From assembly GCA_029547805.1 (NCBI GenBank), contig JAKPOP010000018.1:1-64000 (forward strand): a stretch of DNA of 64,000 nucleotides. Reading direction: 5' to 3'. The stretch's first letter is position 1, and every line of letters starts with the position of its first letter. Both the position numbers and the translations under genes were made by a program. Shown in pieces: positions 1-64,000 of this stretch. Under the pieces are notes generated by a model. That model was not told where the DNA came from and searched no databases. It worked only from the letters and a program-made list of their open reading frames with translations. The stretch is from Deltaproteobacteria bacterium (GTDB taxonomy: Bacteria; Myxococcota_A; UBA9042; DTJE01).

Positions 1-359
1 AGGACTTCCGACCGCGTGGAAACGTGAGATTGGATCACTTTCAGATTGCGGCTTAACATCCATCACCTCTGGTGTCTTGTGGGTTGCTACAACAGCCCAC
101 TGTGGGTGGGCGGGGCGACCCGCCCCCCACACGCCGCACCACAGAAAGCATCAACCGTTCGTGGACTGCCAAGAAGACGACACCGCTCGTGCTCGCGGAT
201 GGAGCCCGGTAGTCGGCGCAGCGGACCTTGCGGAGCCAAGCCGACTACCCCGCCCTCGCCCGAATGCGAATATCTGCTACTCCCCCCCCATCCTCGGTGA
301 ATTCAGTCCTGGCGCGGCCCGTCCCAGACGGATTCTCTGAAAGACCGGTCAGTCCTGAT
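1..359. other. Gene-free flank with strong hairpins and a direct repeat
   Basis: No convincing gene lies here; the short open frames lack ribosome binding sites and recognisable protein content. Two strong hairpins are visible. Bases 101-114 pair with 119-131 around a GCGA loop with one bulged T, and 208-217 (GGTAGTCGGC) pair with 240-249. A 9-base direct repeat, TCAGTCCTG, occurs at 303-311 and 349-357. The coding sequence of the ABC ATPase from the right ends abruptly at about 359/360, so this stretch looks like foreign or rearranged DNA, for example the end of a mobile element. An assembly junction would look the same. No transposase is visible. Confidence 0.5.
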
Positions 360-863
360 GGGCTCGTCATAGATCACGATCCGGGGGTCCAGGATCGTCG
401 CCCGGGCCAGTCCGACGCGCTTCTTCATGCCCCCGGACAGCTCGGCGGGGTATTTCTCCTCCACCCCGAACAGGCCCAGCTGGTTCAGGCGCGACACGGC
501 CAGTTCCTCCATCCGGTGCCGAGGCATCCGCCGATGCTCCTGGAGGGGGAAGAGGACATTCTCCAGCACCGTGAGGCTGTCGAAGAGGGCCGAGTGCTGG
601 AAGAGCATGCCGAACTTCTTCCGGACCTCTGTCATCTCCCGCTGGGAGAGGGCGGTGATCTCCTGTCCATCGACGCGGATGGATCCCGAGTCGGGCCGCA
701 ACAGCCCGATGACGTGCTTGATCAGCACCGACTTCCCGCAACCGGAGGGCCCGATGACGACGGTGATGGACCCCTCGGGAACGTCCAGGTCCACGCCCCG
801 GAGCACCGGGTTGTCCCCGAAGGATCGGGTGAGTCCACGAATCGAGATCAGGGGTTCCGGCAC
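303..863 (-). pseudogene. Truncated MlaF-like ABC transporter ATPase
   Basis: This encodes the ATP-binding subunit of an ABC importer of the MlaF/Ttg2A type, which in intact systems drives phospholipid traffic between membranes. The GTG start at 863 is preceded by AAGGAGG. Walker A (GPSGCGKS), the Q-loop region, the signature SGGMKKR and Walker B (IVIYDEP) are all intact. Immediately after DEP, at base 360, homology stops. The frame continues for 18 unrelated residues (IRTDRSF...) to a TGA at 303. The D-loop (TGLDP), the switch histidine and the C-terminal third are missing, so the product should not hydrolyse ATP normally. No MlaE permease or MlaD partner is visible. The cause could be insertion, rearrangement or an assembly chimera. 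Confidence 0.8.
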
Positions 864-949
864 AGGGGCCTCCTTCCGGGCCCCATTGTATCCTCGCTGG
901 CCGATGGGGGAAGGGGACGAGCCGCGATCCGTGCGTCGCGCAGGGGGGA

Positions 950-1345
950 TCAGCGCTTGGAGTACTGGAAGCGCTTGCGGGCGCCGGGTCGGCCGTACTT
1001 CTTGCGTTCCTTGGCCCGAGGGTCCCGGGTCAGCAGCCCGGCCTTCTTGATCGGTACCCGCCACTCCTCGGGGTTCATGTCGGCCAGGGCTCGGGCGACG
1101 CCGTGTCGAACCGCGCCGGCCTGGCCCGTCTCGCCGCCGCCCCGGACCGTCGCGATCACGTCGAATGCCTCGGCCTTCTCCAGCAGCATCAGGGGCTGGC
1201 GGACCATCGCCACGAGGCCCGGCCGGTGGAAGTACTGGTCCACCTCCCGCCCATTGACCGTGATGCGGCCGGTCCCCGGGACCAGATGGACCCGGGCGGC
1301 GGCCTCCTTGCGACGACCGGTGTAGAGCGCGTTGCCTTCCGCCAT
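950..1345 (-). CDS. rpsI: 30S ribosomal protein S9
   Basis: The product is a 131-aa small-subunit ribosomal protein whose C-terminal tail reaches toward the P-site tRNA. The start ATG at 1345 gives MAEGNALYTGRRKEAAARV, the normal S9 N-terminus. The family signature (GGGxxGQAGAxRHGxARAL) is present, and the protein ends in the conserved basic tail KKYGRPGARKRFQYSKR. It lies 16 bases downstream of rplM on the same strand, the usual L13-S9 operon. The promoter is the one seen ahead of rplM. Identification is secure; the start is fixed by the family length. Confidence 0.97.
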   Translation of the reverse strand: MAEGNALYTGRRKEAAARVHLVPGTGRITVNGREVDQYFHRPGLVAMVRQPLMLLEKAEAFDVIATVRGGGETGQAGAVRHGVARALADMNPEEWRVPIKKAGLLTRDPRAKERKKYGRPGARKRFQYSKR

Positions 1346-1361
1346 CCCTCTTTCTCCCTCG

Positions 1362-1796
1362 TCAGACCTTCGTAATGTCCAGCGGCACCGGCTGCTGGGC
1401 GGCATGGGGATGCTCGGGTCCGGCATAGACCTTCAGTTTCCGAAGCATCGCCCGCCCCAGGGGGCCCCTGGGAAGCATCCCGCGCACGGCCTTCCAGATC
1501 ATGAATTCGGGCTTCGTCTCCATCATCTGCTGGACCGTCCGTTCCCGGAGGTGGCCGAACCAGCCGGTGTGCCACCGCCAGAGGGCCTGGGACTTCTTGC
1601 CCGTCCACACGGCCTTGGCGGCATTGACGACGATCACGAAGTCCCCCGTGTCGGCATGGGGGGTGTAGGTCGGCTTCGTCTTGCCCCGGAGGATCGAGGC
1701 GATCCGGGCCGCGGCGCGACCCACGTGCACGCCGTCCATGTCCACCGTGTACCACCGCTTCGGGACGTCGGTGGTGCGAAAACTGGTCGTTGCCAT
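1362..1796 (-). CDS. rplM: 50S ribosomal protein L13
   Basis: The product is a 144-aa large-subunit protein that binds 23S rRNA early in assembly. The sequence shows the L13 landmarks: W-Y-x-V-D near residue 15, the GRAAARIA segment, the HADTGDFVIVVNA block and the GMLPRGPLGR motif. It is the first gene of the rplM-rpsI pair. A good promoter lies about 30 bases upstream of the ATG, so the 5' leader must be short. Autoregulatory leader structure, known for this operon in other bacteria, is not evident in so short a leader. Confidence 0.97.
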   Translation of the reverse strand: MATTSFRTTDVPKRWYTVDMDGVHVGRAAARIASILRGKTKPTYTPHADTGDFVIVVNAAKAVWTGKKSQALWRWHTGWFGHLRERTVQQMMETKPEFMIWKAVRGMLPRGPLGRAMLRKLKVYAGPEHPHAAQQPVPLDITKV

Positions 1797-1826
1797 GGGA
1801 ACCTCGTTCCAAACAACAGGCGCGCC

Positions 1827-1855
1827 TATTTACCTGAAAGGTTCGCTGCCGTCAA
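1827..1855 (-). promoter_or_regulatory. Promoter of rplM-rpsI
   Basis: On the minus strand TTGACG (1850-1855) and TAAATA (1827-1832) are separated by 17 bases, a near-consensus housekeeping sigma factor promoter. The -10 box is 30 bases upstream of the rplM ATG. Confidence 0.7.
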
Positions 1856-1933
1856 GTCTGCCGATACCGGCCGGGAGGACCTGCGCGATCGACCGGAGGA
1901 GCAGCGGGACCCTCGAACTTCAGAGAACCGAGG

Positions 1934-2009
<76 letters not shown>

Positions 2010-2037
2010 CTGTCGGCAACACCCGCAACGCGGGCCG

Positions 2038-2067
2038 AGGTTAGGCGAGACCGGGTCGTCCTGTCAA
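2038..2067 (-). promoter_or_regulatory. Promoter of tRNA-Phe
   Basis: The minus strand carries a perfect TTGACA (2062-2067), an 18-base spacer and TAACCT (2038-2043). The -10 box sits 28 bases upstream of the mature tRNA 5' end. Confidence 0.65.
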
Positions 2068-2134
2068 GAGATCTGAATCTGGTGATGCCAGGGACCACGC
2101 CGCCTGGAAGGAGGGCCTGGAGGAGCGGTCGAAC

Positions 2135-4810
2135 TCACTCGTGGAGGTCGCTCCAGGAGCGGCCCCGGCCGATCTCCACCGCCAGGGGGACCCGGAGGGG
2201 GAAGGCCCGGGTCATCTCTTCCCGGAGCAGGGTCGCCACTGTCTCCCCGGTTCCCTCGGGGGCCTCGACGATCAGCTCGTCGTGGACCGTCAGCACGAGT
2301 CGGGCCTCCGGGACCTCGATGCGCAGGCGGTCCCGGACCCGGACCATCGCGATCTTCAAGATGTCCGCCGCGGTCCCCTGGACCGGCATGTTGATGGCCA
2401 TCCGCTCCGCCTGGGCCCGCAGGTTGTGGTTGCGGTCCGACAGCCCCTCGATGCGGCGCCGCCGCCCCAGGGCGGTGACCACGTAGCCCCGGATCCGGGC
2501 CTCCTCCAGGGTGCGGTCCAGGAAGGCTCGGACGGCCGGGAATGCCGCGAAGTAGTCGTCGATGAAGTGCTGGGCCTCTCCGATCGGGATCCGCAGGTCC
2601 CGTCCGAGCCGGTAGGCCCCCATGCCGTAGAGGACCCCAAAGTTGATGGCCTTGGCGGCCCGTCGCTGGTCCGGGGTGACCTGATCCTCGGGGCAATGGA
2701 AGAACCGGGCCGCGGTGCGCCGGTGGATGTCCGCGGACCCCTGGAATGCCTCCGCGAGGGCCTGATCCCCCGAGAGGTGGGCCAGGATCCGCAACTCGAT
2801 CTGGCTGTAGTCGGCCGAGATGAACTCCCGGCCCGGGGCGGCCACGAAGGCCGAGCGGATGCGACGTCCCGTGGCGGTCCGGACCGGAATGTTCTGGAGG
2901 TTCGGGTCCGACGAGGAGAGGCGCCCCGTGGAGGCCACGGTCTGGTTGTAGGAGGTATGGATGCGGCCCGTCGCGGGGTGGACCAGCCGGGGCAGCACGT
3001 CGGCATAGGTGTTCTTGAGGCGCGTCAACGAGCGGAACTCCAGGATCAGGGCCGGCACGGGGTGCAGGGGCGCCAGTTCCTCCAGCACCGCCTGGTCCGT
3101 CGAGGGACCCGACCTGGTGCGCTTCTGCACCGGCAGCCCCAGTCGGCCGAAGAGGACGTCTGCCAGTTGCTTCGGGGAGTTGGGATTGAAGGGGAACCCG
3201 GCCGCATCGAGGATGGCCTTCTCGAGGCGCTGGACCTCCGTGGACAGGTCCCCGGAGAGGCGGCCCAGGACCTCGGGGTTCACCCCGACGCCGGTGCGCT
3301 CCATCTCCCCCAGGAGGCGACTCAGGGGGATCTCGATGTCGGCCAACAAGGACCAGAGCCCCTGTTCGACCAGACGCGGACGCAGAGAGGGGACCATCGC
3401 CGCCAGGGCCTCCGCCCGGGCTCCCAGGGCCTCCGGACTCCCGTCCTGGGCCGGCGGGACGGGCCGCTTCAGCACCTGGAGGGCCAGGGCATCCAGCGAG
3501 TGGTCCTCCCGTTCGGAGTCCAGCAGGTAGGAGGCCAGGCAGGCATCGAAGGCCGGCAACGGCGCCGCGAGACCCCAAAACTCCATCCACTGGCCGATCT
3601 CCTTGAAGCCGGCGGTGTTCCAGGGGCCTCGGGCAAGGGCCTCCGCGAGGGTCGCGGCCAGTTCCGGGGAGTCGGTCTCGGGAGGAAAGGCGAGGGTCGT
3701 GCCGTCCTCCAGCACCACCGCCAGTCCCCGGAGGGCGGGTCGCACCGGGTCCCGGGGCCCGAAGAGGGCCACCAGGCTGCCGCTTCCCGCGGCCCGGAGT
3801 CGATCGAGGGCCTCCCGGGCCTCCAGGTCGCTGCCGACGACCGGGGGACGGGTTCCCGGGGTCGTGACCTCCGCCGGGCCTGACCCGGGCGCCACCCCCG
3901 GGAGAACGGCGGCCGCATGATCGGAAGAGCCCGGGGCGCCTCCCGGGGCGGGCGCCAGGCCCAGGTCCCGGATGAGGGATCGGAATTCCAGTTCGGTCAG
4001 CAGGGGCACGGCGACGGCCGGGTCCGGAGGCCCGAGGCGCAGGGCCTCCAGGGGGGCCTCCGGGGAGGGCAGGGGCACGTCGGTGCGCAGGGTCACCAGG
4101 TCCCGGCTCAGAAACACGGCGTCCCGGTGCTGGCGCAGGCTCTCCCGGGCCCGGGGAGGCAGTTCCTCCAGGTGCAGGAAGAGGCCCTCCAGGGACCCGT
4201 AGCGGTCCAGGAGGTCCGCGGCGCCCTTCTTGCCGATTCCCGGCACCCCGGGGACGTTGTCCGAGGAGTCCCCCAGCAGGGCCAGATAGTCCCGCACCGC
4301 CCCGGGAGGCACCCCGAGCCGGGCCTTCACTCCCTCGGCGTCCAACGCCTCCTCCCGGAGGGGGTCCCGGACCGTGACCCCCGGCCGCACCAGTTGCAAC
4401 AGGTCCTTGTCGCCGGACTCGATCACGACCTCGAGCCCCTCGGCGACGGCCCGTTCGCAGAGAGTGGCAATCACGTCGTCCGCCTCGAAGTCCGGGACCT
4501 CCAGCACCGGCAGTCCCAGGGCCTCGCAGAGCCGGCGGGCCAGCGGAAACTGGGGCACGAGGTCCGGGTGGGTCGGGGGGCGATTGGCCTTGTAGGCAGG
4601 GTAAAGGCGGTTCCGGAAGGTCTCCCGCCCGGCATCGAAGACCACGGCGATGCGTTCGGGGTGGTGCTCCCGGATCAGGCGCCGGACCATCTGGGCAAGC
4701 CCGAAGAGGGCATTGGTCGGGACGCCCCGGCTGGTCCGGAGGGGGCGAATGGCATGGAAGGCCCGGTGCAGCAGTCCGCTGGCATCCACCAGGTACAGGG
4801 GTCCGGACAT
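2135..4810 (-). CDS. polA: DNA polymerase I
   Basis: This 891-aa enzyme fills gaps and removes RNA primers during lagging-strand synthesis and repair. The start ATG at 4810 gives MSGPLYLVDASG, the normal 5' nuclease N-terminus. The N-terminal 5'-3' exonuclease (FDAGRETFRNRLYPAYKANR; ADDVIATL; GDKDLLQLV; GDSSDNVPGVPGIGKKGA) is intact. The C-terminal polymerase has motif A (ADYSQIELRILAHLS), motif B (RRAAKAINFGVLYGMG) and motif C (VLTVHDELIVEAP). The central 3'-5' exonuclease fold is present, but the acidic metal ligands expected in DTETxxL are replaced (LVALFGPRDPV), so proofreading is probably lost, as in Taq polymerase. It is divergent from smpB. Confidence 0.96.
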   Translation of the reverse strand: MSGPLYLVDASGLLHRAFHAIRPLRTSRGVPTNALFGLAQMVRRLIREHHPERIAVVFDAGRETFRNRLYPAYKANRPPTHPDLVPQFPLARRLCEALGLPVLEVPDFEADDVIATLCERAVAEGLEVVIESGDKDLLQLVRPGVTVRDPLREEALDAEGVKARLGVPPGAVRDYLALLGDSSDNVPGVPGIGKKGAADLLDRYGSLEGLFLHLEELPPRARESLRQHRDAVFLSRDLVTLRTDVPLPSPEAPLEALRLGPPDPAVAVPLLTELEFRSLIRDLGLAPAPGGAPGSSDHAAAVLPGVAPGSGPAEVTTPGTRPPVVGSDLEAREALDRLRAAGSGSLVALFGPRDPVRPALRGLAVVLEDGTTLAFPPETDSPELAATLAEALARGPWNTAGFKEIGQWMEFWGLAAPLPAFDACLASYLLDSEREDHSLDALALQVLKRPVPPAQDGSPEALGARAEALAAMVPSLRPRLVEQGLWSLLADIEIPLSRLLGEMERTGVGVNPEVLGRLSGDLSTEVQRLEKAILDAAGFPFNPNSPKQLADVLFGRLGLPVQKRTRSGPSTDQAVLEELAPLHPVPALILEFRSLTRLKNTYADVLPRLVHPATGRIHTSYNQTVASTGRLSSSDPNLQNIPVRTATGRRIRSAFVAAPGREFISADYSQIELRILAHLSGDQALAEAFQGSADIHRRTAARFFHCPEDQVTPDQRRAAKAINFGVLYGMGAYRLGRDLRIPIGEAQHFIDDYFAAFPAVRAFLDRTLEEARIRGYVVTALGRRRRIEGLSDRNHNLRAQAERMAINMPVQGTAADILKIAMVRVRDRLRIEVPEARLVLTVHDELIVEAPEGTGETVATLLREEMTRAFPLRVPLAVEIGRGRSWSDLHE

Positions 4811-4836
4811 GGGGTCCTCCCGGGGAGGGCGATGGG

Positions 4837-4848
4837 GGATTATAATCC
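4837..4848. promoter_or_regulatory. Symmetric bidirectional -10 element between polA and smpB
   Basis: The perfect 12-base palindrome GGATTATAATCC holds a consensus TATAAT on both strands (plus 4841-4846, minus 4839-4844). It lies 33 bases before the smpB ATG and 28 bases before the polA ATG, so both divergent genes can be transcribed from one AT-rich spot. Neither side has a good -35 box. Confidence 0.6.
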
Positions 4849-4879
4849 ACCGCTTCGGGCAGGCCCGGGGTGCAGGGGC

Positions 4880-5335
4880 ATGGGGAAGGACCGGCAGCAG
4901 GCGGGGCGGAAGGTGGTGGCCGAGAACCGCCGTGCCCGCCATGACTACGAGTTGCTGGAACGGCTGGAGGCGGGCCTGGTGCTGCTCGGGAGCGAGGTGA
5001 AGTCCCTGCGCCAGGGGGGCATGCAGCTGGTGGACTCCTATGGGGAGATCGTGGACGGGGAGGTCTTCCTGGTCGGGGCCCGGATCGCCCCCTACGCGGC
5101 GGCCTCCTACCAGAACCACGACCCGACGCGCCGACGGAAACTCCTGCTGCATCGGGCCGAGATCCGGAGGCTGGACGGCAAGGTGCGGCAGAAGGGCCTG
5201 ACGCTGGTGCCCCTCTCGGTCTATTTCCAGTCCGGTCGGGCCAAGGTGGAGATCGCACTGGCCCGGGGGCGGAAGGCCTACGACAAGCGAGAACGGATCC
5301 TGCAGCGGGATCGGGACCGGGTCCGGGAGGAATGA
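4880..5335 (+). CDS. smpB: SsrA-binding protein
   Basis: This 151-aa RNA-binding protein partners tmRNA in rescuing stalled ribosomes. The family features are visible in order: the N-terminal ENRRARHDYELLERLEAGLVL block, LGSEVKSLRQG, the oligonucleotide-binding beta barrel with YxNHDPTRRRKLLLH, and a basic C-terminal tail (ARGRKAYDKRERI) that fits the ribosomal mRNA channel. It is the first gene of a plus-strand run with the synthase-like gene, mtaB, rnc and a regulator; the next start is only 4 bases after its stop. The tmRNA gene itself is not in the window. Confidence 0.96.
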   Translation: MGKDRQQAGRKVVAENRRARHDYELLERLEAGLVLLGSEVKSLRQGGMQLVDSYGEIVDGEVFLVGARIAPYAAASYQNHDPTRRRKLLLHRAEIRRLDGKVRQKGLTLVPLSVYFQSGRAKVEIALARGRKAYDKRERILQRDRDRVREE

Positions 5336-5339
5336 CGGG

Positions 5340-6629
5340 ATGGCCTCCTCTTCCGGCTGGCGCGAGCCATATCACGACACGATCTACGACTGGAACCGGG
5401 TGGACGACGCCCAGCAGGTGCTGCGCCGCCGGGTGCTGCTCCACGACGAGACGCTGCGGGACGGGCTCCAGTCCTCCTACGTGCGCCACCCTGCCACCGA
5501 GGAGAAACTGGAACTGGTGCACCTGATGGAGGCCCTGGGGGTGGACTCGGTGGACCTGGGGCTCCCGGGGGCCGGGGACCGGGCCCGGCGGGAGTGCATG
5601 ACCCTCGCCCGGGCGATTGCCCGGGAAGGGATGCGCATCCGCCCCGTCGTCGCCGCCCGGACCCATCGGGACGACATCCGGGCCAGCCTGGAGGTGGCGG
5701 ATCACGCGGGGATCCCGGTGGAGGTGATGATCTTCATCGGGTCCAGTCCCATCCGGATGCTGGCCGAGGCCTGGGACCTTCCCTTTCTGCTCGAGCGGAC
5801 CACCGAGTCGATTCGCCTGTGTCGCCAGGCGGGGCTGCCGGTGACCTTCGTCACCGAGGACACCACCCGCTCCCGCCCCGACGTGATCTACCGTCTCTTC
5901 TCCCACGCGGTGGACATGGGGGCGAATCGCCTGTGCGTCTGCGATACCGTGGGGCACGCGATGCCCGACGGCATCCGGGTGCTCATGCGCTACGTGCTGG
6001 ACCTCCTGAAGGCGATGGGGGTTGACGTGCCCGTGGACTGGCACGGGCACAACGACCGGGGCCTGGCGCTTTCCAATGCCCTCTGGGCGATGGCCCATGG
6101 CGCCGACCGGCTCCACGGCTGCGCCCTGGGGGTCGGGGAGCGGGCCGGCAACACCTCGATGGACCGCCTGATCATGAACCTGCGGCTGATGGGCGTCCTG
6201 GGAGAGGACCGGGACCTCTCCCGGCTGCTGGAGTACTGCCGGCGCGCATCGGCGGTGCTGGACGTTCCCATCGCACCCAACTATCCCCTGGCGGGCCGGG
6301 ACGTCTTCCGAACCCAGACGGGCGTCCATGCCTCGGCGATCCTGAAGGCGCGGCGCAAGGGGGACGACTTCCTGGCCGACCGGGTCTATTCGGGGGTTCC
6401 GGCGGGGATGTTCGGTCGGCGGCAGGAGATCTGCGTGGGGCCCATGAGCGGCCAGAGCAATGCGGAACAGGCGCTGCTGGACCGGGGTCTCGACCCCACC
6501 CCCGAGCGGGTCCAGGCCCTGCTCCGGGTGGCCAAGAGCGAGCAGCGCATCCTGGCTCCCGAGGACATCGACGGGATCGTTGCAGGGCAGTTGCTGCGGG
6601 AGTCCGGGGCGTCCCCGGGGTCCCCCTGA
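5340..6629 (+). CDS. 2-isopropylmalate/homocitrate synthase family protein
   Basis: This 429-aa DRE-TIM metallolyase presumably condenses acetyl-CoA with a 2-oxoacid. The catalytic HDETLRDGLQ motif near residue 35, the metal-binding HGHND block and the GERAGNTSMDRL motif are intact. After the TIM barrel come the lid segment (FRTQTGVHASAI) and a short helical tail. The usual C-terminal LeuA allosteric domain is missing, so length and layout are closer to short homocitrate/citramalate-type synthases than to classical leucine-regulated LeuA. The neighbours (smpB, mtaB, rnc) are RNA-related and do not reveal the pathway. The substrate cannot be assigned from sequence alone. Confidence 0.8.
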   Translation: MASSSGWREPYHDTIYDWNRVDDAQQVLRRRVLLHDETLRDGLQSSYVRHPATEEKLELVHLMEALGVDSVDLGLPGAGDRARRECMTLARAIAREGMRIRPVVAARTHRDDIRASLEVADHAGIPVEVMIFIGSSPIRMLAEAWDLPFLLERTTESIRLCRQAGLPVTFVTEDTTRSRPDVIYRLFSHAVDMGANRLCVCDTVGHAMPDGIRVLMRYVLDLLKAMGVDVPVDWHGHNDRGLALSNALWAMAHGADRLHGCALGVGERAGNTSMDRLIMNLRLMGVLGEDRDLSRLLEYCRRASAVLDVPIAPNYPLAGRDVFRTQTGVHASAILKARRKGDDFLADRVYSGVPAGMFGRRQEICVGPMSGQSNAEQALLDRGLDPTPERVQALLRVAKSEQRILAPEDIDGIVAGQLLRESGASPGSP

Positions 6630-6643
6630 CGGACCGGAGAGGA

Positions 6644-7942
6644 ATGGACGGGCCTCGGCCATCGGTGGTCCGCGTGCGCTGGGTCACCACCGGCTGCAAG
6701 GTGAATCAGGCCGACGGGGAGGAGGTCCTCGCGGCCCTGGGGGACCTGCCGGTCCGGTGGGTGGGGCCTCGGGATCCGGCGGACCTGGTGGTGGTGAACG
6801 GCTGCGCGGTGACCGCGGCGGCCGAGCGAGACGGGCGCGCCCTGGCCCACCGGGGCCTCCGGGAGGGTGCCCGGGTGCTGCTGACGGGGTGCCTGGCCCA
6901 GCGCCTCGGTCCCGGGGCCTCGGAATCGCTTCCCGATGCGGTGGAAGTGGTCCCGGGGACCTCCCGTCGGGAGGAGGTGGCCCGGCGTCTCCGGGAGGCC
7001 GTCCAGGCCCTCCTGGGCCCTTCCGGAGAATCGTCGGCCCTTCCCGGGTCTTCGACGGCCCGGGCGGGTCGGAGCCGCCCGCTGATCAAGGTACAGGACG
7101 GCTGCGATCACCGGTGTGCCTATTGCATCGTTCCCCTGCTCCGGGGGCCCTCCCGGTCGTTGCCCCTGGCCGAGGTCCTGCGGAAGGTCCGGGAGGCGGC
7201 CTCCCGGGTCGGCGTCGGGGAGGTGGTGCTGACGGGGGTGGACCTGGCCTCCTGGGGCCGGGACCAGGGCCAGGACCTCGCGGACCTGCTGGAAGGTTGC
7301 CTCTCCCTGGGCCTGGGGGTCCGCTTCCGGCTGTCCTCCCTGGAGCCCCATGGACTGACCCCGGGCCTGCAGCGTCTCCTGGCGGGGTCCCGGGACCTCT
7401 GTCCCCACCTCCACGTCCCGGTGCAGTCCGGCAGTCCCCGGGTCCTGCAGGCGATGGGGCGGAGCGCCGACGTGGCGGGATTGCGAGGCCGCCTGGAGGA
7501 CCTCGCCGGGGCCGTGCCGGACCTCCATCTGGGCATGGACCTGCTGGTGGGATTCCCCGGGGAGACGGCCGAGGACTTCCAGCACACGCTGGACCTGGTC
7601 GAGGGGCTTCCGGTGACCCGCCTGCACGTCTTTCCCTTCTCTCCCCGGCCCGGGACCCGGGCGGCGCTGCGGACCGACCGGGTGGACCCGGAGGAGGTCT
7701 CGACACGGTCGGCGATGCTCCGGGACCTGTCCCGCAGGCGGCTCGACGCGCGGGCGCGGTCCTGGGTGGGCCGGGAGGTCGAGGTGGTGGACATCCGGTC
7801 CCGGGGGGACATTGTCGAGTCCCTCGCGGCGGACTACACTCGGGTCTACCGGAGGGATTCCGCGGGGCTGCGACCCGGACGCTTCCCGATCCGGGTCACC
7901 CGCGCCGAGGGGGAGGACGCCTGGTCGGAGGAGGGGCCGTGA
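6644..7942 (+). CDS. mtaB: tRNA t6A37 methylthiotransferase MtaB
   Basis: This 432-aa radical-SAM enzyme adds a methylthio group to N6-threonylcarbamoyladenosine at tRNA position 37. The N-terminal UPF0004 domain supplies three cysteines for the auxiliary 4Fe-4S cluster (TTGCKVNQ, NGCAVTAAAE, LTGCLAQ). The radical-SAM domain has the CxxxCxxC loop CDHRCAYC, followed by a C-terminal TRAM-like segment. TGCKVNQAD is typical of MtaB rather than MiaB or RimO. It lies 14 bases after the synthase-like gene, and its TGA overlaps the GTG start of rnc. Confidence 0.92.
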   Translation: MDGPRPSVVRVRWVTTGCKVNQADGEEVLAALGDLPVRWVGPRDPADLVVVNGCAVTAAAERDGRALAHRGLREGARVLLTGCLAQRLGPGASESLPDAVEVVPGTSRREEVARRLREAVQALLGPSGESSALPGSSTARAGRSRPLIKVQDGCDHRCAYCIVPLLRGPSRSLPLAEVLRKVREAASRVGVGEVVLTGVDLASWGRDQGQDLADLLEGCLSLGLGVRFRLSSLEPHGLTPGLQRLLAGSRDLCPHLHVPVQSGSPRVLQAMGRSADVAGLRGRLEDLAGAVPDLHLGMDLLVGFPGETAEDFQHTLDLVEGLPVTRLHVFPFSPRPGTRAALRTDRVDPEEVSTRSAMLRDLSRRRLDARARSWVGREVEVVDIRSRGDIVESLAADYTRVYRRDSAGLRPGRFPIRVTRAEGEDAWSEEGP

Positions 7943-8679
7943 AGGACCTGGACGACCCCGAAGGCCTCGAGACTCTTCAGCATCGCCTCGGGGTCCGGTT
8001 CCAGGACCCCGACCTGCTCCGGACGGCCCTGACCCATTCGTCCTACATCCACGAGGTTCCGGGGACCGGGACCGACAACGAACGACTGGAGTTCCTGGGG
8101 GATGCGGTCCTGGGAGCGGTCGTCTCGGCCCTGGCCTACGAGGCCCATCCCGGTCTGGCCGAGGGGGACCTGACCCGCCTGCGATCGGCCGTGGTGCGGA
8201 GGAGCTCCCTGGCCGACCTCGCCCGGGCCCTCGGGATCGGGGATCACCTCCGCCTGGGCCGGGGGGCGTCCCAGGTGGACGGCATTGCCCGGTCCGATTC
8301 GGCCCTCTGCGACGCCTTCGAGGCGCTGGTCGGGGCCATCTTTCTGGACCGGGGATTCGAGGAGGTCCGGCGGTTCCTCCAGGACGTGCTGGGGTCCCGG
8401 GTGGCCTCGGGGCGGTCCCTGGCCAGTGCCCGAGATCCCAAGTCGCGCCTGCAGGAACGGAGCCTCAAGGCTGTCGGGGAGGTGCCGCGGTACGAGGTCC
8501 TGGACGCCTCGGGACCTCCCCATGACCGGCGGTACCGGGTCCAGGTCACGCTGTTCGATGGCCGACGATTCGAGGGGGCTGGACGTTCCCGGCGGGAGGC
8601 CGAGCAGGCGGCGGCGGCCCGGGCCCTGGTCACCGAGGGGGGGCCGGGTGGACCTGCAGAGGGGGGCGCGGATGAGTGA
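7939..8679 (+). CDS. rnc: Ribonuclease III
   Basis: This 246-aa double-strand-specific endoribonuclease matures rRNA. The GTG start at 7939 overlaps the mtaB stop by four bases, indicating translational coupling. The signature NERLEFLGDAVLG, with its catalytic acidic residues, and the second metal site (DAFEALVGAIFLD) are intact. A C-terminal double-stranded RNA-binding domain follows (DPKSRLQE..., GAGRSRREAEQAAAARAL). Its end overlaps the following regulator by eight bases. Confidence 0.95.
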   Translation: MKDLDDPEGLETLQHRLGVRFQDPDLLRTALTHSSYIHEVPGTGTDNERLEFLGDAVLGAVVSALAYEAHPGLAEGDLTRLRSAVVRRSSLADLARALGIGDHLRLGRGASQVDGIARSDSALCDAFEALVGAIFLDRGFEEVRRFLQDVLGSRVASGRSLASARDPKSRLQERSLKAVGEVPRYEVLDASGPPHDRRYRVQVTLFDGRRFEGAGRSRREAEQAAAARALVTEGGPGGPAEGGADE

Positions 8680-9742
8680 CAGACCCGCGGTGGTGATGAT
8701 CGATGACGAGCCGGAGCAACTGGTGGTGATGGAGGCGCTGCTGTCGGACGACTTCGACACCCACGGCTTCACCTCGGGCCGACAGGCCATCGCGGCGATG
8801 GAGCAGTGGCCCGACTCGGTGGTGCTCTGCGACCAGCGGATGCCCGACCTCTCGGGGGACGAGGTCCTGACCCGGATCCGAGTCCTCTATCCCCGGACCG
8901 TGCGGGTGATGGTGACGGGCCATGCGGACCTCCCGGCGCTGGTCCGGGCCCTCAACGAGGGCAGCCTCTTCGGCTACCTCCAGAAGCCTTACGAGCCGGA
9001 CCAGCTGGTGACGCTGGTCCATCGGGCCGTCCGGTCCCAGGAGGTGGTCCGGGAGAATCTCCGGCTCCAGCAGGAACTGCAGGCGCTTCAGGCGCGCATG
9101 GAAGCCCTGGTGGAGCAACGGACGGCCAGCCTGATCGAGGAGAACGTGGTGCTGCGGGAGATGGCGGAGCGGGACGCCCTGACAGGCCTCTTCAATGCCC
9201 GGGCCCTGCACAAGCGGCTCCAGGAGGAGCAGGAGCGGGTGCATCGCTATGGGGAGGTCGTCTCCCTTGTGATGATCGACCTGGACCGGTTCAAGGAGGT
9301 CAACGATACCTGGGGACACCTGGTGGGGGACACGGTGCTCCGGGAGGTGGGAACGACCCTTCGTCGGACCGTGCGACAGGGGGATTTCGTGGGACGCTAC
9401 GGGGGCGAGGAGTTCCTGGTCATTGCCCCCGGGACCCCCGAGGAGGGGGCCATCCGACTGGCGGAGCGGCTGCGGCTGGCCGTCGAGGCCCTCTCGATCC
9501 CCATCGGCCCCGAGACGAGCCTCCGGCGAACCATCAGCCTGGGGGTCGCGACCGGCCGCCGGGGCGAGGAGACCTCGCTCCAGGAGGTGCTTCGCCGGGC
9601 CGACGAGTGCCTCTACCGGGCCAAGCGGGATGGTCGGAATCGCGTCCTCTGCTGGAGCCAGTTGAAGTTCCTGCTGGCGAGCCGTCCCCAGTCGGTCTTC
9701 GTGACCCGCTCCCCCCACGATTGCGACGACCCGCGGAACTGA
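8672..9742 (+). CDS. Response regulator with diguanylate cyclase (REC-GGDEF)
   Basis: This 356-aa signalling protein makes cyclic di-GMP on phosphorylation. The REC domain (residues 1-125) carries the acidic pocket IDDE, the phosphoacceptor Asp in LCDQRMPDLSG, the VTGHAD switch and the YLQKPYEP lysine. A coiled-coil stalk (about 130-165) leads to a GGDEF domain (about 170-335) with the active GRYGGEEF motif. An RQGD inhibitory site lies five residues before it, as in PleD, so product inhibition is likely. The ATG overlaps the end of rnc, placing it in the smpB-mtaB-rnc operon. No cognate histidine kinase is visible. Confidence 0.92.
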   Translation: MSDRPAVVMIDDEPEQLVVMEALLSDDFDTHGFTSGRQAIAAMEQWPDSVVLCDQRMPDLSGDEVLTRIRVLYPRTVRVMVTGHADLPALVRALNEGSLFGYLQKPYEPDQLVTLVHRAVRSQEVVRENLRLQQELQALQARMEALVEQRTASLIEENVVLREMAERDALTGLFNARALHKRLQEEQERVHRYGEVVSLVMIDLDRFKEVNDTWGHLVGDTVLREVGTTLRRTVRQGDFVGRYGGEEFLVIAPGTPEEGAIRLAERLRLAVEALSIPIGPETSLRRTISLGVATGRRGEETSLQEVLRRADECLYRAKRDGRNRVLCWSQLKFLLASRPQSVFVTRSPHDCDDPRN

Positions 9743-9798
9743 CGCGGGACTGCGAGCGCGCCCTGGGAGGACTGAAGGCGTGGTGATCCCGCCGGACG

Positions 9799-12480
9799 TC
9801 AGGGGGCGGTGGCCGGGACCTCCACCTGCTGGAGGAGATTCCCGTCCAGGTCCAGGATGCGCACCACGAGGCGATCGCAGAGGGTCTCGACGATGGCGAA
9901 GTTCGCGATGCCGTAGATGCCGTGCCATGGCTGGGGGAAGTCCTCGGGGACGGGACAGACGTCCGGGTCCATGTGCCCATTGAGTCCCCCGATGATGAAC
10001 GAGGCGACTCCGTTCACGTCCCCCCACTCGATCCCGTGCATGTGGCCGTGGAATGCCGCCTGGACCCCCGTCTGGGCCAGCAGGGGATAGAGGGTGGTCC
10101 GGACGCTCCACTCGCCGGTGTAGTTGCACTCTTCGTTCCACTGGGCGGTATAGGGAGGCTCATGGATGAAGAAGAGGCGCCAGCGGGCGGTCTGGAACGG
10201 CCGCTGGCTGGCCTCACGTCGGATCCAGGCCACCTCTCCCCAGTCGCTCTCCGGGGTCGCGAAATAGAGGTCTCGGACCCAGCCGCCTCCGATCCAGGCG
10301 TTGCCCAGCCGGGCGGACCAGAAGGCCTCGCCCAGCCCGTCGGCCACCTCGTCCCAGTTTCCCTGGGGCAGCGCGAAGGACTGGAAGTACTCGTCGAGGT
10401 TCTTGGAGTCGTGGTTGCCCGGGACGGCCCAGATGGCCACCCGGCTTCCCAGGGGTCGGATCCCCTCGAAGAAGGCGTCGTACTCCTCCCGCAATCCCGA
10501 GATCGTCAGGTCCCCGGAGACGATGGCGAAGTCCACGTCCTCCGCCAGGGCGATGGCGCTCATCCGCGCCAGGTTTGCGATGCTCGCATGGGCGTCGGCG
10601 AAGACCGCGAACCGCACCGGCACGGCCCGGTCCGGGAGGGTCCGGAAGGAGAGCACCCCGGTCTTCAGGTCTCCGACCGAGACCCGGTAGGGGATCTCGG
10701 TCCCCGGGGCCAGTCCCGTCAGCGTCACCTCATACTGTCCGTTGCCGTCAGGGGATCCGCAGTGGGTCTGCTCATCGTCATCATCGGGCCACAGGACCAC
10801 GCATCCCGGCTCGCTCCGAGGTGGCTCCAGTCGCCACAGCACCGTGGCCTCGGTGTCCGTCACCCGCTGGAGCAGCGGTCCCCGAAGGAAGGTGGCGTCT
10901 TCGGCCGGTGTCCAGGGAAGCGTGTCCGGCCGTTCCTCGCAGCCCTCCGGCACCTGCCGCGGGGCGGCCGGTTCGTGTCCTCCAATGGTCGGCGGGTCGC
11001 AGGGCGTCGCGTCGGCCTGTCCCAGCAATTCCTCCAGCGAGAAGCACCGATAGGCCATCTCGTGGATCGGGGGCCTCCCGGCAGCCAGCCAGAACAGGCG
11101 CCGTTCCGGGTCGAAGATCACGAAGTGCATTGGCCCGTTGGACCCCAGGCCGACGTTGTTGTCCCAGTTCTTCTCCTCAAGGGCCGAACGGGAGGGGACC
11201 TCCCCCGACCAGGCATCGACGATGTCCTGCATGACCCGGGCCAGGCCATCGGGATCCAGGCGCCCGTGGAAAGAACCGTAAAAGCCGGGGGTCAGCAGCT
11301 GCCGGAGCCGGTCAAAGCGCTTGAGACTCCCGTCCCCCGGGTTCGGGTCGTCCAGTTCGGCCATCGTCGGTGACACAAAGTGATTCGTGGCGAACACGAT
11401 GCCCCGCTCGCCCGGACGGAGGACCTCGATGGCCTTAGGCGCCTTCTCGAAGATCGCCCCGGTCCGGCCGTCCCCGTCTCCCACCACCAGCGTTCCGGTC
11501 ATCATCGGCGTCTCGGCCCGCACGAAGTCCTCGACCTCCTGGAGGGACCGGAAGCGCGAGAGGATCTGCCGGGTCATCTGGACGTTGCTTCGCCCCTGGG
11601 CCGTGGTCACTGAGGAGTCCGCCGGGTCGATGGCGTTGGTGCCCAGCGAGATGCCCGCCTCGTTGATCCCCGTATAGGGGGACAGGTTCATCGGGAACCC
11701 GATCACCGCGTGGGGAATGCCATCGGCCGGTTGTCGGACCTGGATTGTCGGGTTCTGATGCACGATCGAGATGTCCATGCTGCCCCAGTCCAGGTTGCGG
11801 GCATGGAGCAGGCGCCCGTCGGTCGTGGCCGGGCCCGTGGCCAGGACCCCGGAGCAGGACTCCCGGGGAGGGACCCAGTCGGGGGGCAGTCCATGGAGCA
11901 CGAACTGGAGCATCACGTCCCCGCCGTTCAGCACCAGGCAGCGGGTCATGTCCATGCCCACGTCCCCGGTTTCCTCCACGAGCCCCTCGCACTCCTCGAT
12001 CACGTCGGGGTAGGCCGTGGCCCAGAGGATGTCCAGGACCCCGGTCTGCTCCGCCAGTTCCGGCAGCATCGACATGAGGGGGTCCTGGTCGATGAAGTCC
12101 ATCGCCTGGGCGATCAGGTCGTGAAGCAGTCTTCCCTGCTGACGTCCCATCTGCCGGGGGGTGCCGGCCAGCCAGAGGACCCGGATGCCCTCGCGCATCT
12201 CCACGTGGGGCTCCACCGCATCCTCGGGAAGGGGGGGCTCCCCGGGGTCCTCAGGGCCCAGGTCCAGTCCCCCGTCGGACCCGGGGTCGGCACCCGGATC
12301 CAACATCCCCTCGTCGGGGAGCGGGACCTCGGACCCGTCCCGTCCCGTGTCGGCCGGTTGCCACGCGTCGGGACTCCCGAGGTCCCCGGGGGAGGACGTT
12401 CCACCGCAGCCTCCCAGGATCAGGACCGAGGCCACCGAGAACATCCACGTCCATCGTCGAGGGCGGGTCATGGTGTGCAA
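9799..12480 (-). CDS. Fusion lipoprotein: C45-type acyltransferase/peptidase plus purple-acid-phosphatase-like phosphoesterase
   Basis: This 893-aa predicted lipoprotein (lipobox ILGGC) has an acidic linker and two catalytic modules. Residues about 95-480 resemble peptidase C45/acyl-CoA:6-APA acyltransferase Ntn-hydrolases, with a candidate autoprocessing nucleophile Cys209 (ESCSGVLATG), then GRLLHARNLDW and NEAGISLGTNA. Residues about 525-612 look like the FnIII-like domain of purple acid phosphatases. The rest is a calcineurin-like phosphoesterase with D629-A-H631, GDLT, GNHD (688-691), FFIHEPPY and HGHMHG (811-816). The TTG at 12480 is taken as start because GGAG lies 7 bases upstream; an ATG at 12471 is the alternative. 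Substrates are unknown; a surface enzyme acting on amide- and phosphate-containing lipids or peptides would fit. Confidence 0.8.
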   Translation of the reverse strand: MHTMTRPRRWTWMFSVASVLILGGCGGTSSPGDLGSPDAWQPADTGRDGSEVPLPDEGMLDPGADPGSDGGLDLGPEDPGEPPLPEDAVEPHVEMREGIRVLWLAGTPRQMGRQQGRLLHDLIAQAMDFIDQDPLMSMLPELAEQTGVLDILWATAYPDVIEECEGLVEETGDVGMDMTRCLVLNGGDVMLQFVLHGLPPDWVPPRESCSGVLATGPATTDGRLLHARNLDWGSMDISIVHQNPTIQVRQPADGIPHAVIGFPMNLSPYTGINEAGISLGTNAIDPADSSVTTAQGRSNVQMTRQILSRFRSLQEVEDFVRAETPMMTGTLVVGDGDGRTGAIFEKAPKAIEVLRPGERGIVFATNHFVSPTMAELDDPNPGDGSLKRFDRLRQLLTPGFYGSFHGRLDPDGLARVMQDIVDAWSGEVPSRSALEEKNWDNNVGLGSNGPMHFVIFDPERRLFWLAAGRPPIHEMAYRCFSLEELLGQADATPCDPPTIGGHEPAAPRQVPEGCEERPDTLPWTPAEDATFLRGPLLQRVTDTEATVLWRLEPPRSEPGCVVLWPDDDDEQTHCGSPDGNGQYEVTLTGLAPGTEIPYRVSVGDLKTGVLSFRTLPDRAVPVRFAVFADAHASIANLARMSAIALAEDVDFAIVSGDLTISGLREEYDAFFEGIRPLGSRVAIWAVPGNHDSKNLDEYFQSFALPQGNWDEVADGLGEAFWSARLGNAWIGGGWVRDLYFATPESDWGEVAWIRREASQRPFQTARWRLFFIHEPPYTAQWNEECNYTGEWSVRTTLYPLLAQTGVQAAFHGHMHGIEWGDVNGVASFIIGGLNGHMDPDVCPVPEDFPQPWHGIYGIANFAIVETLCDRLVVRILDLDGNLLQQVEVPATAP

Positions 12481-12536
12481 GGGGGATCTCCGAACGAGTC
12501 ACGCAGATTCTAGGGGAAGCGTGGCGCTTGTCGAGG

Positions 12537-13793
12537 TCAGAGGACGGTCCAGGATCGCCCCAGGGAGGAATGGCGCGCCGAGGTCAGCACGGTGTCCCCG
12601 TCGGGGCCGGCCTCGATCAGGATCGTGTAGATGGCATCGGCCCTGGGCCCCGGGTGCTGCTGGACCCGCACGATCATCCCCGTGAGTCCCAGGTGGGGTC
12701 CCGAGAGCATGCGGATGCGTGTCCTCTCCTTCAGCACCGGCGAGGAGGGGGTGTACCGGGTGACCGGTCCGGCCTGTCCCTGGTCCGATTCCTCGCCTGC
12801 AGCAGGGGTCTGGTCTTCTGGACGGTCGCCACCGGCCATGGGTTCGGCGACCTGGGCCTCCAGAGCCGTCGGATCGGCCTCCCCGGCTTGCGAGACCTCG
12901 GCCGTATTCGGGTCCCCGCCGGCCTCGGGGGCTTCCGCCCGGGCCGGGCGTCTGCGAAGCACCTTCGGCGGGGTCGCCGGTTCGTTCTGCGTCCCGGCGG
13001 GGGTGTCCAGCAGCACCCAGGAGAGGCCCAGAGAACCGTGGTTCACCTGGGTTCGTCCCTCCTCGCCCCCGGGGCCACTCAGGGTCAGCGCGTAGGTGAT
13101 GGCGGTCTTCTTGTCCCGGATCCCCGAGATGAACCCCTCCCAACCGGCGTACTTGCCCTTGAGCACCTTCACCCGGGTGTTGCGTTGTAGCAACACCTCG
13201 GGCCGGGTCGCCCGCCGGGGACCTGTCGATTTCCGGGCGAGGGCCTTGCGGGTCCCGCCGTCCGCACGGGTCTTCGTGCCGGCGCGGGACCGCGAGGGAG
13301 CCTTCCGAGGGGAGGCCTCCTGCGTTCCGGGAGAGGCCTTTCCAGGCACCTCCAGCAACTCCCACTTCCGGCCCAGGCTGCTCTCGCTCACCTGGGTGCG
13401 CACGACCCGTCCCGTGGGGCTGCGGAGCGACAGTGTGCAGATCATGCCCCGGGGGCTCGTCTTGCACCACCGGATGACTCCCTCCAGGCCCGCATAGGCC
13501 CCTTCGCGCATCCGTGCCGGAAGACCCACGCGGAGATTCGGTTGCGCGGCGTCGAGCCCGGACGCCGGTCGAGGCGGGCGGATCTTCGCCTCCGGGGGTG
13601 TCGGTGTGACCAGTGTTCGTGGCTCCTGCCGGCGGGTCGGGGCCTCCCGGTGCTGCTCCAGGACGGAGATCAGCATCCGGAGCCGGTTCCGCTGGGCCGT
13701 GAGGTCGTCGATCTGCCTGTCGAGGGAATTCGCCTCCTCGAGGAGGCGCCGAATCTCCTGCCCGACGATATCCATGATCTGGGGTTGCTTCAT
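12537..13793 (-). CDS. Protein with three KOW-like repeats (unknown function)
   Basis: This 418-aa soluble protein has no signal peptide. The ATG at 13793 follows GAGGAAG. A coiled coil (about 12-52) is followed by three related modules at 87-149, 206-263 and 357-418. Each reads roughly RVxxLxGxYAGxEGxI, a beta-rich middle (YTLxLxxPxG) and a closing SSLGRxWxLL. The opening resembles the KOW motif found in ribosomal proteins and NusG/Spt5. The first linker (150-200) is strongly basic and the second (285-345) strongly acidic, which suggests nucleic-acid or ribosome binding. It does not match a family I can name. It follows the phosphoesterase fusion on the minus strand only by position. Confidence 0.75.
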   Translation of the reverse strand: MKQPQIMDIVGQEIRRLLEEANSLDRQIDDLTAQRNRLRMLISVLEQHREAPTRRQEPRTLVTPTPPEAKIRPPRPASGLDAAQPNLRVGLPARMREGAYAGLEGVIRWCKTSPRGMICTLSLRSPTGRVVRTQVSESSLGRKWELLEVPGKASPGTQEASPRKAPSRSRAGTKTRADGGTRKALARKSTGPRRATRPEVLLQRNTRVKVLKGKYAGWEGFISGIRDKKTAITYALTLSGPGGEEGRTQVNHGSLGLSWVLLDTPAGTQNEPATPPKVLRRRPARAEAPEAGGDPNTAEVSQAGEADPTALEAQVAEPMAGGDRPEDQTPAAGEESDQGQAGPVTRYTPSSPVLKERTRIRMLSGPHLGLTGMIVRVQQHPGPRADAIYTILIEAGPDGDTVLTSARHSSLGRSWTVL

Positions 13794-14020
13794 CGCTCTT
13801 CCTCGCGCCATGAAAAACCGTACCGGGTGGCGGCCACCGGACTGGCACATCCAGGATAGGATGCAGGCGTTGTGTTGTCAATGAGTGGCATCGGGAAGTG
13901 GGGGCCGGTCCAGGGAGAGGGAGGGATGTGTTCCGGGGGGAGCGATATGCATGGCCATGGAAGCGGGATATCCTCCACGACGAGACGGGGCATCCTGCCG
14001 GCAAGGGATGCCCGCGGAAT

Positions 14021-14060
14021 CAGGACCCGGGCGTGCCCCGGGTCCTGGAAGGGACCCGGG
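14021..14060 (+). promoter_or_regulatory. Mutually exclusive leader hairpins before the transporter gene
   Basis: In the 302-base divergent gap (13794-14095), bases 14021-14031 can form an 11-base-pair stem with 14037-14047. Bases 14037-14045 can instead pair with 14052-14060. Both pairings use the same central strand, an attenuator-like arrangement just ahead of the transporter's ribosome binding site. A further hairpin lies at 13988-13995/14006-14013. No T-run follows, so control of ribosome access is more likely than intrinsic termination. Direct GGACCCGGG repeats in GC-rich DNA could also arise by chance. Confidence 0.35.
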
Positions 14061-14095
14061 GGAGAAGGGCGTCGAGGGACGTCACGGAGACCGAC

Positions 14096-15322
14096 ATGGA
14101 TGGCTGGGTGATGGGGGTGTTCCTGGTGGTGTACGGGGGCATGATCCTCGGGGGCATCCCCGGGCTGTCCCTGGACCGGACCGGCATCGCCCTGCTGGGG
14201 GCCATCGCGCTCACCGTCTCGGGACGCCTCTCGGTGCAGGAGGCCCTGGGCAGCGTCGATATTCCCACCATGGTGCTGCTGTTCGGGCTCATGGTGGTGT
14301 CGGCGCAGCTGCGCCTGGGAGGGTTCTATACGTGGGTCGTGCGGCGACTCGGCACGGCGGGCATCGGGCCGAAGGCGATGCTGGGGGGCCTCGTGGTCAT
14401 CGCGGGGGGATTGTCGGCGCTGCTGGCCAACGACGTGGTGTGCCTGGCGATGACGCCCGTGCTGGTCGAGGTCTGTGCCCGGCGAGGATGGCGCCCCGCG
14501 CCCTTCCTGCTGGCCCTGGCCGCCTCGGCCAACGTGGGGTCCGCAGCGACCCTGATCGGCAATCCCCAGAACATGCTCATCGGGCAGGCCCTCCACCTGT
14601 CCTTCGGGGGATACCTGGTGGACGGAGGGGTGCCGGCCCTGCTGGGCCTCGGGGTGGTCTGGGTCGTCGTGGTGGCCACCTACCGGGGCCGGTTCGACGG
14701 AACGTGCGCCCCGGTCGCCCTGGACCTGCCCCCCTTCCGGCAGTGGCAGAGCCTCAAGGGCCTGCTGGTCCTCGCGGGCCTGCTGGTGCTGTTCCTCCTG
14801 GAGTGGGTCCCACGGGAACTGGTGGCGCTGTCGGCCGCGGCGATCCTGATGACCAGCCGGAAGATGGCCTCCCGGCAGGTCCTCGGGCTGGTGGACTGGC
14901 AGTTGCTGGTCCTGTTCCTGGGGCTCTTCGTGGTGAACCACGCAGTGCAGGAGTCGGGCCTGGCGGGGCGGCTGGTCCTGGCCGTCTCCGGCCGCGGGGC
15001 GGACCTCTCCCATCCCGGCTGGCTCTTCGGGACCAGCGTGGTGCTGTCCAACCTGGTCTCCAATGTCCCAGCGGTGATGCTGCTGCTGCCCATGGCCCAT
15101 CATCCCCTGGCGGGACCGGTGCTGGCACTGTCCAGCACGCTGGCCGGAAACCTGCTGCTGGTGGGGAGCATTGCCAACCTGATCGTCGTGGACCAGGCCG
15201 GGCGGCTCGGCGTCTCCATCGGCTGGAGGGAGCACGCCCGGGTGGGGATTCCCGTCACGATCGGGACGCTGGCCATCGCGGCCCTGTGGCTGTGGGGGAT
15301 CTCCCTGGGCGGAGGGGGGTGA
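14096..15322 (+). CDS. SLC13/ArsB-type (IT superfamily) membrane transporter
   Basis: This 408-aa polytopic inner-membrane transporter has about ten hydrophobic segments. It shows the duplicated hairpin signatures of the ion transporter superfamily: the ANDVVCLAMTP segment with GNPQNMLIG in the first half, and VLSNLVSNVPAVMLLLP followed by GSIANLIVV in the second. Relatives move arsenite, dicarboxylates, Na+/H+ or sulfate; nothing here fixes the substrate. The ATG at 14096 is chosen because GGAGA lies six bases upstream and the first helix starts soon after; a longer N-terminus would be a poor, Arg-rich extension. The htrA-like gene follows after 21 bases, so they may be cotranscribed. Confidence 0.82.
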   Translation: MDGWVMGVFLVVYGGMILGGIPGLSLDRTGIALLGAIALTVSGRLSVQEALGSVDIPTMVLLFGLMVVSAQLRLGGFYTWVVRRLGTAGIGPKAMLGGLVVIAGGLSALLANDVVCLAMTPVLVEVCARRGWRPAPFLLALAASANVGSAATLIGNPQNMLIGQALHLSFGGYLVDGGVPALLGLGVVWVVVVATYRGRFDGTCAPVALDLPPFRQWQSLKGLLVLAGLLVLFLLEWVPRELVALSAAAILMTSRKMASRQVLGLVDWQLLVLFLGLFVVNHAVQESGLAGRLVLAVSGRGADLSHPGWLFGTSVVLSNLVSNVPAVMLLLPMAHHPLAGPVLALSSTLAGNLLLVGSIANLIVVDQAGRLGVSIGWREHARVGIPVTIGTLAIAALWLWGISLGGGG

Positions 15323-15343
15323 GGGGGCGGCAAGGAGGCCTCG

Positions 15344-16522
15344 ATGATGCGTCCTGGCATCGAATGGCTGGTCTGGGGATGGGTCGGGATCGGGGCCCTG
15401 GCAGCGTTCGTGGGGTGCCGGGACCCGGAACCCCGGTGGGTCGTGGATCGGGCCCCCTACCGGCCCTGGAGGGAGGCCGAGGAAGGCCACCGACCGGTCC
15501 GGGCCCGGGTCTCCCTGGAGTCGGGCTTCGTGGACCTGGCCGAGGAATTGAAGCCGGCAGTGGTGAATCTCTATGCCGAGGTGCCCCTGGACCCGGACAG
15601 GACTGGGTCTGCGAGCCCTGAGGACTCCCCCACGGCCGATCCTCCGGCGCCGGGCTCCGGGGGTCGCATGCGGACGCTGGGTTCGGGGGCCATTGTCAGC
15701 CTCTCGGGGCACATCCTGACCAGCCGCCATGTGGTCGCCGGCGCCCGGTCCATCCAGGTGCGCCTGCTGGACGGGCGGGAATTCGCCGCACGGCTGGTCG
15801 GCGAGGATGAACGCTATGACCTGGCGCTGCTGCAGGTGGACGGCGGGGAGCCTCTCCCGTCGGTCGTCCTCGGGGACTCGGAGTCCCTGCGGGTCGGCCA
15901 GTGGCTGCTGGTGGTGGGGAATCCCTTCGGCCTGGAACACACCGTCTCGGTGGGCATCCTCTCCGCCCGGGACCGGAGCATCGGCAACGGACCCTTCGAC
16001 GACTTCCTGCAACTGGACGCGTCGATCAATCCGGGCAACTCCGGGGGGCCCGTCTTCGACACCGACGGGAAGATGGTGGCGGTGGCGCGCCTGAGCCGCC
16101 GGGGGGCCCAGGGAATCGGGTTCGCGGTGCCCGTGAACGTCGCCAAGGAGTTCATCGAGGAGGTGTTGAGCGGCGGGACGGTGATTCGCGGCTGGATGGG
16201 CGTGGCGGTCCAGGAGGTGCGCCCCGGGGACTGGGAACGCCTGGGCATCGCTCCAGGGCCGGGGGTGCGGGTCGTCCGGGTCGTGGAGGGCAGCCCGGCG
16301 GCCCGGGCTGGCCTCCAGGAGGACGACGTGGTGCGGGCGGTCGCCGGTCGCCCCGTCACCGGACGGTCCGACTTCCGGAAGGTGATGGCGATGACCCGGG
16401 CGGGAGAGACCGTCGAGGTGCTGGTCTCCCGCCGGGACCGGGAGGGTGGCGTCCCGGTGACCCTCGGGGCGCGTCCCCGCCTGCCCCTGCCCGAGGCCGA
16501 ACCGCCCGGTGGGGGTCCCTGA
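15344..16522 (+). CDS. HtrA/Deg-type serine protease with one PDZ domain
   Basis: This 392-aa periplasmic quality-control protease is probably anchored by the N-terminal hydrophobic segment, which ends in an AFVGC lipobox-like site. The trypsin-like domain has the triad His129 (TSRHVV), Asp159 (YDLALL) and Ser233 (GNSGGP). One PDZ domain (about 285-375, GWMGVAVQEV...GSPAARAGLQEDDVV) follows, so it resembles DegS or single-PDZ DegQ-like proteins rather than two-PDZ DegP. A Pro/Ser-rich loop after residue 85 replaces the usual LA loop. It sits between the transporter and a large lipoprotein gene. Confidence 0.92.
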   Translation: MMRPGIEWLVWGWVGIGALAAFVGCRDPEPRWVVDRAPYRPWREAEEGHRPVRARVSLESGFVDLAEELKPAVVNLYAEVPLDPDRTGSASPEDSPTADPPAPGSGGRMRTLGSGAIVSLSGHILTSRHVVAGARSIQVRLLDGREFAARLVGEDERYDLALLQVDGGEPLPSVVLGDSESLRVGQWLLVVGNPFGLEHTVSVGILSARDRSIGNGPFDDFLQLDASINPGNSGGPVFDTDGKMVAVARLSRRGAQGIGFAVPVNVAKEFIEEVLSGGTVIRGWMGVAVQEVRPGDWERLGIAPGPGVRVVRVVEGSPAARAGLQEDDVVRAVAGRPVTGRSDFRKVMAMTRAGETVEVLVSRRDREGGVPVTLGARPRLPLPEAEPPGGGP

Positions 16523-16569
16523 CGCCGGGCGCCGGTTCCGTTCGGTTGCAGCGGGCCCTGGAAAACCCT

Positions 16570-16598
16570 TTGCGTCCATTCCGGGGCTGGCGTAGGCT
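16570..16598 (+). promoter_or_regulatory. Possible promoter of the large Cys-rich lipoprotein
   Basis: TTGCGT (16570-16575) and TAGGCT (16593-16598) are separated by 17 bases, 34 bases upstream of the ATG. It is a moderate match to the housekeeping consensus. Confidence 0.4.
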
Positions 16599-16632
16599 CA
16601 CCGTGTTCCGGGGTCAAAGGAGGGAGGCGACC

Positions 16633-19600
16633 ATGAAGAGGTTCGCGTGGCTCTTCTGTGGGGTGATCTGGGCCTGCGGCGGGGGTTCCGGGAGCGGGGA
16701 TCCGGGTGGCGGACCCGACATCCCCGTGGACGGTTCCGCGGTGGACCTGCCCGAGGACGTGTCGACTGACCAGGGCCGGGACGTCGGAATCGATGCGGCC
16801 GGGGACCCGGGCGCTGATTCCGGCGGCGACGCCGTCGCAGACCCGGGCGCCTGCCTCTGCGAGGCGGTGGGCCCCTGCTGCGACGGCTGCCAGCCGATTC
16901 ATGACGGCGATCCCTGCGGCGGCGAGGCCCCTTGCATGGAGGCCGGCGTGTGCCGGTCCGGGGCCTGTGAGGACGAGGCGCCCGTGGTCTGTCCCCCTCC
17001 CGATGCGTGCCACCGGGGGGAGGGGCAGTGCAATCCCGCATCGGGCCTCTGCGAGTACGAGGCCGCCGAGGATGGCCAGGCCTGCCCGGCCCTGCCCGAG
17101 ACTCCTGGTAGCGGCTGGTGCTTCCAGGGGGCCTGCCTGGGGTTCGGGCAATGCGACCACCGGACCTACGGCCAGCCCTTCGGGTCGGCCTGCAACTTCC
17201 CGGGGGAGTGCGCCTCGGGGATCTGCCGCGAGTGGGGCGACGGGTGGACCGCCACCTGCGCGACCCCCTGCGGTCGGGACCTGCCGGACTGCCCGGAAGG
17301 GGCGGTCTGCATCCGGTTCCCCGAGGGGTCCTTCTGTCGCCCGGGAACCGCCGACGCGACCCTTCCGGGGGATGCCTCGGGGCGGCGGTTCCAGGTCTGC
17401 AACCATGATGCCGACTGCGCCGGGGACCTCTGCCTGGGGATCGACGGCAAGCGGTTCTGTGCGGACCCCTGCGACGACGGGGCGGGAGCGGCCGCCCCGG
17501 AACGGTGCGGCCCCTGCGGGGTCTGCCGGGACAACGGCGACGAACTGGGATTCAAGCACAAGTTCTACTGCGTGCCGCTGGGGGTGATGGAATTCGGCCA
17601 GCCCTGCGGCTTCTCCGGGGAGTGCGCGACCCGCTTCTGCCAGGACGGGTTCTGCAGCGGCCAGTGCCTCTCTCTGGGCGAGGGCCTCTCGACCTGTCCC
17701 GACCACATGGAGTGCGTGGCGGGACCCATCGCGGCGGACCCCACGATCCAGATCTGCGTCCCGAAGGGCGAGGCCGGGAAGGGGTTCTTCGAGCCCTGCG
17801 TGGCCGACTGGTCCTGCACCGGGGACCGGAAGTGCCTGTCGGTGGCCGGGGAGACGCGCTGTTCGGTGGCCTGCTCCGAGGAGGCGCCCTGCCCCGAGGG
17901 GACCTGCGTGCAGGACGATGCCGGGGGCCTCTCCCTCTGCGTCCCGGCGGACCTGGTGGGGGTGCGGGGGCAGGGGGAGGCCTGCCAGGGGACCTGGCAG
18001 TGCGCCGAGGGGCGCTTCTGCTACGGCGGGGCCTGCCTGTCGCCCTGTCCCGATGACGGCGACTGCGGGGCGCCTGCGACCTGCATCTCCGACGCCTTGT
18101 TCCAGGTCCAGTACTGCACGGTGCCCTGTGGTCCCGAAGAGACCTGTCCCTCGGGCCTGATCTGCGTCCAGGGGTTCTGCATGCTGTCCGCCCAGGGCGG
18201 GGGCTATCTCCTCGGCACCTGCCGCAACGACCAGGATTGCGAGACGGGGGTCTGCCGGAAGGGGGTCTGTACCGAGGCCTGCTCGCCGGATCTGCCCTGC
18301 GAGGGCGCCCAGCCGATTCCTGAGCAGCCCGATGGCCTCTGCCGGCCTTGCGACCCGGCCTTCTACGACACCGACTGCAACGACGGCGGGTGGGGCATGA
18401 ACACCTGCATCCAGGGCAGCGACGGGAGCCATTTCTGCGCCACCGACTGCACCTTCCAGGATCTCTGTCCCCTGGGGACCCGATGCTACTCCACGGGGTT
18501 CCAGAGCGTCTGTGCCCCCATTGCCTTCAACTGCAACGACTCGATTGCCTGCCTGCCCGACGGGACCTGCGCCCGGCGTCTTCCGGGCGGGGCCTTGTGC
18601 CGATCGAACGAGGCCTGCCGCTCGGGGGTCTGCGACGACGGTGTCTGCGGGCCGGCGCCGGCCTGCACGGTGGATGCCGATTGCGGCTGTGCCCAGAAAT
18701 TCTGCTCGGAGGGGGCTTGCCGCCTGGTCCCGGGCCTGGTCCGGGAGACCGAGCCCAACGACGTGATGCCCGAGATGCTCTCCGGGAATGGCGGGAGTCT
18801 GGCGGCGGCGCTGTATCCCGAGGGGGACCTCCCGGACGTGGACCGCTTCCAGGTGAGCCTGCGGGCGGGGCAGGCGCTGGACGTCTTCACGTCGGCCCTC
18901 TGCGGCGCAGAAGGGGACACCCTGGTCCGCCTGCTGCAGGCCGACGGGACGCCCATCGCCGGATGGGAGAATGACGACAACAGTTTCTTCGACTGGTTCT
19001 CGAGCCTGTGGGGATACCGCGCCGAGGCGGACCAGGACGTCGTGGTCGAGGTGGTCCAGTCCCCCTTCGTCACGGGCTACGCCCGGTTCCCCTACCTCCT
19101 GACCTGGCGGGTCTATTCCGTGGCGGGGAACGACTCCTGCGAGGGGGCCTTCCCCCTGGCCCCCGGAACCCAGGAGGGGGACCTCGGGGCGGCAACGAAC
19201 CAGGTCTCGGCGCCGGCCTGCACCGGCACCCCGGGCCTGGGCCGGGACCTCTCCTACGAGGTGACGGTGCCGCCGGGGCAGGTGCTCCGGGCCCAGGTCG
19301 ACTCGGGCATCGACGCGATGATTGCCCTGCTGGGGGATTGCGGGGCCCCGGAGGCCTCGTGCCTGGCCGGCTCGGACCAGGTCCACGGGGCCGGGCAGGA
19401 GTCCCTGGCCTGGTGGAACCAGGGAGCCGAACCGGCCCGGGTGATCCTGGTGGTGGACACCCCGGCGATGGACGTCTTCGGCCCCTTCACGATCGAGATC
19501 TCCCTCACGACGCCCCCGGTCCCGGCCAACGATCGCCCCGAGGGGGCCATCGACGTCGTGTCGGGGGTTCCGGTCTCGGGGACGCTGATCGGCGCCGCGA

Positions 19601-20277
19601 ATGACGCCGATCCGGGGGACCCGGGGTGCGCCGGTCGCGCCTTGCCGGGCCCCGACGTCTTCTACCGCCTGGAGGTTCCCGCCGGGGACTTCCTGACCGT
19701 CGAGGTCCTGTCCTCCCTGGGCGGAGTCCCCTTCCTGTGGCTGTCGGAAGACCCCGGGGTGCCGGGGACCTGCGTGGCGGCGGGACAGGGCTTCGTGTCC
19801 TGGCTCGCCTCGGAGACCACGGTGCTGTTGCTGGCCGTTGATGCTCCGGCGGCCTCGGTGACGCCCGACTTCACGTTGCTGGCGGTGATGGGGCCCGCCG
19901 ATGCCTGCTTCGGACCCTGCGACCCGGCGGCGGCCCCTGCCTGTCATCCGTCGGACCCCCGGTTCCTGTGCACCTGCGACCCCGACCGCCGGGTCTGGAC
20001 CCGGACCGACTGCGAGACCCGGTGCCAGGAGGGTCAGGCCCTCGGCGGGGCCTGCCATGCCTTCACCACCCCCGGATTCCAGAGGGACGGATGCCTCTGC
20101 GACTGGGCCTGCGACGCCGCGACCACCGCGGACCAGTGCAACCAGATGGCCTACACCAACTGCACGTGCGCCGCCTCGGACCCCTGTGGCTGGGTGGGCG
20201 ACCAGACCTGCGACCAGTTCTGCGCCACCGAGTATCCCGGGGGCTTCGAGGACCCGGTGGACTGTGCCCAACCCTGA
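16633..20277 (+). CDS. Large cysteine-rich PPC-domain lipoprotein
   Basis: This 1,214-aa predicted surface or periplasmic lipoprotein has a lipobox Cys at about residue 15 (GVIWACGG) and an Asp/Gly/Pro-rich linker. A long tract (about 70-690) of short Cys-rich repeats of the type CxxDxDCxxGxCxxGxC follows, probably densely disulfide-bonded. Three PPC-like beta-sandwich domains come next, at about 700-830 (opening ETEPND), 831-960 and 965-1085. A last Cys-rich tail ends in EDPVDCAQP. AGGGAGG precedes the ATG. No catalytic motif is seen; adhesion, scaffolding or ligand binding are possibilities. The nearby HtrA protease and CnoX-like thioredoxin fit a need for folding help, but that link is inferred. 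Confidence 0.85.
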   Translation: MKRFAWLFCGVIWACGGGSGSGDPGGGPDIPVDGSAVDLPEDVSTDQGRDVGIDAAGDPGADSGGDAVADPGACLCEAVGPCCDGCQPIHDGDPCGGEAPCMEAGVCRSGACEDEAPVVCPPPDACHRGEGQCNPASGLCEYEAAEDGQACPALPETPGSGWCFQGACLGFGQCDHRTYGQPFGSACNFPGECASGICREWGDGWTATCATPCGRDLPDCPEGAVCIRFPEGSFCRPGTADATLPGDASGRRFQVCNHDADCAGDLCLGIDGKRFCADPCDDGAGAAAPERCGPCGVCRDNGDELGFKHKFYCVPLGVMEFGQPCGFSGECATRFCQDGFCSGQCLSLGEGLSTCPDHMECVAGPIAADPTIQICVPKGEAGKGFFEPCVADWSCTGDRKCLSVAGETRCSVACSEEAPCPEGTCVQDDAGGLSLCVPADLVGVRGQGEACQGTWQCAEGRFCYGGACLSPCPDDGDCGAPATCISDALFQVQYCTVPCGPEETCPSGLICVQGFCMLSAQGGGYLLGTCRNDQDCETGVCRKGVCTEACSPDLPCEGAQPIPEQPDGLCRPCDPAFYDTDCNDGGWGMNTCIQGSDGSHFCATDCTFQDLCPLGTRCYSTGFQSVCAPIAFNCNDSIACLPDGTCARRLPGGALCRSNEACRSGVCDDGVCGPAPACTVDADCGCAQKFCSEGACRLVPGLVRETEPNDVMPEMLSGNGGSLAAALYPEGDLPDVDRFQVSLRAGQALDVFTSALCGAEGDTLVRLLQADGTPIAGWENDDNSFFDWFSSLWGYRAEADQDVVVEVVQSPFVTGYARFPYLLTWRVYSVAGNDSCEGAFPLAPGTQEGDLGAATNQVSAPACTGTPGLGRDLSYEVTVPPGQVLRAQVDSGIDAMIALLGDCGAPEASCLAGSDQVHGAGQESLAWWNQGAEPARVILVVDTPAMDVFGPFTIEISLTTPPVPANDRPEGAIDVVSGVPVSGTLIGAANDADPGDPGCAGRALPGPDVFYRLEVPAGDFLTVEVLSSLGGVPFLWLSEDPGVPGTCVAAGQGFVSWLASETTVLLLAVDAPAASVTPDFTLLAVMGPADACFGPCDPAAAPACHPSDPRFLCTCDPDRRVWTRTDCETRCQEGQALGGACHAFTTPGFQRDGCLCDWACDAATTADQCNQMAYTNCTCAASDPCGWVGDQTCDQFCATEYPGGFEDPVDCAQP

Positions 20278-20393
20278 CCCTGGCCCACTCCGGACTGCTG
20301 CTGGATCCCTCCTGGGGAACGGATTCGACCTGCCGGCCCCGGACTTGATTCCGTCGGTCCCGATGCCCATGCTGGGGGGCCGGAGGTGGGACG

Positions 20394-21251
20394 ATGGATC
20401 CGTCGTGGCTGCTGGAAGTGACCGATCGGACGTTTGAACGGGAGGTCGTGGAGCGTTCCCGCGAGGTCCCGGTGGTGGTGGACTTCTGGGCCCCCTGGTG
20501 CGCCCCGTGTCGGGCCCTGGGCCCGGTGCTGGAGAAACTGCTCCAGGAGGGCCGGGGCCAGTGGGTCCTGGCCAAGATGGACACGGACCGAAATCCGGTG
20601 ACCCCGCAGCGATATGGCGTCCAGGGCATCCCGGCGGTGAAGGCCTTCGTGGACGGACGTCTGGTGGACGAGTTCACCGGGGCCCTGCCCGAGGGCGAGG
20701 TGCGGCGCTGGCTGCGGCGCTTTCTTCCTGGTGAGGCCGAGCGCCTGTGGAAGGAGGGCCGCCGGGAGGAGGATCAGGGCCACCTGGACCAGGCCGAGGC
20801 CCTCTATCGACAGGCCCAGGGACAGGACCCTCGACACCCCGGGGCACGGCTGGGCCTGGCCCGGGCCGCCCTGCGCCGGGGGCGACTCGATGAGGCCCGG
20901 GCGATGCTGGAGGACCTGGATCCCCAGGGGCGCCAGGAGTGGGCCTCGGAACTGGCGGACCTCCGCCTCTCCCTGTCGGAGGACGGGGGTGAGGACTGGG
21001 AGGCCCTGGAGGCCGAGGTCCGGTCCCATCCCGACAACCCCGAACCCCGCTATCGGCTCGCAATGGCCCTGGCGGCCCGCAAGCGCTTCGAGGAGGCCCT
21101 GGAGCACCTGCTGCACCTGGTCGTGCACCACCGTTCGTTCCGGGACGACGGGGCCCGGAAGGCCATGCTGGAGGTCTTCGAGGCGGTGGGTCCCCGGAGC
21201 GACCTGGCCGAGCGGTGGCGGGAACGGCTGGCCCGGGCCCTCTACCGGTAG
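20394..21251 (+). CDS. Thioredoxin-TPR protein (CnoX/YbbN-like)
   Basis: This 285-aa cytoplasmic protein has a thioredoxin domain (residues 1-110) with the active-site motif WCAPC and the cis-proline region GIPAVKAF. TPR-like helices (about 115-285) follow. The layout matches CnoX/YbbN co-chaperones, which bind clients under oxidative stress and hand them to GroEL. Here the CxxC is intact, so redox activity is likely, unlike the E. coli protein, which lacks a full CxxC. There is no signal peptide. It lies 116 bases after the large lipoprotein gene and converges with the GH27 gene 13 bases beyond its stop. Confidence 0.85.
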   Translation: MDPSWLLEVTDRTFEREVVERSREVPVVVDFWAPWCAPCRALGPVLEKLLQEGRGQWVLAKMDTDRNPVTPQRYGVQGIPAVKAFVDGRLVDEFTGALPEGEVRRWLRRFLPGEAERLWKEGRREEDQGHLDQAEALYRQAQGQDPRHPGARLGLARAALRRGRLDEARAMLEDLDPQGRQEWASELADLRLSLSEDGGEDWEALEAEVRSHPDNPEPRYRLAMALAARKRFEEALEHLLHLVVHHRSFRDDGARKAMLEVFEAVGPRSDLAERWRERLARALYR

Positions 21252-21264
21252 GTGCCCACCCCGT

Positions 21265-23085
21265 TCATCGGCACTCGAGGGCTGCGTCCGCCCAGGCGGC
21301 CAGGTCGCCCCGGGGGGAGTCTCCGGCCACGGTGACCCGCAGGGTCAGGGTCCAGGCGCCGGCCAGGTCGATGTCGATGTCCATCGGTGCGGAGCCCTGG
21401 CGGAGGACCAGGGAGGTCCAGGCCTGGGCCCGGTCCCTCAGGACCTGGAAGACCACCGAGGCCTCGGCCGGGGCCTGGTCGTCCACCCCGACCCGGGCCG
21501 TGAAACGGTCACAGCGGCCTCCCAGGTGGACCTGGATCACCGAAGGGGCCTGGACCCCGATGCCATGGGGATAGGCCTGCCCGGCCATCCGAAGGGGAGG
21601 GGCCATCAGGGAGTCGGTCCCTGCCGCGGAGCGGTTGCGACGAGCCGCCCGGGTCTCGAAGGCCTCGTGGCGCCAGGGCAGGTCTGCCAACGAGGTGACC
21701 CCGGGGGGAGGTTCGGGCTCTCGCCCCTGGACCAGCAGCAGGCGAGAGGCCTCGGGGTCCACGGCCAGCCGGATGGACCCGTCGAACCACCCCAGGGACC
21801 GTCCCTGCCAGACGTCCCGGACCTCGACCAGGCCCGGGGCCAGGCCCAGGTCCTGGAGCGACACGCGGCCCTCGTAGGAGTCCTCTCCGTAGGGATTCAG
21901 CAGGAGCACCGCCCGGAGGCCGTCCTGGGCCAGGGGGCGCACCAGCACCTGGGGAGGTCCCATGGTCAGGCGCATGGCCGGCAGGCCGTCAGGGTCCTGG
22001 TCGATGGCGATGACCTCCGGCTGGGTCAGGACGGCCCGGGTGTCCTCGTCCATGGTCCGCAGGTCGTGCCCGGCAATGAGCGGCGCCGCCAGCATGGCCC
22101 AGAGGCTCATGTGGGCCCGGGCCATCTCCGGGGTCAGGGCCCCGTTGCCCACCTCGAGCATGTCCGGGTCGTTCCAGTGTCCCGGACCGGCATAGGCCGC
22201 CAGCGAAATGGCCCGCTCGGCATTGACCAGCACGCTGAACCAGGAGTTCGCGATGTCCCCGGAGGTGCGCCACAACTGACCGACCCCCTGATCCGGCGCC
22301 CAGACCCACGGCTCGGACTTGCCCCACTCGCAGATCGACAGCACCATGGGCCTCCGGGGGACCAGGGCATCGATGGCCCGCTGGAAGACCGGATAGCGGT
22401 CCCGGGCCGAGAGACCCTCGGTGAAGCACCAGTCCACCTTCACATAGTCCACGCCCCAGGCGGCATAGGTCTGGATGTCCCGGGCCTCGAAGCCGTAGGA
22501 CCCGGGTCGCTGCTGGCAGGTCATCGTTCCGGCGCAGGTATAGACGCCGAACCGCAGTCCCTTCTCGTGGACCTTCCGGGCCAGGGCCTCCATGCCCGAG
22601 GGGAACCGGGGGTCCTCCAGGATGGTCCCATCCGGTCGCCTTCCGGCCTGCCAGCAGTCGTCGAGGTTCAGGTAGCGGTATCCCGCATCCCGAAGCCCGC
22701 TCTGGACCATCGCCTCGGCCGTCTCCAGGACCAGGTCCTCGTCGATGTCGCAGGCGAAGCGGTTCCAGGAGTTCCAGCCCATCGGGGGCGTCGCCGCCAG
22801 GGGGTCGTCGGGGCAGTCCTCGGGGCAGAGGGCCGGGAACTCCCCGAAGGTGCACAGGCCGTCGCCGCAGCGGCAAGGGCAGTCTCCGGGACAGGACCGG
22901 CAGGACTCGCCCGATTCGCAGGTCCCATTGCCGCAGGCCGCAGGCAGTTCCGTCTCGGGCGAGGGGTCACCGACCTCCAGGACGTCTCCCGGGGCATCGG
23001 TCGGGAGGTCCGATCCCGGGTTGCCGGAGCACCCCATCGTCAGACCTGCCAGGGTCCACCAGAGGTCGAGTCGGAGCCGTCGCAT
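21265..23085 (-). CDS. GH27 alpha-galactosidase-like lipoprotein with NPCBM domain
   Basis: This 606-aa secreted glycoside hydrolase is probably lipid-anchored (GLTMGC). GGAGG lies five bases before the ATG at 23085. After the linker comes a small Cys-rich domain (CGNGTCESGESCRSCPGDC, then a second such unit). The GH27 TIM barrel opens PPMGWNSWN and has the nucleophile Asp218 (DYVKVDWC) and acid/base Asp277 (RTSGDI). A beta domain and a C-terminal NPCBM-like carbohydrate module (about 470-606) finish the protein. Family activity is hydrolysis of alpha-galactosides or alpha-N-acetylgalactosaminides; which one is not decided by sequence alone. No sugar transporter is nearby, suggesting an isolated scavenging or surface-remodelling enzyme. 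Confidence 0.9.
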   Translation of the reverse strand: MRRLRLDLWWTLAGLTMGCSGNPGSDLPTDAPGDVLEVGDPSPETELPAACGNGTCESGESCRSCPGDCPCRCGDGLCTFGEFPALCPEDCPDDPLAATPPMGWNSWNRFACDIDEDLVLETAEAMVQSGLRDAGYRYLNLDDCWQAGRRPDGTILEDPRFPSGMEALARKVHEKGLRFGVYTCAGTMTCQQRPGSYGFEARDIQTYAAWGVDYVKVDWCFTEGLSARDRYPVFQRAIDALVPRRPMVLSICEWGKSEPWVWAPDQGVGQLWRTSGDIANSWFSVLVNAERAISLAAYAGPGHWNDPDMLEVGNGALTPEMARAHMSLWAMLAAPLIAGHDLRTMDEDTRAVLTQPEVIAIDQDPDGLPAMRLTMGPPQVLVRPLAQDGLRAVLLLNPYGEDSYEGRVSLQDLGLAPGLVEVRDVWQGRSLGWFDGSIRLAVDPEASRLLLVQGREPEPPPGVTSLADLPWRHEAFETRAARRNRSAAGTDSLMAPPLRMAGQAYPHGIGVQAPSVIQVHLGGRCDRFTARVGVDDQAPAEASVVFQVLRDRAQAWTSLVLRQGSAPMDIDIDLAGAWTLTLRVTVAGDSPRGDLAAWADAALECR

Positions 23086-23273
23086 GAGTCCTCCGCCAGG
23101 CACGGCGCGGCCAATGCTGCCACAAGTGCCAAAAAGGGGACAGTCACCGATGGATCGTCTGCAACCTTCTGGATTCCCTGGGGAACCTCCAACCTTCAGG
23201 GCCGCGCGTTCTGGCAGGACCTGGGACCTGGCGGCGCCTCCTGCCTCTCGGGAGGCCCCGCGGGTCTGCGCCG

Positions 23274-23302
23274 TTGACGTCCGCAGGGACGCGGAGTAAT
23301 AG
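23274..23302 (+). promoter_or_regulatory. Promoter of the lipid-uptake-like operon
   Basis: TTGACG (23274-23279), a 17-base spacer and TAATAG (23297-23302) lie 28 bases before the ATG of the VolA-like lipoprotein. It is a strong housekeeping-type match in the 245-base divergent gap. Confidence 0.7.
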
Positions 23303-23330
23303 CAGGGGAGTCATCCATGCAGGAGGGGAC

Positions 23331-25061
23331 ATGGGCCCACGTCGCTGGACCTTCGTGGCATTGTTGCCGTGCGTGCTGTGGCTGGCCTGCTCCGAGGCCA
23401 CCCTGGAGCCGCCGGCCCAGTACGGCTATGACTCCCAGCCCCATCCGGTGCTGATCGTGAACCCCGATTGGGGCGTGCTGCCACTGCCGAACGACCTGTT
23501 GAACCCCGTCCGGCAGGCGACGGTCGTTCAGCCCTTCCCGGGCCTGCCCCTTCCGGATCAGCCCCCGCTCGGCATGGCCCTGCCCATCCGGGACGCCCAG
23601 GCAGCGGCCCGAGTCCAGGCCCTGGGGTATCCCGCCCAGGAGGACTCGCCGCTCACGAAGGCCCTGGTGAAGGGGCAGAACCGCCTGGACGGCTTCCTGC
23701 CCTCCTTCACCCCGGCCATCCCCTTCAGCCGCCCCCTGGACCCGGGGAGCCTCGTCCCCTATGACGGCACCAACGGGGCCACGGCGAACTTCTGGTTCCT
23801 GGACATCACTGATGAGCAGCACCCGGTGGTACTGAAGCCCGACGAGTATCTCCGGGTGTTCGACTGGGCCGGGGCTCCGCGGATGCCCTACATGCTGAAC
23901 CTCCGCTTCCCCTCGCCGGGCCCATTGCAGCCCCCGGCGGACTTCACGCCGGGGCACACCTACCTGGTGGTCGCCACGGGCTGGACTGAAGAGGGGATCC
24001 GGGGCGTCCCCGAGCCGCCCGCCACGAAGGGCCTGCCGGTGGTCGCCGATGCGCCCTTTTTGCTCATGGCGGCGCCGACGCTGTTCCCGGACGTCGGGAC
24101 CACCTACATCGGTGCCGACGGCGGGGTGCGCAGCGGGATCGTGTCGGACCTGGCGGCGGCCCAGGCCCTGGAGGTGGCCCGGCAGGTCACGGACCAGGGT
24201 CTGAGGGTGTGGGAGTCCCTGCCGGACGTGGCGGGACAATGGGACCGTTCTCAGGTGGTCGCCGCCTTCTCGTTCACCATCGCCACGAACCCCGTCGTTC
24301 TCTTCTTTGACCCGATCATGGCCTTCCTGGGGGCTCAGGCGATCCTGCCCACGCCGGCCGATGCCCTGGACCCCTCGACCGGGGAGATGTCCCCGGCGGC
24401 GGCCTCGTGCCAGGATGTCCTCGAGTTCCAGGTGGACCGGCCGATCCTCCCGGAATCGGCCCGGCAGGCGGTGCTGCTCTTCGAGGTCTCGGGGGGCCAG
24501 TACCGGGAGGTACCCCTGGAGGTGGCGGTGACCGGGGAGCAGTCCCCGGTGGTCCGCGGCACCCCCAAGGAGGCCCTGAAGCCCTCCACCCTGTATCTGG
24601 CAGTGGTGACCTCGGCACTGCGAAACCCCGCCGGGACCCGATCGGCGGTGGACCAGTCCTATTTCGGAGCGGTCCGGGCCGCCTGGCTGGACGTCCCGGC
24701 CGCCGGGGGCCGGGCGACCTTCCTGGACACCCCCCTCGTCACCTTCGGCGATGACGGGACCCCCGTCGCCTGGAACTCGCCCTACCTGGACAGCCGCCTG
24801 GACACCCTGATCCTCAACGGGGCCGTGGACCCGGTCACCCCGGAGGGGCTCGCGGCCGCCGAGGAGACGCTGCTCCAGATCCTCGCCTACCTGGAGGGGT
24901 TGCGACGGAACCTGAAACCCCACCTGGACTGGCTGGTCCTCGGGAATGACGGCCTGCCGGGCCGCCCTGGGGAGCCTGGCGTCGATCACCGGGTCGCCGA
25001 GCGAGAGGACATCGTGCTGGCCTGGACCTTCACCACCGGGACCTGCGGAGGTGGCCGATGA
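23331..25061 (+). CDS. Lipoprotein resembling the N-terminal half of VolA/Pla-1 lipases
   Basis: This 576-aa predicted lipoprotein has the lipobox LWLAC; AGGAGG sits just before the ATG. Its N-terminus (VLPLPNDLL near residue 48, then LDGFLPSFTPAIPFSRPLD) matches the opening Ig-like region of VolA-type surface lipases. No GxSxG nucleophile motif exists anywhere in it, so it is not itself a lipase of that type. The stop overlaps the ATG of a FadL-family gene by four bases, and a lipoprotein with an intact GHSFGG follows. In Vibrio cholerae the lipase gene volA neighbours fadL, so the context favours a role in capturing host or environmental lipids. Function remains inferred. Confidence 0.65.
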   Translation: MGPRRWTFVALLPCVLWLACSEATLEPPAQYGYDSQPHPVLIVNPDWGVLPLPNDLLNPVRQATVVQPFPGLPLPDQPPLGMALPIRDAQAAARVQALGYPAQEDSPLTKALVKGQNRLDGFLPSFTPAIPFSRPLDPGSLVPYDGTNGATANFWFLDITDEQHPVVLKPDEYLRVFDWAGAPRMPYMLNLRFPSPGPLQPPADFTPGHTYLVVATGWTEEGIRGVPEPPATKGLPVVADAPFLLMAAPTLFPDVGTTYIGADGGVRSGIVSDLAAAQALEVARQVTDQGLRVWESLPDVAGQWDRSQVVAAFSFTIATNPVVLFFDPIMAFLGAQAILPTPADALDPSTGEMSPAAASCQDVLEFQVDRPILPESARQAVLLFEVSGGQYREVPLEVAVTGEQSPVVRGTPKEALKPSTLYLAVVTSALRNPAGTRSAVDQSYFGAVRAAWLDVPAAGGRATFLDTPLVTFGDDGTPVAWNSPYLDSRLDTLILNGAVDPVTPEGLAAAEETLLQILAYLEGLRRNLKPHLDWLVLGNDGLPGRPGEPGVDHRVAEREDIVLAWTFTTGTCGGGR

Positions 25062-26335
25062 AGACGAATCGCATCGCGGGACTCACGGGGTTCCTGCTGG
25101 TGCTGGCGCCTTCCCTTGCCAGCGCGAACGGCTTCTACATCCAGGAGATGTCCGCCGCCGGGACCGGCCAGGCCGGCGCCCTGGCCGCCGCCGGGGGCCG
25201 GCCCGCGACCCAGTTCCAGAACGCCGCGAACCTCTCCTTCTCTCGGGGACTCCAGCTGGAGTTCACCGGGACGACCTACTTCATCAGCGGGACCTACGAG
25301 AATCCCCAGGGACAGAAGACAAAGAACGCCACCCCGCCCATCTTCGTGCCCTACTTCTTCGCCTCCTACAAGGTGAACGACTGGCTCGCGGTGGGGATCG
25401 GGGAGTTCACGGCCTTCGGCCTGAAGAGCGTCTGGCCCTCGGACTGGGAAGGGCGGACGATCGCCATCGAGTCGGGGCTTGAGACCTTCACGATTAACCC
25501 CAACCTCTCCTTCGGGCCCATTCACGGCTTCGCCATCGCGGTGGGATTCAACGCGGTGCACGGGTCCTTCCGGGTGCTCCAGGGGCTGAACCTCGGCCAG
25601 CCGGCCCCCGGCGACACGGCGGCCAACACGGTGGACCTCCGGGGGGCCGCCTGGGGTTACGGGGTCAACATGGGTGTTTCCTACCAGCCGGCCCCCTGGG
25701 TCCGACTGGGCCTCGCCTGGCGGTCCGGCGTCCGGATCTCGACCTCCAACGGGACGGTGGACTTCGACGTGGGCAAGGCCTTCCAGGGGCAGTTCCCGGA
25801 CCAGCATTTCCGGGGGAAGCTGGACCTCCCGAACCTCGTGATGGGGGGCGTGCGCTTCTGGCCCCGGAAGGACCTGTCCCTGGAACTGGACGCCCAATGG
25901 GTCCAGTGGTCTTCCTACGACCGGCTGGACTTCCAGTTGTCGGAGGGGATCATCGTGGGGCCCGGGCAGCGGCAGATGTCCCTGACGACCGAGAAGAGGT
26001 GGAAGGACACCGTGCAGTTGCGCCTGGGCATGGAGTGGGTGGGCCTGGACGAGCACCTGGCCGTCCGGGCGGGCTTCCTCTGGGACCAGAACCCCGTTCC
26101 CGACAGCACCGTGGACCCCTCGTTGCCGGACAACCATCGCCTGATGCCCTGCATCAGCCTGGGCACGAAGTGGTCGGGGTTCTACCTGGACCTCGCCTAC
26201 ATGCCGGTCTTCAACCTGCCCCGGAAGGCAAAGGTCTCCGATGGCGCCCCGATGGGGGGCACCTTCCGGAACACGACCCACGACATCATCTTCACCCTCG
26301 GCTATCACTGGGATCCCCAGGCCCGGTCCCGCTGA
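25058..26335 (+). CDS. FadL-family outer-membrane transport protein
   Basis: This 425-aa outer-membrane beta barrel with a cleaved signal peptide (ASA-NGF) would transport long-chain fatty acids or other hydrophobic compounds. The mature N-terminus NGFYIQEMSAAGTGQAGA resembles the FadL hatch and periplasmic start. Alternating aromatic strands run to the C-terminus, which ends FTLGYHWDPQARSR. It is translationally coupled (ATGA) to the VolA-like lipoprotein and followed by an alpha/beta-hydrolase lipoprotein. Cargo is not certain; FadL relatives also carry aromatics and alkanes. Confidence 0.88.
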   Translation: MKTNRIAGLTGFLLVLAPSLASANGFYIQEMSAAGTGQAGALAAAGGRPATQFQNAANLSFSRGLQLEFTGTTYFISGTYENPQGQKTKNATPPIFVPYFFASYKVNDWLAVGIGEFTAFGLKSVWPSDWEGRTIAIESGLETFTINPNLSFGPIHGFAIAVGFNAVHGSFRVLQGLNLGQPAPGDTAANTVDLRGAAWGYGVNMGVSYQPAPWVRLGLAWRSGVRISTSNGTVDFDVGKAFQGQFPDQHFRGKLDLPNLVMGGVRFWPRKDLSLELDAQWVQWSSYDRLDFQLSEGIIVGPGQRQMSLTTEKRWKDTVQLRLGMEWVGLDEHLAVRAGFLWDQNPVPDSTVDPSLPDNHRLMPCISLGTKWSGFYLDLAYMPVFNLPRKAKVSDGAPMGGTFRNTTHDIIFTLGYHWDPQARSR

Positions 26336-26447
26336 CCGGCCCTCCGGTTCTGGCGCCGATCGAGATCTCCAACAAATGGGTCACCTGACGCGGACCAAAA
26401 TCGCCGGAAGGCACTAGAATGCCTCCGGGGATTCGAGGAGGTGCTCC

Positions 26448-27905
26448 ATGAGACGGGTCGCCTGGGCGATGCTGGGCCTGTGGTTGGCCTGCGGGTCGGG
26501 AGGCGGGGGGAGTGACCCGGGAGGTGACCCGGGGACCGACCTCGCCGACGGGGGGAGGGACGTCGTCGCCGACGTCCTCGACGTGGCGGATGTCCCGGGG
26601 GACCCCGGGATGGAGGACCCAGACACGGTGGAGCCGCCGGACCCGGCTACGACCGATGCGTTGTCGGACCCGGCGGTCGGCGACGCGCCGGACGGCGGCC
26701 AGGACGGGGCCACGGACGTGAACTTCGAGTGGGACCCGAGCCCCACCCCCGGATGCGTGGACGGCTTCTGCGCCGCCGGACCCGACCATGCCCCGGACCC
26801 TCGGGTTCCCGGGCCCTTCCCGGTCGGGGTGCGGAGGGTCGTCTTCACGGACCCGAGCCAGGTGAACTACGACGGCACGCCCCGGACCCTGGTCACCGAG
26901 ATCTGGTACCCGACCACCCGGGAGTACTACGACTCCCACCCGAAGTTCGCCTACGACATCCGGGAGGACATCCGGAAACTGCCGCAGTTCGCCCACCTGC
27001 TGGACGAGATCGAGGTGGACATCGGCACCTTCCCGGTCGATGCGGTGCTGGACGCCCCGGTGCGCCACGGCGACGGGCGGTTCCCCCTGGTGCTCTTCTC
27101 CCACGGGGCCTTCGGCATCCGGTACCAGAGCATCTTCTACACCGTGCCCCTGGCCTCCCACGGCTACATCGTGGTGGCCCCGGACCACGAGAAGAACACC
27201 CTCTACGACCTGCTGGCGGAGGGATATTCGGGGACCCACCTGGCCGACTCGGCGGTGGCCCGCCCGCTGGACATCCGGTTCCTGATGGACCAGATGGCAC
27301 GGTGGGATGCGGACCCCACGAGCGACTTCTACAAGACGATCCAGACCGACAACGTGGGCATCACCGGGCACTCCTTCGGGGGCTACACCTGCTTTGCCGC
27401 TGCCTATCCCTCGGACGAGAACGGCTGGGCGGAACTGGACCCCCGGGTGAAGGTGATCGTGCCCCAGGCCCCGGCGGGGTACCTCCTGGGGGCCCTGGGG
27501 ATCTACGGCCCCGACTGGCACCTCCCGACGCTGATCGAGGGTGGCGAACTGGACCGGACGCTGGAGTTCCAGCAGGCCTTCAAGGACCCCTGGGATACGC
27601 TGGGGGCGCCGAAGTGGTTCCTGGATCTCAAGCGGGGAGGGCACTTCACCTTCTCGGACCTCTGCCGGCTGAACCTGCTGCAGGTGGCCGAGGAACTGGG
27701 CTACGAGGATGCGAAGAACGCCCTGACCGACGGGTGCGGCGAGATGAACTGGGACTGGCGGGAGGCCCACGTCGCCATTCGCCAGTACTCCATCGGCCTC
27801 CTCAACCGCATCCTGCGCCACAGTCTCGGGTCCGATGTCTGGCTCACGGCCGAGGCCGGGTCAGAGTACGGTGACGAGATCGAGTTCCTGAGCGTCACCG
27901 AGTGA
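26448..27905 (+). CDS. Alpha/beta-hydrolase lipoprotein (PAF-acetylhydrolase/lipase-like)
   Basis: This 485-aa lipoprotein (WLACG) has an Asp-rich linker (about 20-95) and a catalytic domain similar to platelet-activating-factor acetylhydrolase/dienelactone-hydrolase-like enzymes. The oxyanion region is LFSHGAFG, the nucleophile is Ser309 in TGHSFGG and the probable catalytic His is His399 in GGHFTFSD. GAGGAGG precedes the ATG. A 112-base gap separates it from fadL, with a TAGAAT at 26415-26420 that may be its own -10 box. It supplies the esterase activity absent from the VolA-like lipoprotein two genes upstream. Whether it cleaves phospholipids, triglycerides or polyesters cannot be told. 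Confidence 0.82.
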   Translation: MRRVAWAMLGLWLACGSGGGGSDPGGDPGTDLADGGRDVVADVLDVADVPGDPGMEDPDTVEPPDPATTDALSDPAVGDAPDGGQDGATDVNFEWDPSPTPGCVDGFCAAGPDHAPDPRVPGPFPVGVRRVVFTDPSQVNYDGTPRTLVTEIWYPTTREYYDSHPKFAYDIREDIRKLPQFAHLLDEIEVDIGTFPVDAVLDAPVRHGDGRFPLVLFSHGAFGIRYQSIFYTVPLASHGYIVVAPDHEKNTLYDLLAEGYSGTHLADSAVARPLDIRFLMDQMARWDADPTSDFYKTIQTDNVGITGHSFGGYTCFAAAYPSDENGWAELDPRVKVIVPQAPAGYLLGALGIYGPDWHLPTLIEGGELDRTLEFQQAFKDPWDTLGAPKWFLDLKRGGHFTFSDLCRLNLLQVAEELGYEDAKNALTDGCGEMNWDWREAHVAIRQYSIGLLNRILRHSLGSDVWLTAEAGSEYGDEIEFLSVTE

Positions 27906-27914
27906 GGAGTGGGG

Positions 27915-27990
27915 TGGTGGAGCTAGGGGGATTCGAACCCCCGACCTCACGGATGCGAACCGTGCGCTCTCCCAACTGAGCTACAGCCCC
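27915..27990 (-). tRNA. tRNA-Ala (CGC)
   Basis: The 76-base cloverleaf has an encoded CCA. The sequence starts GGGGCTGTAGCTCAGTTGGG, the anticodon loop TTCGCAT gives CGC, and the T-arm contains GGTTCGAATCC. It lies 9 bases beyond the stop of the convergent hydrolase gene. Confidence 0.95.
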
Positions 27991-28029
27991 GAAGGTCCCG
28001 GCGGAATGACCGCCATGCAAAGCGGGTGA

Positions 28030-28058
28030 AGTCTAGCGGCAGCCCACCCTTCCGTCAA
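28030..28058 (-). promoter_or_regulatory. Promoter of tRNA-Ala
   Basis: The minus strand shows TTGACG (28053-28058), a 17-base spacer and TAGACT (28030-28035), 39 bases upstream of the tRNA 5' end. The rest of the 281-base gap to the dehydratase genes holds no convincing gene. Confidence 0.6.
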
Positions 28059-28271
28059 GAGCCCGAATGCCCCCGACTCTCCAGCATGGGCGGGACTCTC
28101 CTGGCCATTCATGGGCCTCGCGTCGGCTCCAGGTGGCAGGTGCCGGGAGCGGCCTGCACCAATTCATTGTTCCTCGAACCGCCCGTTCTGGTCCGCCCCT
28201 GGCGGTGCATGTCGGCCCCGTGGTGTGGAACGGGCCGCGCTGTGGGATACTGTGCCCCGGGAGGTGGCGCG

Positions 28272-29360
28272 ATGGGATGGGAACGTCTGCTGGAGGTGGC
28301 CCGGGACCCGGTCGCGAACATCCGGGCTCGGGTGGAACGGGAGGGCCGGCCGCTGGCCATCGCGATGTCGTCCTATGTGCCGCTGGAGGTCCTGGACGCT
28401 TTTGGATGCTCGGCGGTGCGGTGGGGTCCTGTCTGCGAGGACTTCCCCCGGGCCGACGGGGTGATGCAGGCCTACGCCTGCTCCTTCATCCGGTCGGCCC
28501 TGGAGATGCTCCTTTCCCGGAACCTGCCGGCGAGGCTGGTGGCGACCGCCAGCGGCTGCGACGTGATCACGGCCGTGCCTGGCATGCTGTCGGTGGCCCG
28601 ACCGGACCTCGCGACGGCGCACCTGCGATTGCCCATTCGGGTGGATGGGGCCCCGGCACGACAGCAGGCGGTCCGGGCCCTGGTGGCCTTCTGTGAGGAG
28701 GTCCGGGAGCGCCTCGGGGCACCGCTGGACCTGAACCGGCTCGACCAGGCGGCCCGGATCCGGCAGGAGGTCCGGAGCCGGATCGCGGCCTGCTTCGCAG
28801 GGCTGGCCTCGGGGACGTTCTCGGCAGTGCCGGCGTACGGGGCGGCCCTGGCGGCCCAGAGCATGGCCCCCGAGGAGTGGCTCGCGGCCTTCCCGGGGGC
28901 GTCGGCCCTGCCGTCCGGCGACGGGGTGCCGGTACTGCTGTCCGGGGAGACGGTGCCTTCCCTGGAGGTGATCGAGGAACTTCAGTCCCTGGGCCTTCGG
29001 ATCGTGGCGGACGATACCAACACGGCGGCCCGAGAGGCCAGTCGCAGGGTCCACCTGGAGGCCTCGGACCTGGTGGAGGCCATTGCCGTGAGCCTGGCGG
29101 ATCGGCCCTGGCACAGCCCCGAGCGGCTGGTGCCCGATCGGCCGGCCGCCGTGGCCGCCCGGGCCCGGGAGGCAGGAGCGCGGGCCGCGATCTTGCTCCA
29201 CCAGAAGTTCTGCGACCCCTGCGCCTTCGAGGCCCCGGGGCTCGCGGCGGCCCTCCGGGAGGTGGGCATCCCGTCGCTGGTGCTGGAACTGGACCGCCAG
29301 AGGGGGCTCACCGGCGGCCAGCGGACCCGGGTCCAGACCCTGCTGGAGTCTCTGCCATGA
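28272..29360 (+). CDS. 2-hydroxyacyl-CoA dehydratase / benzoyl-CoA reductase family subunit 1
   Basis: This 362-aa iron-sulfur protein is one half of an HgdAB/BcrBC-type dehydratase or reductase core. Conserved elements are MSSYVPLEVLDAFG, the cluster-binding YACSFIRSALE, the TASGCDVI Cys and KFCDPCAFEAPGL near the C-terminus. The ATG at 28272 has GGGAGG upstream; earlier in-frame ATGs would only add a low-quality extension. The stop overlaps the second subunit (ATGA) and an activator ATPase follows. Such systems perform radical, ATP-primed two-electron chemistry on acyl-CoA substrates. The substrate is unknown because no CoA transferase or pathway gene is adjacent. Confidence 0.82.
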   Translation: MGWERLLEVARDPVANIRARVEREGRPLAIAMSSYVPLEVLDAFGCSAVRWGPVCEDFPRADGVMQAYACSFIRSALEMLLSRNLPARLVATASGCDVITAVPGMLSVARPDLATAHLRLPIRVDGAPARQQAVRALVAFCEEVRERLGAPLDLNRLDQAARIRQEVRSRIAACFAGLASGTFSAVPAYGAALAAQSMAPEEWLAAFPGASALPSGDGVPVLLSGETVPSLEVIEELQSLGLRIVADDTNTAAREASRRVHLEASDLVEAIAVSLADRPWHSPERLVPDRPAAVAARAREAGARAAILLHQKFCDPCAFEAPGLAAALREVGIPSLVLELDRQRGLTGGQRTRVQTLLESLP

Positions 29361-30556
29361 GAAAACTGCAACACAACGCGGTGCTGGCCCGGACCATCCG
29401 CAACCAGGTCCTCTGGACCCGCCTCGGGTCGAGGCTGGGCCTCCCGGTGGCCTGGGTCACCTCGGGGTCGCCGGTCGAACTGGTGCTGGCGGCGGGCTTC
29501 ATCCCGTTCTACCCCGAGAACCACGCGGCCATCTGCGCCGCCCGGGAGATGTCCCAGGGACTGGCGGAGCACACCGAGGGGCGCGGGTACTCCCGGGACC
29601 TCTGCTCCTATGCCCGGGTGGACCTGGGCGCCCAGTGGACCGGCCGGACCCCCCTGGGCCGGCTCGTGCCGCCGGACCTCGTGCTGGTCAGCAACAATAT
29701 CTGCGGGACGGTCCAGAACTGGTTCCGGCTCACCGCCGAGCACTTCCGGGTCCCGATGTTCTTCCTGGACACCCCCTTCCACGACGGCCCCCCCACCGAC
29801 GGGGACGTGGCCTACGTCCGGGAGCAGCTGGTGGCGATGGCCCCCGAGATCTCCCGGGTGGGCTGGCGGCGGATCACCGAGGACCGTCTTCGGAAGGTCA
29901 CGGAGCGCTCCCGGGAGGCCCTGGAACTCTGGGCCCGGGTGCTGGAGACCGCCTCCCGCCGCCCGGCTCCCTTCACCTCCTTCGACGCCTTCGTCCACAT
30001 GGCCCCCATCGTCTCGATGCGGGGGACGCGACGGTGCGTGGCCTACTACCGGGGACTCCTGGAGGAACTGCGCCGTCGGGCCGACCGGGGGGACTCGGCG
30101 ATCCCCGAGGAACGGGCCCGGGTGGTCTGGGACAACATCGCCATCTGGCCCGCCCACAAGCAGTTGAAGAAACTCTTCGAGCGGCACCGGGTGGCCCTGG
30201 TGTCGGACACCTACACGAGTGCCTGGACCGTGGAGCACCTGGACCCGAAGGACCCCTTCACGGGCCTGGCGAAGGCCTACACGGACATCCTGCTGATCCA
30301 CGGCGTCGCCCACCGGGTCGAGGTCCTGACCCGGATGATCCAGCGCTTCGGGGCCCAGGGCTTCGTGCTGCACTCGAACCGGTCCTGCAAGCGCTACTCC
30401 CTGGGCCAGTACGGCGTGCGCCAGGTCGTCACGGCCCGCACCGGGGTCCCGGGGGTGGTGATCGAGGCGGACATGGCCGACCCCCGGGCGGTCTCCATGG
30501 AGCACCTGGAACAGCGTCTGGTCCCCTTCTTCGAGAGCCTGGGGGCCGGGACATGA
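29357..30556 (+). CDS. 2-hydroxyacyl-CoA dehydratase / benzoyl-CoA reductase family subunit 2
   Basis: This 399-aa partner subunit of the HgdB/BcrB family would bind a 4Fe-4S cluster. Family landmarks are SPVELVLAAGFIPFYPEN, the RDLCSYARVDLG Cys, NNICGTVQNWF and the C-terminal SNRSCKRYSLGQYG with its conserved Cys. ATGA overlaps join it to subunit 1 upstream and the activator downstream, so the three proteins should be made in balance. Oxygen-sensitive chemistry of this type implies low-oxygen growth at least part of the time. Family membership is clear; the substrate class is not. Confidence 0.85.
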   Translation: MRKLQHNAVLARTIRNQVLWTRLGSRLGLPVAWVTSGSPVELVLAAGFIPFYPENHAAICAAREMSQGLAEHTEGRGYSRDLCSYARVDLGAQWTGRTPLGRLVPPDLVLVSNNICGTVQNWFRLTAEHFRVPMFFLDTPFHDGPPTDGDVAYVREQLVAMAPEISRVGWRRITEDRLRKVTERSREALELWARVLETASRRPAPFTSFDAFVHMAPIVSMRGTRRCVAYYRGLLEELRRRADRGDSAIPEERARVVWDNIAIWPAHKQLKKLFERHRVALVSDTYTSAWTVEHLDPKDPFTGLAKAYTDILLIHGVAHRVEVLTRMIQRFGAQGFVLHSNRSCKRYSLGQYGVRQVVTARTGVPGVVIEADMADPRAVSMEHLEQRLVPFFESLGAGT

Positions 30557-31314
30557 GTCGACGCGTCGCCGGGCTCGACATCGGTTCCACCGCCACCAAG
30601 TGCGCCGTGGTGGAGGGGGGGCGCCTGGTGCAGGCGGTCATGCTCCCCTCGATGCCCGACATGGTCGCGGCGGCCCGGGAGGCCCTCCGGCAGGCGGGGG
30701 CCGAAGCCCTGCCGGTGGTCACCACGGGTTACGGCCGGGCCCTCCACGAGCCCCGGCTGGCCCAGGTCAGCGAGATCACGGCCCTGGCAGCCGGGGTGGG
30801 GGCGCTGCGACCCGAGGCGGCCACGGTGGTGGACATCGGGGGCCAGGACAGCAAGGTGGTCCGGGTCCAGGGCGGCAAGGTGCTGGACTTCGCGATGAAT
30901 GACCGCTGCGCCGCCGGGACCGGGCGCTTCCTGGAGGTGATGAGCCGGGTGCTGAACATCCCCCAGGACCGCTTCGATGAGGTCTCCCGCCCGGAGGTGG
31001 ACCCGCTGCCCATTAGCAGCACCTGCACGGTCTTCGCCGAGTCCGAGGTGGTCGGGCTTCTCTCCCGGAGGGAGCCGCCGGACCGCATCCTGAAGGGGGT
31101 CCTGACGGCGGTCTGCAGCCGGGTCGCCGCCCTCGGGCGGCAGGTGGGCGTCGCTGCCCCTGTCGTCGCGACCGGTGGGCCCGCGCGGTCCATGGCGGTG
31201 ATCCGGGCCCTCTCGGAGGCCCTGGGGATGGAGGTCCTTCCGATCCTGCCGGACCCACAGGGCGTGACCGCCTTCGGGGCGGCCCTGATCTGCGCCCAGC
31301 GCGCCGGGGCTTGA
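30553..31314 (+). CDS. HgdC/BcrA-type activator ATPase
   Basis: This 253-aa ASKHA-fold ATPase would use ATP hydrolysis to inject one low-potential electron into the dehydratase core. The nucleotide-binding motifs GLDIGSTATKCAVV and VVDIGGQDSKVV are intact. The two cysteines that hold the inter-subunit 4Fe-4S cluster are seen in NDRCAAGTGRF and SSTCTVFAESE. Length matches single-polypeptide HgdC activators. It overlaps the preceding gene by four bases. As the only activator nearby it very likely serves these two subunits. Confidence 0.92.
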   Translation: MSRRVAGLDIGSTATKCAVVEGGRLVQAVMLPSMPDMVAAAREALRQAGAEALPVVTTGYGRALHEPRLAQVSEITALAAGVGALRPEAATVVDIGGQDSKVVRVQGGKVLDFAMNDRCAAGTGRFLEVMSRVLNIPQDRFDEVSRPEVDPLPISSTCTVFAESEVVGLLSRREPPDRILKGVLTAVCSRVAALGRQVGVAAPVVATGGPARSMAVIRALSEALGMEVLPILPDPQGVTAFGAALICAQRAGA

Positions 31315-31399
31315 CGCATTCCCGGAGCCGAATCCTCGCCAATCCAGCCCGCCAGAAATCCCTGGACGCGTCGTGTCAAGATTCAAAAATGGGGGGATG

Positions 31400-31427
31400 T
31401 TGACATTTGACAGGGTTCTGTTGGAAT
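31400..31427 (+). promoter_or_regulatory. Possible promoter before the small lipoprotein
   Basis: An AT-richer stretch in the 165-base gap holds TTGACA (31400-31405) with TGGAAT (31422-31427) 16 bases on, and a second TTGACA at 31407-31412. The -10 match is weak. Confidence 0.35.
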
Positions 31428-31479
31428 CAACGTGTTGCCTGGTCAACGGGGGCATTTCCTGACAACAGGGGAGGACGGC

Positions 31480-32346
31480 ATGAACCGGGTGCATGCATTG
31501 GTGCTGGTGGCGATCGCTTCCTGGACCTGGGCCTGCGAGTCCAGCGATTCCGGGCAGGACACGTCGACGGGACGGGACGTGGTGGCGGACACGGGAGGCG
31601 GGCAGGACCTCCCGGCGACGGACACTCCGGCGACGGACCCGGGGACGACCGACACGCCGCCCGTGATGGGGACCTTCCGGGCCACCCTGATTGACTTCCA
31701 GTCGAAGGACCCGGTGGAGGGGGCCCTGGTGAAGGTGCTGGACAACGCCACGGGGCTTCCCACGGGCCAGGAGGTCCGATCCAAGGCCGGGGGCCTGGTG
31801 GAACTCGAACTGCCCAAGGGGATCGAGGTGGGGTTCCTGGCCACCGGGGCCGATGCCAAGCCGACCTACCAGTTCAACATCGACTCCGAGGCCCAGGATG
31901 AGACGCTGTGGCTGGTCAGCGAACTGACCTACAACGTCGCCCCGGCCCTGGCGGGCCTCACGGTGGACCCGACCAAGGGCATCGTGGCCGGGGGCCTTTA
32001 CTTCTTCAACGACCAGAACTCGAACGGACGGATCGACGAGGGGGAGGAGGAGAAGGTCGGCTGCGCCACCATCGAGACGAGCCCCGCCGGTGAGTACCGC
32101 TACTTCAATCCGACCACCGGCCTGCCGGCCTCCCTGGAGGCGGCCCCGACGACCAGCAAGAACCTGTCCTACTTCCTGGCGGGCAACGTGGCCATTGACG
32201 CCAGTGGCAAGGTGACCGTCACCGCGAAGGTCGGCGACACGGTGGTCGGCACGGTGGACATCTTCGTGCAGCCTGACAGCATCTGCATCAGCAACATCTA
32301 CGTGGACACGCCGGCCAATCCGACCCCTGGGGACTGCACCCGGTGA
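31480..32346 (+). CDS. Lipoprotein with Ca-binding-loop-like motif (unknown function)
   Basis: This 288-aa lipoprotein has the lipobox SWTWAC and a Thr/Asp/Gly-rich linker to about residue 65. A beta-sandwich-like region (about 65-150) resembles carboxypeptidase regulatory-like domains. A calcium-loop-like segment NDQNSNGRIDEGEE lies near residue 185. GGGGAGG precedes the ATG. It is 41 bases ahead of the DUF1302 gene and probably cotranscribed with the DUF1302-DUF1329-YCF48-RND genes, so it may be an accessory of that export machine. I do not recognise the family beyond these features. Confidence 0.65.
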   Translation: MNRVHALVLVAIASWTWACESSDSGQDTSTGRDVVADTGGGQDLPATDTPATDPGTTDTPPVMGTFRATLIDFQSKDPVEGALVKVLDNATGLPTGQEVRSKAGGLVELELPKGIEVGFLATGADAKPTYQFNIDSEAQDETLWLVSELTYNVAPALAGLTVDPTKGIVAGGLYFFNDQNSNGRIDEGEEEKVGCATIETSPAGEYRYFNPTTGLPASLEAAPTTSKNLSYFLAGNVAIDASGKVTVTAKVGDTVVGTVDIFVQPDSICISNIYVDTPANPTPGDCTR

Positions 32347-32387
32347 TCCGGGGTGCGTGACCCGGGTTCGAACCACAGGAGGACCCG

Positions 32388-34208
32388 ATGAACCTCTCTT
32401 TCGGGATGCACCGGACCTTCTGGTCAGGGGTCCTCGGGATCGCGTGCCTGCTGGGCCTGCCGGGGGAGGCCCGATCGGCGTCCGAGGAGGGGGACGATCC
32501 TCCCTCGGGGGGAGCCGTCGAAGGCGTCCCAGAGGCACCCGTGACCTCGTCGGAGCCCGAATCCCTGACCTACAGCGAACCCTTCCCTGGGGACGAGGCC
32601 CCGGCGGCGGAGGTCCAGGAGAACCCCTATGGGACTCGGGCCTCGGGAGACCCCTTCGGGGAGGAGACGGGACGGTTCCAGGTCAACGGCTATCTCCAGA
32701 CCCAGTTCGGCATCTTCTTCGGCTGGGAGAAGGACCGGTTCGAGGAGGACGTGAAGGCCAACAAGGTCTATCCCACGGACCACGGCGGGAAACTGGGCGA
32801 GTTGTCGATGTTCCGGAACACGCTCCAGATCGAGGCCGACTGGCAGCCCACCCGGGCCATCTCGCTCCATGCGATCCTCCGGGGCGTCCTCTCCAGCAAA
32901 CTGCCGTCGGATCGGGACGCCCAGGTCCCCGACGCGGGCTACGTCGGACAGGCCGAGAAACGCCGGCAGTGGGTGCTGGACCGCTACTACAACGAACTGG
33001 ACGTCCGGGAACTCTACGTGGACATCGAGGCCCACCCCCTGCTGACCTTCCGGGTGGGGCGGCAGCAGGTGTCCTGGGGCGAGACAGGGCAGTACCGCCT
33101 GCTGGACGTGATCAACCCGACCGATTCCACATGGCACTTCGGCCCCCTGGAGTCCTTCGAGGACCAGCGGATCCCGAACTGGATGCTGAAGGCCCAGTTG
33201 GAGATCCCACCGCTGCGGGGCTGGCTCGAGGGAGTCTGGGTCCCGGCCCTGGACCGCCCCGAGGACATGGTGACGGTGCCCCTGACCTTCGTCGGGGCCT
33301 GGGGCCTGCCGCCCCCGCCGAAGCAGGGCGATGCCTCCCTCCATCCCAACGCGATCCACTCGAAGGTCTTCCTGTGGCCCCAGCGGGACGTCCGGAACAG
33401 CCGCGCCGGGGCCCGGTGGCGGGGCGAGGCCGGCCCCGTGACCTACACGCTGGCCTACTTCTGGACCCACGTCCAGAGTCCGCCGATTCCCCTCTACTTC
33501 GTTGCCCCCTTCACCTCCGGGGCCAGTGGCTACGACGTCTATCTGGGCTTCCCGAGGCAACACGTGGTCGGGGCCTCGATGGAGGTGGCGGTGCCCCATC
33601 CCGTCGCCCTGAACATCAAGCTGGAGGCGGCCTTCGAGCCCGACCGGACCTACCCGGTGCACTCCCTGAAGAAGCGGATCCGGATGGACCCCGCCGTCGC
33701 GGCCGAGATCGGTGGGGACCGGGCCGTGGGCTACTACTTCGACAACCCGAAGAAGAAGGTGTTCTCCTGGGCCCTGACCCTCCAGCGGCCCTCGACGATC
33801 CGGTGGCTGAACCCCCAGCAGTCCACCATGTTCGTGCTCCAGTTCATGCACACCTGGATCGCCGACTTCAAGCCCCTCAAGCGCGATGCCGACGGGCTTG
33901 TGGTGGACCAGGGGGACTACATCCTGGAGATCCCGGGGTATGACTCCACGCTGGCCGAGGAGCACTCCTTCCGGCTCGTGGGGGCGGTCTTCACGTCGTA
34001 CCTCAACGGGATGCTGACACCGCGGATCATCGGGGCCTGGCTGCCCAAGAACGGGGGGTTCCTGAGCGTGCAGATGGACGTGGCCCTGGGCAACCACTGG
34101 CGGATCCTGGCCGCGGTGAACCAGTTCTTCGGGGCCAATCCCTACAAGGGGATCGGGCTGTTCCGGGACCGGGACGAGGTGAACGTCCGGGTGCGGTACC
34201 AGTTCTGA
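32388..34208 (+). CDS. DUF1302-family outer-membrane protein
   Basis: This 606-aa predicted outer-membrane beta barrel has a signal peptide ending near GEARSA. The long amphipathic-strand region opens with RFQVNGYLQTQFGIFFG and ends, like many barrels, with an aromatic residue (VNVRVRYQF). GRQQVSWGETGQYRLLDVINP is typical of DUF1302 proteins. It is followed by DUF1329, YCF48-like and MMPL/RND genes. This gene order recurs in proteobacteria, including steroid and terpene degraders. It probably forms the outer-membrane channel or acceptor for the lipid handled by the other three. Confidence 0.85.
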   Translation: MNLSFGMHRTFWSGVLGIACLLGLPGEARSASEEGDDPPSGGAVEGVPEAPVTSSEPESLTYSEPFPGDEAPAAEVQENPYGTRASGDPFGEETGRFQVNGYLQTQFGIFFGWEKDRFEEDVKANKVYPTDHGGKLGELSMFRNTLQIEADWQPTRAISLHAILRGVLSSKLPSDRDAQVPDAGYVGQAEKRRQWVLDRYYNELDVRELYVDIEAHPLLTFRVGRQQVSWGETGQYRLLDVINPTDSTWHFGPLESFEDQRIPNWMLKAQLEIPPLRGWLEGVWVPALDRPEDMVTVPLTFVGAWGLPPPPKQGDASLHPNAIHSKVFLWPQRDVRNSRAGARWRGEAGPVTYTLAYFWTHVQSPPIPLYFVAPFTSGASGYDVYLGFPRQHVVGASMEVAVPHPVALNIKLEAAFEPDRTYPVHSLKKRIRMDPAVAAEIGGDRAVGYYFDNPKKKVFSWALTLQRPSTIRWLNPQQSTMFVLQFMHTWIADFKPLKRDADGLVVDQGDYILEIPGYDSTLAEEHSFRLVGAVFTSYLNGMLTPRIIGAWLPKNGGFLSVQMDVALGNHWRILAAVNQFFGANPYKGIGLFRDRDEVNVRVRYQF

Positions 34209-34245
34209 ACGGGACATGCCGCCCCTGGGGGCGGGGGAGGGGAAC

Positions 34246-35526
34246 ATGCGACAACGGATGCTCCTGTCGGGAATCGGCGTGCTGCTGGCGCTGGTGCCTC
34301 TGGCGGCCTCGGCCCAATGGAAGCCGGGGGTGACGCTGACGGCGGACAACTGGGGCGCGATGGTGGGCTTCAAGCCCGACACGACGGGCTTCAAGCCGGG
34401 GGTCGTGCTGGACGCCTCCAACTGGAAGAGCCACGCCTCCTTCATCCCGGAGGCCCTGGGCCTGCTGTTCGAGCGCTACGGGTTGAAGGCCTGGACGGTC
34501 CCCTACAAGCCGATCCACCCCTCGAAGGGGTACATCGAGGCCACGAACCAGTATGCCGGCCAGGCGCGGCTGCTGGACACGGGCGACAACCCCCGGAAGA
34601 AGGGCATCGAGAACTACACCGCGGGGCTGCCCTTCCCGAACCCCCAGGACGGCCTCCAGGTGGCCTGGAACTACCAGTACTCCTACAACGGCGATGACGG
34701 GGGGTTCCACTACGGGGTGTACTGGATCAACGGCAAGAAGGGCGTGGAGCGGAGCGAGGAGTGGCGCTGGCTCTACATCATCCGGGCCATGTTTCGGACC
34801 GACGTGCCCCCCAAGCCCCACATCCCGGAGATGGCGGCCCGGGGGGTCCAGTACACCTCGATGACCTGGGCCATCGAGCCCTACGACAAGGCCGGGTTCG
34901 GCGCCCTGTACAGCCGCTACACCGACCCCAAGGACCAGGAGGGCTGGGTGTACATCCCCACGATGCGCCGGACCATGAAGGCCTCCTTTGGAACCCGGGG
35001 GGATGCCTGGAACAACACGGACATGCTCTACGAGGACGTCCGGGGCTTCATGGGCTACCCCGAGTGGATGCACTGGCGGCTGGTCCGAAAGACCACGATC
35101 CTGGCGCCGATGCATGCCGGGATCCGGGCCGGCAAGGAGTACCGGGACCAGACCTTCGACTTCAAGACCCCGCCCTACTGGAACTTCCGGGGCAAGTGGG
35201 AGCCGAGGCCGGTCTATGTCGTCGAGGCGACGCCGAAGTTCAAGGACTATCCCTATAGCCGGATGGTGTTCTACTTCGACGCCGAGACCTTCTACATCCC
35301 CTTCAAGGAGGCCTATGACAAGAAGGGCCGCCTGTGGAAGGTCCTGATCAACGCCTACAACGACAGCCCGGACATGGACCGGTATCCCCCGGACATCGGC
35401 ACCTCGCTGGTGATCGACCTCCAGGCCGAGCACGCCACGGCCTTCCCGTCCTACAACTCGTTCGCCAACAAGGGGCTCGACCCGTCCCAGTTCACGCTGT
35501 CGAACCTCCAGAAGATGGGCAAGTAG
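34246..35526 (+). CDS. DUF1329-family LolA-like periplasmic protein
   Basis: This 426-aa periplasmic protein has a signal peptide (LAASAQ). DUF1329 falls in the LolA/LolB fold group, open half-barrels that carry lipids across the periplasm. Recognisable stretches are GYIEATNQYAGQARLLD, WVYIPTMRRTMKASFG and RMVFYFDAETFYIPFKEAYD, all in the expected order. GGGGGAGG precedes the ATG at 34246; an ATG 30 bases earlier is less likely. It lies between the barrel and the propeller/RND genes, as expected for the shuttle between inner-membrane exporter and outer membrane. The cargo is unknown. Confidence 0.85.
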   Translation: MRQRMLLSGIGVLLALVPLAASAQWKPGVTLTADNWGAMVGFKPDTTGFKPGVVLDASNWKSHASFIPEALGLLFERYGLKAWTVPYKPIHPSKGYIEATNQYAGQARLLDTGDNPRKKGIENYTAGLPFPNPQDGLQVAWNYQYSYNGDDGGFHYGVYWINGKKGVERSEEWRWLYIIRAMFRTDVPPKPHIPEMAARGVQYTSMTWAIEPYDKAGFGALYSRYTDPKDQEGWVYIPTMRRTMKASFGTRGDAWNNTDMLYEDVRGFMGYPEWMHWRLVRKTTILAPMHAGIRAGKEYRDQTFDFKTPPYWNFRGKWEPRPVYVVEATPKFKDYPYSRMVFYFDAETFYIPFKEAYDKKGRLWKVLINAYNDSPDMDRYPPDIGTSLVIDLQAEHATAFPSYNSFANKGLDPSQFTLSNLQKMGK

Positions 35527-35570
35527 CCCCGGGGTCTTCCGCCTGGGCCGCGCGAGAGCAGGGAGGGGAC

Positions 35571-36509
35571 ATGGGACGGTACGTGGCTGCCTGGCTGGGG
35601 ACCTTGCTGGCCGTGCCGGCGCTGGCGCGGACGTCGGCGGTTCCCCCTGGGAGGGACCCGCTGTTCGACGTGGTGATGGAGGGGGACCGGGCCGTGGTCG
35701 TCGGCTTCCCGGGGCTGGTCTGGGAGAGCGACGACGCGGGTCAGGCCTTCCGATCCATTGGCCCCGGGGGTCCCTTCGGCCTGCTGGCCGTCGACCTGAT
35801 CCAGGGGCGCCTGACGGCCTGCGGTCGCGACGGCCGCGTGCTGAGGCCCGATGGGTCCGGGGGCTGGACCGCGCTGCCCTCTGGCACCAGGGAGCACCTG
35901 CTGGCGCTGGACTTCGCGGACCTCCGCCGGGGCATGGCGGTGGGCAACTTCGCCACGGCGATCCGCACCGACGACGGCGGGGAGACCTGGGAACCGGTCC
36001 GGATCGCCCCCGAGGGAGAGGACCCCACCTGGAACGGGGTGGCCTTCCTGGACCGGGAGACGGTGGTCGTTGTCGGGGAGTTCGGCTGGATCGCCCGGTC
36101 CGAGGACGGGGGCCGGTCCTTTCGCCGGGAGGACTCGGCCGGCGTCGGGGTGTCGCTGTTCGGGGTCGCGGCGGCGGAGGGGGGCATCGTGGCGGTCGGG
36201 CAGGATGGCACGGTGATCTGGGGCCCCGGTGGCCGGGACTTCCAGGTCGTCGAGGTGCCTACCCGGGAACACCTGGTCCGGGTGGCCGCCGCGGGGTCGA
36301 AGGTCCTGGCGGTAGGACTGGGCGGTACGGTGCTCCGGGCGGACCACCCCCAGGGCCCCTGGGAGCGGGTGCCGGTCCCCGTCTTCGGCTGGCTGGCCGG
36401 CGTGGCCTTGTCCCCGTCCGGCGCCGGGCTGGCGGTGGGGGCCGAGGGGGTCCTGCTGCGGACCCGGGATTTCGGGCGGACCTGGGTCCGGGAAGGGGGT
36501 GAGCGATGA
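35571..36509 (+). CDS. YCF48/BNR-like beta-propeller protein
   Basis: This 312-aa exported protein (signal peptide ending at ALA) is made of about seven propeller blades. Repeated units of the type VVGxxGxxWxSxDxGxxF are visible, for example GNFATAIRTDDGGETWEPV and GEFGWIARSEDGGRSF. It resembles YCF48/HCF136-type assembly factors. Its stop overlaps the RND gene start (ATGA), which indicates tight coupling. In this conserved neighbourhood it is likely a periplasmic accessory of the RND transporter. No enzyme motif is present. Confidence 0.85.
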   Translation: MGRYVAAWLGTLLAVPALARTSAVPPGRDPLFDVVMEGDRAVVVGFPGLVWESDDAGQAFRSIGPGGPFGLLAVDLIQGRLTACGRDGRVLRPDGSGGWTALPSGTREHLLALDFADLRRGMAVGNFATAIRTDDGGETWEPVRIAPEGEDPTWNGVAFLDRETVVVVGEFGWIARSEDGGRSFRREDSAGVGVSLFGVAAAEGGIVAVGQDGTVIWGPGGRDFQVVEVPTREHLVRVAAAGSKVLAVGLGGTVLRADHPQGPWERVPVPVFGWLAGVALSPSGAGLAVGAEGVLLRTRDFGRTWVREGGER

Positions 36510-38833
36510 ACGCCCCCGGGACCGACATCCGCGTCCGCATTGCCCGCTTCGTCCTGAGGCACCGGTGGCCCTTCTCGCTGGCCATTGCCCTGGTGACGGT
36601 CTTCTTCGCGCTGCAGATCCCCAAGGTCACTGTCGAGAGCCGGCTGATCGACCTCTTTCCCGAGACCCACGAGTTCGTGGAGACCTACCAGGAGTTCCAG
36701 GACGTCTTCGGCGGCGCCAACGTCGTGGTCCTCTCGGTGGAGGTGACCGAAGGGGACATCTACACTGTCGAGACCCTGGAGAAGGTCCGCCAGTTGACGA
36801 AGGCGCTGGAGGTCTTCGACGGGATCAACAACTATCAGGTCTTGTCCCTGGCCCAGCGGAAGGTCAAGGACATCACGGTGGACCCGGTGGCGGGATTCCA
36901 GGCCGTGCCGGTCATGTGGCCCGAGGTGCCACAGACCCCCGAGGAGATCGAGGCGCTTCGGAGCCTCGTGCGGCGGATTCCCCGGCTGCACGGGGTCCTC
37001 GTCTCCCGGGACGAGACTGCGGCCCTGGTCGTGGCGGGCTTCTTCGAGGGGCAGTTCGACCCCCGGGAGACCTACCGGAGGCTCCAGGAGGTCGCCCGGT
37101 CCCTGGAGGACGACCACACCCGGGTCCGGATGATCGGGAGGCCCGTGCTGCTGGGCCACATCCTGGAGCGCTATCCCTCCCTGGTCTGGTGGCTGGGCCT
37201 GACCCTGTTCTCGATGCTCCTGCTCCTCGCCCTCTATTTTCGGGACTTCCGGGGGGTGTGGATTCCCTTCGCCACCGCGATCCTGTCGGCGATCTGGGGG
37301 CTCGGCCTGCTGGGCCTGCTGGGGCACAACTTCGACCCGCTGATCCTGGTGATCCCCTTCGTGATCAGTGCCCGGGCGCTGTCCCACTCGGTGCAGTTGA
37401 TCGAACGGTTCCTGGAGGAGTACGGACGGGACGGGGACCGGCGGGAGGCCGCGACCCGGACCTGCGCGGCCCTGATGGAACCGGGGGTGATCTCCATCGT
37501 CACCGATGCCCTCGGGGTCGGGGCCGTCTGGCTGACGCCGATTCCCCTGATGCAGAAGATGGCGGTGATGGGGTCCTTCTGGGTGATGAGCCTGATCGTC
37601 ACCGACGTGCTGCTGAACCCGGTCCTGCTGTCCTGGCTGCCGGCTCCCCGGAGGCGCGCGGTTCGACAGGAGGGGTGGCTGTCCCGGGCCCTGGTCCGGG
37701 TCGGATCGGCCTGCCTGGACCGTCCCTGGCGGGTGATTGGCATCACCGGACTGCTGCTGGTGCTGGGTGTGGTCGGGGCCCGTCGCCTCGTGATTGGCGA
37801 CGTCCATCCCGGCACCCCGATGCTGTGGCCCGACTCCTCCTACAACCGGGACACCGAGGCCATCGGGGCGAAGTTCCAGAACACCGAGGTCCTCAGCGTG
37901 ATCGTGGAAGGGGACGCCTGGAACGCCATCAAGTCCCCCGACGTGCTGACCAAGATGGCCATGCTGCAGCGGGAGATGGCCTCGATGCCCGAGGTGGGGG
38001 GCACCTCGTCGATCGCGGACCTGGTGCCCCCGCTGATCCGGGCCATGCACGGCGGCGACCCCCGGTGGGAGCTGATTCCCACCGACGGCCGGGAGAGCGG
38101 CTTCTTCCTGGAGATGATCTACGGCGCCAGCGAGCCCGGGGACCTCCAGCGCTTCATCACCCCCGACAGCCGCCACGCCAACATCGCCATCTACCTGAAG
38201 GACCACCGGGGCGAGACGCTCCGGGCCGTCGAGGACCGCCTCCGGACCTTCGTGGATCAGAACCCGATGGACCATGCCCGCTTCCGGCTGGCCGGTGGCT
38301 TCGGGGGTCTGCTGGCGGCGGTGAACGATGTGATCCTCCAGACCGAGGGGCTGGTGACGTTGATGGCCTTCGGGACGGTCTTCCTGTTCTGCTGGCTGGC
38401 CTACCGGTCGCTGCTGGCGGGGGTGCTGTTCCTGGTCCCCCTGGTCCTCTCGAACTACCTGACACTCTCCCTGATGGGCCTCCGGAAGATCGGGCTCGAC
38501 GTGAACGTGCTGCCGGTGATCTCCCTCGGGGTGGGCCTCGGGGTGGACTACGGGCTCTACGTGGTGAGTCGGATCCAGGAGGAGTTCCAGGTGCTGGGGG
38601 ACCTCCGACCTGCGATCCTGCGGGCCATCGCCACCTCGGGCAAGGCGGTCTTCTTCACTGCGGCGACGATGACCGTCAGCACGGCCTTCTGGGGCTTCTC
38701 CTTCCTGCGGTTTCAGGCGGACATGGGGGTATTGCTGGTCTTCTGGCTGGCGATCTCGATGCTGGGGGGCCTCGTGCTGCTCCCGGCGATGATCTACGTG
38801 ATCCGGCCGGCCTTCATCGTGGGCCGGCGCTAG
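36506..38833 (+). CDS. MMPL/RND-family lipid exporter
   Basis: This 775-aa inner-membrane transporter has the duplicated RND plan: one N-terminal helix, a periplasmic loop (about 40-215), five or six helices, then the same again (second loop about 420-610). The core helix motifs SARALSHSVQLIERF and GLGVDYGLYVVSRIQEEF contain the polar residues expected for proton relay. The size matches HpnN/MMPL-type exporters of hydrophobic molecules rather than drug efflux pumps of over 1,000 aa. With the DUF1329 shuttle and DUF1302 barrel it suggests a complete inner-to-outer-membrane lipid route. It converges with the CpoB-like gene after 13 bases. Confidence 0.9.
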   Translation: MNAPGTDIRVRIARFVLRHRWPFSLAIALVTVFFALQIPKVTVESRLIDLFPETHEFVETYQEFQDVFGGANVVVLSVEVTEGDIYTVETLEKVRQLTKALEVFDGINNYQVLSLAQRKVKDITVDPVAGFQAVPVMWPEVPQTPEEIEALRSLVRRIPRLHGVLVSRDETAALVVAGFFEGQFDPRETYRRLQEVARSLEDDHTRVRMIGRPVLLGHILERYPSLVWWLGLTLFSMLLLLALYFRDFRGVWIPFATAILSAIWGLGLLGLLGHNFDPLILVIPFVISARALSHSVQLIERFLEEYGRDGDRREAATRTCAALMEPGVISIVTDALGVGAVWLTPIPLMQKMAVMGSFWVMSLIVTDVLLNPVLLSWLPAPRRRAVRQEGWLSRALVRVGSACLDRPWRVIGITGLLLVLGVVGARRLVIGDVHPGTPMLWPDSSYNRDTEAIGAKFQNTEVLSVIVEGDAWNAIKSPDVLTKMAMLQREMASMPEVGGTSSIADLVPPLIRAMHGGDPRWELIPTDGRESGFFLEMIYGASEPGDLQRFITPDSRHANIAIYLKDHRGETLRAVEDRLRTFVDQNPMDHARFRLAGGFGGLLAAVNDVILQTEGLVTLMAFGTVFLFCWLAYRSLLAGVLFLVPLVLSNYLTLSLMGLRKIGLDVNVLPVISLGVGLGVDYGLYVVSRIQEEFQVLGDLRPAILRAIATSGKAVFFTAATMTVSTAFWGFSFLRFQADMGVLLVFWLAISMLGGLVLLPAMIYVIRPAFIVGRR

Positions 38834-38846
38834 CGGACTCGGGCCG

Positions 38847-39635
38847 TCACCGGGTCCCCTTGCAGGTCCGTTTGAGGCGCTGGATCTGGGAGCGGGCCCG
38901 GTCGACCTCGGGGCCCTTCCTGGCCAGGTCCACGAGGTACTGGTACACCCCCAGGGCCTTCTGGCAGTCCCCCTGCTTCAACAGGCTCTCGGCGATGCGT
39001 TCCAGGGCCCGGGCCACCGGGGCGCCCCTGACGTCCTTGTAGCGGTCGTGGACCCGCTGGTATTCCTTCACGGCCTGTCCCCACTTGCCCTCCTGGAAGA
39101 AGGTCTCCCCGACCAGGAACTGGGCCTCGGGGGCCCGGGGCTCGTCGGGGAAGGTCTCCAGGAATCGCCGCAGCAGGCCTCGGGCCAGGGGGCCGTCCTT
39201 CTTCTGGATGGCTTCCTGGGCCGCCCGGAACAGGCTGTCCCGGTCCTCGGTGACCCCGTCGGGGAGTTTCACGACCGGGACTCCCAGGGCATCGAGGGCC
39301 TTCCGCACCTCCTGGAGGTCCTCCTGCTGGCGGGAGACGGCCCAGGCGACCTCCTCCTGGGATCCCTTGAGGCGCGCGACCTCGGTCTTGAGGCCATCCA
39401 CGTCGGCGCCCAGGTTCGCGCCTCCCGCCCGGAGGGCCTCGGTGGCCTCGACCATCTCCTGGCGCACCTGTCCCATCTGTTGCTGGGCCTCGGCCTGGGT
39501 GGCCTCCAGCGCCTTCTGCTTCTCCTCCAGGGCCTGGAGCCGCCCCCGGAGGTCGTCCACGGTCTCATTGAAGGTCCACAGGGTCACGCAGCCCGGGTGG
39601 ATGACCAGCAGCAGACTGACCCACGTTCTTCGCAT
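38847..39635 (-). CDS. CpoB/YbgF-like coiled-coil TPR protein
   Basis: This 262-aa exported protein has an N-terminal signal with a weak lipobox (HPGC). A long coiled coil (about 25-110) rich in E, Q and A is followed by TPR-like helices (about 130-255) in the style of Tol-Pal accessory protein CpoB. It follows the Cys-rich OmpA/Pal gene on the same strand with a 68-base gap, consistent with a Pal-CpoB pair that helps coordinate outer-membrane constriction. A second CpoB-like gene lies divergently 1.2 kb away. TolA, TolB and TolQR are absent from the window. Confidence 0.75.
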   Translation of the reverse strand: MRRTWVSLLLVIHPGCVTLWTFNETVDDLRGRLQALEEKQKALEATQAEAQQQMGQVRQEMVEATEALRAGGANLGADVDGLKTEVARLKGSQEEVAWAVSRQQEDLQEVRKALDALGVPVVKLPDGVTEDRDSLFRAAQEAIQKKDGPLARGLLRRFLETFPDEPRAPEAQFLVGETFFQEGKWGQAVKEYQRVHDRYKDVRGAPVARALERIAESLLKQGDCQKALGVYQYLVDLARKGPEVDRARSQIQRLKRTCKGTR

Positions 39636-39703
39636 CGTGGCGGCCTCGTTGAGAACCAGCAGGGTGGAGCCGGGAGGCGGTCGGAATCCGGGGGCATCGG
39701 GCC

Positions 39704-40489
39704 CTACTGGGCGACGAAGTCCACCCGGCGGTTCCGCTGCCAGCAGTCCTCGGTCTGGCTGGTGCAGACGGGGTTGGCCTCTCCGTAGGAGACGGTCTGG
39801 ATGTTCTGTCCCTTCATGCCCAGCCGGACCAGGTAGGCCTTCGCGGCATTGGCCCGCCGGGAGCCCAGGGCCATGTTGTACTGGTCCCCGCCCCGCTCGT
39901 CGGCGTTCCCCTCCAGTTTCACGCGGGCGATGCCACGCTTCTTGATGCAGTCATGGTTCGCGGTGACGACGGGCCGCTGGTCGACCCGGATCTCGGCCTG
40001 ATCGAAATCGAAGAGGACCGGCGTGAACTGGCAGAGGTCCTCGACGCACTTGCCATAGTCGCACCGCTTGCCCGCCGGGCAGGGGTTGTTGGCGTCACAC
40101 TCGGCCTTCGTGACGCAGGAGTTGTTCGCGCAGGCCTGACCCGGGCCGCAGTCGGCGTCGGACAGGCACTTCACGCAGGTGCCTCGATCCATGCCGGGGG
40201 CCTTGTTGCATTTCCCGCCGTTGCAGTTCAGGTCCGAGGCGCAGCAGTCGCCCAGGTTGCCGGCGGGCTTCTGGCAGGTGTAGCCGGACCCACAGTAGGC
40301 GCAGGGCCCCATGCTCGCACAGTGGGCATCCACCGCGCACTGGCGGCACAGGCCGTCCACGCAGTACTCGCCCTTGTCCTTGCAGTGCTTGTCTTCCTTG
40401 CAGTTGGGGTACTTCGGGCCGCAGGCCGCGAAGGACAGCACCGACACCGCCCCGACCAGCATCCACAGCACCCGGAATGTCTTCAACAT
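39704..40489 (-). CDS. Pal/OmpA-family lipoprotein with Cys-rich N-terminal domain
   Basis: This 261-aa lipoprotein has the lipobox SFAAC; AGGAGG lies upstream of the ATG at 40489. Residues about 25-150 are a Cys-rich region with repeated CxxDxxC and CxxGxC units, probably disulfide-bonded. Residues about 155-261 are an OmpA C-terminal peptidoglycan-binding domain (FDFDQAEIR, EGNADERGGDQYNMALGSRRA, NRRVDFVAQ). It tethers the outer membrane to peptidoglycan. The Cys-rich insertion is not part of classical Pal. A strong promoter lies upstream and a CpoB-like gene downstream. Confidence 0.9.
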   Translation of the reverse strand: MLKTFRVLWMLVGAVSVLSFAACGPKYPNCKEDKHCKDKGEYCVDGLCRQCAVDAHCASMGPCAYCGSGYTCQKPAGNLGDCCASDLNCNGGKCNKAPGMDRGTCVKCLSDADCGPGQACANNSCVTKAECDANNPCPAGKRCDYGKCVEDLCQFTPVLFDFDQAEIRVDQRPVVTANHDCIKKRGIARVKLEGNADERGGDQYNMALGSRRANAAKAYLVRLGMKGQNIQTVSYGEANPVCTSQTEDCWQRNRRVDFVAQ

Positions 40490-40541
40490 CGTTTCCTCCT
40501 CTGGCCCACTCGCGGGCAACACTTCCTTCGACCAGGGCCTT

Positions 40542-40570
40542 GTTATAGAAGGGGGGGAGGGGGATGTCAA
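40542..40570 (-). promoter_or_regulatory. Promoter of the Pal-like operon
   Basis: The minus strand has a perfect TTGACA (40565-40570), a C-rich 17-base spacer and TATAAC (40542-40547), 53 bases before the ATG. It lies in the 328-base divergent gap 40490-40817. Confidence 0.75.
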
Positions 40571-40757
40571 GGCCGTCCACGTGCGAAATGGTCCTGGTGC
40601 TGTCGCCGAGGAGCCGCTTCGGCGCGATTCTGCCATGGCGGACACCGCCACCGGGAAGGATGACGGACCCTGCTCCCATGACGGAACCGTCGTCCGCTCG
40701 GAAGGGCGGATCCCTTGCCCTCCAGCAGGGATTCCGGGAGGCTGTGGGTTCTTCGGC

Positions 40758-40787
40758 TTGTCCCCCGGGCGCGGTCGGCCCTAGAAT
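40758..40787 (+). promoter_or_regulatory. Possible promoter of the CpoB-like/LysM pair
   Basis: TTGTCC (40758-40763), 18 bases and TAGAAT (40782-40787) lie 31 bases before the ATG at 40818. Nothing else convincing is seen in the 40490-40817 gap apart from the opposite-strand promoter. Confidence 0.4.
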
Positions 40788-40817
40788 CGGGGGGCGTGTC
40801 GTCGGTTCGGAGAGGAC

Positions 40818-41762
40818 ATGGGACGGTGGGTGATCCTGGTGGCGCCGGTCCTGGCAGGCTGCGCCGGGTCCCAGGCGGCCCTGGAAGGGCGCCTGAAGGG
40901 CCTGGAGACCCAGATTCGGGACCTGGAGCGGTCGGCGGCCGCGCAGCGCCAGCAGGTGACCAGCCTGGAGAACCGCCTGATGCTGCTGCAGGACCAGGTC
41001 GAGACCCGGCAGATGGCCGCAGGGCGGGCGGCAGCCGCAGCCATCGGGGCGTCGCCTGCCGGGTCCTCCGGGGTCGGCGCCGGGGTGCCGGGGCCCTCCC
41101 TGGAGGTCCCCAGGGCCCTGCCCAGCGTTCGCCTGGTCCCTCGGGAAGAGGAGGCGGTGGAGGAGGGCGACGAGGAATCCGGGGACTGGGAATCGGGGTC
41201 CTCCTCCGGGTCCCGGGGCGGACGGGAGGCGGCGGTGCGCCGGCCCGACGAGATGGACGACGCCTACGCCACCCTCACCGATGACGGCAGGGTCGTGTCC
41301 TCCAGGACCCGGGCTCGTCCGGCCCCGTCTCGGGGGCCCCGGACCGAGGCGCCCCGGGGGGGCGATCCGGCGCCGGAGGTCGGGGAGGACCGGGTCCTGA
41401 CGGCCTACCGGGAGGCCTACGAGGCCTATCAACAGGGGCGGCTCGACGAGGCGATGGCGGCCTTCCGGGACTTTCTGCGACGCCACCCGAAGCATCCCTA
41501 TGCGGACAACGCCCAGTACTGGATCGGAGAGTGTCACTACGACCGGAAGGAGTGGGCCCAGGCCCGTCAGGAATTCCTGCGGGTGGTCACCGATCACCCC
41601 GACGGAAACAAGGTTCCCGACGCGATGGTGAAGGTCGGGCTCTGTGACCAGCGACTGGAGCAGTGGGACGAGGCCCGGCGGATGTACGACGCGGTGATGC
41701 TGACCTACCCGGAGAGTCCGGCGGCGGCGGTGGCCGTGCGCCTGCTCGGGGAACTGCCCTGA
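40818..41762 (+). CDS. CpoB/YbgF-like lipoprotein
   Basis: This 314-aa lipoprotein has a canonical lipobox (VLAGC). A coiled coil (about 20-65) and a long low-complexity acidic Ser/Gly/Arg linker (about 70-190) lead to the C-terminal TPR domain of YbgF/CpoB (AYREAYEAYQQGRLDEAMAAF..., NAQYWIGECHYDRKEW...). CpoB couples outer-membrane constriction to peptidoglycan synthesis during division. It is followed after 14 bases by a LysM protein and is divergent from the Pal-like gene. Confidence 0.85.
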   Translation: MGRWVILVAPVLAGCAGSQAALEGRLKGLETQIRDLERSAAAQRQQVTSLENRLMLLQDQVETRQMAAGRAAAAAIGASPAGSSGVGAGVPGPSLEVPRALPSVRLVPREEEAVEEGDEESGDWESGSSSGSRGGREAAVRRPDEMDDAYATLTDDGRVVSSRTRARPAPSRGPRTEAPRGGDPAPEVGEDRVLTAYREAYEAYQQGRLDEAMAAFRDFLRRHPKHPYADNAQYWIGECHYDRKEWAQARQEFLRVVTDHPDGNKVPDAMVKVGLCDQRLEQWDEARRMYDAVMLTYPESPAAAVAVRLLGELP

Positions 41763-41776
41763 GACCGGAGGAGACG

Positions 41777-42814
41777 ATGAAGACGAGGTCGGGGGGAACC
41801 GGTGCGGTGCGATGGGCATTGGCCCTGGGGGTCCTCGTCTGGGTCGGCGCAGGGGCGGCTCGGGCCCAGCAGGTCCAGGTCAGCGGCGCCAGTTCCGGGG
41901 AGGTGAACGTCTACATCGCCGAGGAGGGGGATACCCTCTGGGACATCGCCGACCGATTCTTCAACGACCCGGACTACTGGCCCACGCTCTGGTCCTTCAA
42001 CCCGCACATCACCAATCCCAACTGGATCTTCCCGGGAGACCAGGTCTTCCTGGTTCCGCCTCAGCCCCAGGTCCAGGCGCCCCAGGGCTACCGGGTCACC
42101 GAGTCTCGCTACTCGGGCGGGCCCCAGGTCGAGATGGTGCTGGGCCGCCGGGTGGGCTTCCTCTCCGAGGACCAGTTCAAGGGGTCGGGCGTCCTCTCGA
42201 ACAGCCGGGAGGAGCGGGTCTACCTGGGGGAGACCGACGAGGCCTACATCCGGTTCGAGACCCAGCGTCGGGTCAAGCCCGGGGACCTCTTCCTCGTGTA
42301 CCGGATCGAGCAGCGGGTGAAGCATCCCAAGACCGGCAAGAAGATCGGCTACATCGTCCGCTACCTGGGCGTCACGAAGGTCACCTCGACCGAGACGGCC
42401 CTCAACAAGGCGGTCGTGCTCATGGCCTTCCAGGAGATCGAGCGGGGAGATCGGGTGGTCCCCTTCGCGCCGATGCAACGGGTGGTGCCGGCGGTCCGCA
42501 ACGCCTCGGAGTTGACAGGAACGGTGGTCTACAACTTCGAGGGACTGGAGTCCCTGGGGGAGTACCACTACGTGATCATCGACAAGGGCACCCGGGATGG
42601 GGTCCAGGCGGGCAATCGGTTCGTGGTGCGCCAGAAGGGGGACGGGGTGGACGCCTTCAACCCCAAGCCCAAGAAACGGAAGGACTTCCCCGAGGAACTG
42701 AACGGGGAGATCCTCGTCATCGAGGCCCAGGAGGAGAGCTGCCTGGGGATCATCACCTATGCGAACCGGGAGTTCGGAGTCGGCAGTTCGGTGGACATGA
42801 TTGCCGGCTACTGA
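41777..42814 (+). CDS. LysM-domain exported protein
   Basis: This 345-aa protein has a signal peptide (AARAQQ). One LysM domain (about 33-85; EEGDTLWDIADRFFNDPDYWPTLW, NPNWIFPGDQVFLV) would bind peptidoglycan glycan strands. The remaining 250 residues are a beta-rich domain (RRVGFLSEDQFKGSGVLSNS, DKGTRDGVQAGNRFVV) of a type commonly found after LysM in deltaproteobacteria, with no enzyme motif visible. GGAGGAG precedes the ATG. Coupling to the CpoB-like gene suggests a cell-wall or envelope-integrity role. Confidence 0.82.
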   Translation: MKTRSGGTGAVRWALALGVLVWVGAGAARAQQVQVSGASSGEVNVYIAEEGDTLWDIADRFFNDPDYWPTLWSFNPHITNPNWIFPGDQVFLVPPQPQVQAPQGYRVTESRYSGGPQVEMVLGRRVGFLSEDQFKGSGVLSNSREERVYLGETDEAYIRFETQRRVKPGDLFLVYRIEQRVKHPKTGKKIGYIVRYLGVTKVTSTETALNKAVVLMAFQEIERGDRVVPFAPMQRVVPAVRNASELTGTVVYNFEGLESLGEYHYVIIDKGTRDGVQAGNRFVVRQKGDGVDAFNPKPKKRKDFPEELNGEILVIEAQEESCLGIITYANREFGVGSSVDMIAGY

Positions 42815-42826
42815 CCGGCGGTCCCT

Positions 42827-42884
42827 GGATCCGTGTCGGCGGTGGCCTGCAACGGGCCGGCGGGAGGATTTCCGGAACGGATCC
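42827..42884. terminator. Inverted repeat between convergent genes, possible terminator
   Basis: GGATCCGT (42827-42834) is repeated inverted at 42877-42884, with a smaller GGCC/GGCC hairpin inside. It separates the LysM gene from the convergent GGDEF gene and touches the latter's stop. No T-run is seen, so terminator function is only possible. Confidence 0.3.
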
Positions 42885-43369
42885 TAGGTCGCCTCGACAT
42901 CCCGCTCGATGCGATCTCCTCCGGCGGTCTTGCACTGGGCCACGGCCTGACGCGCGCGGGCCAGGAGGTCGTCGATCTGGCCCTCGGTCGCGGGCACGCC
43001 CCGGGCGATCCCGATGCTCACGGTGACGGGAACGGGGGTGCCCTGCCAGGCGAAGGGGTGTTCCCGGATCAGGGTCCGCATCTTCTCGGCCACGGCCAGG
43101 GACCCTTCCAGGTTCCGGTCCACCGTGAGAATGATGAAGTCGTCCCGGTCCCAGCGACCAACCACGTCGATCGACCGGGTGTTGCGCCGCAACAGGGACC
43201 CGATCTCACCGAGCACGTAATCCCCGGCCTCCGTTCCGAGCGTGTTGTTGATCCGGGCCAGGCCGTCCACATTGATCAGCAGCACCGAGAGGTGGGCCTC
43301 GAACCGCCTGGCCCGCTGGGCCTCCTGGGGAAGTCCGCGGCGCACCGAACTGGAGTCATGGAGGGTCAT
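42884..43369 (-). CDS. Degenerate GGDEF-domain protein
   Basis: This 161-aa stand-alone GGDEF fold has HLSVLLINVDGLARINNTLG (the substrate and metal segment), a beta hairpin and a C-terminal VSIGIARG strand, as in diguanylate cyclases. The signature is GRWDRDDF instead of GG(D/E)EF and no RxxD inhibitory site precedes it. Catalytic activity is therefore unlikely; GTP sensing or partner binding is possible. The start at 43369 is preferred because GGAG lies nine bases upstream. An ATG at 43417 would add 16 residues without a ribosome binding site. It is divergent from trxB. Confidence 0.8.
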   Translation of the reverse strand: MTLHDSSSVRRGLPQEAQRARRFEAHLSVLLINVDGLARINNTLGTEAGDYVLGEIGSLLRRNTRSIDVVGRWDRDDFIILTVDRNLEGSLAVAEKMRTLIREHPFAWQGTPVPVTVSIGIARGVPATEGQIDDLLARARQAVAQCKTAGGDRIERDVEAT

Positions 43370-43513
43370 CGCGTCCTGCTCCCGCACAGGGGACTCCAGG
43401 ATACCCGGGGACTTCATTTCGGGCAAGAGTTGCGATTCGGAGATGGATGCCCAGAGTAACGGCCAGCCGATGCGGGACCGGGTGCCCCGCGACCTTTCAC
43501 AGGAGAGACGGAG

Positions 43514-44440
43514 ATGCGACAGGTGATCATCGTCGGTTCGGGGCCTGCGGGGTTGACCGCGGCCATCTACACCGCCCGGGCCAACCTCAAGCCCCTGGTC
43601 CTCGAGGGCGTCCAGCCGGGAGGCCAGTTGACCCAGACGACCGAGGTGGAGAACTTCCCGGGCTTTCCCGAGGGCATCCAGGGGCCCGAACTGATGGATC
43701 GCCTGCGGGAGCAGGCGACCCGGTTCGGGGCGGAGTGCGTCTTCGCCACGGCAACGCGGGTGGACCTCTCCCGGCGACCCTTCCGGGTCGAGGTGGACGG
43801 GGATCACTGGGAGGAGGCGGCGGCGGTCATCATCGCGACCGGGGCCACGGCCCAGTACCTGGGACTCCCGAGCGAGCAGGCCCTGATCGGCCACGGGGTG
43901 TCGGCCTGCGCGACCTGTGACGGGTTCTTCTTCAAGGGGAAGGAGATCGCCGTGGTCGGCGGCGGGGACAGTGCCCTGGAGGAGGCCACGTTCCTGACGC
44001 GGTTCGCGTCGAAGGTCACCGTGATCCATCGCCGGGACCGGCTGCGGGCCTCGAAGGCCATGCAGGACCGGGCCTTCGCGAACCCGAAGATCGCCTTCGC
44101 CTGGAACCAGGTCGTCGAGGAGGTCCTCACGGAGACCGGAAAGGAGGTCACGGGGCTGAGGCTTCGGGACACCCGGACCGGCGAGGAGTCGGTCCTGCCG
44201 GTCCAGGGCCTCTTCCTGGCCATCGGGCACCGGCCCAACACCGAGGTCTTCCAGGGACAGATCGAACTGGACGAAAAGGGCTACGTGGTCCAGAAGCACT
44301 TCACGGAGACCAGCGTCCCGGGCGTCTTCGCCTGCGGCGACGTCGCCGACACCCGGTACCGGCAGGCCATCACCGCCGCCGGGAGCGGATGTCAGGCGGC
44401 GATGGACGTCGAGAAGTTCCTGGAGGAGCATCCCCTGTGA
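43514..44440 (+). CDS. trxB: Thioredoxin reductase
   Basis: This 308-aa FAD/NADPH flavoenzyme reduces thioredoxin. The FAD-binding [16 protein letters not shown], the redox-active CATC, the NADPH-binding [10 protein letters not shown] with HRRDRLRAS, and the C-terminal [10 protein letters not shown] motif are all in place. GGAGA is just before the ATG. The CnoX-like thioredoxin-TPR protein elsewhere in the window is a plausible but unproven client. The nth gene follows 22 bases after its stop. Confidence 0.96.
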
Positions 44441-44462
44441 CGGATCGCCGGCAGGTTCGGCG

Positions 44463-45158
44463 GTGGGAGGGGCCTTGAAGGCAGGGACACGGGCATCCGA
44501 CGTCTCGGCAGGGGACTGGGACCGGCTGGTCGCGGACCTGCGGCAATGGCTCGAGGGACTCGATCCCCCCTCGGTGACCCGGATCGCCGGGGAGACCGAG
44601 GACCCGTTCCGGGTGCTGGTCGCCACCCTCTTGAGCCTGCGGACCCGGGACCCCGTGACGGACCTGGCGGCCTCTCGGCTGTTCGAGGTGGCCCCGACGC
44701 CCGAGGCCCTGGCGGCCCTGCCCCTGGAGGTCCTGATGGACCGCATCCGGCCCGTGAACTTCTACCGGACCAAGGCGATCCGCCTCAAGGGCCTGGCCGA
44801 GCGGCTCGTGCGGGAGTTCGGGGGCCGGGTCCCGGCGGACCTGGACGTGCTGCTGTCCTTCCCGGGAGTGGGGCGCAAGACCGCCAACCTGGTCCTGGCC
44901 GAGGGGTTCGCGGGGCCGGGGCTCTGCGTGGACACCCACGTCCACCGGATCACGAACCGCCTGGGGTGGATCCGGACACGCACCCCGGACCAGACGGAAC
45001 AGGCACTGCGGGAGCGATTGCCGGCGGGACTCTGGCGGCCCATCAACCCCTTGCTGGTCCGGTTCGGCCAGGAGGTCTGCCGGCCCCAGTCGCCCTGGTG
45101 CAGCCGGTGTCCCCTGGCGGACCGCTGTCGCCGCGTCGGGGTGACGCGATCCCGCTAG
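44463..45158 (+). CDS. nth: Endonuclease III
   Basis: This 231-aa base-excision-repair glycosylase/AP lyase removes oxidised pyrimidines. The helix-hairpin-helix LLSFPGVGRKTANLVL includes the catalytic Lys, and VDTHVHRITNRLGW contains the catalytic Asp. The C-terminal 4Fe-4S cluster has the exact C-x6-C-x2-C-x5-C spacing (CRPQSPWCSRCPLADRC). The start is uncertain: GTG at 44463 gives the longest frame, but TTG at 44475 has GGGAGG four bases upstream. It probably shares an operon with trxB. Confidence 0.94.
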   Translation: MGGALKAGTRASDVSAGDWDRLVADLRQWLEGLDPPSVTRIAGETEDPFRVLVATLLSLRTRDPVTDLAASRLFEVAPTPEALAALPLEVLMDRIRPVNFYRTKAIRLKGLAERLVREFGGRVPADLDVLLSFPGVGRKTANLVLAEGFAGPGLCVDTHVHRITNRLGWIRTRTPDQTEQALRERLPAGLWRPINPLLVRFGQEVCRPQSPWCSRCPLADRCRRVGVTRSR

Positions 45159-45192
45159 GGCTCCCGTCGTTCCCGGTGCCTTCCAAAGCGCC

Positions 45193-45220
45193 TTGACATC
45201 CCGGGGCCGGTCGATAGCAT
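45193..45220 (+). promoter_or_regulatory. Promoter before the diphosphoglycerate-synthetase-like gene
   Basis: TTGACA (45193-45198), 16 bases and TAGCAT (45215-45220) lie 44 bases upstream of the ATG at 45265, which itself has GGAGG. Confidence 0.55.
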
Positions 45221-45264
45221 TGCCGCGGCCGGACCATGGGGATTCTTCCAGGAGGCGGGCACAG

Positions 45265-46596
45265 ATGAATTCGACCAGGAAGGTGATCATCGTCGGCGCG
45301 GCAGGAAGGGACTTCCACAACTTCCACTGCCTCTACCGGGACAACGAGGCGGTCCGGGTCATCGCGTTCACCGCGGCCCAGATCCCCGACATCGCGGGCC
45401 GCACCTATCCGGCGTCGCTGGCGGGTCGGCTCTACCCCGACGGCATCCCGATCGTCGAGGAAGCGGAACTGGAGGGCCTGATCCGGAAGCACCAGGTGGA
45501 CGAGGTCGTGTTCTCCTACTCCGACGTCTCGCACCAGCACGTGATGGAGATCGGGTCCCGGGCCATCGCCGCCGGGGCCAGCTACGTCCTGGCGGGGTCC
45601 CGTCCCACGATGATTCCCTCTCGGAAGCCCGTGGTGGCCGTCTGCGCCGTGCGCACCGGTTGCGGCAAGAGCCAGACCTCCCGCTACGTCTCGGCGGCGC
45701 TCCGGGAGCAGGGATGGAAGGTCGCGGTGGTCCGCCACCCGATGCCCTACGGGGACCTGGCGGCCCAGGCGGTGCAGCGCTTCGCCGAGGCCCGGGACCT
45801 GGACCTGCACCGCTGCACGATCGAGGAGCGAGAAGAGTACGAGCCGCATCTGGAGAACGGCAGCCTGGTCTTCGCCGGCGTGGACTACCACCGCATCCTG
45901 GAGGCCGCGGAGGCGGAAGCGGACGTGATCCTCTGGGACGGCGGCAACAATGACCTGCCCTTCTATCGCCCCGACCTCCACATCGTGGTGACCGACCCGC
46001 TGCGTCCGGGCCACGAGACCACCTACTACCCGGGCATGGCGAACCTGCTGATGGCCGACGTCGTGGTGATCAACAAGGTGGATTCCGCGTCCCAGGAGGC
46101 CCTCCAGACCGTCCGGGGGTCCATTGCCCGGTGGAATCCCCGGGCCGACGTGGTGGAAGCCGAATCGACGATCCGGCTGGACCGCCCGGTGGACCTGAAG
46201 GGCAAGCGGGTGCTCGTGGTCGAGGATGGGCCGACCCTGACCCACGGCCAGATGCCCATCGGGGCGGGATTCGTCCTGGCCCGCCGGGAAGGGGCCATCC
46301 TCGTGGACCCGACGGTCCACGCCGTGGGGTCGATCCAGGCCACCTACGAGAAGTATCCCCACTGCCGCCAGGTGCTGCCGGCCATGGGCTACGGCGAGCG
46401 CCAGATCGCCGAACTGGCCCAGACCATCGCGAGCACCGATGCGGAACTGGTGCTGATCGGGACCCCCATCGATCTGGGTCGCCTGATCCAGGTGGACAAG
46501 CCGATGGTGCGGGTCCGGTACGACCTGAAACCCATCGCCGGGGCCGACCTGGCGGCCCGGGTGCGGCAGGCCGTGAAGGCCCGACAGGGGGCGTGA
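45265..46596 (+). CDS. Cyclic 2,3-diphosphoglycerate synthetase family P-loop protein
   Basis: This 443-aa cytoplasmic protein has an N-terminal Rossmann-like region (VIIVGAAGRDFHNFHCLYRD), then a P-loop (AVRTGCGKSQTSRYV near residue 130) and a DGGNNDLPFYRPDLHIVV/VINKVDSA nucleotide-binding core. This layout matches the cyclic 2,3-diphosphoglycerate synthetase group, long annotated as predicted GTPases. In Methanothermus the enzyme cyclises 2,3-bisphosphoglycerate, a thermoprotectant; many bacterial members have no proven activity. It is followed 19 bases on by an unknown 195-aa gene. Assignment to the family is firm, to the reaction only tentative. Confidence 0.8.
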   Translation: MNSTRKVIIVGAAGRDFHNFHCLYRDNEAVRVIAFTAAQIPDIAGRTYPASLAGRLYPDGIPIVEEAELEGLIRKHQVDEVVFSYSDVSHQHVMEIGSRAIAAGASYVLAGSRPTMIPSRKPVVAVCAVRTGCGKSQTSRYVSAALREQGWKVAVVRHPMPYGDLAAQAVQRFAEARDLDLHRCTIEEREEYEPHLENGSLVFAGVDYHRILEAAEAEADVILWDGGNNDLPFYRPDLHIVVTDPLRPGHETTYYPGMANLLMADVVVINKVDSASQEALQTVRGSIARWNPRADVVEAESTIRLDRPVDLKGKRVLVVEDGPTLTHGQMPIGAGFVLARREGAILVDPTVHAVGSIQATYEKYPHCRQVLPAMGYGERQIAELAQTIASTDAELVLIGTPIDLGRLIQVDKPMVRVRYDLKPIAGADLAARVRQAVKARQGA

Positions 46597-46615
46597 GGAG
46601 CGCGAGGAGCAAGCC

Positions 46616-47203
46616 ATGAACGCCGTGGAGGCCTTCGGGCCGCTGGAGCAGGACTTCGACCGGATCATCCGGGGGCTCGACCTGGGCCTGATCATCGAGC
46701 ACATCCGGCGCCTGGACCGGATGGCCTTCGCCCGTCACTTCCAGGGATACCGGCCCCAGACCCTCGGGCGACGCCGGGTCACGGAGTCCCTGCGGTTCGA
46801 GTTGTACGAGCGGCACAACGATACGGTCGCCGAGGTGCTCGTGCTGCTCTGGAACCAGTTCCACCGGGACCTCTATCAGGCGATGCTGGCCCTGGTCCGG
46901 ACGATCCACCCCAAGGTGGAGGAGATCGAGCGCATCCCCGACGACAAGGCCAACGACTTCATCGACGAGTTGCTGCTGTCCTTCGACCGCCGGGACATCC
47001 ATGCCTGCGTGCGGCTCAACGACGTGCGGTTCTCCCCCGAGGTCATCCAGGCCCGGCTGGCCGGTCCCTCCGGGGCGGCCCCGGTTCCGGCGGAGCCTCC
47101 CGCCGAGGCGGTCCTGGAAGCGGGGGATCCGGTACCCGCGCCCGGAGGCGAGTCCCTGCCGGAGGGGGAGGGGCGGAATTCCGGGAATCCTGGTCCGGCC
47201 TGA
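46616..47203 (+). CDS. Hypothetical helical protein, unknown function
   Basis: This 195-aa soluble protein has no signal peptide or membrane segment. The first 145 residues are predicted helical (DFDRIIRGLDLGLIIEHIRRLDRM, LWNQFHRDLYQAMLALVRTIHPKVEEI) and the last 50 are a Pro/Ala/Gly/Glu-rich tail. GAGGAG lies before the ATG. It follows the diphosphoglycerate-synthetase-like gene closely and is likely cotranscribed. I do not recognise a family or motif. Confidence 0.65.
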   Translation: MNAVEAFGPLEQDFDRIIRGLDLGLIIEHIRRLDRMAFARHFQGYRPQTLGRRRVTESLRFELYERHNDTVAEVLVLLWNQFHRDLYQAMLALVRTIHPKVEEIERIPDDKANDFIDELLLSFDRRDIHACVRLNDVRFSPEVIQARLAGPSGAAPVPAEPPAEAVLEAGDPVPAPGGESLPEGEGRNSGNPGPA

Positions 47204-47273
47204 CCGCCCCCCGGGTTCGCGAGCCCACGTCGGCGGTTTCGCCCCGTCCCTGCGCGCTCGACAGAAAAAAAGA

Positions 47274-47303
47274 TTGACATCGGTGGTCGAGGTTCCCGAT
47301 AAT
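47274..47303 (+). promoter_or_regulatory. Strong promoter of the SHG-repeat peptide gene
   Basis: TTGACA (47274-47279), 18 bases and GATAAT (47298-47303) sit 29 bases before the ATG, preceded by an A-run (47263-47271) that resembles an UP element. It is among the best promoter matches in the window. Confidence 0.75.
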
Positions 47304-47332
47304 CGCTCTTGCGGATTGCTGGAGGGGTTTCC

Positions 47333-47590
47333 ATGGCCACCCGTCTTCCGGTCTTCAAGAAGCGTCTACAGGATTTTCTGTCCAGTGAGGAGGGGAAGAT
47401 CACTCGGGGCCAGGCGGCCGCGGTGGGGTCCTTCCTGCTCATGGCCGGGGCCAGTGGTCATGCGCTGGCCTCCGGGGCCCACGGGGAGGGCGGCCCGGCT
47501 GCGGATCTGGCGGCCGAGCAGCACTGCTCCCACGGGTCGCACGGGTCCCACGGCTCGCACGGCTCCCACGGGTCCCACGGATCCTGGTAG
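47333..47590 (+). CDS. Small protein with a C-terminal (Ser-His-Gly)6 repeat
   Basis: This 85-aa protein is transcribed from its own strong promoter, with GGAGG before the ATG. A basic/amphipathic N-terminus (FKKRLQDFLSSEEGKITRG) precedes a hydrophobic segment (AAAVGSFLLMAGASGHALA). A Gly/Ala-rich spacer leads to a tail of HC, six SHG units and a final SW. The repeat codons vary, so selection acts on the peptide rather than simple DNA slippage. The tail could bind metals or heme or be modified as a ribosomally made peptide. No maturase, protease or dedicated exporter lies next to it; ccm genes begin 202 bases on, and that gap shows nothing else convincing. Confidence 0.7.
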   Translation: MATRLPVFKKRLQDFLSSEEGKITRGQAAAVGSFLLMAGASGHALASGAHGEGGPAADLAAEQHCSHGSHGSHGSHGSHGSHGSW

Positions 47591-47792
47591 TTCCCGAGCC
47601 GGGGCGTCCCGTCGTCATCCCAGCAGACCGCATCCTCCCTGATTGTTGATGTGTCAATCTCCGGGGTCGCCTGGTTGGAGGGGAGGGGCAGGTCCAGGCC
47701 CGATGCCGGTTTGATGGGGACGCCTTTACAGGAAGGGACGGGATGTGTAGCGTGAACGCCCGGCCGTCCCGGGGGGATGGGAAGGAGGCCCG

Positions 47793-48248
47793 ATGGCGAA
47801 GCGATGGATCCCGCTCCTGGTGGCCGGCCTGGTGCTGGCCGGGGGCCTGGTGGTGGTCGGGTCCTCGATGTCCGGTGGCGTCTACAGCCTGACCCTCGAG
47901 GAGGCCCTGACGGCGACGGACCGTCTCGGGGACCGGGAGTTCAAGGTCTCGGGCATCGTGAAGGAGGGCAGCGTCCGGAAGGGGCAGAACGCCTTCGAGA
48001 CGCGCTTCGAGATCGGGGACGGGACGGGCCGCACCCTGGCCTGTGTCTACCAGGGGGCTCTTCCGGACCCCTTCGCCGAGGGACGGGAGGTCATCCTCCA
48101 GGGGCGGATGGAGGGTCCCGGGGCGATGCGAGTGGGGAAGATGATCGTGAAGTGCCCCTCGAAGTACCAGGAGGCCGGGGTGTCGGAGGAGCAGGCCGAG
48201 GAGTACTACCGGGAGAAGTATCGGGGCGGGCACCGGAAGGAGCCCTGA
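47793..48248 (+). CDS. ccmE: Cytochrome c maturation heme chaperone CcmE, CxxxY variant
   Basis: This 151-aa periplasmic heme chaperone is anchored by one N-terminal helix (LLVAGLVLAGGLVVVG). The OB-fold region FKVSGIVKEGSV...FEIGDGTGRTLACVYQGALPDPF is intact. At the position of the heme-binding His of HxxxY, this protein has C121-P-S-K-Y125. The Cys variant is known from archaea and some deltaproteobacteria (System I*), where CcmG and CcmH are also absent. It opens the ccm operon, 9 bases ahead of ccmF. GGAAGGAGG precedes the ATG. Confidence 0.9.
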   Translation: MAKRWIPLLVAGLVLAGGLVVVGSSMSGGVYSLTLEEALTATDRLGDREFKVSGIVKEGSVRKGQNAFETRFEIGDGTGRTLACVYQGALPDPFAEGREVILQGRMEGPGAMRVGKMIVKCPSKYQEAGVSEEQAEEYYREKYRGGHRKEP

Positions 48249-48257
48249 GGAATCGGC

Positions 48258-50885
48258 ATGAGCGTCGCGGCGTTGGGACAGGTCCTGGTCATCGTTCTCC
48301 TGGGGACGGCGGCCCTGGCGACGGTGCTGGCGGTGGCGGGGGCCGTCCGGAAGCGGGAGGACCTGGTCCGGGCCGCCGGGTGGGGGGTCCGGGGGGCGGG
48401 TTGGCTCGCGGTGGCGATGGCCCTGCTGCTGTTCCGGGCCATCCTGACCCATGATTTTCGGATCCAGTACGTGGCCCAGTACACCGACACCAGCCTGCCG
48501 GTCTTCTACCTCCTGACGGCCTTCTGGGGTGGAGAGAAGGGGGCCCTGGCCTTCTGGGTCACCGCCCTGGGGCTGCTGGCCGCCGTCTGGGCCCGGTCCC
48601 GACAGGGGGACGGGTCCCCGGAGACGGGATGGGCATTGGGGGTTCTGTCGGCCACGATGTCCTTCTTCCTGGTCCTGATGGTCTTCGCCTCGAGCCCCTT
48701 CGAGACCTTTGCCGCCTCCGGGGGTCCCCCCGACGGCAACGGCCTGAACCCCCTGCTGCAGAATCCCCTGATGGCGGTGCATCCCCCGCCGCAGTTGCTG
48801 GGCTTCATTGCCTACGCCGTGCCCTTTGCGATGGCCTTCGGGGCCCTGGCCACCGGGCGGGCCGATGGGACCTGGTCTCGTCGGGCCCGTCCCTGGAGCC
48901 TCTTCGCCTGGGGCATGCTGACGGCGGGCCTCGTGGTCGGGGAACTGTGGTCCTACCTGGAACTGGGCTGGGGAGGCTACTGGGGCTGGGACCCGGTGGA
49001 GAACGCGGCCCTGCTCCCCTGGCTCACGGGCACGGCGATGATCCACACCACCTCGGCAGAGTATCGAGGAGGACAACTGCGGCGCTGGAACCTGGCCCTG
49101 GCGGGGATCACCTTCTGGCTGACCCTCTTCGCGACCTTCCTGACCCGGTCCCAGTTGATCCAGTCCCTGCACTCCTTCACCGGGTCCGCCCTCACCCCCT
49201 TCTTCCTCTGGTCCCTGGTGGTCACCGCGGTGGTCCACGGGGGCCTCATGGCCTGGCGCTGGAAGGCCTTCGCGCCCAGGGAGGCGGTGGCCGCATGGAC
49301 CTCCCGGGAAGCCGCCGTGCTGGCCCAGATCGCCCTGTTCCTGCTGATGGTCTTCGTGGTGATGTGGGGCACCCTTCTTCCAAAACTCAGCGAGTCTCCG
49401 GCGGTGCTGGCGGCGATGAACCGGGTGCTGGGGGCCGTGGCGTCCCTCACCGGTCGGGAGTTCATCCCCCTGTCGGGGGCGATCCAGGTAGGCCCCGAGT
49501 GGTTCAACCGGGTGGTGGGTCCCCTGGGGATCGCGCTGCTGGCCTTGACTGCCGTGGGGCCCCTGCTGCCGAACCGGGCGCCGGTCGGGGCCGAGGGACG
49601 GCGACTGGCGTGGAAGACGGCCCTGGTGGGAGCGGTGGCTGCCCTGGTGCTTCTGGTGCTCCTGATCGGGATTCGGGGGCGGGCCCTGGGGATCGCCTCG
49701 GGACTGCCCTGGGGCCGGGCCTCGTGGATCTATCTCCGGGGGCTGTCGTGGCCGGGCATCTATGGCCTCGCGGCGGTGGTGTTCGCTGGCATGACCCTGG
49801 CCGTGGCCTCCCAGGACTGGGTCTCGGCCCTTCGGGCTCGGCGCCGCACCGCCGGGGAGTCCTGGCGCCGGGCTGCCGGGGTGCTCTTCCGGACGAATCC
49901 CGGGCGATTCGGCGGTCACCTGGTCCACGTCGGCGTCGCCTTGTCGTTCCTGGGGTATGCAGGAGCCGCCGGGAAACTGGTCCAGAAGGACGTGGTGCTG
50001 GATCGCCTCGAGTCCATCACGCTGGGGGGGCGGGAGATCCGGCTGCTGGGCACCGCCGAGACCTGGAATCCCGAGGAGAACTTCGGGTCCCTCCAGGCCC
50101 GGTTCCTGGTCACGGGGCTCCGGGAGCGTCCGTCCCGGGAGGCCCAGGAACGGCTCCGGGGGAGCCTGCCTCCCGGCGTCGTCTTGGAACCGGGAGAGGG
50201 GGCCTTCGTGCAGGTGGCCTTCCCCGATGCAACCAGCGCCCGGTCCTGGTGGGTCCAGGCTCGGGCCCAGGCGGAACTGGCCCCGTCCCTGGTGGTGATG
50301 GCCACGGACCGGGATCGGCGGGTGGTGCGTCTGGCGCCCCGGACACCGGGGATCCTCCGGGTGGTTCCCGAGTCCTTCCAGCGCATGGGGGAGGCGATCC
50401 GGTCCATTGGCCAGGACCTGGGCGAGGGGGCGCTGACGCTGGCGTCGGGCCGCCGGGACCCGGTCTGGACGGTGACGGTGCGGGACCCGGAGGTCTTCGA
50501 GGCGCTCGTCGCGGGCCTGTCCGGAAAGGGGGACCCGGCCTGGATGGCGGTTCGCCGGGTGGACGGGGATCCGGTCCGGGTCGAGGTGATCCCGGCGGGG
50601 GTCGGAAAGGTGATGACCCCAGAGGTTCGCTTCTACCTGCGGTCCGAGAATCCGACGACCGAGGTGGACATCGAGGCCGGTTTCTGGTCGGACCTCTATC
50701 TGGCGGCCACTCCGGCTCGGGGCGTGGGGTCGGTGAACCTCACGGCGATGGATCACCCGATGATGTCGGTCCTGTGGTTGGGGGCTCTCGTGATCCTGGT
50801 GGTCACGACGATGCTGGCGTGGCCAGCCGCCGCTCCGGTTCCCGGGACCGCCCCGGTGCGTGAGGCCGAGGGGGTACCGTCATGA
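48258..50885 (+). CDS. ccmF: Cytochrome c heme lyase subunit CcmF
   Basis: This 875-aa polytopic inner-membrane protein joins heme to apocytochrome c. It has about fifteen helices and the WWD-type motif near residue 235 (GGYWGWDPVENAALLPW). Conserved His motifs include MAVHPPPQLLGF and TAMIHTTSAEYRGG, and a large periplasmic domain occupies roughly residues 590-840. It is longer than E. coli CcmF (about 650 aa), mostly through this C-terminal domain. The stop overlaps the ATG of a 51-aa ORF. Without CcmH/CcmI in the cluster it would have to act as the ligation core alone. Confidence 0.95.
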   Translation: MSVAALGQVLVIVLLGTAALATVLAVAGAVRKREDLVRAAGWGVRGAGWLAVAMALLLFRAILTHDFRIQYVAQYTDTSLPVFYLLTAFWGGEKGALAFWVTALGLLAAVWARSRQGDGSPETGWALGVLSATMSFFLVLMVFASSPFETFAASGGPPDGNGLNPLLQNPLMAVHPPPQLLGFIAYAVPFAMAFGALATGRADGTWSRRARPWSLFAWGMLTAGLVVGELWSYLELGWGGYWGWDPVENAALLPWLTGTAMIHTTSAEYRGGQLRRWNLALAGITFWLTLFATFLTRSQLIQSLHSFTGSALTPFFLWSLVVTAVVHGGLMAWRWKAFAPREAVAAWTSREAAVLAQIALFLLMVFVVMWGTLLPKLSESPAVLAAMNRVLGAVASLTGREFIPLSGAIQVGPEWFNRVVGPLGIALLALTAVGPLLPNRAPVGAEGRRLAWKTALVGAVAALVLLVLLIGIRGRALGIASGLPWGRASWIYLRGLSWPGIYGLAAVVFAGMTLAVASQDWVSALRARRRTAGESWRRAAGVLFRTNPGRFGGHLVHVGVALSFLGYAGAAGKLVQKDVVLDRLESITLGGREIRLLGTAETWNPEENFGSLQARFLVTGLRERPSREAQERLRGSLPPGVVLEPGEGAFVQVAFPDATSARSWWVQARAQAELAPSLVVMATDRDRRVVRLAPRTPGILRVVPESFQRMGEAIRSIGQDLGEGALTLASGRRDPVWTVTVRDPEVFEALVAGLSGKGDPAWMAVRRVDGDPVRVEVIPAGVGKVMTPEVRFYLRSENPTTEVDIEAGFWSDLYLAATPARGVGSVNLTAMDHPMMSVLWLGALVILVVTTMLAWPAAAPVPGTAPVREAEGVPS

Positions 50886-51037
50886 CGGGGATGGACGTCG
50901 TCTTTGCCTTGTCGATGGCCGCCGTGTTGACGCTGGCCCTCCGGGACCTCCTCGGGGCCTTCGGGGAGGTCCTCCCGGAGGACCAGGACCGGAGGGGTGG
51001 AGCCCTTCCCCCGTCCGATGACCAGGGGGGAGCATGA
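50882..51037 (+). CDS. 51-aa small membrane-type protein within the ccm operon
   Basis: This short ORF has ATGA overlaps on both sides, with the ccmF stop upstream and the next gene's start downstream, so it occupies the operon with no spare base. The product starts MTGMDVVFALSMAAVLTLA, one plausible membrane helix. A short acidic, polar tail ending SDDQGGA follows. It may be a small subunit like CcmD, but a clearer CcmD-like gene exists after ccmC. Double coupling is the main evidence that it is translated. Confidence 0.55.
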   Translation: MTGMDVVFALSMAAVLTLALRDLLGAFGEVLPEDQDRRGGALPPSDDQGGA

Positions 51038-51741
51038 GCGGGCGGGTACTGGCGCTTCTGGCCCTGGCGGCCGTGGCCGTCCCAGGGGGACCCCGGTCGG
51101 GATGGGCCTTTCCGGGGGCCGGAGAGTCGCCGCCCGGAGGCGTGCTGCTGGTGGAGATCACCCCGGCCGAAGGGGTTCTCCAGGTGGCCCAGGCCTGGTT
51201 TCCGGGGCCGGCGGCCGGGTCCCGGGTCTTTCCGCTGCTTCTCCCTGAGGACGGCCCGGGACCGGAGATCCGCCCGGCCGTCGGGGAGGACTCGGGGGGG
51301 CTCCAGGTCCGGGGTCGCGGGGGTGCCCGGGCCGAGTTCCGGGACGGGACCCTGCGGCTCGCGGGCCAGCCCGATGGGTCTGGGGAGTTCGCCCTCGAGG
51401 TGACCTACCGGGTCCCCGTGACAACCTCCCGGCTGATGTTCCGGGTCCTCGTGAACGACCCCCTCGATCGGGTCCAGGTGATCCACCAGGGCGGGGCCCA
51501 TGCCCTCCATGTCCGACCCCTGCGTCCGTACGCCTTTCGCGAGGAGGATGAGGGGGACGGGGCCTGGCGCTATCAGGACGTTCCGGGCCCCCTGCGCTCC
51601 GGGGAGACGCTGCGGGTCGCGGTGGGGAGGCTTCCCGAGGCCCGGCGGCCGTACCGGTGGGCCGGGGCCGCCCTGCTGGGGACCGTGGGGATCTTCGGTC
51701 TCCTCGTCGCCCTGCGCCGGAGGGACGGACGTGGCCGATGA
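51034..51741 (+). CDS. Membrane-anchored periplasmic protein of unknown function in the ccm operon
   Basis: This 235-aa protein has an N-terminal signal peptide (VLALLALAAVAVPGG), a beta-rich periplasmic domain (about 30-200; VLLVEITPAEGVLQVAQAWF, EFALEVTYRVPVTTSRLMFRVLV) and one C-terminal helix (WAGAALLGTVGIFGLLVAL) with a basic end. There are no CxxC or heme-ligand motifs. It overlaps the 51-aa ORF upstream and ccmA downstream. The position between ccmF and ccmA suggests a role in heme delivery or apocytochrome handling in this CcmG/H-less system. I do not recognise the family. Confidence 0.7.
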   Translation: MSGRVLALLALAAVAVPGGPRSGWAFPGAGESPPGGVLLVEITPAEGVLQVAQAWFPGPAAGSRVFPLLLPEDGPGPEIRPAVGEDSGGLQVRGRGGARAEFRDGTLRLAGQPDGSGEFALEVTYRVPVTTSRLMFRVLVNDPLDRVQVIHQGGAHALHVRPLRPYAFREEDEGDGAWRYQDVPGPLRSGETLRVAVGRLPEARRPYRWAGAALLGTVGIFGLLVALRRRDGRGR

Positions 51742-52465
51742 CGAGGAAGACCGCCGCGAGGCCCCGGTGGAACTCCGGTGCGAGGCCCTGGTCCGGGTCA
51801 TCGGGCGGCGCCATGTCCTGCGAGAGGTGGGATTCCAGGCCCGGGGCGGCGAGGTCGTCGCCCTGGTGGGGCGCAATGGCGCCGGCAAGAGCACGCTGCT
51901 GGCGATGCTGGCCGGACGGCGGGCGCCGGATCGGGGCCGTCTCTCGCTGACGGCCGCCGGGGTGGAGGCCCGGGGTGGGGCCCTCCGGGGCCTCGTGGGA
52001 TTCCTGCCCCACGAACTGCTGGTCTATCCGGACCTGACGGCCCGGGAGAACCTGCACTTCACCGCGGTCCTGCACGGGGTTCCCGACCCGGCTGCACGGG
52101 TGGCCGCCGTGCTCCGGGACGTGGGGCTGGAGGCCGACGGGGACCGGCTGGTCCGGGCCTTCAGCCGGGGGATGCAACAGCGGGCGGCCATCGGCCGGCT
52201 GCTGGTCTCCGGGGCCCGGGTCTGGTTGCTGGACGAGCCGACCACGGGCCTCGACGAGGGGGGGCGGCGCTGGCTTCTGTCCCTGCTGGCCGACCAGGGA
52301 CGCCGGGGGCGACTGGTGATCTTCAGCACCCATCACCCCTCGGAGGTGCAGGAGGCTGCCACCCGGGTCCTGGTCCTGGAGGGCGGCCGCGTGGTGGCGG
52401 ACCTGCCTGCGGGGGCCGAGGGGGCCGCGAGGGCCTTCGCCCGGATGGAAGGGGGCGGGGCATGA
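51731..52465 (+). CDS. ccmA: CcmA-type ABC transporter ATPase
   Basis: This 244-aa ATPase releases holo-CcmE from CcmC using ATP. Walker A (GRNGAGKST), the signature region (FSRGMQQRAAIGR), Walker B (VWLLDEP) with the D-loop TTGLDE, and the switch His in FSTHHPSE are present. The GTG start at 51731 overlaps the previous gene by 11 bases, and the end overlaps ccmB (ATGA). Context, more than sequence, separates it from other small ABC ATPases. Confidence 0.9.
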   Translation: MADDEEDRREAPVELRCEALVRVIGRRHVLREVGFQARGGEVVALVGRNGAGKSTLLAMLAGRRAPDRGRLSLTAAGVEARGGALRGLVGFLPHELLVYPDLTARENLHFTAVLHGVPDPAARVAAVLRDVGLEADGDRLVRAFSRGMQQRAAIGRLLVSGARVWLLDEPTTGLDEGGRRWLLSLLADQGRRGRLVIFSTHHPSEVQEAATRVLVLEGGRVVADLPAGAEGAARAFARMEGGGA

Positions 52466-53139
52466 GGGAGGCCTGGCGCAGTTTCCGGGCGCTCGTGGGC
52501 AAGGACCTCCGGGTCGAGTTCCGGACCCGGGACGTCCTCTACACCACCGGCCTCTTCGCGTTGATGCTGGTGGTCATCTTTTCCTTCGCCTTCCTCTCCG
52601 ACCCCTCCAAGGCCCGGGACTACGGCCCCGGGATCATCTGGGTGACGGTGCTGCTGGCCACGACCGTGGGACAGAACCGGCTCTTCGACCGGGAGCGGGA
52701 AAACGACTGCCTCTGGGCGCTGCTCCTCTCCCCGGTCTCCCCCGAGGTCCTCTTCCTGGCCAAGGTGACGGCCCAGTTGGCCTTTGCGCTGTTGATGCAG
52801 GTCCCGACCCTGGGCCTCATCGTGCTGTTCTTCGACCTGCGGGTCGTGGACCCCGCCTCCTTCTTCGGCGCCCTGCTGCTGGGCAACCTGGCCCTGGGGC
52901 TCGTGGGCACGCTCTTCTCGGCGATGCTGATGAACTCCCGCATGAAGGAGGTCCTGCTGCCCCTGGTGACCTATCCCCTGCTGGTCCCGGTGCTGATCGC
53001 CGGGGTCAAGGTCACGGCCCTGGCCCTGGGGGCCCCGGTCGCCGAGGACCCGGGAGGGTGGTTGAGGTTCCTCGTGGGCTTCGACATGATCTTCGGCGTC
53101 GTCACGGTGCTGCTGTTCGGACGCATGATCCGGGCCTGA
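52462..53139 (+). CDS. ccmB: Heme exporter subunit CcmB
   Basis: This 225-aa inner-membrane permease has six hydrophobic segments. The family features KDLRVEFRTRDVLYTTGLFALMLVVIF near the N-terminus and FDRERENDCLWALLLSP after the second helix are clear. With CcmA and CcmC it forms the complex that loads and releases heme on CcmE. It is coupled to ccmA by an ATGA overlap and lies 20 bases before ccmC. Confidence 0.93.
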   Translation: MREAWRSFRALVGKDLRVEFRTRDVLYTTGLFALMLVVIFSFAFLSDPSKARDYGPGIIWVTVLLATTVGQNRLFDRERENDCLWALLLSPVSPEVLFLAKVTAQLAFALLMQVPTLGLIVLFFDLRVVDPASFFGALLLGNLALGLVGTLFSAMLMNSRMKEVLLPLVTYPLLVPVLIAGVKVTALALGAPVAEDPGGWLRFLVGFDMIFGVVTVLLFGRMIRA

Positions 53140-53159
53140 GCCCCGGCGAGGGAGGAGGG

Positions 53160-53855
53160 ATGGAACGGGCGGGATACGGGTTGACGCTGGCGGCGATGGG
53201 GGCCGTGATGGCGGCCCTGTACCTGGTCTTTTTCGTGGCCCCGCTGGAGGCGACGCTGGGGATTTCCCAGAAGATCTTCTACTTCCACGTCGGATCCGCG
53301 ATCCACATGATGGTCGCCTTCGGGGTCTGCGCCCTGGCCGGGGTGACCTATCTGGTCTCGATCCGAGGGGCCCCGGGGGTGGCCGACTGGGCCGATGCGG
53401 TCGGGGTGGCCACGGCCGAGGTCGGGGTCATGCTGGGGGCCGTGGTGCTGGTCACCGGTCCCCTCTGGGCCCGGAAGGCCTGGGGGACCTGGTGGACCTG
53501 GGAGCCCCGCCTCACCCTGTCCCTGATGGTCTTCCTGCTCTTTCTGGCGTATCTTGCCCTCCGGTCCTTCGCCGGGGAGGACCGGTTCGCCCGAGCGGTG
53601 GGGTCGGGACTGGCGATCCTGGGCCTCCCGGCCATCTACCTGATCCACTATGCGGTGGAGCGGTGGGGCGGGGCCCATCCCCAGGTGATCTACAAGGGAG
53701 GGCTCCAGCAGCCGGAGATGCGCCTGGCCTTCGGGGTCAGCGTGCTGGCGGTCGGGTTGACGGCCTGGGCGCTGGTGGTTCTCCGGATGTCCCTGGAGCG
53801 GCAGCGGCGGGACCTGGACCGGCTGTTCCTGGAAGCGGACCGGCGGATGGGATGA
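53160..53855 (+). CDS. ccmC: Heme-handling protein CcmC
   Basis: This 231-aa six-helix membrane protein attaches heme to CcmE. The WWD motif is WGTWWTWEPRLTLSL near residue 115, and the flanking heme-ligand histidines sit in FYFHVGSAIHM and IHYAVERWGG. GGAGGAGG precedes the ATG. It is followed by a CcmD-like gene. In System I* it would load heme on the Cys of CcmE. Confidence 0.94.
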   Translation: MERAGYGLTLAAMGAVMAALYLVFFVAPLEATLGISQKIFYFHVGSAIHMMVAFGVCALAGVTYLVSIRGAPGVADWADAVGVATAEVGVMLGAVVLVTGPLWARKAWGTWWTWEPRLTLSLMVFLLFLAYLALRSFAGEDRFARAVGSGLAILGLPAIYLIHYAVERWGGAHPQVIYKGGLQQPEMRLAFGVSVLAVGLTAWALVVLRMSLERQRRDLDRLFLEADRRMG

Positions 53856-53866
53856 GGAGGCCGAGG

Positions 53867-54190
53867 ATGGGACGGAAGGGATGGGTCATGGCGGCGCTGG
53901 TCCTCCTGGGCCTGGCCCGGGGGAGCGTCGCTCAGGAGGCGGTGCCGGATGGGAAGGCCCCCCAGGCCGCCTGGACCGGTGACTGGAAGGCAGGCATCGA
54001 GGCCGGCGAGGCCCGGGAGACCCTGCCCGGGGAGACCTTCGTGGTGGCGGCCTACGGGGTCCTGTGGCTGATCCTGTTCCTGTTCGTGTTGCGGCTGCTG
54101 GGCCTGAACGCCGCGAACCGCCGGGAGATGGCCCAGTTGCGCGAGATGCTGGACCGGCACCTCCAGGACCGACCGCGGTCCGGGACGTGA
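53867..54190 (+). CDS. CcmD-like small membrane protein
   Basis: This 107-aa protein has an N-terminal signal-like helix (AALVLLGLARGSVAQ), a short periplasmic stretch, one membrane helix (FVVAAYGVLWLILFLFVLRLLG) and a cytoplasmic coiled tail. The AAYGVLWL start of the helix is typical of CcmD, which stabilises the CcmABC-CcmE complex, though here an extra exported segment precedes it. The start at 53867 is preferred (GAGGAGG upstream); an ATG at 53852 overlapping the ccmC stop is possible. It ends the ccm operon, 44 bases before topA. Confidence 0.7.
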   Translation: MGRKGWVMAALVLLGLARGSVAQEAVPDGKAPQAAWTGDWKAGIEAGEARETLPGETFVVAAYGVLWLILFLFVLRLLGLNAANRREMAQLREMLDRHLQDRPRSGT

Positions 54191-54234
54191 GGGCGGCGGA
54201 TGGACGACCCGGTGGGACCGAGAAGGGGGATTCC

Positions 54235-56553
54235 GTGGGAAAGCCGTTGATCGTGGTGGAGTCGCCGGCCAAGGCGGCCACCATCAAGAAGTACCTGCAA
54301 GGGGAGTACGATGTGGAGGCCTCGGCGGGCCACGTGAAGGACCTCCCGGAAGGGAGCCTCGGCGTGGACGTCCAGAAGGACTTCGAGCCCCAGTTCGTTG
54401 TGATGAAGGGCAAGAAGCGGATCCTGGACCACCTGCGGAAGATGGCCTCCCAGGCCCCGGCGGTCTACCTGGCTCCCGACCCGGACCGGGAAGGGGAGGC
54501 CATCGCGGCGCACATCGCCGAGGAGGTCCGGAAGGTCAGCCCACAGGTCCAGCGGGTGCTCTTCCACGAGATCACCCGGGAGGCGGTTCGAAAGGCCCTG
54601 GAGTCCCCGCGGGAGGTGGACGAGCGGATGGTCCACTCCCAGTTGGCCCGACGGATCCTGGATCGGCTGGTCGGCTACCAGATCTCACCGATCCTCTGGA
54701 AGAAGGTCCAGGGGGGGCTCTCGGCGGGCCGGGTCCAGTCGGTCGCGGTGCGCCTGGTGGTGGACCGGGAGCGGGAGATCGAGGCCTTCGTGCCCCGGGA
54801 GTACTGGGTGCTGACGGCGGACCTGGGACGCCTGCCTCCCCGGGAGGCCCAGGGATTCTCGGCGGTGCTCCGACGGATCGGCGGGAAGAAGGCCGAGGTC
54901 GCCGACCAGGGCGCTGCCGAGGACCTGATGGGGCGTCTTCGGCAGGCCCGCTGGGTCATTTCCCACATCGAACGCAAGGACCGGAAACGGGCCGCCCCGC
55001 CTCCCTACATCACCAGCACGCTCCAGCAGGATGCCTCCCGACTGCTCCGGTTCTCCCCGGCGCACACGATGGCGGTGGCCCAGCGGCTCTACGAGGGGGT
55101 GGACCTCGGGGACGAGGGACGGGTCGGCCTGATCACCTACATGCGGACCGACTCCGTGCGTCTTTCCCAGGAGGCCCTGCGGGAGACCCGGGACTTTCTC
55201 CGGGAGACCTTTGGCGATGCCTTCGTGCCTGCCCGGGCCAATCTCTTCCGGAACCGCCGCAGCGCCCAGGATGCCCACGAGGCGATCCGGCCGACCTCGG
55301 TCCTCCGGAGGCCCTCGGAGGTCCGGCGGTTCCTGGATCGGGACGAGGCCCGCCTCTACGGCCTGATCTGGGCCCGGGCGGTGGCTTGCCAGATGACCCC
55401 GGCGATCTACGACCAGACGGTCGTGGACGTGGAGGCAGGGCCCGCCGAGTTCCGGGCGACGGGGTCCGTGCTTCGGTTCGAGGGGTATCTGGCGGCCTGG
55501 CGGTTCGAGAAGGAGCCGGATCGGCCGGAGGAAGGCGCCGAGGAACCGGAGCCCGCCGAGGAGGACGAGGGGCCCGTCGGGGCGCTGCCGGCGGACCTCC
55601 AGGAGGGGGAGGACCTGCGGCTCGTGGACCTCCGGGGAGAGCAACGGTTCACGGAACCGCCCCCCCGGTTCAGCGAGGCCGCCCTGGTCCGGGAACTGGA
55701 GGAGCGGGGCATCGGGCGGCCGTCCACCTACGCGGCCATCGTCTCGACGATTCAGACCAAGGAATACGTGGTCAAGCACGAAGGCCGACTGCGTCCCACC
55801 GAACTGGGGCGGGTGGTGACCGACCTGCTGGTGCAGCACTTCCCGGGGATCGTGGACTATCAGTTCACGGCCCGGATGGAGGAGTCCCTGGACCGGATCG
55901 AGGAGGGGGACCTGGACCACCTGGTCCTTCTCCGGGAGTTCTGGTCGGACTTCGAGTCGCTGCTGAAGCGGGCCGTCCGGGAGATGCGCAGCGTGAAGGC
56001 CGACGCGATCCCGGCGGGGGTCGACTGCGACCGCTGCGGCAAGCCGATGCTGATCCGCTTTGGAAAGAACGGGACCTTCCTCGGATGCAGCGGCTATCCC
56101 GCCTGTCGGAACACCCGGGAGTTCATCCGGGACGGCAACGGGAAGGTCGCCCCGAAGGAGGTCGAGAGCCCCGGCCAGTGCCCGAAGTGCGGGAGGGACC
56201 TCCAGGTGCGGTCGGGGCGGTTCGGGCGCTTCGTGGCGTGCACCGGCTATCCCGAGTGCGACTACAAGCGGGCCTACACGATGGTCGAGCAGTGCCCTGT
56301 CGCGGGGTGCTCTGGACATCTGGTCGAGAAGCGGAGCCGCAAGGGGAAGGTCTTCTTCGGGTGTGACCGGTATCCCGAGTGCCGGTTCGTGACCTCCTAC
56401 CGGCCCCTGGGAGAGGCCTGTCCCCAGTGCGGGGCACCGACCCTGTTCCTGCGGTCGTTCCGGGGAGGACGAACGGTCCTGTGCCTGAGGGAGAACTGCG
56501 GCTGGTCCCGGCGGGAGCGGGCCCAGGGGGCCGCCGCGGAGGAGGCCCGGTGA
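54235..56553 (+). CDS. topA: DNA topoisomerase I
   Basis: This 772-aa type IA topoisomerase relaxes negative supercoils. The GTG start at 54235 gives VGKPLIVVESPAKAATI, the TOPRIM start. Metal-binding PDPDREGEAIA, RVQSVAVRL and the active-site Tyr302 (ITYMRTDS) are intact. Four C-terminal zinc ribbons are seen from about residue 595 (CDRC...CSGYPAC, CPKC...CTGYPEC, CPVAGC...CDRYPEC, CPQC...CLRENC). An acidic insert (about 425-445) is unusual but harmless-looking. The stop overlaps the adenosyltransferase start. Confidence 0.97.
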   Translation: MGKPLIVVESPAKAATIKKYLQGEYDVEASAGHVKDLPEGSLGVDVQKDFEPQFVVMKGKKRILDHLRKMASQAPAVYLAPDPDREGEAIAAHIAEEVRKVSPQVQRVLFHEITREAVRKALESPREVDERMVHSQLARRILDRLVGYQISPILWKKVQGGLSAGRVQSVAVRLVVDREREIEAFVPREYWVLTADLGRLPPREAQGFSAVLRRIGGKKAEVADQGAAEDLMGRLRQARWVISHIERKDRKRAAPPPYITSTLQQDASRLLRFSPAHTMAVAQRLYEGVDLGDEGRVGLITYMRTDSVRLSQEALRETRDFLRETFGDAFVPARANLFRNRRSAQDAHEAIRPTSVLRRPSEVRRFLDRDEARLYGLIWARAVACQMTPAIYDQTVVDVEAGPAEFRATGSVLRFEGYLAAWRFEKEPDRPEEGAEEPEPAEEDEGPVGALPADLQEGEDLRLVDLRGEQRFTEPPPRFSEAALVRELEERGIGRPSTYAAIVSTIQTKEYVVKHEGRLRPTELGRVVTDLLVQHFPGIVDYQFTARMEESLDRIEEGDLDHLVLLREFWSDFESLLKRAVREMRSVKADAIPAGVDCDRCGKPMLIRFGKNGTFLGCSGYPACRNTREFIRDGNGKVAPKEVESPGQCPKCGRDLQVRSGRFGRFVACTGYPECDYKRAYTMVEQCPVAGCSGHLVEKRSRKGKVFFGCDRYPECRFVTSYRPLGEACPQCGAPTLFLRSFRGGRTVLCLRENCGWSRRERAQGAAAEEAR

Positions 56554-57104
56554 AGATCTACACCCGGGGTGGGGACGGGGGCGAGACCTCGCTGCTGGCC
56601 GGGGGGCGGGTGCCGAAGGACGACCCCCGGGTGGAGGCCTATGGGACCGTCGATGAGGCCAATGCCTGCATCGGAGTGGCCCGGGCCGCGGTGCTGGACA
56701 TCGGGAGACCGGGCGAGGACCGCGACCTGCTGCTGCACGCCCTGGACCGGGTGCAGGACGGACTCATGCGCCTCTGCTCGGACCTTGCCTCGGGGGGGAT
56801 GCACCCGGTCCAGGTATCCGACACGGAGGTCGAGGCCCTCGAGGGATTGATCGACCAGGCATCCCATCGCCTTCCGGGGCTGGGGCATTTCCTGGTGCCT
56901 GGGGCGAGCCGGGCCGAGGCGGCGCTGCACGTGGCCCGGACGGTGGTTCGCCGGGCCGAGCGGCGGGTCGTGCACCTGGGGGAGCGGTTCGGACCCTCCC
57001 CGGTGCGCATCCGGTTCCTGAATCGGGTGTCGGACCTCCTGTTCGTGCTGGCGCGTCTGGCGCTGGCCGTCGAGGGGATCCCGGAGCGTCCCTGGCGCCC
57101 CTGA
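56550..57104 (+). CDS. PduO-type cob(I)alamin adenosyltransferase
   Basis: This 184-aa cytoplasmic enzyme transfers the adenosyl group of ATP to cob(I)alamin, making coenzyme B12. The ATP-binding N-terminus (MKIYTRGGDGGETSLLAGGRV, VEAYGTVDEANACIG) and the C-terminal VVRRAERRVVHL/LNRVSDLLFVLAR signatures are typical of PduO/MMAB proteins. The GTG start overlaps the topA stop by four bases, and GGAGG precedes it. It converges with the YeeE-rhodanese gene with one base between stops. Confidence 0.93.
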   Translation: MKIYTRGGDGGETSLLAGGRVPKDDPRVEAYGTVDEANACIGVARAAVLDIGRPGEDRDLLLHALDRVQDGLMRLCSDLASGGMHPVQVSDTEVEALEGLIDQASHRLPGLGHFLVPGASRAEAALHVARTVVRRAERRVVHLGERFGPSPVRIRFLNRVSDLLFVLARLALAVEGIPERPWRP

Positions 57105-57105
57105 C

Positions 57106-58287
57106 TCAGCACCCGCCGCCCTTCCGAACCACCGGCTGGGTCGCCGGGACGGCCCGAGGGACCGCCACGGGCGTCGGCGCGGCCTGGGATCCGGTGAAGT
57201 GGCCGTGAAGCGCCGCCCGGACCCGGTACAGCCGGATCTCCTCCGGTCCTGGACTGTCGGACAGCCGGGGTTCCTCCAGGATTTCCCGGGCGAAGGCCCC
57301 GTATCCCCCCTGGAGCACCAGCACCGGTCCCGGCCTTCCAGCCAGGGAGTCCGGGAGGGCCTGGGGGGTCTCGTCACCGTAGAGAACCAGCGTCCGGTTG
57401 CTCGGCAGATTCTGCAGGGCGTTCCATGTCGGATCGTCGTCGGCGGCACAGAGGGCCCCGGGAATCCGGGCCCCCCGGCAGGTCCCGGGGTCCCGAAGGT
57501 CCACGACGGTCATGGAGGCCGGGTCTTCCACCAGCCGGGTCGCCAGATCCAGCGGGGAGATGGCCTCCGCGACGGGCATCGCCGGGACCGGGGTCCGGGC
57601 AGGCGGTACCGCCATGAGGCCCAGGCCCGCCACCGCGGCGACTCCCAGTCCCAGGAAGACCCGGTTCCGGACTCGGGGGTCGGCCGGCGGGGGGGAGTCG
57701 TTGCCACGACGGGCCATCGCCTTCTCCACCCACTCGCCGAACAGGAAGGCGCCGAAGGCCATCGCCAGCACCGCTGCGGTCACCACCGCCTGGGGAAGTC
57801 CCAGCAGGTCCGGAAGCCGGACCACGCCCATGGACCCGGCGACATAGAGCCCTTCGATCCAGGGGTAGATCATTCCAAAGACCAGAGACCCGGCCAGCAC
57901 GCCCAGGATCGTGAAGAGGCCGTCGAGGTGTCCCGAGACCGTGGAGACCCAGGCGGTTCCCGGGCAGTAGCCACTGATGATGAACCCGATGCCCAGCAGC
58001 AGTCCTCCCACCGCCTGGGCCCAGAGGAAGGTCGGAGGCACCTCGACCCGGGAGAGGTCCAGCCACCCGATGCCCGAGAGCACGGTCATGCCGACCATCG
58101 CCGTGACGATGGCCCCGAACATCACCTTCAGGACCCGGAAGTCGGTGCCGTAGAACTGGGCCGCCAGGTTCTCGGCCCGGCCAAAGCCGGCTCCCTCCAG
58201 CGAGAGGCCGAACCCGATCCCCAGGAGGGTTCCCAGGACCATCCAGGACGACTCGCCCAGTACGTCGGGGTAGAGGGGGAAGATCAT
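57106..58287 (-). CDS. YeeE/YedE sulfur transporter fused to a Cys-less rhodanese-like domain
   Basis: This 393-aa inner-membrane protein has a YeeE/YedE domain (residues about 1-200) with GGLLLGIGFIISGYCPGTAW, whose Cys corresponds to the substrate-conducting Cys of thiosulfate importers. A rhodanese-like domain (about 245-350; VVDLRDPGTCRGARIPGALC) follows. Where rhodanese carries its catalytic Cys, this protein has LYGDETPQ, so normal sulfurtransfer is unlikely. The C-terminus ends VVRKGGGC, a terminal Cys that might accept sulfur. The ATG at 58287 overlaps the upstream YeeE stop (ATGA), and GGAGG lies eight bases before it. Confidence 0.85.
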   Translation of the reverse strand: MIFPLYPDVLGESSWMVLGTLLGIGFGLSLEGAGFGRAENLAAQFYGTDFRVLKVMFGAIVTAMVGMTVLSGIGWLDLSRVEVPPTFLWAQAVGGLLLGIGFIISGYCPGTAWVSTVSGHLDGLFTILGVLAGSLVFGMIYPWIEGLYVAGSMGVVRLPDLLGLPQAVVTAAVLAMAFGAFLFGEWVEKAMARRGNDSPPPADPRVRNRVFLGLGVAAVAGLGLMAVPPARTPVPAMPVAEAISPLDLATRLVEDPASMTVVDLRDPGTCRGARIPGALCAADDDPTWNALQNLPSNRTLVLYGDETPQALPDSLAGRPGPVLVLQGGYGAFAREILEEPRLSDSPGPEEIRLYRVRAALHGHFTGSQAAPTPVAVPRAVPATQPVVRKGGGC

Positions 58288-58799
58288 CGCCATGCCCTCC
58301 GCAGCAGGGGTGCGAGGAGGTAGCCGCCACCGAAGACCGCCATCATGAAGACCCAGGACCCCAGCGACAGCAGGGACCCGCCGGTGAGGGCCTGACCGGA
58401 GGTGCATCCCCGGGCCAGGCGCGCCGCAAAGCCCATGATCAGGCCCCCCAGGAATGCCAGGGCCAGGCGCTTCGCCCGGGAGGTCATCCGGGGCCCCATC
58501 CGCGTCGTGAACCGGGCCCGTCCGCCCAGCCAGGCCCCCAGCCCGCCGCCGATCAGGACCCCCAGCACCTCGAAGACCAGCCAGTCCTTCCAGGGGTTCT
58601 TGCCGGGACCGACGTACTCTCCGAAGTAGGGATTGGCTTCCGTGGCCTTCGGGGCGATGGCGTGGGCGACGGCGATGGCCGTTCGATTCGCGGCCCCCGA
58701 GGCCCCGAGGCCATTGCCGGCCAGGACGAAGGCCGCCAGGAGCACGAGGCCCAGCACGACCCCGGCCAGATAGGGATTCCAGAAAGGTCGTTCGTTCAT
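58284..58799 (-). CDS. YeeE/YedE family sulfur transporter
   Basis: This 171-aa inner-membrane protein has four or five hydrophobic segments and the canonical signature ARLARGCTSGQALTGGSLLSLGSWVFM near residue 120. Family members import thiosulfate or related sulfur compounds. An extra polar loop (about 48-68) follows the first helix. Together with the next gene it probably forms a two-subunit unit, as each supplies one signature Cys. It follows the NrfD gene by 13 bases. Confidence 0.9.
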   Translation of the reverse strand: MNERPFWNPYLAGVVLGLVLLAAFVLAGNGLGASGAANRTAIAVAHAIAPKATEANPYFGEYVGPGKNPWKDWLVFEVLGVLIGGGLGAWLGGRARFTTRMGPRMTSRAKRLALAFLGGLIMGFAARLARGCTSGQALTGGSLLSLGSWVFMMAVFGGGYLLAPLLRRAWR

Positions 58800-58812
58800 C
58801 GTCGCCTCCTGC

Positions 58813-59784
58813 TCACAGGGCCCGGAAACCCGTCGCCTGTCCTGCCGAGACCAGGATCACCCGCAACGCGATGCCTCCGAAGAGGACCAGGATCGGGGCC
58901 AGCGGCGTGTGGGGCAGGCCCCGGAACCGCTCCAGCAGCACCACCGCCAGGGGCACCAGGAGGCCCCCAATCACCACCAGGGACCAGAAGGACGCCCCGT
59001 GGGCCCCGACGGTCAGTTCCCGGAGGGCCAGCAGGCCCGACTGGCCGCTCGTGGCGAACTGCAGGAGCAGGAGGGCCAGCAGGGTCACCTCCACCCCCAT
59101 GGCCACCCCGTCCCATCCTGCCAGTTGGTGCCGCTCCCTCGGGGTCGGGTGGAGCAGGAGCAGCAGGGCCGCCCCCGTGGAGAGCCCCGAGACCAGGAAC
59201 AGGGGACCCAACAGCCCGCTGTTCCAGGCGGGCCGGGAGGCCATCGATCCCAGCAGGATCCCGGTATAGACCCCGAGGGCGATGCCGACGGCCATGGAGG
59301 CCCCCAGCCAGGGGCGCCGCCCCGAATCGGCCCATCCGACCAGTCGACCGAAGACTCCGTCCAGGTGGACCCTCTGGAGCGCGGTCCCGACGAGGGCCCG
59401 TTCCTCCGGCGAGGTCCCCCCAAGGCCCGCCATTCCTGCGATGGGGTACACCAGCACCAGGATCCAGGACCCCCAGGACATCGGCGAGGAGGGCTTGAAG
59501 GCCAGGTAGAAGCGCCAGACGTGGACCTTGTAGGCCAGGTCCAGGAAGAGGGCCCCCATGCCCAGCGTCAAGGCCACGATGGCCAGCCATGGGCCCCAGC
59601 GGAGGGCCTGGGACTCGGGGCGACGTCCACTCGCGATCTCGATCCAGGCAGACCAGATCAGCAGGCCGGCGGCCAGTCCTCCCAGGAAGAGGTAGACCGG
59701 CACCTCCCAGCCCCAGACGTGCAGCCCCGGGTCGATACCCGCATTGTGCCGCCCCGAAACGACCTCCAGCATCCCCCCGTTCAT
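58813..59784 (-). CDS. NrfD/PsrC-type membrane quinone-reactive subunit
   Basis: This 323-aa polytopic membrane protein of about eight to nine helices exchanges electrons and protons between the quinone pool and the iron-sulfur subunit. The N-terminal GWEVPVYLFLGGLAAG and the helix with FLDLAYKVHVWRFYLAFKPSSPMSWGSWIL are typical of PsrC/NrfD. GGGAGGAAGG precedes the ATG at 59784. It lies after the ferredoxin gene and before the two YeeE genes. It is the membrane anchor of the molybdoenzyme complex. Confidence 0.92.
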   Translation of the reverse strand: MNGGMLEVVSGRHNAGIDPGLHVWGWEVPVYLFLGGLAAGLLIWSAWIEIASGRRPESQALRWGPWLAIVALTLGMGALFLDLAYKVHVWRFYLAFKPSSPMSWGSWILVLVYPIAGMAGLGGTSPEERALVGTALQRVHLDGVFGRLVGWADSGRRPWLGASMAVGIALGVYTGILLGSMASRPAWNSGLLGPLFLVSGLSTGAALLLLLHPTPRERHQLAGWDGVAMGVEVTLLALLLLQFATSGQSGLLALRELTVGAHGASFWSLVVIGGLLVPLAVVLLERFRGLPHTPLAPILVLFGGIALRVILVSAGQATGFRAL

Positions 59785-59821
59785 CGTCCTTCCTCCCGTG
59801 AGGCGGAAGCCCCGCAACCCC

Positions 59822-60361
59822 TCATTTCAGGAAATAGACATTCGGTTCGCATCCCGTCTCTGGATGGAGCACCTTCCAGGTCCGGGTGGCCAACAGGCGG
59901 CTCACCTCGCTGTCCGGGTCCGACAGGTCGCCGAAGTGCAGGCACTCCGTCGGGCAGACCTCCACGCAGGCCGGCTGGCGCCCCTCCTGGACCCGGTGCA
60001 GGCAGAAGGTGCACTTGTCCACGTGGCCCTCGGGGTGCACGTACCGGCTGTCGTAGGGGCAGGCGGCGATGCAGGCCTTGCAGCCGGTGCACTTGTGGTG
60101 GGTGACCAGCACCACGCCCCCCTCGGCGACGTGGCTGGCCCCCGTGGGGCAGGCCGAGACGCAGGGAGGGTGGCCGCAGTGGTTGCACCGCTCGCTTCGG
60201 TTCTCGGCCGAGAGGTTCGGGAAGCGCCCCCGGACCTCCTCGACGAGCCAGTCCCGGCAGAATCCGTCGGGGACCTGGTTCTCGGCCTTGCAGGCCAGGA
60301 CGCAGGCCTTGCAGGCAACGCAGCGCCTCGTGTCCACGACCATGGCATATCGTGGTGTCAT
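59822..60361 (-). CDS. Four-cluster 4Fe-4S ferredoxin subunit (PsrB/DmsB-type)
   Basis: This 179-aa electron-transfer subunit has four Cys motifs matching four 4Fe-4S clusters: CVACKACVLAC, CNHCGHPPCVSAC, CTGCKACIAAC and CTFCLHR...CVEVCPTEC. It has no signal peptide; such subunits are carried across by the Tat signal of the molybdenum subunit. The ATG overlaps the stop of the molybdoenzyme gene by four bases. It links the catalytic subunit to NrfD. Confidence 0.94.
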   Translation of the reverse strand: MTPRYAMVVDTRRCVACKACVLACKAENQVPDGFCRDWLVEEVRGRFPNLSAENRSERCNHCGHPPCVSACPTGASHVAEGGVVLVTHHKCTGCKACIAACPYDSRYVHPEGHVDKCTFCLHRVQEGRQPACVEVCPTECLHFGDLSDPDSEVSRLLATRTWKVLHPETGCEPNVYFLK

Positions 60362-62568
60362 GCCGCCCTCTCCACGCGTACGAAGTTGACGTTCATGCCA
60401 GTGCCGCCCATTGCCGGGTCCACCCGGACCCGGGTGACCAGCCGGCTGTCGCTGGCGCCGCGTCCCCGGGCGAAGGACAGGCCCTTCGCGTCATGGCCGT
60501 AGCCGTGGACCAGGTAGACGCAGTCGGGGCGGATGCGCTCCGTCGCCTTGAGCGGCAGCGGTTCCGACCGGACCCCGTCCTGGTTCACACAGACCACCAT
60601 CTCGCCCGATCGCAGCCCCAGTTCGGTCGCGATTCGGGCGTTGAGCCACAACTCGTTGCCTCGTTCCACCGAGGCCAGGAACCGGTTGTTGGAGGTCCGG
60701 CCGAAGGTGTGCATCGGGGCACGGCCGAACAGCAGCCGGAACATCCCCGGCGGCGGCTCCTCCGGGGGCGTGTAGTCGGGCAGGCCCCCGATCCCGGCCT
60801 CTTCCATCCGCTGGGACCAGATCTCGATCTTTCCGGAGGGGGTGGCGAAACTCGGCTCCAGGCCGTCCTCGAAGTAGACCGGGACCCTTGGCCCCCGGAT
60901 CACGCCGGTCCGGCGCATCTCGTCGCAGGAGAGTCCGGCCCCGTGGACCCGGTGCATCGCGTACTCGACGCTGTCCTTCCAGGGGAAGTAGTCCTTGAGG
61001 CCCAGGCGCAGGGCCAGTTCCCGGGCGATCCACCATCCCGGCTTCGAGTCGTACATGGGCTCCACCACGGGCTGGCGCACGGCGGCGAAGGGCTCCCGCC
61101 AGGGGGGGGCGTCGATCTCGTCGCACCGTTCCAGGTAGGTCGCCTCCGGGAGGACCACGTCGGCCCAGCCCACGATCTCCATGGGCAGCACGTCCACCAC
61201 CGCGATGAAGTCCAGGGCCTGGATCGCCTTCTGGACGACGTCGGGTTGGGGCAGGGCCTGGATCAGGTTGGTTCCGTAGACGAGCCACCCCTTCACGTCG
61301 TAGGCCGCGGTCCCGGGGATGCTGGCCATGCAGAGGCCGCTGGCCAGCACCTCGTCGGCCAGGGGATAGACGCTGTTCTTCGGGGCGTCCGGCGGGGCCT
61401 TCGGATGGTAGGCATACTTCGTGTACGGGTAGGACGGCAGGCTCAGGGCCTGGGGGATGAAGAAGCCCCCCTTGCGGCCCCAGGACCCCAGCAGGGCGTT
61501 CAGGATCGCGATGGCCCGGGATCGCTGGGTATCATCCCCGTACCAGACCACGTGACGGCCCGGGTGGACCAGCGCCGCCGGCCGGGCTCCTCCCAGGGCC
61601 CGGGCCGTCTCGACGATGACCTCCGGCCGGATCGTGGTCCGGGTGAAGGCCCACTCGGGGGTCTTGTCGGCCACGTGGGCCTTCAGCCGATCGAACCCGA
61701 CGGTGTACTTCTCCACGTAGTCCCGGTCGTAGAGGCCCTCCTCGATCAGGACGTGCATCCAGGCCAGCAGCAGCGCCAGGTCGGTTCCCGGCTTGATCGG
61801 CAGCCACCACCGGGCCTTTCCCGCCGCGGTGCTGTACCGGGGGTCCACCACGATCAGGGACGCCCCACGGTCGATGGCCCGGGAGAAGTCCTGGACCTGG
61901 GTGTTGTGCATGTTTTCGCCCAGGTGGGACCCGATCAGGGCGATGGCCCGACTGTGATCCAGGTCGAGGTTCTCCGGCGAACCGACCGTCGAGCCGAAGG
62001 TGAGCTGGAAGGCCACCTCCCGGGGTCCCCGGCACTGGGCGTAGGACGGCGCGGCGATGTTGGCCGACCCGTAGGCCTTCAGCAGGTGCTTGAACCACGA
62101 CCCGCCATAGCCGTGGCTGTAGAGGGCCATCGCCTCGGGGCCATGCTTCTCCCGAATCCGGAGCATCGCCTCGGCCGTGTAGTCCAGCGCCGCCTCCCAG
62201 GAGACCTCCTGGAACTCCTGCTGGCCTCGCTTCTCCCGGCGGATCATCGGCTTCTTGAGGCGATCCGGGTCGTAGAGCAGTCCGATGCCGCCGGTTCCCC
62301 TGGGACACAGGCGGCCCCGGCTCAGGGGATGGGCCGGGTTCCCGGTGATCTTGGTCACCCGGCCGTCCTTCACGTGGGCCAGGATTCCGCACTTCCAGAA
62401 GCACAACTCGCAGAAACTGGGCACGACCCGGTCCCCGTCGGTCCCCGGGTCGTCGACGGGGTCGCCGTCCAGGCCGAACCACCGGGTCGTCAGGCCACCG
62501 CCCAGGGCTGCCGCCCCGGCCGCCGCGCCACCGATCTTCAGGAACTGTCGCCTCGTGAAGCCGCCCAT
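60358..62568 (-). CDS. Periplasmic molybdopterin oxidoreductase, PsrA/PhsA-like
   Basis: This 736-aa catalytic subunit has a twin-arginine signal (TRRQFLKIGG). The 4Fe-4S motif is C53-x2-C56-x3-C60-x27-C88. The predicted molybdenum ligand is Cys179 (SYAQCRGP), as in polysulfide and thiosulfate reductases. Molybdopterin-binding stretches (GSHLGENMHNTQ, VVDPRYSTAAGKA, LPEATYLERCDE) and the C-terminal dinucleotide-binding domain follow. Partners are the four-cluster ferredoxin and NrfD. The linked YeeE transporters favour polysulfide, thiosulfate or tetrathionate as substrate; arsenate or other oxyanions cannot be excluded. It starts 16 bases after the ArsR-type gene. Confidence 0.9.
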   Translation of the reverse strand: MGGFTRRQFLKIGGAAAGAAALGGGLTTRWFGLDGDPVDDPGTDGDRVVPSFCELCFWKCGILAHVKDGRVTKITGNPAHPLSRGRLCPRGTGGIGLLYDPDRLKKPMIRREKRGQQEFQEVSWEAALDYTAEAMLRIREKHGPEAMALYSHGYGGSWFKHLLKAYGSANIAAPSYAQCRGPREVAFQLTFGSTVGSPENLDLDHSRAIALIGSHLGENMHNTQVQDFSRAIDRGASLIVVDPRYSTAAGKARWWLPIKPGTDLALLLAWMHVLIEEGLYDRDYVEKYTVGFDRLKAHVADKTPEWAFTRTTIRPEVIVETARALGGARPAALVHPGRHVVWYGDDTQRSRAIAILNALLGSWGRKGGFFIPQALSLPSYPYTKYAYHPKAPPDAPKNSVYPLADEVLASGLCMASIPGTAAYDVKGWLVYGTNLIQALPQPDVVQKAIQALDFIAVVDVLPMEIVGWADVVLPEATYLERCDEIDAPPWREPFAAVRQPVVEPMYDSKPGWWIARELALRLGLKDYFPWKDSVEYAMHRVHGAGLSCDEMRRTGVIRGPRVPVYFEDGLEPSFATPSGKIEIWSQRMEEAGIGGLPDYTPPEEPPPGMFRLLFGRAPMHTFGRTSNNRFLASVERGNELWLNARIATELGLRSGEMVVCVNQDGVRSEPLPLKATERIRPDCVYLVHGYGHDAKGLSFARGRGASDSRLVTRVRVDPAMGGTGMNVNFVRVERAA

Positions 62569-62584
62569 GGTCCCTCCCCCGTCG

Positions 62585-62920
62585 TCAACCCTGCCGCAGC
62601 AGGTGGCATCGGGACATGCACTGCAACAGCGTCACCACCTCGTTCACCGCCAGTCCGTAGTACCGGTATCCGCCACTGGTCCGGACCCGGACCAGCCCCT
62701 GGAGCCTCAGAATCGCCAGTTGCTGGGAGACGATCGCCTGGGCCAGTCCCAGGTCCCGGGCCAGGTCCCCCACGGTTCGCTCCCCAACATGGGCCAGGAT
62801 CGCCACCAGCCGCAACCGGATCGGGTGCCCCAGGGCCTTCAGGACCTCGGCCATCCGCTCGGCCCGGCCCTCGTCCCGGAGTACCTGATCCATCGTCGCA
62901 CCGTCCAGGACCGCCCCCAT
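62585..62920 (-). CDS. ArsR-family transcriptional regulator
   Basis: This 111-aa winged-helix protein has ALGHPIRLRLVAIL (helices 1-2), the recognition helix DLGLAQAIVSQQLAIL and the wing GLVRVRTSGGYRYYGL, all typical of ArsR/SmtB. There is no N-terminal metal-binding CxC. Two cysteines, C101 and C105, lie in the C-terminal helix, so thiol or persulfide sensing is possible. GGAGAGG precedes the ATG at 62920. It is the first gene of the sulfur operon and probably controls it and the divergent Rieske gene through the palindromes at 62937-62966. Confidence 0.88.
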   Translation of the reverse strand: MGAVLDGATMDQVLRDEGRAERMAEVLKALGHPIRLRLVAILAHVGERTVGDLARDLGLAQAIVSQQLAILRLQGLVRVRTSGGYRYYGLAVNEVVTLLQCMSRCHLLRQG

Positions 62921-62936
62921 GCGGCCTCTCCGCAAC

Positions 62937-62966
62937 TTCGGAAATAGTGATATTGCAATCTCCGAA
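62937..62966. promoter_or_regulatory. Putative operator in the divergent control region
   Basis: TTCGGA (62937-62942) and TCCGAA (62961-62966) form an inverted repeat around a perfect ATTGCAAT palindrome (62952-62959). The stretch is AT-rich compared with its surroundings and starts 17 bases upstream of the arsR ATG. It is the natural binding site candidate for the dimeric ArsR protein. The remainder of the gap to 63110 holds no other clear signal. Confidence 0.5.
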
Positions 62967-63110
62967 AACATGCAAGAGAAATGTTTGAGCAGAACGCCGC
63001 CCGGGGGCGTCGGTTCCCCGGGCGGATCCGGGGAGGGGGCCGATGCGGGACGGCCCGGGCGCGGAGCGTCCCGCCCGGTTCCGGGATATCCTCTGGGGCA
63101 GGGGAGAACG

Positions 63111-63566
63111 ATGGAACGTCCTTCGAAGAACGACGACCGAACCGGTGTCGGGTCCTCCGGTCGTCGGGCCTTCCTGGGCGGCGCGGTGGTCTGGGCCGCC
63201 TCGGCAGTGGCGGCCGGGGCCATCGGCGCCATGGTCACGGCCTTCCGGGCCCTGGGGCGCCGGGGGACATCCGCCTGGGAGACCGACGGAGCAGGGCTCG
63301 ACGGGGTGATCGGGGCCGAGCGCCTGGGACCGGGAGTCCTGCTGCGCAGCACCGCCGAGGGACCCAGGGCCTGGTCCCTTCGCTGTCCCCACCTGGGATG
63401 CACGGTGATTCGGACCGCCGACGGATTCCGGTGTCCCTGTCATGGGAGTCGCTTCGACGACCAGGGGAACCGCCTGGAGGGACCGGCCCCGGAAGGGCTG
63501 GCGCCCCTGCCCGTTCAGCGGGTGGGGACCCGATGGCGGGTCCGGACCCGGGAGGGAGGGGCATGA
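63111..63566 (+). CDS. Rieske iron-sulfur protein
   Basis: This 151-aa subunit carries a 2Fe-2S cluster on two Cys and two His. Box 1 is CPHLGC and box 2 is CPCHGS, and the second Cys of each box can form the stabilising disulfide. The N-terminus has a Tat-type anchor (GRRAFLGG, then a hydrophobic segment). GGGGAGAACG precedes the ATG. The stop overlaps the start of a cytochrome b gene, so this is a bc1/b6f-type quinol-oxidising complex. It is divergent from the sulfur operon. Confidence 0.93.
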   Translation: MERPSKNDDRTGVGSSGRRAFLGGAVVWAASAVAAGAIGAMVTAFRALGRRGTSAWETDGAGLDGVIGAERLGPGVLLRSTAEGPRAWSLRCPHLGCTVIRTADGFRCPCHGSRFDDQGNRLEGPAPEGLAPLPVQRVGTRWRVRTREGGA

Positions 63567-64000
63567 GCGGTTCCCGCCTGGGAGGCGTCGGGGCGTGGAT
63601 CCAGGGGGCCTGGGGCCGGGGAGCCCTGGCCTTTCTATGGATGGCGGTCCTGTCGGGCGTGGCCCTGGCCCCCTTCTGGCGCGGGGGGCAGGCCCGGGAG
63701 AGCCTGGAACTGCTCGACGGAGGACTTCCCTGGGGATGGTGGATCCGAGGGCTCCACGTCTGGTCCGCGGAGGGGGCCCTGGTCTGCACCCTGCTGCACT
63801 CCCTGGACATCGTCGCCCGACGGGGGGAGGGACGGATCCCGCCAGGGGCCTGGACCCGATCGGTGTTGTTGCTTCCGGCGATGGTCGCGGCAATGGCCAG
63901 CGGCTTCCTCATGCGAGGTGACGCATCGGCACGGGCGGCCCGGGAGGTCCTTCGGGGGGTGCTGGCGACGATCCCGGCCCTCGGGGAGTTCCTCGCCACG
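63563..64000 (+). CDS. Cytochrome b N-terminal part (runs off window)
   Basis: The first 146 codons of a membrane cytochrome b are visible, with no stop before the window end. After a first helix (ALAFLWMAVLSGVALAPFW) comes GWWIRGLHVWSAEGALVC, whose His is followed after 13 residues by another His (LLHSL). This H-x13-H spacing gives one ligand for each of the two b hemes in cytochrome b/b6. A further hydrophobic segment (SVLLLPAMVAAMASGFLM) follows. ATGA overlap couples it to the Rieske gene. Whether it is the short b6 form or full length cannot be seen. Confidence 0.85.
   Translation, partial: MSGSRLGGVGAWIQGAWGRGALAFLWMAVLSGVALAPFWRGGQARESLELLDGGLPWGWWIRGLHVWSAEGALVCTLLHSLDIVARRGEGRIPPGAWTRSVLLLPAMVAAMASGFLMRGDASARAAREVLRGVLATIPALGEFLAT

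Follow-up and report, generated by a model that had tools for sequence, protein, structure and literature searches.

Within the window, the whole 64,000-nucleotide stretch of DNA analysed here, one uninterrupted open reading frame of 893 aa runs on the minus strand from position 12480 to position 9799 with no internal stops. The frame and its family profile matches define a lipoprotein in which a C45 module is fused to an FnIII-like domain and a metallophosphoesterase (MPP). All features described below lie on the minus strand. The frame starts with TTG, and direct reading shows a ribosome-binding-like GGAG ahead of it (12488..12491). The TTG start and the GGAG are kept in the same arrangement in the orthologue of a sister species (G001), whereas an ATG three codons downstream is not. 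The N-terminus was likewise read directly as a signal peptide (residues 1-24, 12409..12480) with the lipobox LGG at its end, followed by Cys25 (12406..12408) as the predicted lipidated residue. This LGGC at residues 22-25, found by eye, is kept in G001 and marks the protein as a predicted bacterial lipoprotein. A linker of acidic, Pro/Gly/Asp-rich composition follows (residues 26-90, 12211..12405). The sequence-only reading had proposed that two modules are joined on one lipoprotein, and the frame without a stop and the lipoprotein signal predicted from it agree with this.

A co-directional gene for a KOW-motif protein lies immediately upstream (12537..13850), in the same order and with the same spacing in G001. 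Its product is 437 aa in length with repeated KOW-like segments, and it is a possible operon partner of the fusion gene. Elsewhere in the window, positions 16600-20277 encode a long, lipoprotein-like protein that is rich in Cys and contains many Cys-rich repeats.

The first module, spanning about residues 91-500, is an Ntn module of the C45 type, i.e. the isopenicillin-N-acyltransferase (IAT)/acid-ceramidase type. Residues 106-425 match NCBIfam NF040521 with 147.4 bits against a cut-off of 85. Profile match, alignment and model together delimit a pro-segment or alpha chain (residues 91-208, 11857..12210) and a beta-chain catalytic domain (residues 209-500, 10981..11856), the latter also supported by Foldseek. 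Cys209 (11854..11856), the predicted autocleavage site and N-terminal nucleophile, shows no variation in an alignment of 22 C45 relatives, and neither do Arg228 (11797..11799) and Asp231 (11788..11790) of the RNLDW motif, nor Asn366 (11383..11385) of the TNH motif. Asn366 is the predicted oxyanion residue and aligns with the TNH of IAT. The order of a proenzyme is thus present, with a pro-segment preceding the Cys nucleophile and with Asp231 and Asn366 conserved. A mixed full-length alignment put the C45 C-termini in the wrong place, and the two halves were therefore modelled separately. The AlphaFold (AF2) model of the C45 half has a mean pLDDT of 90.7 and a pTM of 0.92, and forms a single compact domain that includes the pro-segment. 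It has the alpha-beta-beta-alpha fold of Ntn enzymes. Foldseek places the precursor and mature forms of IAT (2x1c-2x1e) first, with TM scores of 0.77-0.80 by target, and human NAAA and acid ceramidase next. In a profile search this half matched IAT with E about 6e-7, the other match being one uncharacterised protein. The earlier assignment of Cys209 to an autoprocessing-type C45 Ntn-hydrolase has the position right, and the family profile, predicted fold and conserved residues are all consistent with it. The window's genome also encodes a second, distant C45-like protein of 721 aa (L002:274-2439, G000 C7), in which a large insert precedes the nucleophile region.

The second half begins with an FnIII-like beta domain (residues 529-618, 10627..10896). 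Its profile matches fall below the cut-off (DUF7800, E = 9e-4; Pur_ac_phosph_N, E = 0.014), and we accept the domain because the fold match, in the model and by Foldseek, supports them. The metallophosphoesterase domain follows (residues 619-893, 9802..10626), identified by Pfam PF00149, alignment, model, Foldseek and profile search. Residues 623-815 match the calcineurin-like family PF00149 with 54.4 bits against a gathering cut-off of 21.5. The metal ligands are D629 and H631 (D-x-H), D657 (GD), N689 (GNH[D/E], which also contains the catalytic H690), H773, and H813 and H815 (GHxH). An alignment of 27 MPP relatives shows no variation at D629, D657, N689, H690, H773 or H815, and at least 90% of the sequences have H813; the fusion and its close relatives keep H631, which is replaced in the most distant ones. 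The AF2 model of this half has pLDDT = 91.0 and pTM = 0.91. Both modules are complete, with conserved residues and confidently predicted folds, and neither gives any sign that its active site fails to form. A PADLOC search gave only a weak MPP match, and no support for a role in defence.

The best Foldseek matches of the second half (3zk4, 6gj9 and 4dhl) are plant purple acid phosphatases (PAPs) with the identical FnIII plus MPP layout, and plant PAPs are also matched in the profile search with E down to 8e-28. In layout and profile similarity it thus agrees with the PAPs. The PAP motif set is DxG, GDxxY, GNH[E/D], VxxH and GHxH (PMC2553084). The fusion has GDLTI in place of GDxxY, with Ile660 where the Tyr ligand would be, and DAH at residues 629-631 in place of DxG. 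On these two substitutions it falls outside the purple group, and we predict a non-purple phosphoesterase related to the PAPs. The description of the enzyme as purple-acid-phosphatase-like consequently holds for the fold and the nearest sequences and fails on the motif definition. The DAH, GNHD and HGHMH motifs named in the same reading are all present, as is the FnIII-like domain, the latter by its fold match.

The same fusion is found in G001, the only other genome of the genus that was searched, as an 898-aa open frame with 83% identity and the same neighbours on contig JAGOKF010000003.1 (Myxococcota, Go_SlDig_bin_299). The name suggests a MAG from a sludge digester. The picture differs outside the genus: eleven further family genomes, and those of 379 sampled phylum genomes that gave strong matches, have C45 and MPP matches in different frames, or a match to one half alone. 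Three family genomes (G003, G011 and G012) have separate C45 and MPP genes 5-11 kb apart on the same contig. A scan of genome contigs with the single protein found no relative, while a C45 profile scan of the GTDB collection found 39 loci, one of them fused, on G001's own contig. Among the long C45 frames listed from other members of the phylum, 26 of at least 690 aa gave no MPP match with the A4 profile. In L081 and L088 the long frames upstream were rejected as high-GC artefacts. No C45-MPP fusion was found in the plasmid collection. On searches that only sampled the phylum, with a pattern scan of limited sensitivity, the fusion appears limited to one genus. The C45-FnIII-MPP architecture thus does occur in another genome, that of the sister species, and is replaced by separate or single halves elsewhere in the family and phylum samples. 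The literature search found no described C45-MPP fusion, in keeping with the sequence-only reading, in which no described enzyme with this combination was known.

In the trees of both halves the fused sequences are placed among stand-alone members of the family. The fused C45 adjoins a stand-alone gene from another genus of the family, and the fused MPP forms one clade with twelve family relatives (SH-aLRT 100). The junction (residues 501-528, 10897..10980) was defined by comparison with the stand-alone proteins, and is where the natural C45 C-terminus meets the MPP module at its post-linker start. Stand-alone homologues start with their own lipoprotein signals. Where the stand-alone C45 proteins have '...FSLEELLGYPDATPCTPETIP' as their C-terminus, the fusion protein reads '...FSLEELLGQADATPCDPPTIGGHEPAAPRQVPEGCEE...' across the junction, and the stand-alone MPP proteins have their own signal and acidic linker and then resume at '...FHWASGCEG...'. 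This indicates that the whole C45 protein was kept, and that the MPP lost its secretion signal and linker and nothing else. The simplest reading is that the gene derived from stand-alone lipoprotein genes in a single event on the genus stem. Between the two species dN/dS is 0.11-0.12 for C45 and 0.16 for MPP, compared with 0.25 at the junction and 0.54 in the signal and linker. The low values in C45 and MPP indicate that both modules are under purifying selection.

Six genomes (G003, G005, G008, G009, G011 and G012) have a GH106 (rhamnosidase-like) gene close to stand-alone C45 genes, stand-alone MPP genes or both, and the association of GH106 with these lipoproteins recurs at L033, L034, L035, L045, L046 and L141. 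The GH106 cluster of G012 also has a gene for a chlorophyllase/PETase-like lipoprotein, given for L033 as well, and G011 has a similar predicted lipoprotein at that position. In the window's own genome GH106 lies on a different contig from the fusion, and the C45 and MPP genes found near GH106 belong mostly to subfamilies other than those that were fused. The two families also occur in other fusions. At L042:4742-6997 (G003 C16) an FnIII-MPP carries a C-terminal EEP (endonuclease/exonuclease/phosphatase) domain, and at L041:3512-7390 (G009 C121) a predicted lipoprotein is a triple hydrolase fusion of GH84 (beta-N-acetylglucosaminidase), FnIII-MPP and EEP. In other Myxococcota an MMPL/RND-type permease frame with a C-terminal C45/AAT domain is found at L121:3288-7052 and similarly at L115, L116 and L117, the MMPL match exceeding the cut-off in L121 only. 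The GH106 context and the EEP and GH84 fusions hint at degradation of glycan- or lipid-like material at the surface.

Taken as a whole, we think it probable that the gene encodes a bifunctional surface lipoprotein, in which a C45 amide hydrolase and an FnIII-metallophosphoesterase were fused on the stem of one Myxococcota genus, and which cleaves itself with its chains remaining tethered. Judged by conserved residues and models, both enzymatic modules are most likely functional. The chain would be exported and then lipidated at Cys25. Self-cleavage before Cys209 would split it into an alpha chain (25-208), which carries the lipid anchor, and a beta chain (209-893), and the two would stay bound like those of IAT, NAAA and acid ceramidase. 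Both the active site of the C45 half and the phosphoesterase at the C-terminus would thereby remain tethered to the membrane, the former hydrolysing an amide that is linear and probably acyl, the latter hydrolysing a phosphoester at its binuclear-metal site. Both activities may help to break down complex organic polymers or lipids at the surface. The alpha and beta chains of NAAA and acid ceramidase remain associated after cleavage (PMC9140057), and from this we infer that the lipid-bearing alpha chain would hold the beta chain, so that the anchor would not be lost by self-cleavage.

The opposite outcome, that a cut before Cys209 sheds the C45 beta chain plus the phosphoesterase from the cell, is improbable. 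It is true that the predicted cut would leave the lipid anchor with the alpha chain, but the retained alpha chains of NAAA and acid ceramidase, the single compact domain that the model forms with the pro-segment, and the lipoprotein layout shared by the stand-alone C45 relatives all argue against release. Slightly less improbable, yet still unlikely, is that the C45 half is an acyltransferase like IAT rather than a hydrolase, its acylated product perhaps being trimmed by the phosphoesterase. IAT is the nearest solved fold, and the sequence profile matches are limited to IAT and one uncharacterised protein. However, there is no acyl-CoA at an extracytoplasmic location, and NAAA, acid ceramidase and bile salt hydrolase, of the same fold class, are hydrolases. 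That an assembly chimera or annotation artefact has joined two genes is very unlikely, to the point of being negligible. The source is a draft assembly of 32 contigs, but the frame is also open, over 898 aa, in an independent second species, and neither has a stop or frameshift between the modules that would undo the fusion; in the second species the fusion is full-length, with the same neighbours and 83% identity, and purifying selection extends across both modules.

The strongest competitor to the coupled, bifunctional reading is that the fusion provides co-anchoring only, merely saving one signal peptide and anchor for uncoupled activities on unrelated substrates. We regard this as quite possible, if somewhat short of an even chance. 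The poorly conserved junction is in its favour, and fusion of the MPP to other partners (EEP in L042; GH84 and EEP in L041) suggests general-purpose domain shuffling. Against it, G003, G011 and G012 each have a GH106 gene with both a stand-alone C45 gene and a stand-alone MPP gene within several kb of it, an arrangement that points to a shared pathway. A closer coupling, in which one N-acylated phosphoester lipid, either an N-acyl phospholipid or a sphingophospholipid, loses its headgroup to the phosphoesterase and then its N-acyl chain to C45, is a long shot. If true, this bacterial protein would unite in one chain the equivalents of the sphingomyelinase-ceramidase pair, with a ceramidase/NAAA-like C45 site.

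Under the preferred reading of a tethered bifunctional lipoprotein, the protein is a new combination of known domain families, with no C45-phosphoesterase fusion in the literature searched or in the phylum genomes sampled outside the genus. It connects, in the manner of a natural 'Rosetta stone' fusion, two large and poorly characterised families of Myxococcota surface enzymes, and offers one tractable protein for finding their joint substrate. It is also a test case for whether the chains stay together in an Ntn enzyme whose anchor and active site are separated by the cleavage point.

The closest relatives are family lipoproteins with a stand-alone C45 or FnIII-MPP module. The nearest of them are 50-56% identical to each half, and they have the same signal and acidic-linker layout, but are encoded by two genes, with the MPP sometimes fused to EEP or to GH84 and EEP. 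Penicillium IAT (2x1c-2x1e; NF040521) shares the pro-segment and Ntn fold, the Cys nucleophile, the Asp and the TNH motif, with TM = 0.8 by target, and both of its chains stay together after cleavage. The fusion differs from IAT as a predicted extracytoplasmic lipoprotein with a C-terminal FnIII-phosphoesterase, at about 18% identity. NAAA and acid ceramidase (peptidase family C89) share the fold and the order of pro-segment then beta chain, and the RNxD motif after the Cys, but they have no phosphoesterase domain and only 11-13% identity. For the second half, the plant PAPs (kidney bean PAP, wheat PAPhy and lupin PPD1) share the FnIII-like domain followed by MPP, with GNHD and GHxH, and differ in having the Tyr and DxG that the predicted non-purple fusion lacks. 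The class III phosphodiesterases GpdQ and Rv0805 share the ligand set D-x-H, GD, GNHD, H and GHxH, score below the PAPs structurally and have no N-terminal FnIII domain.
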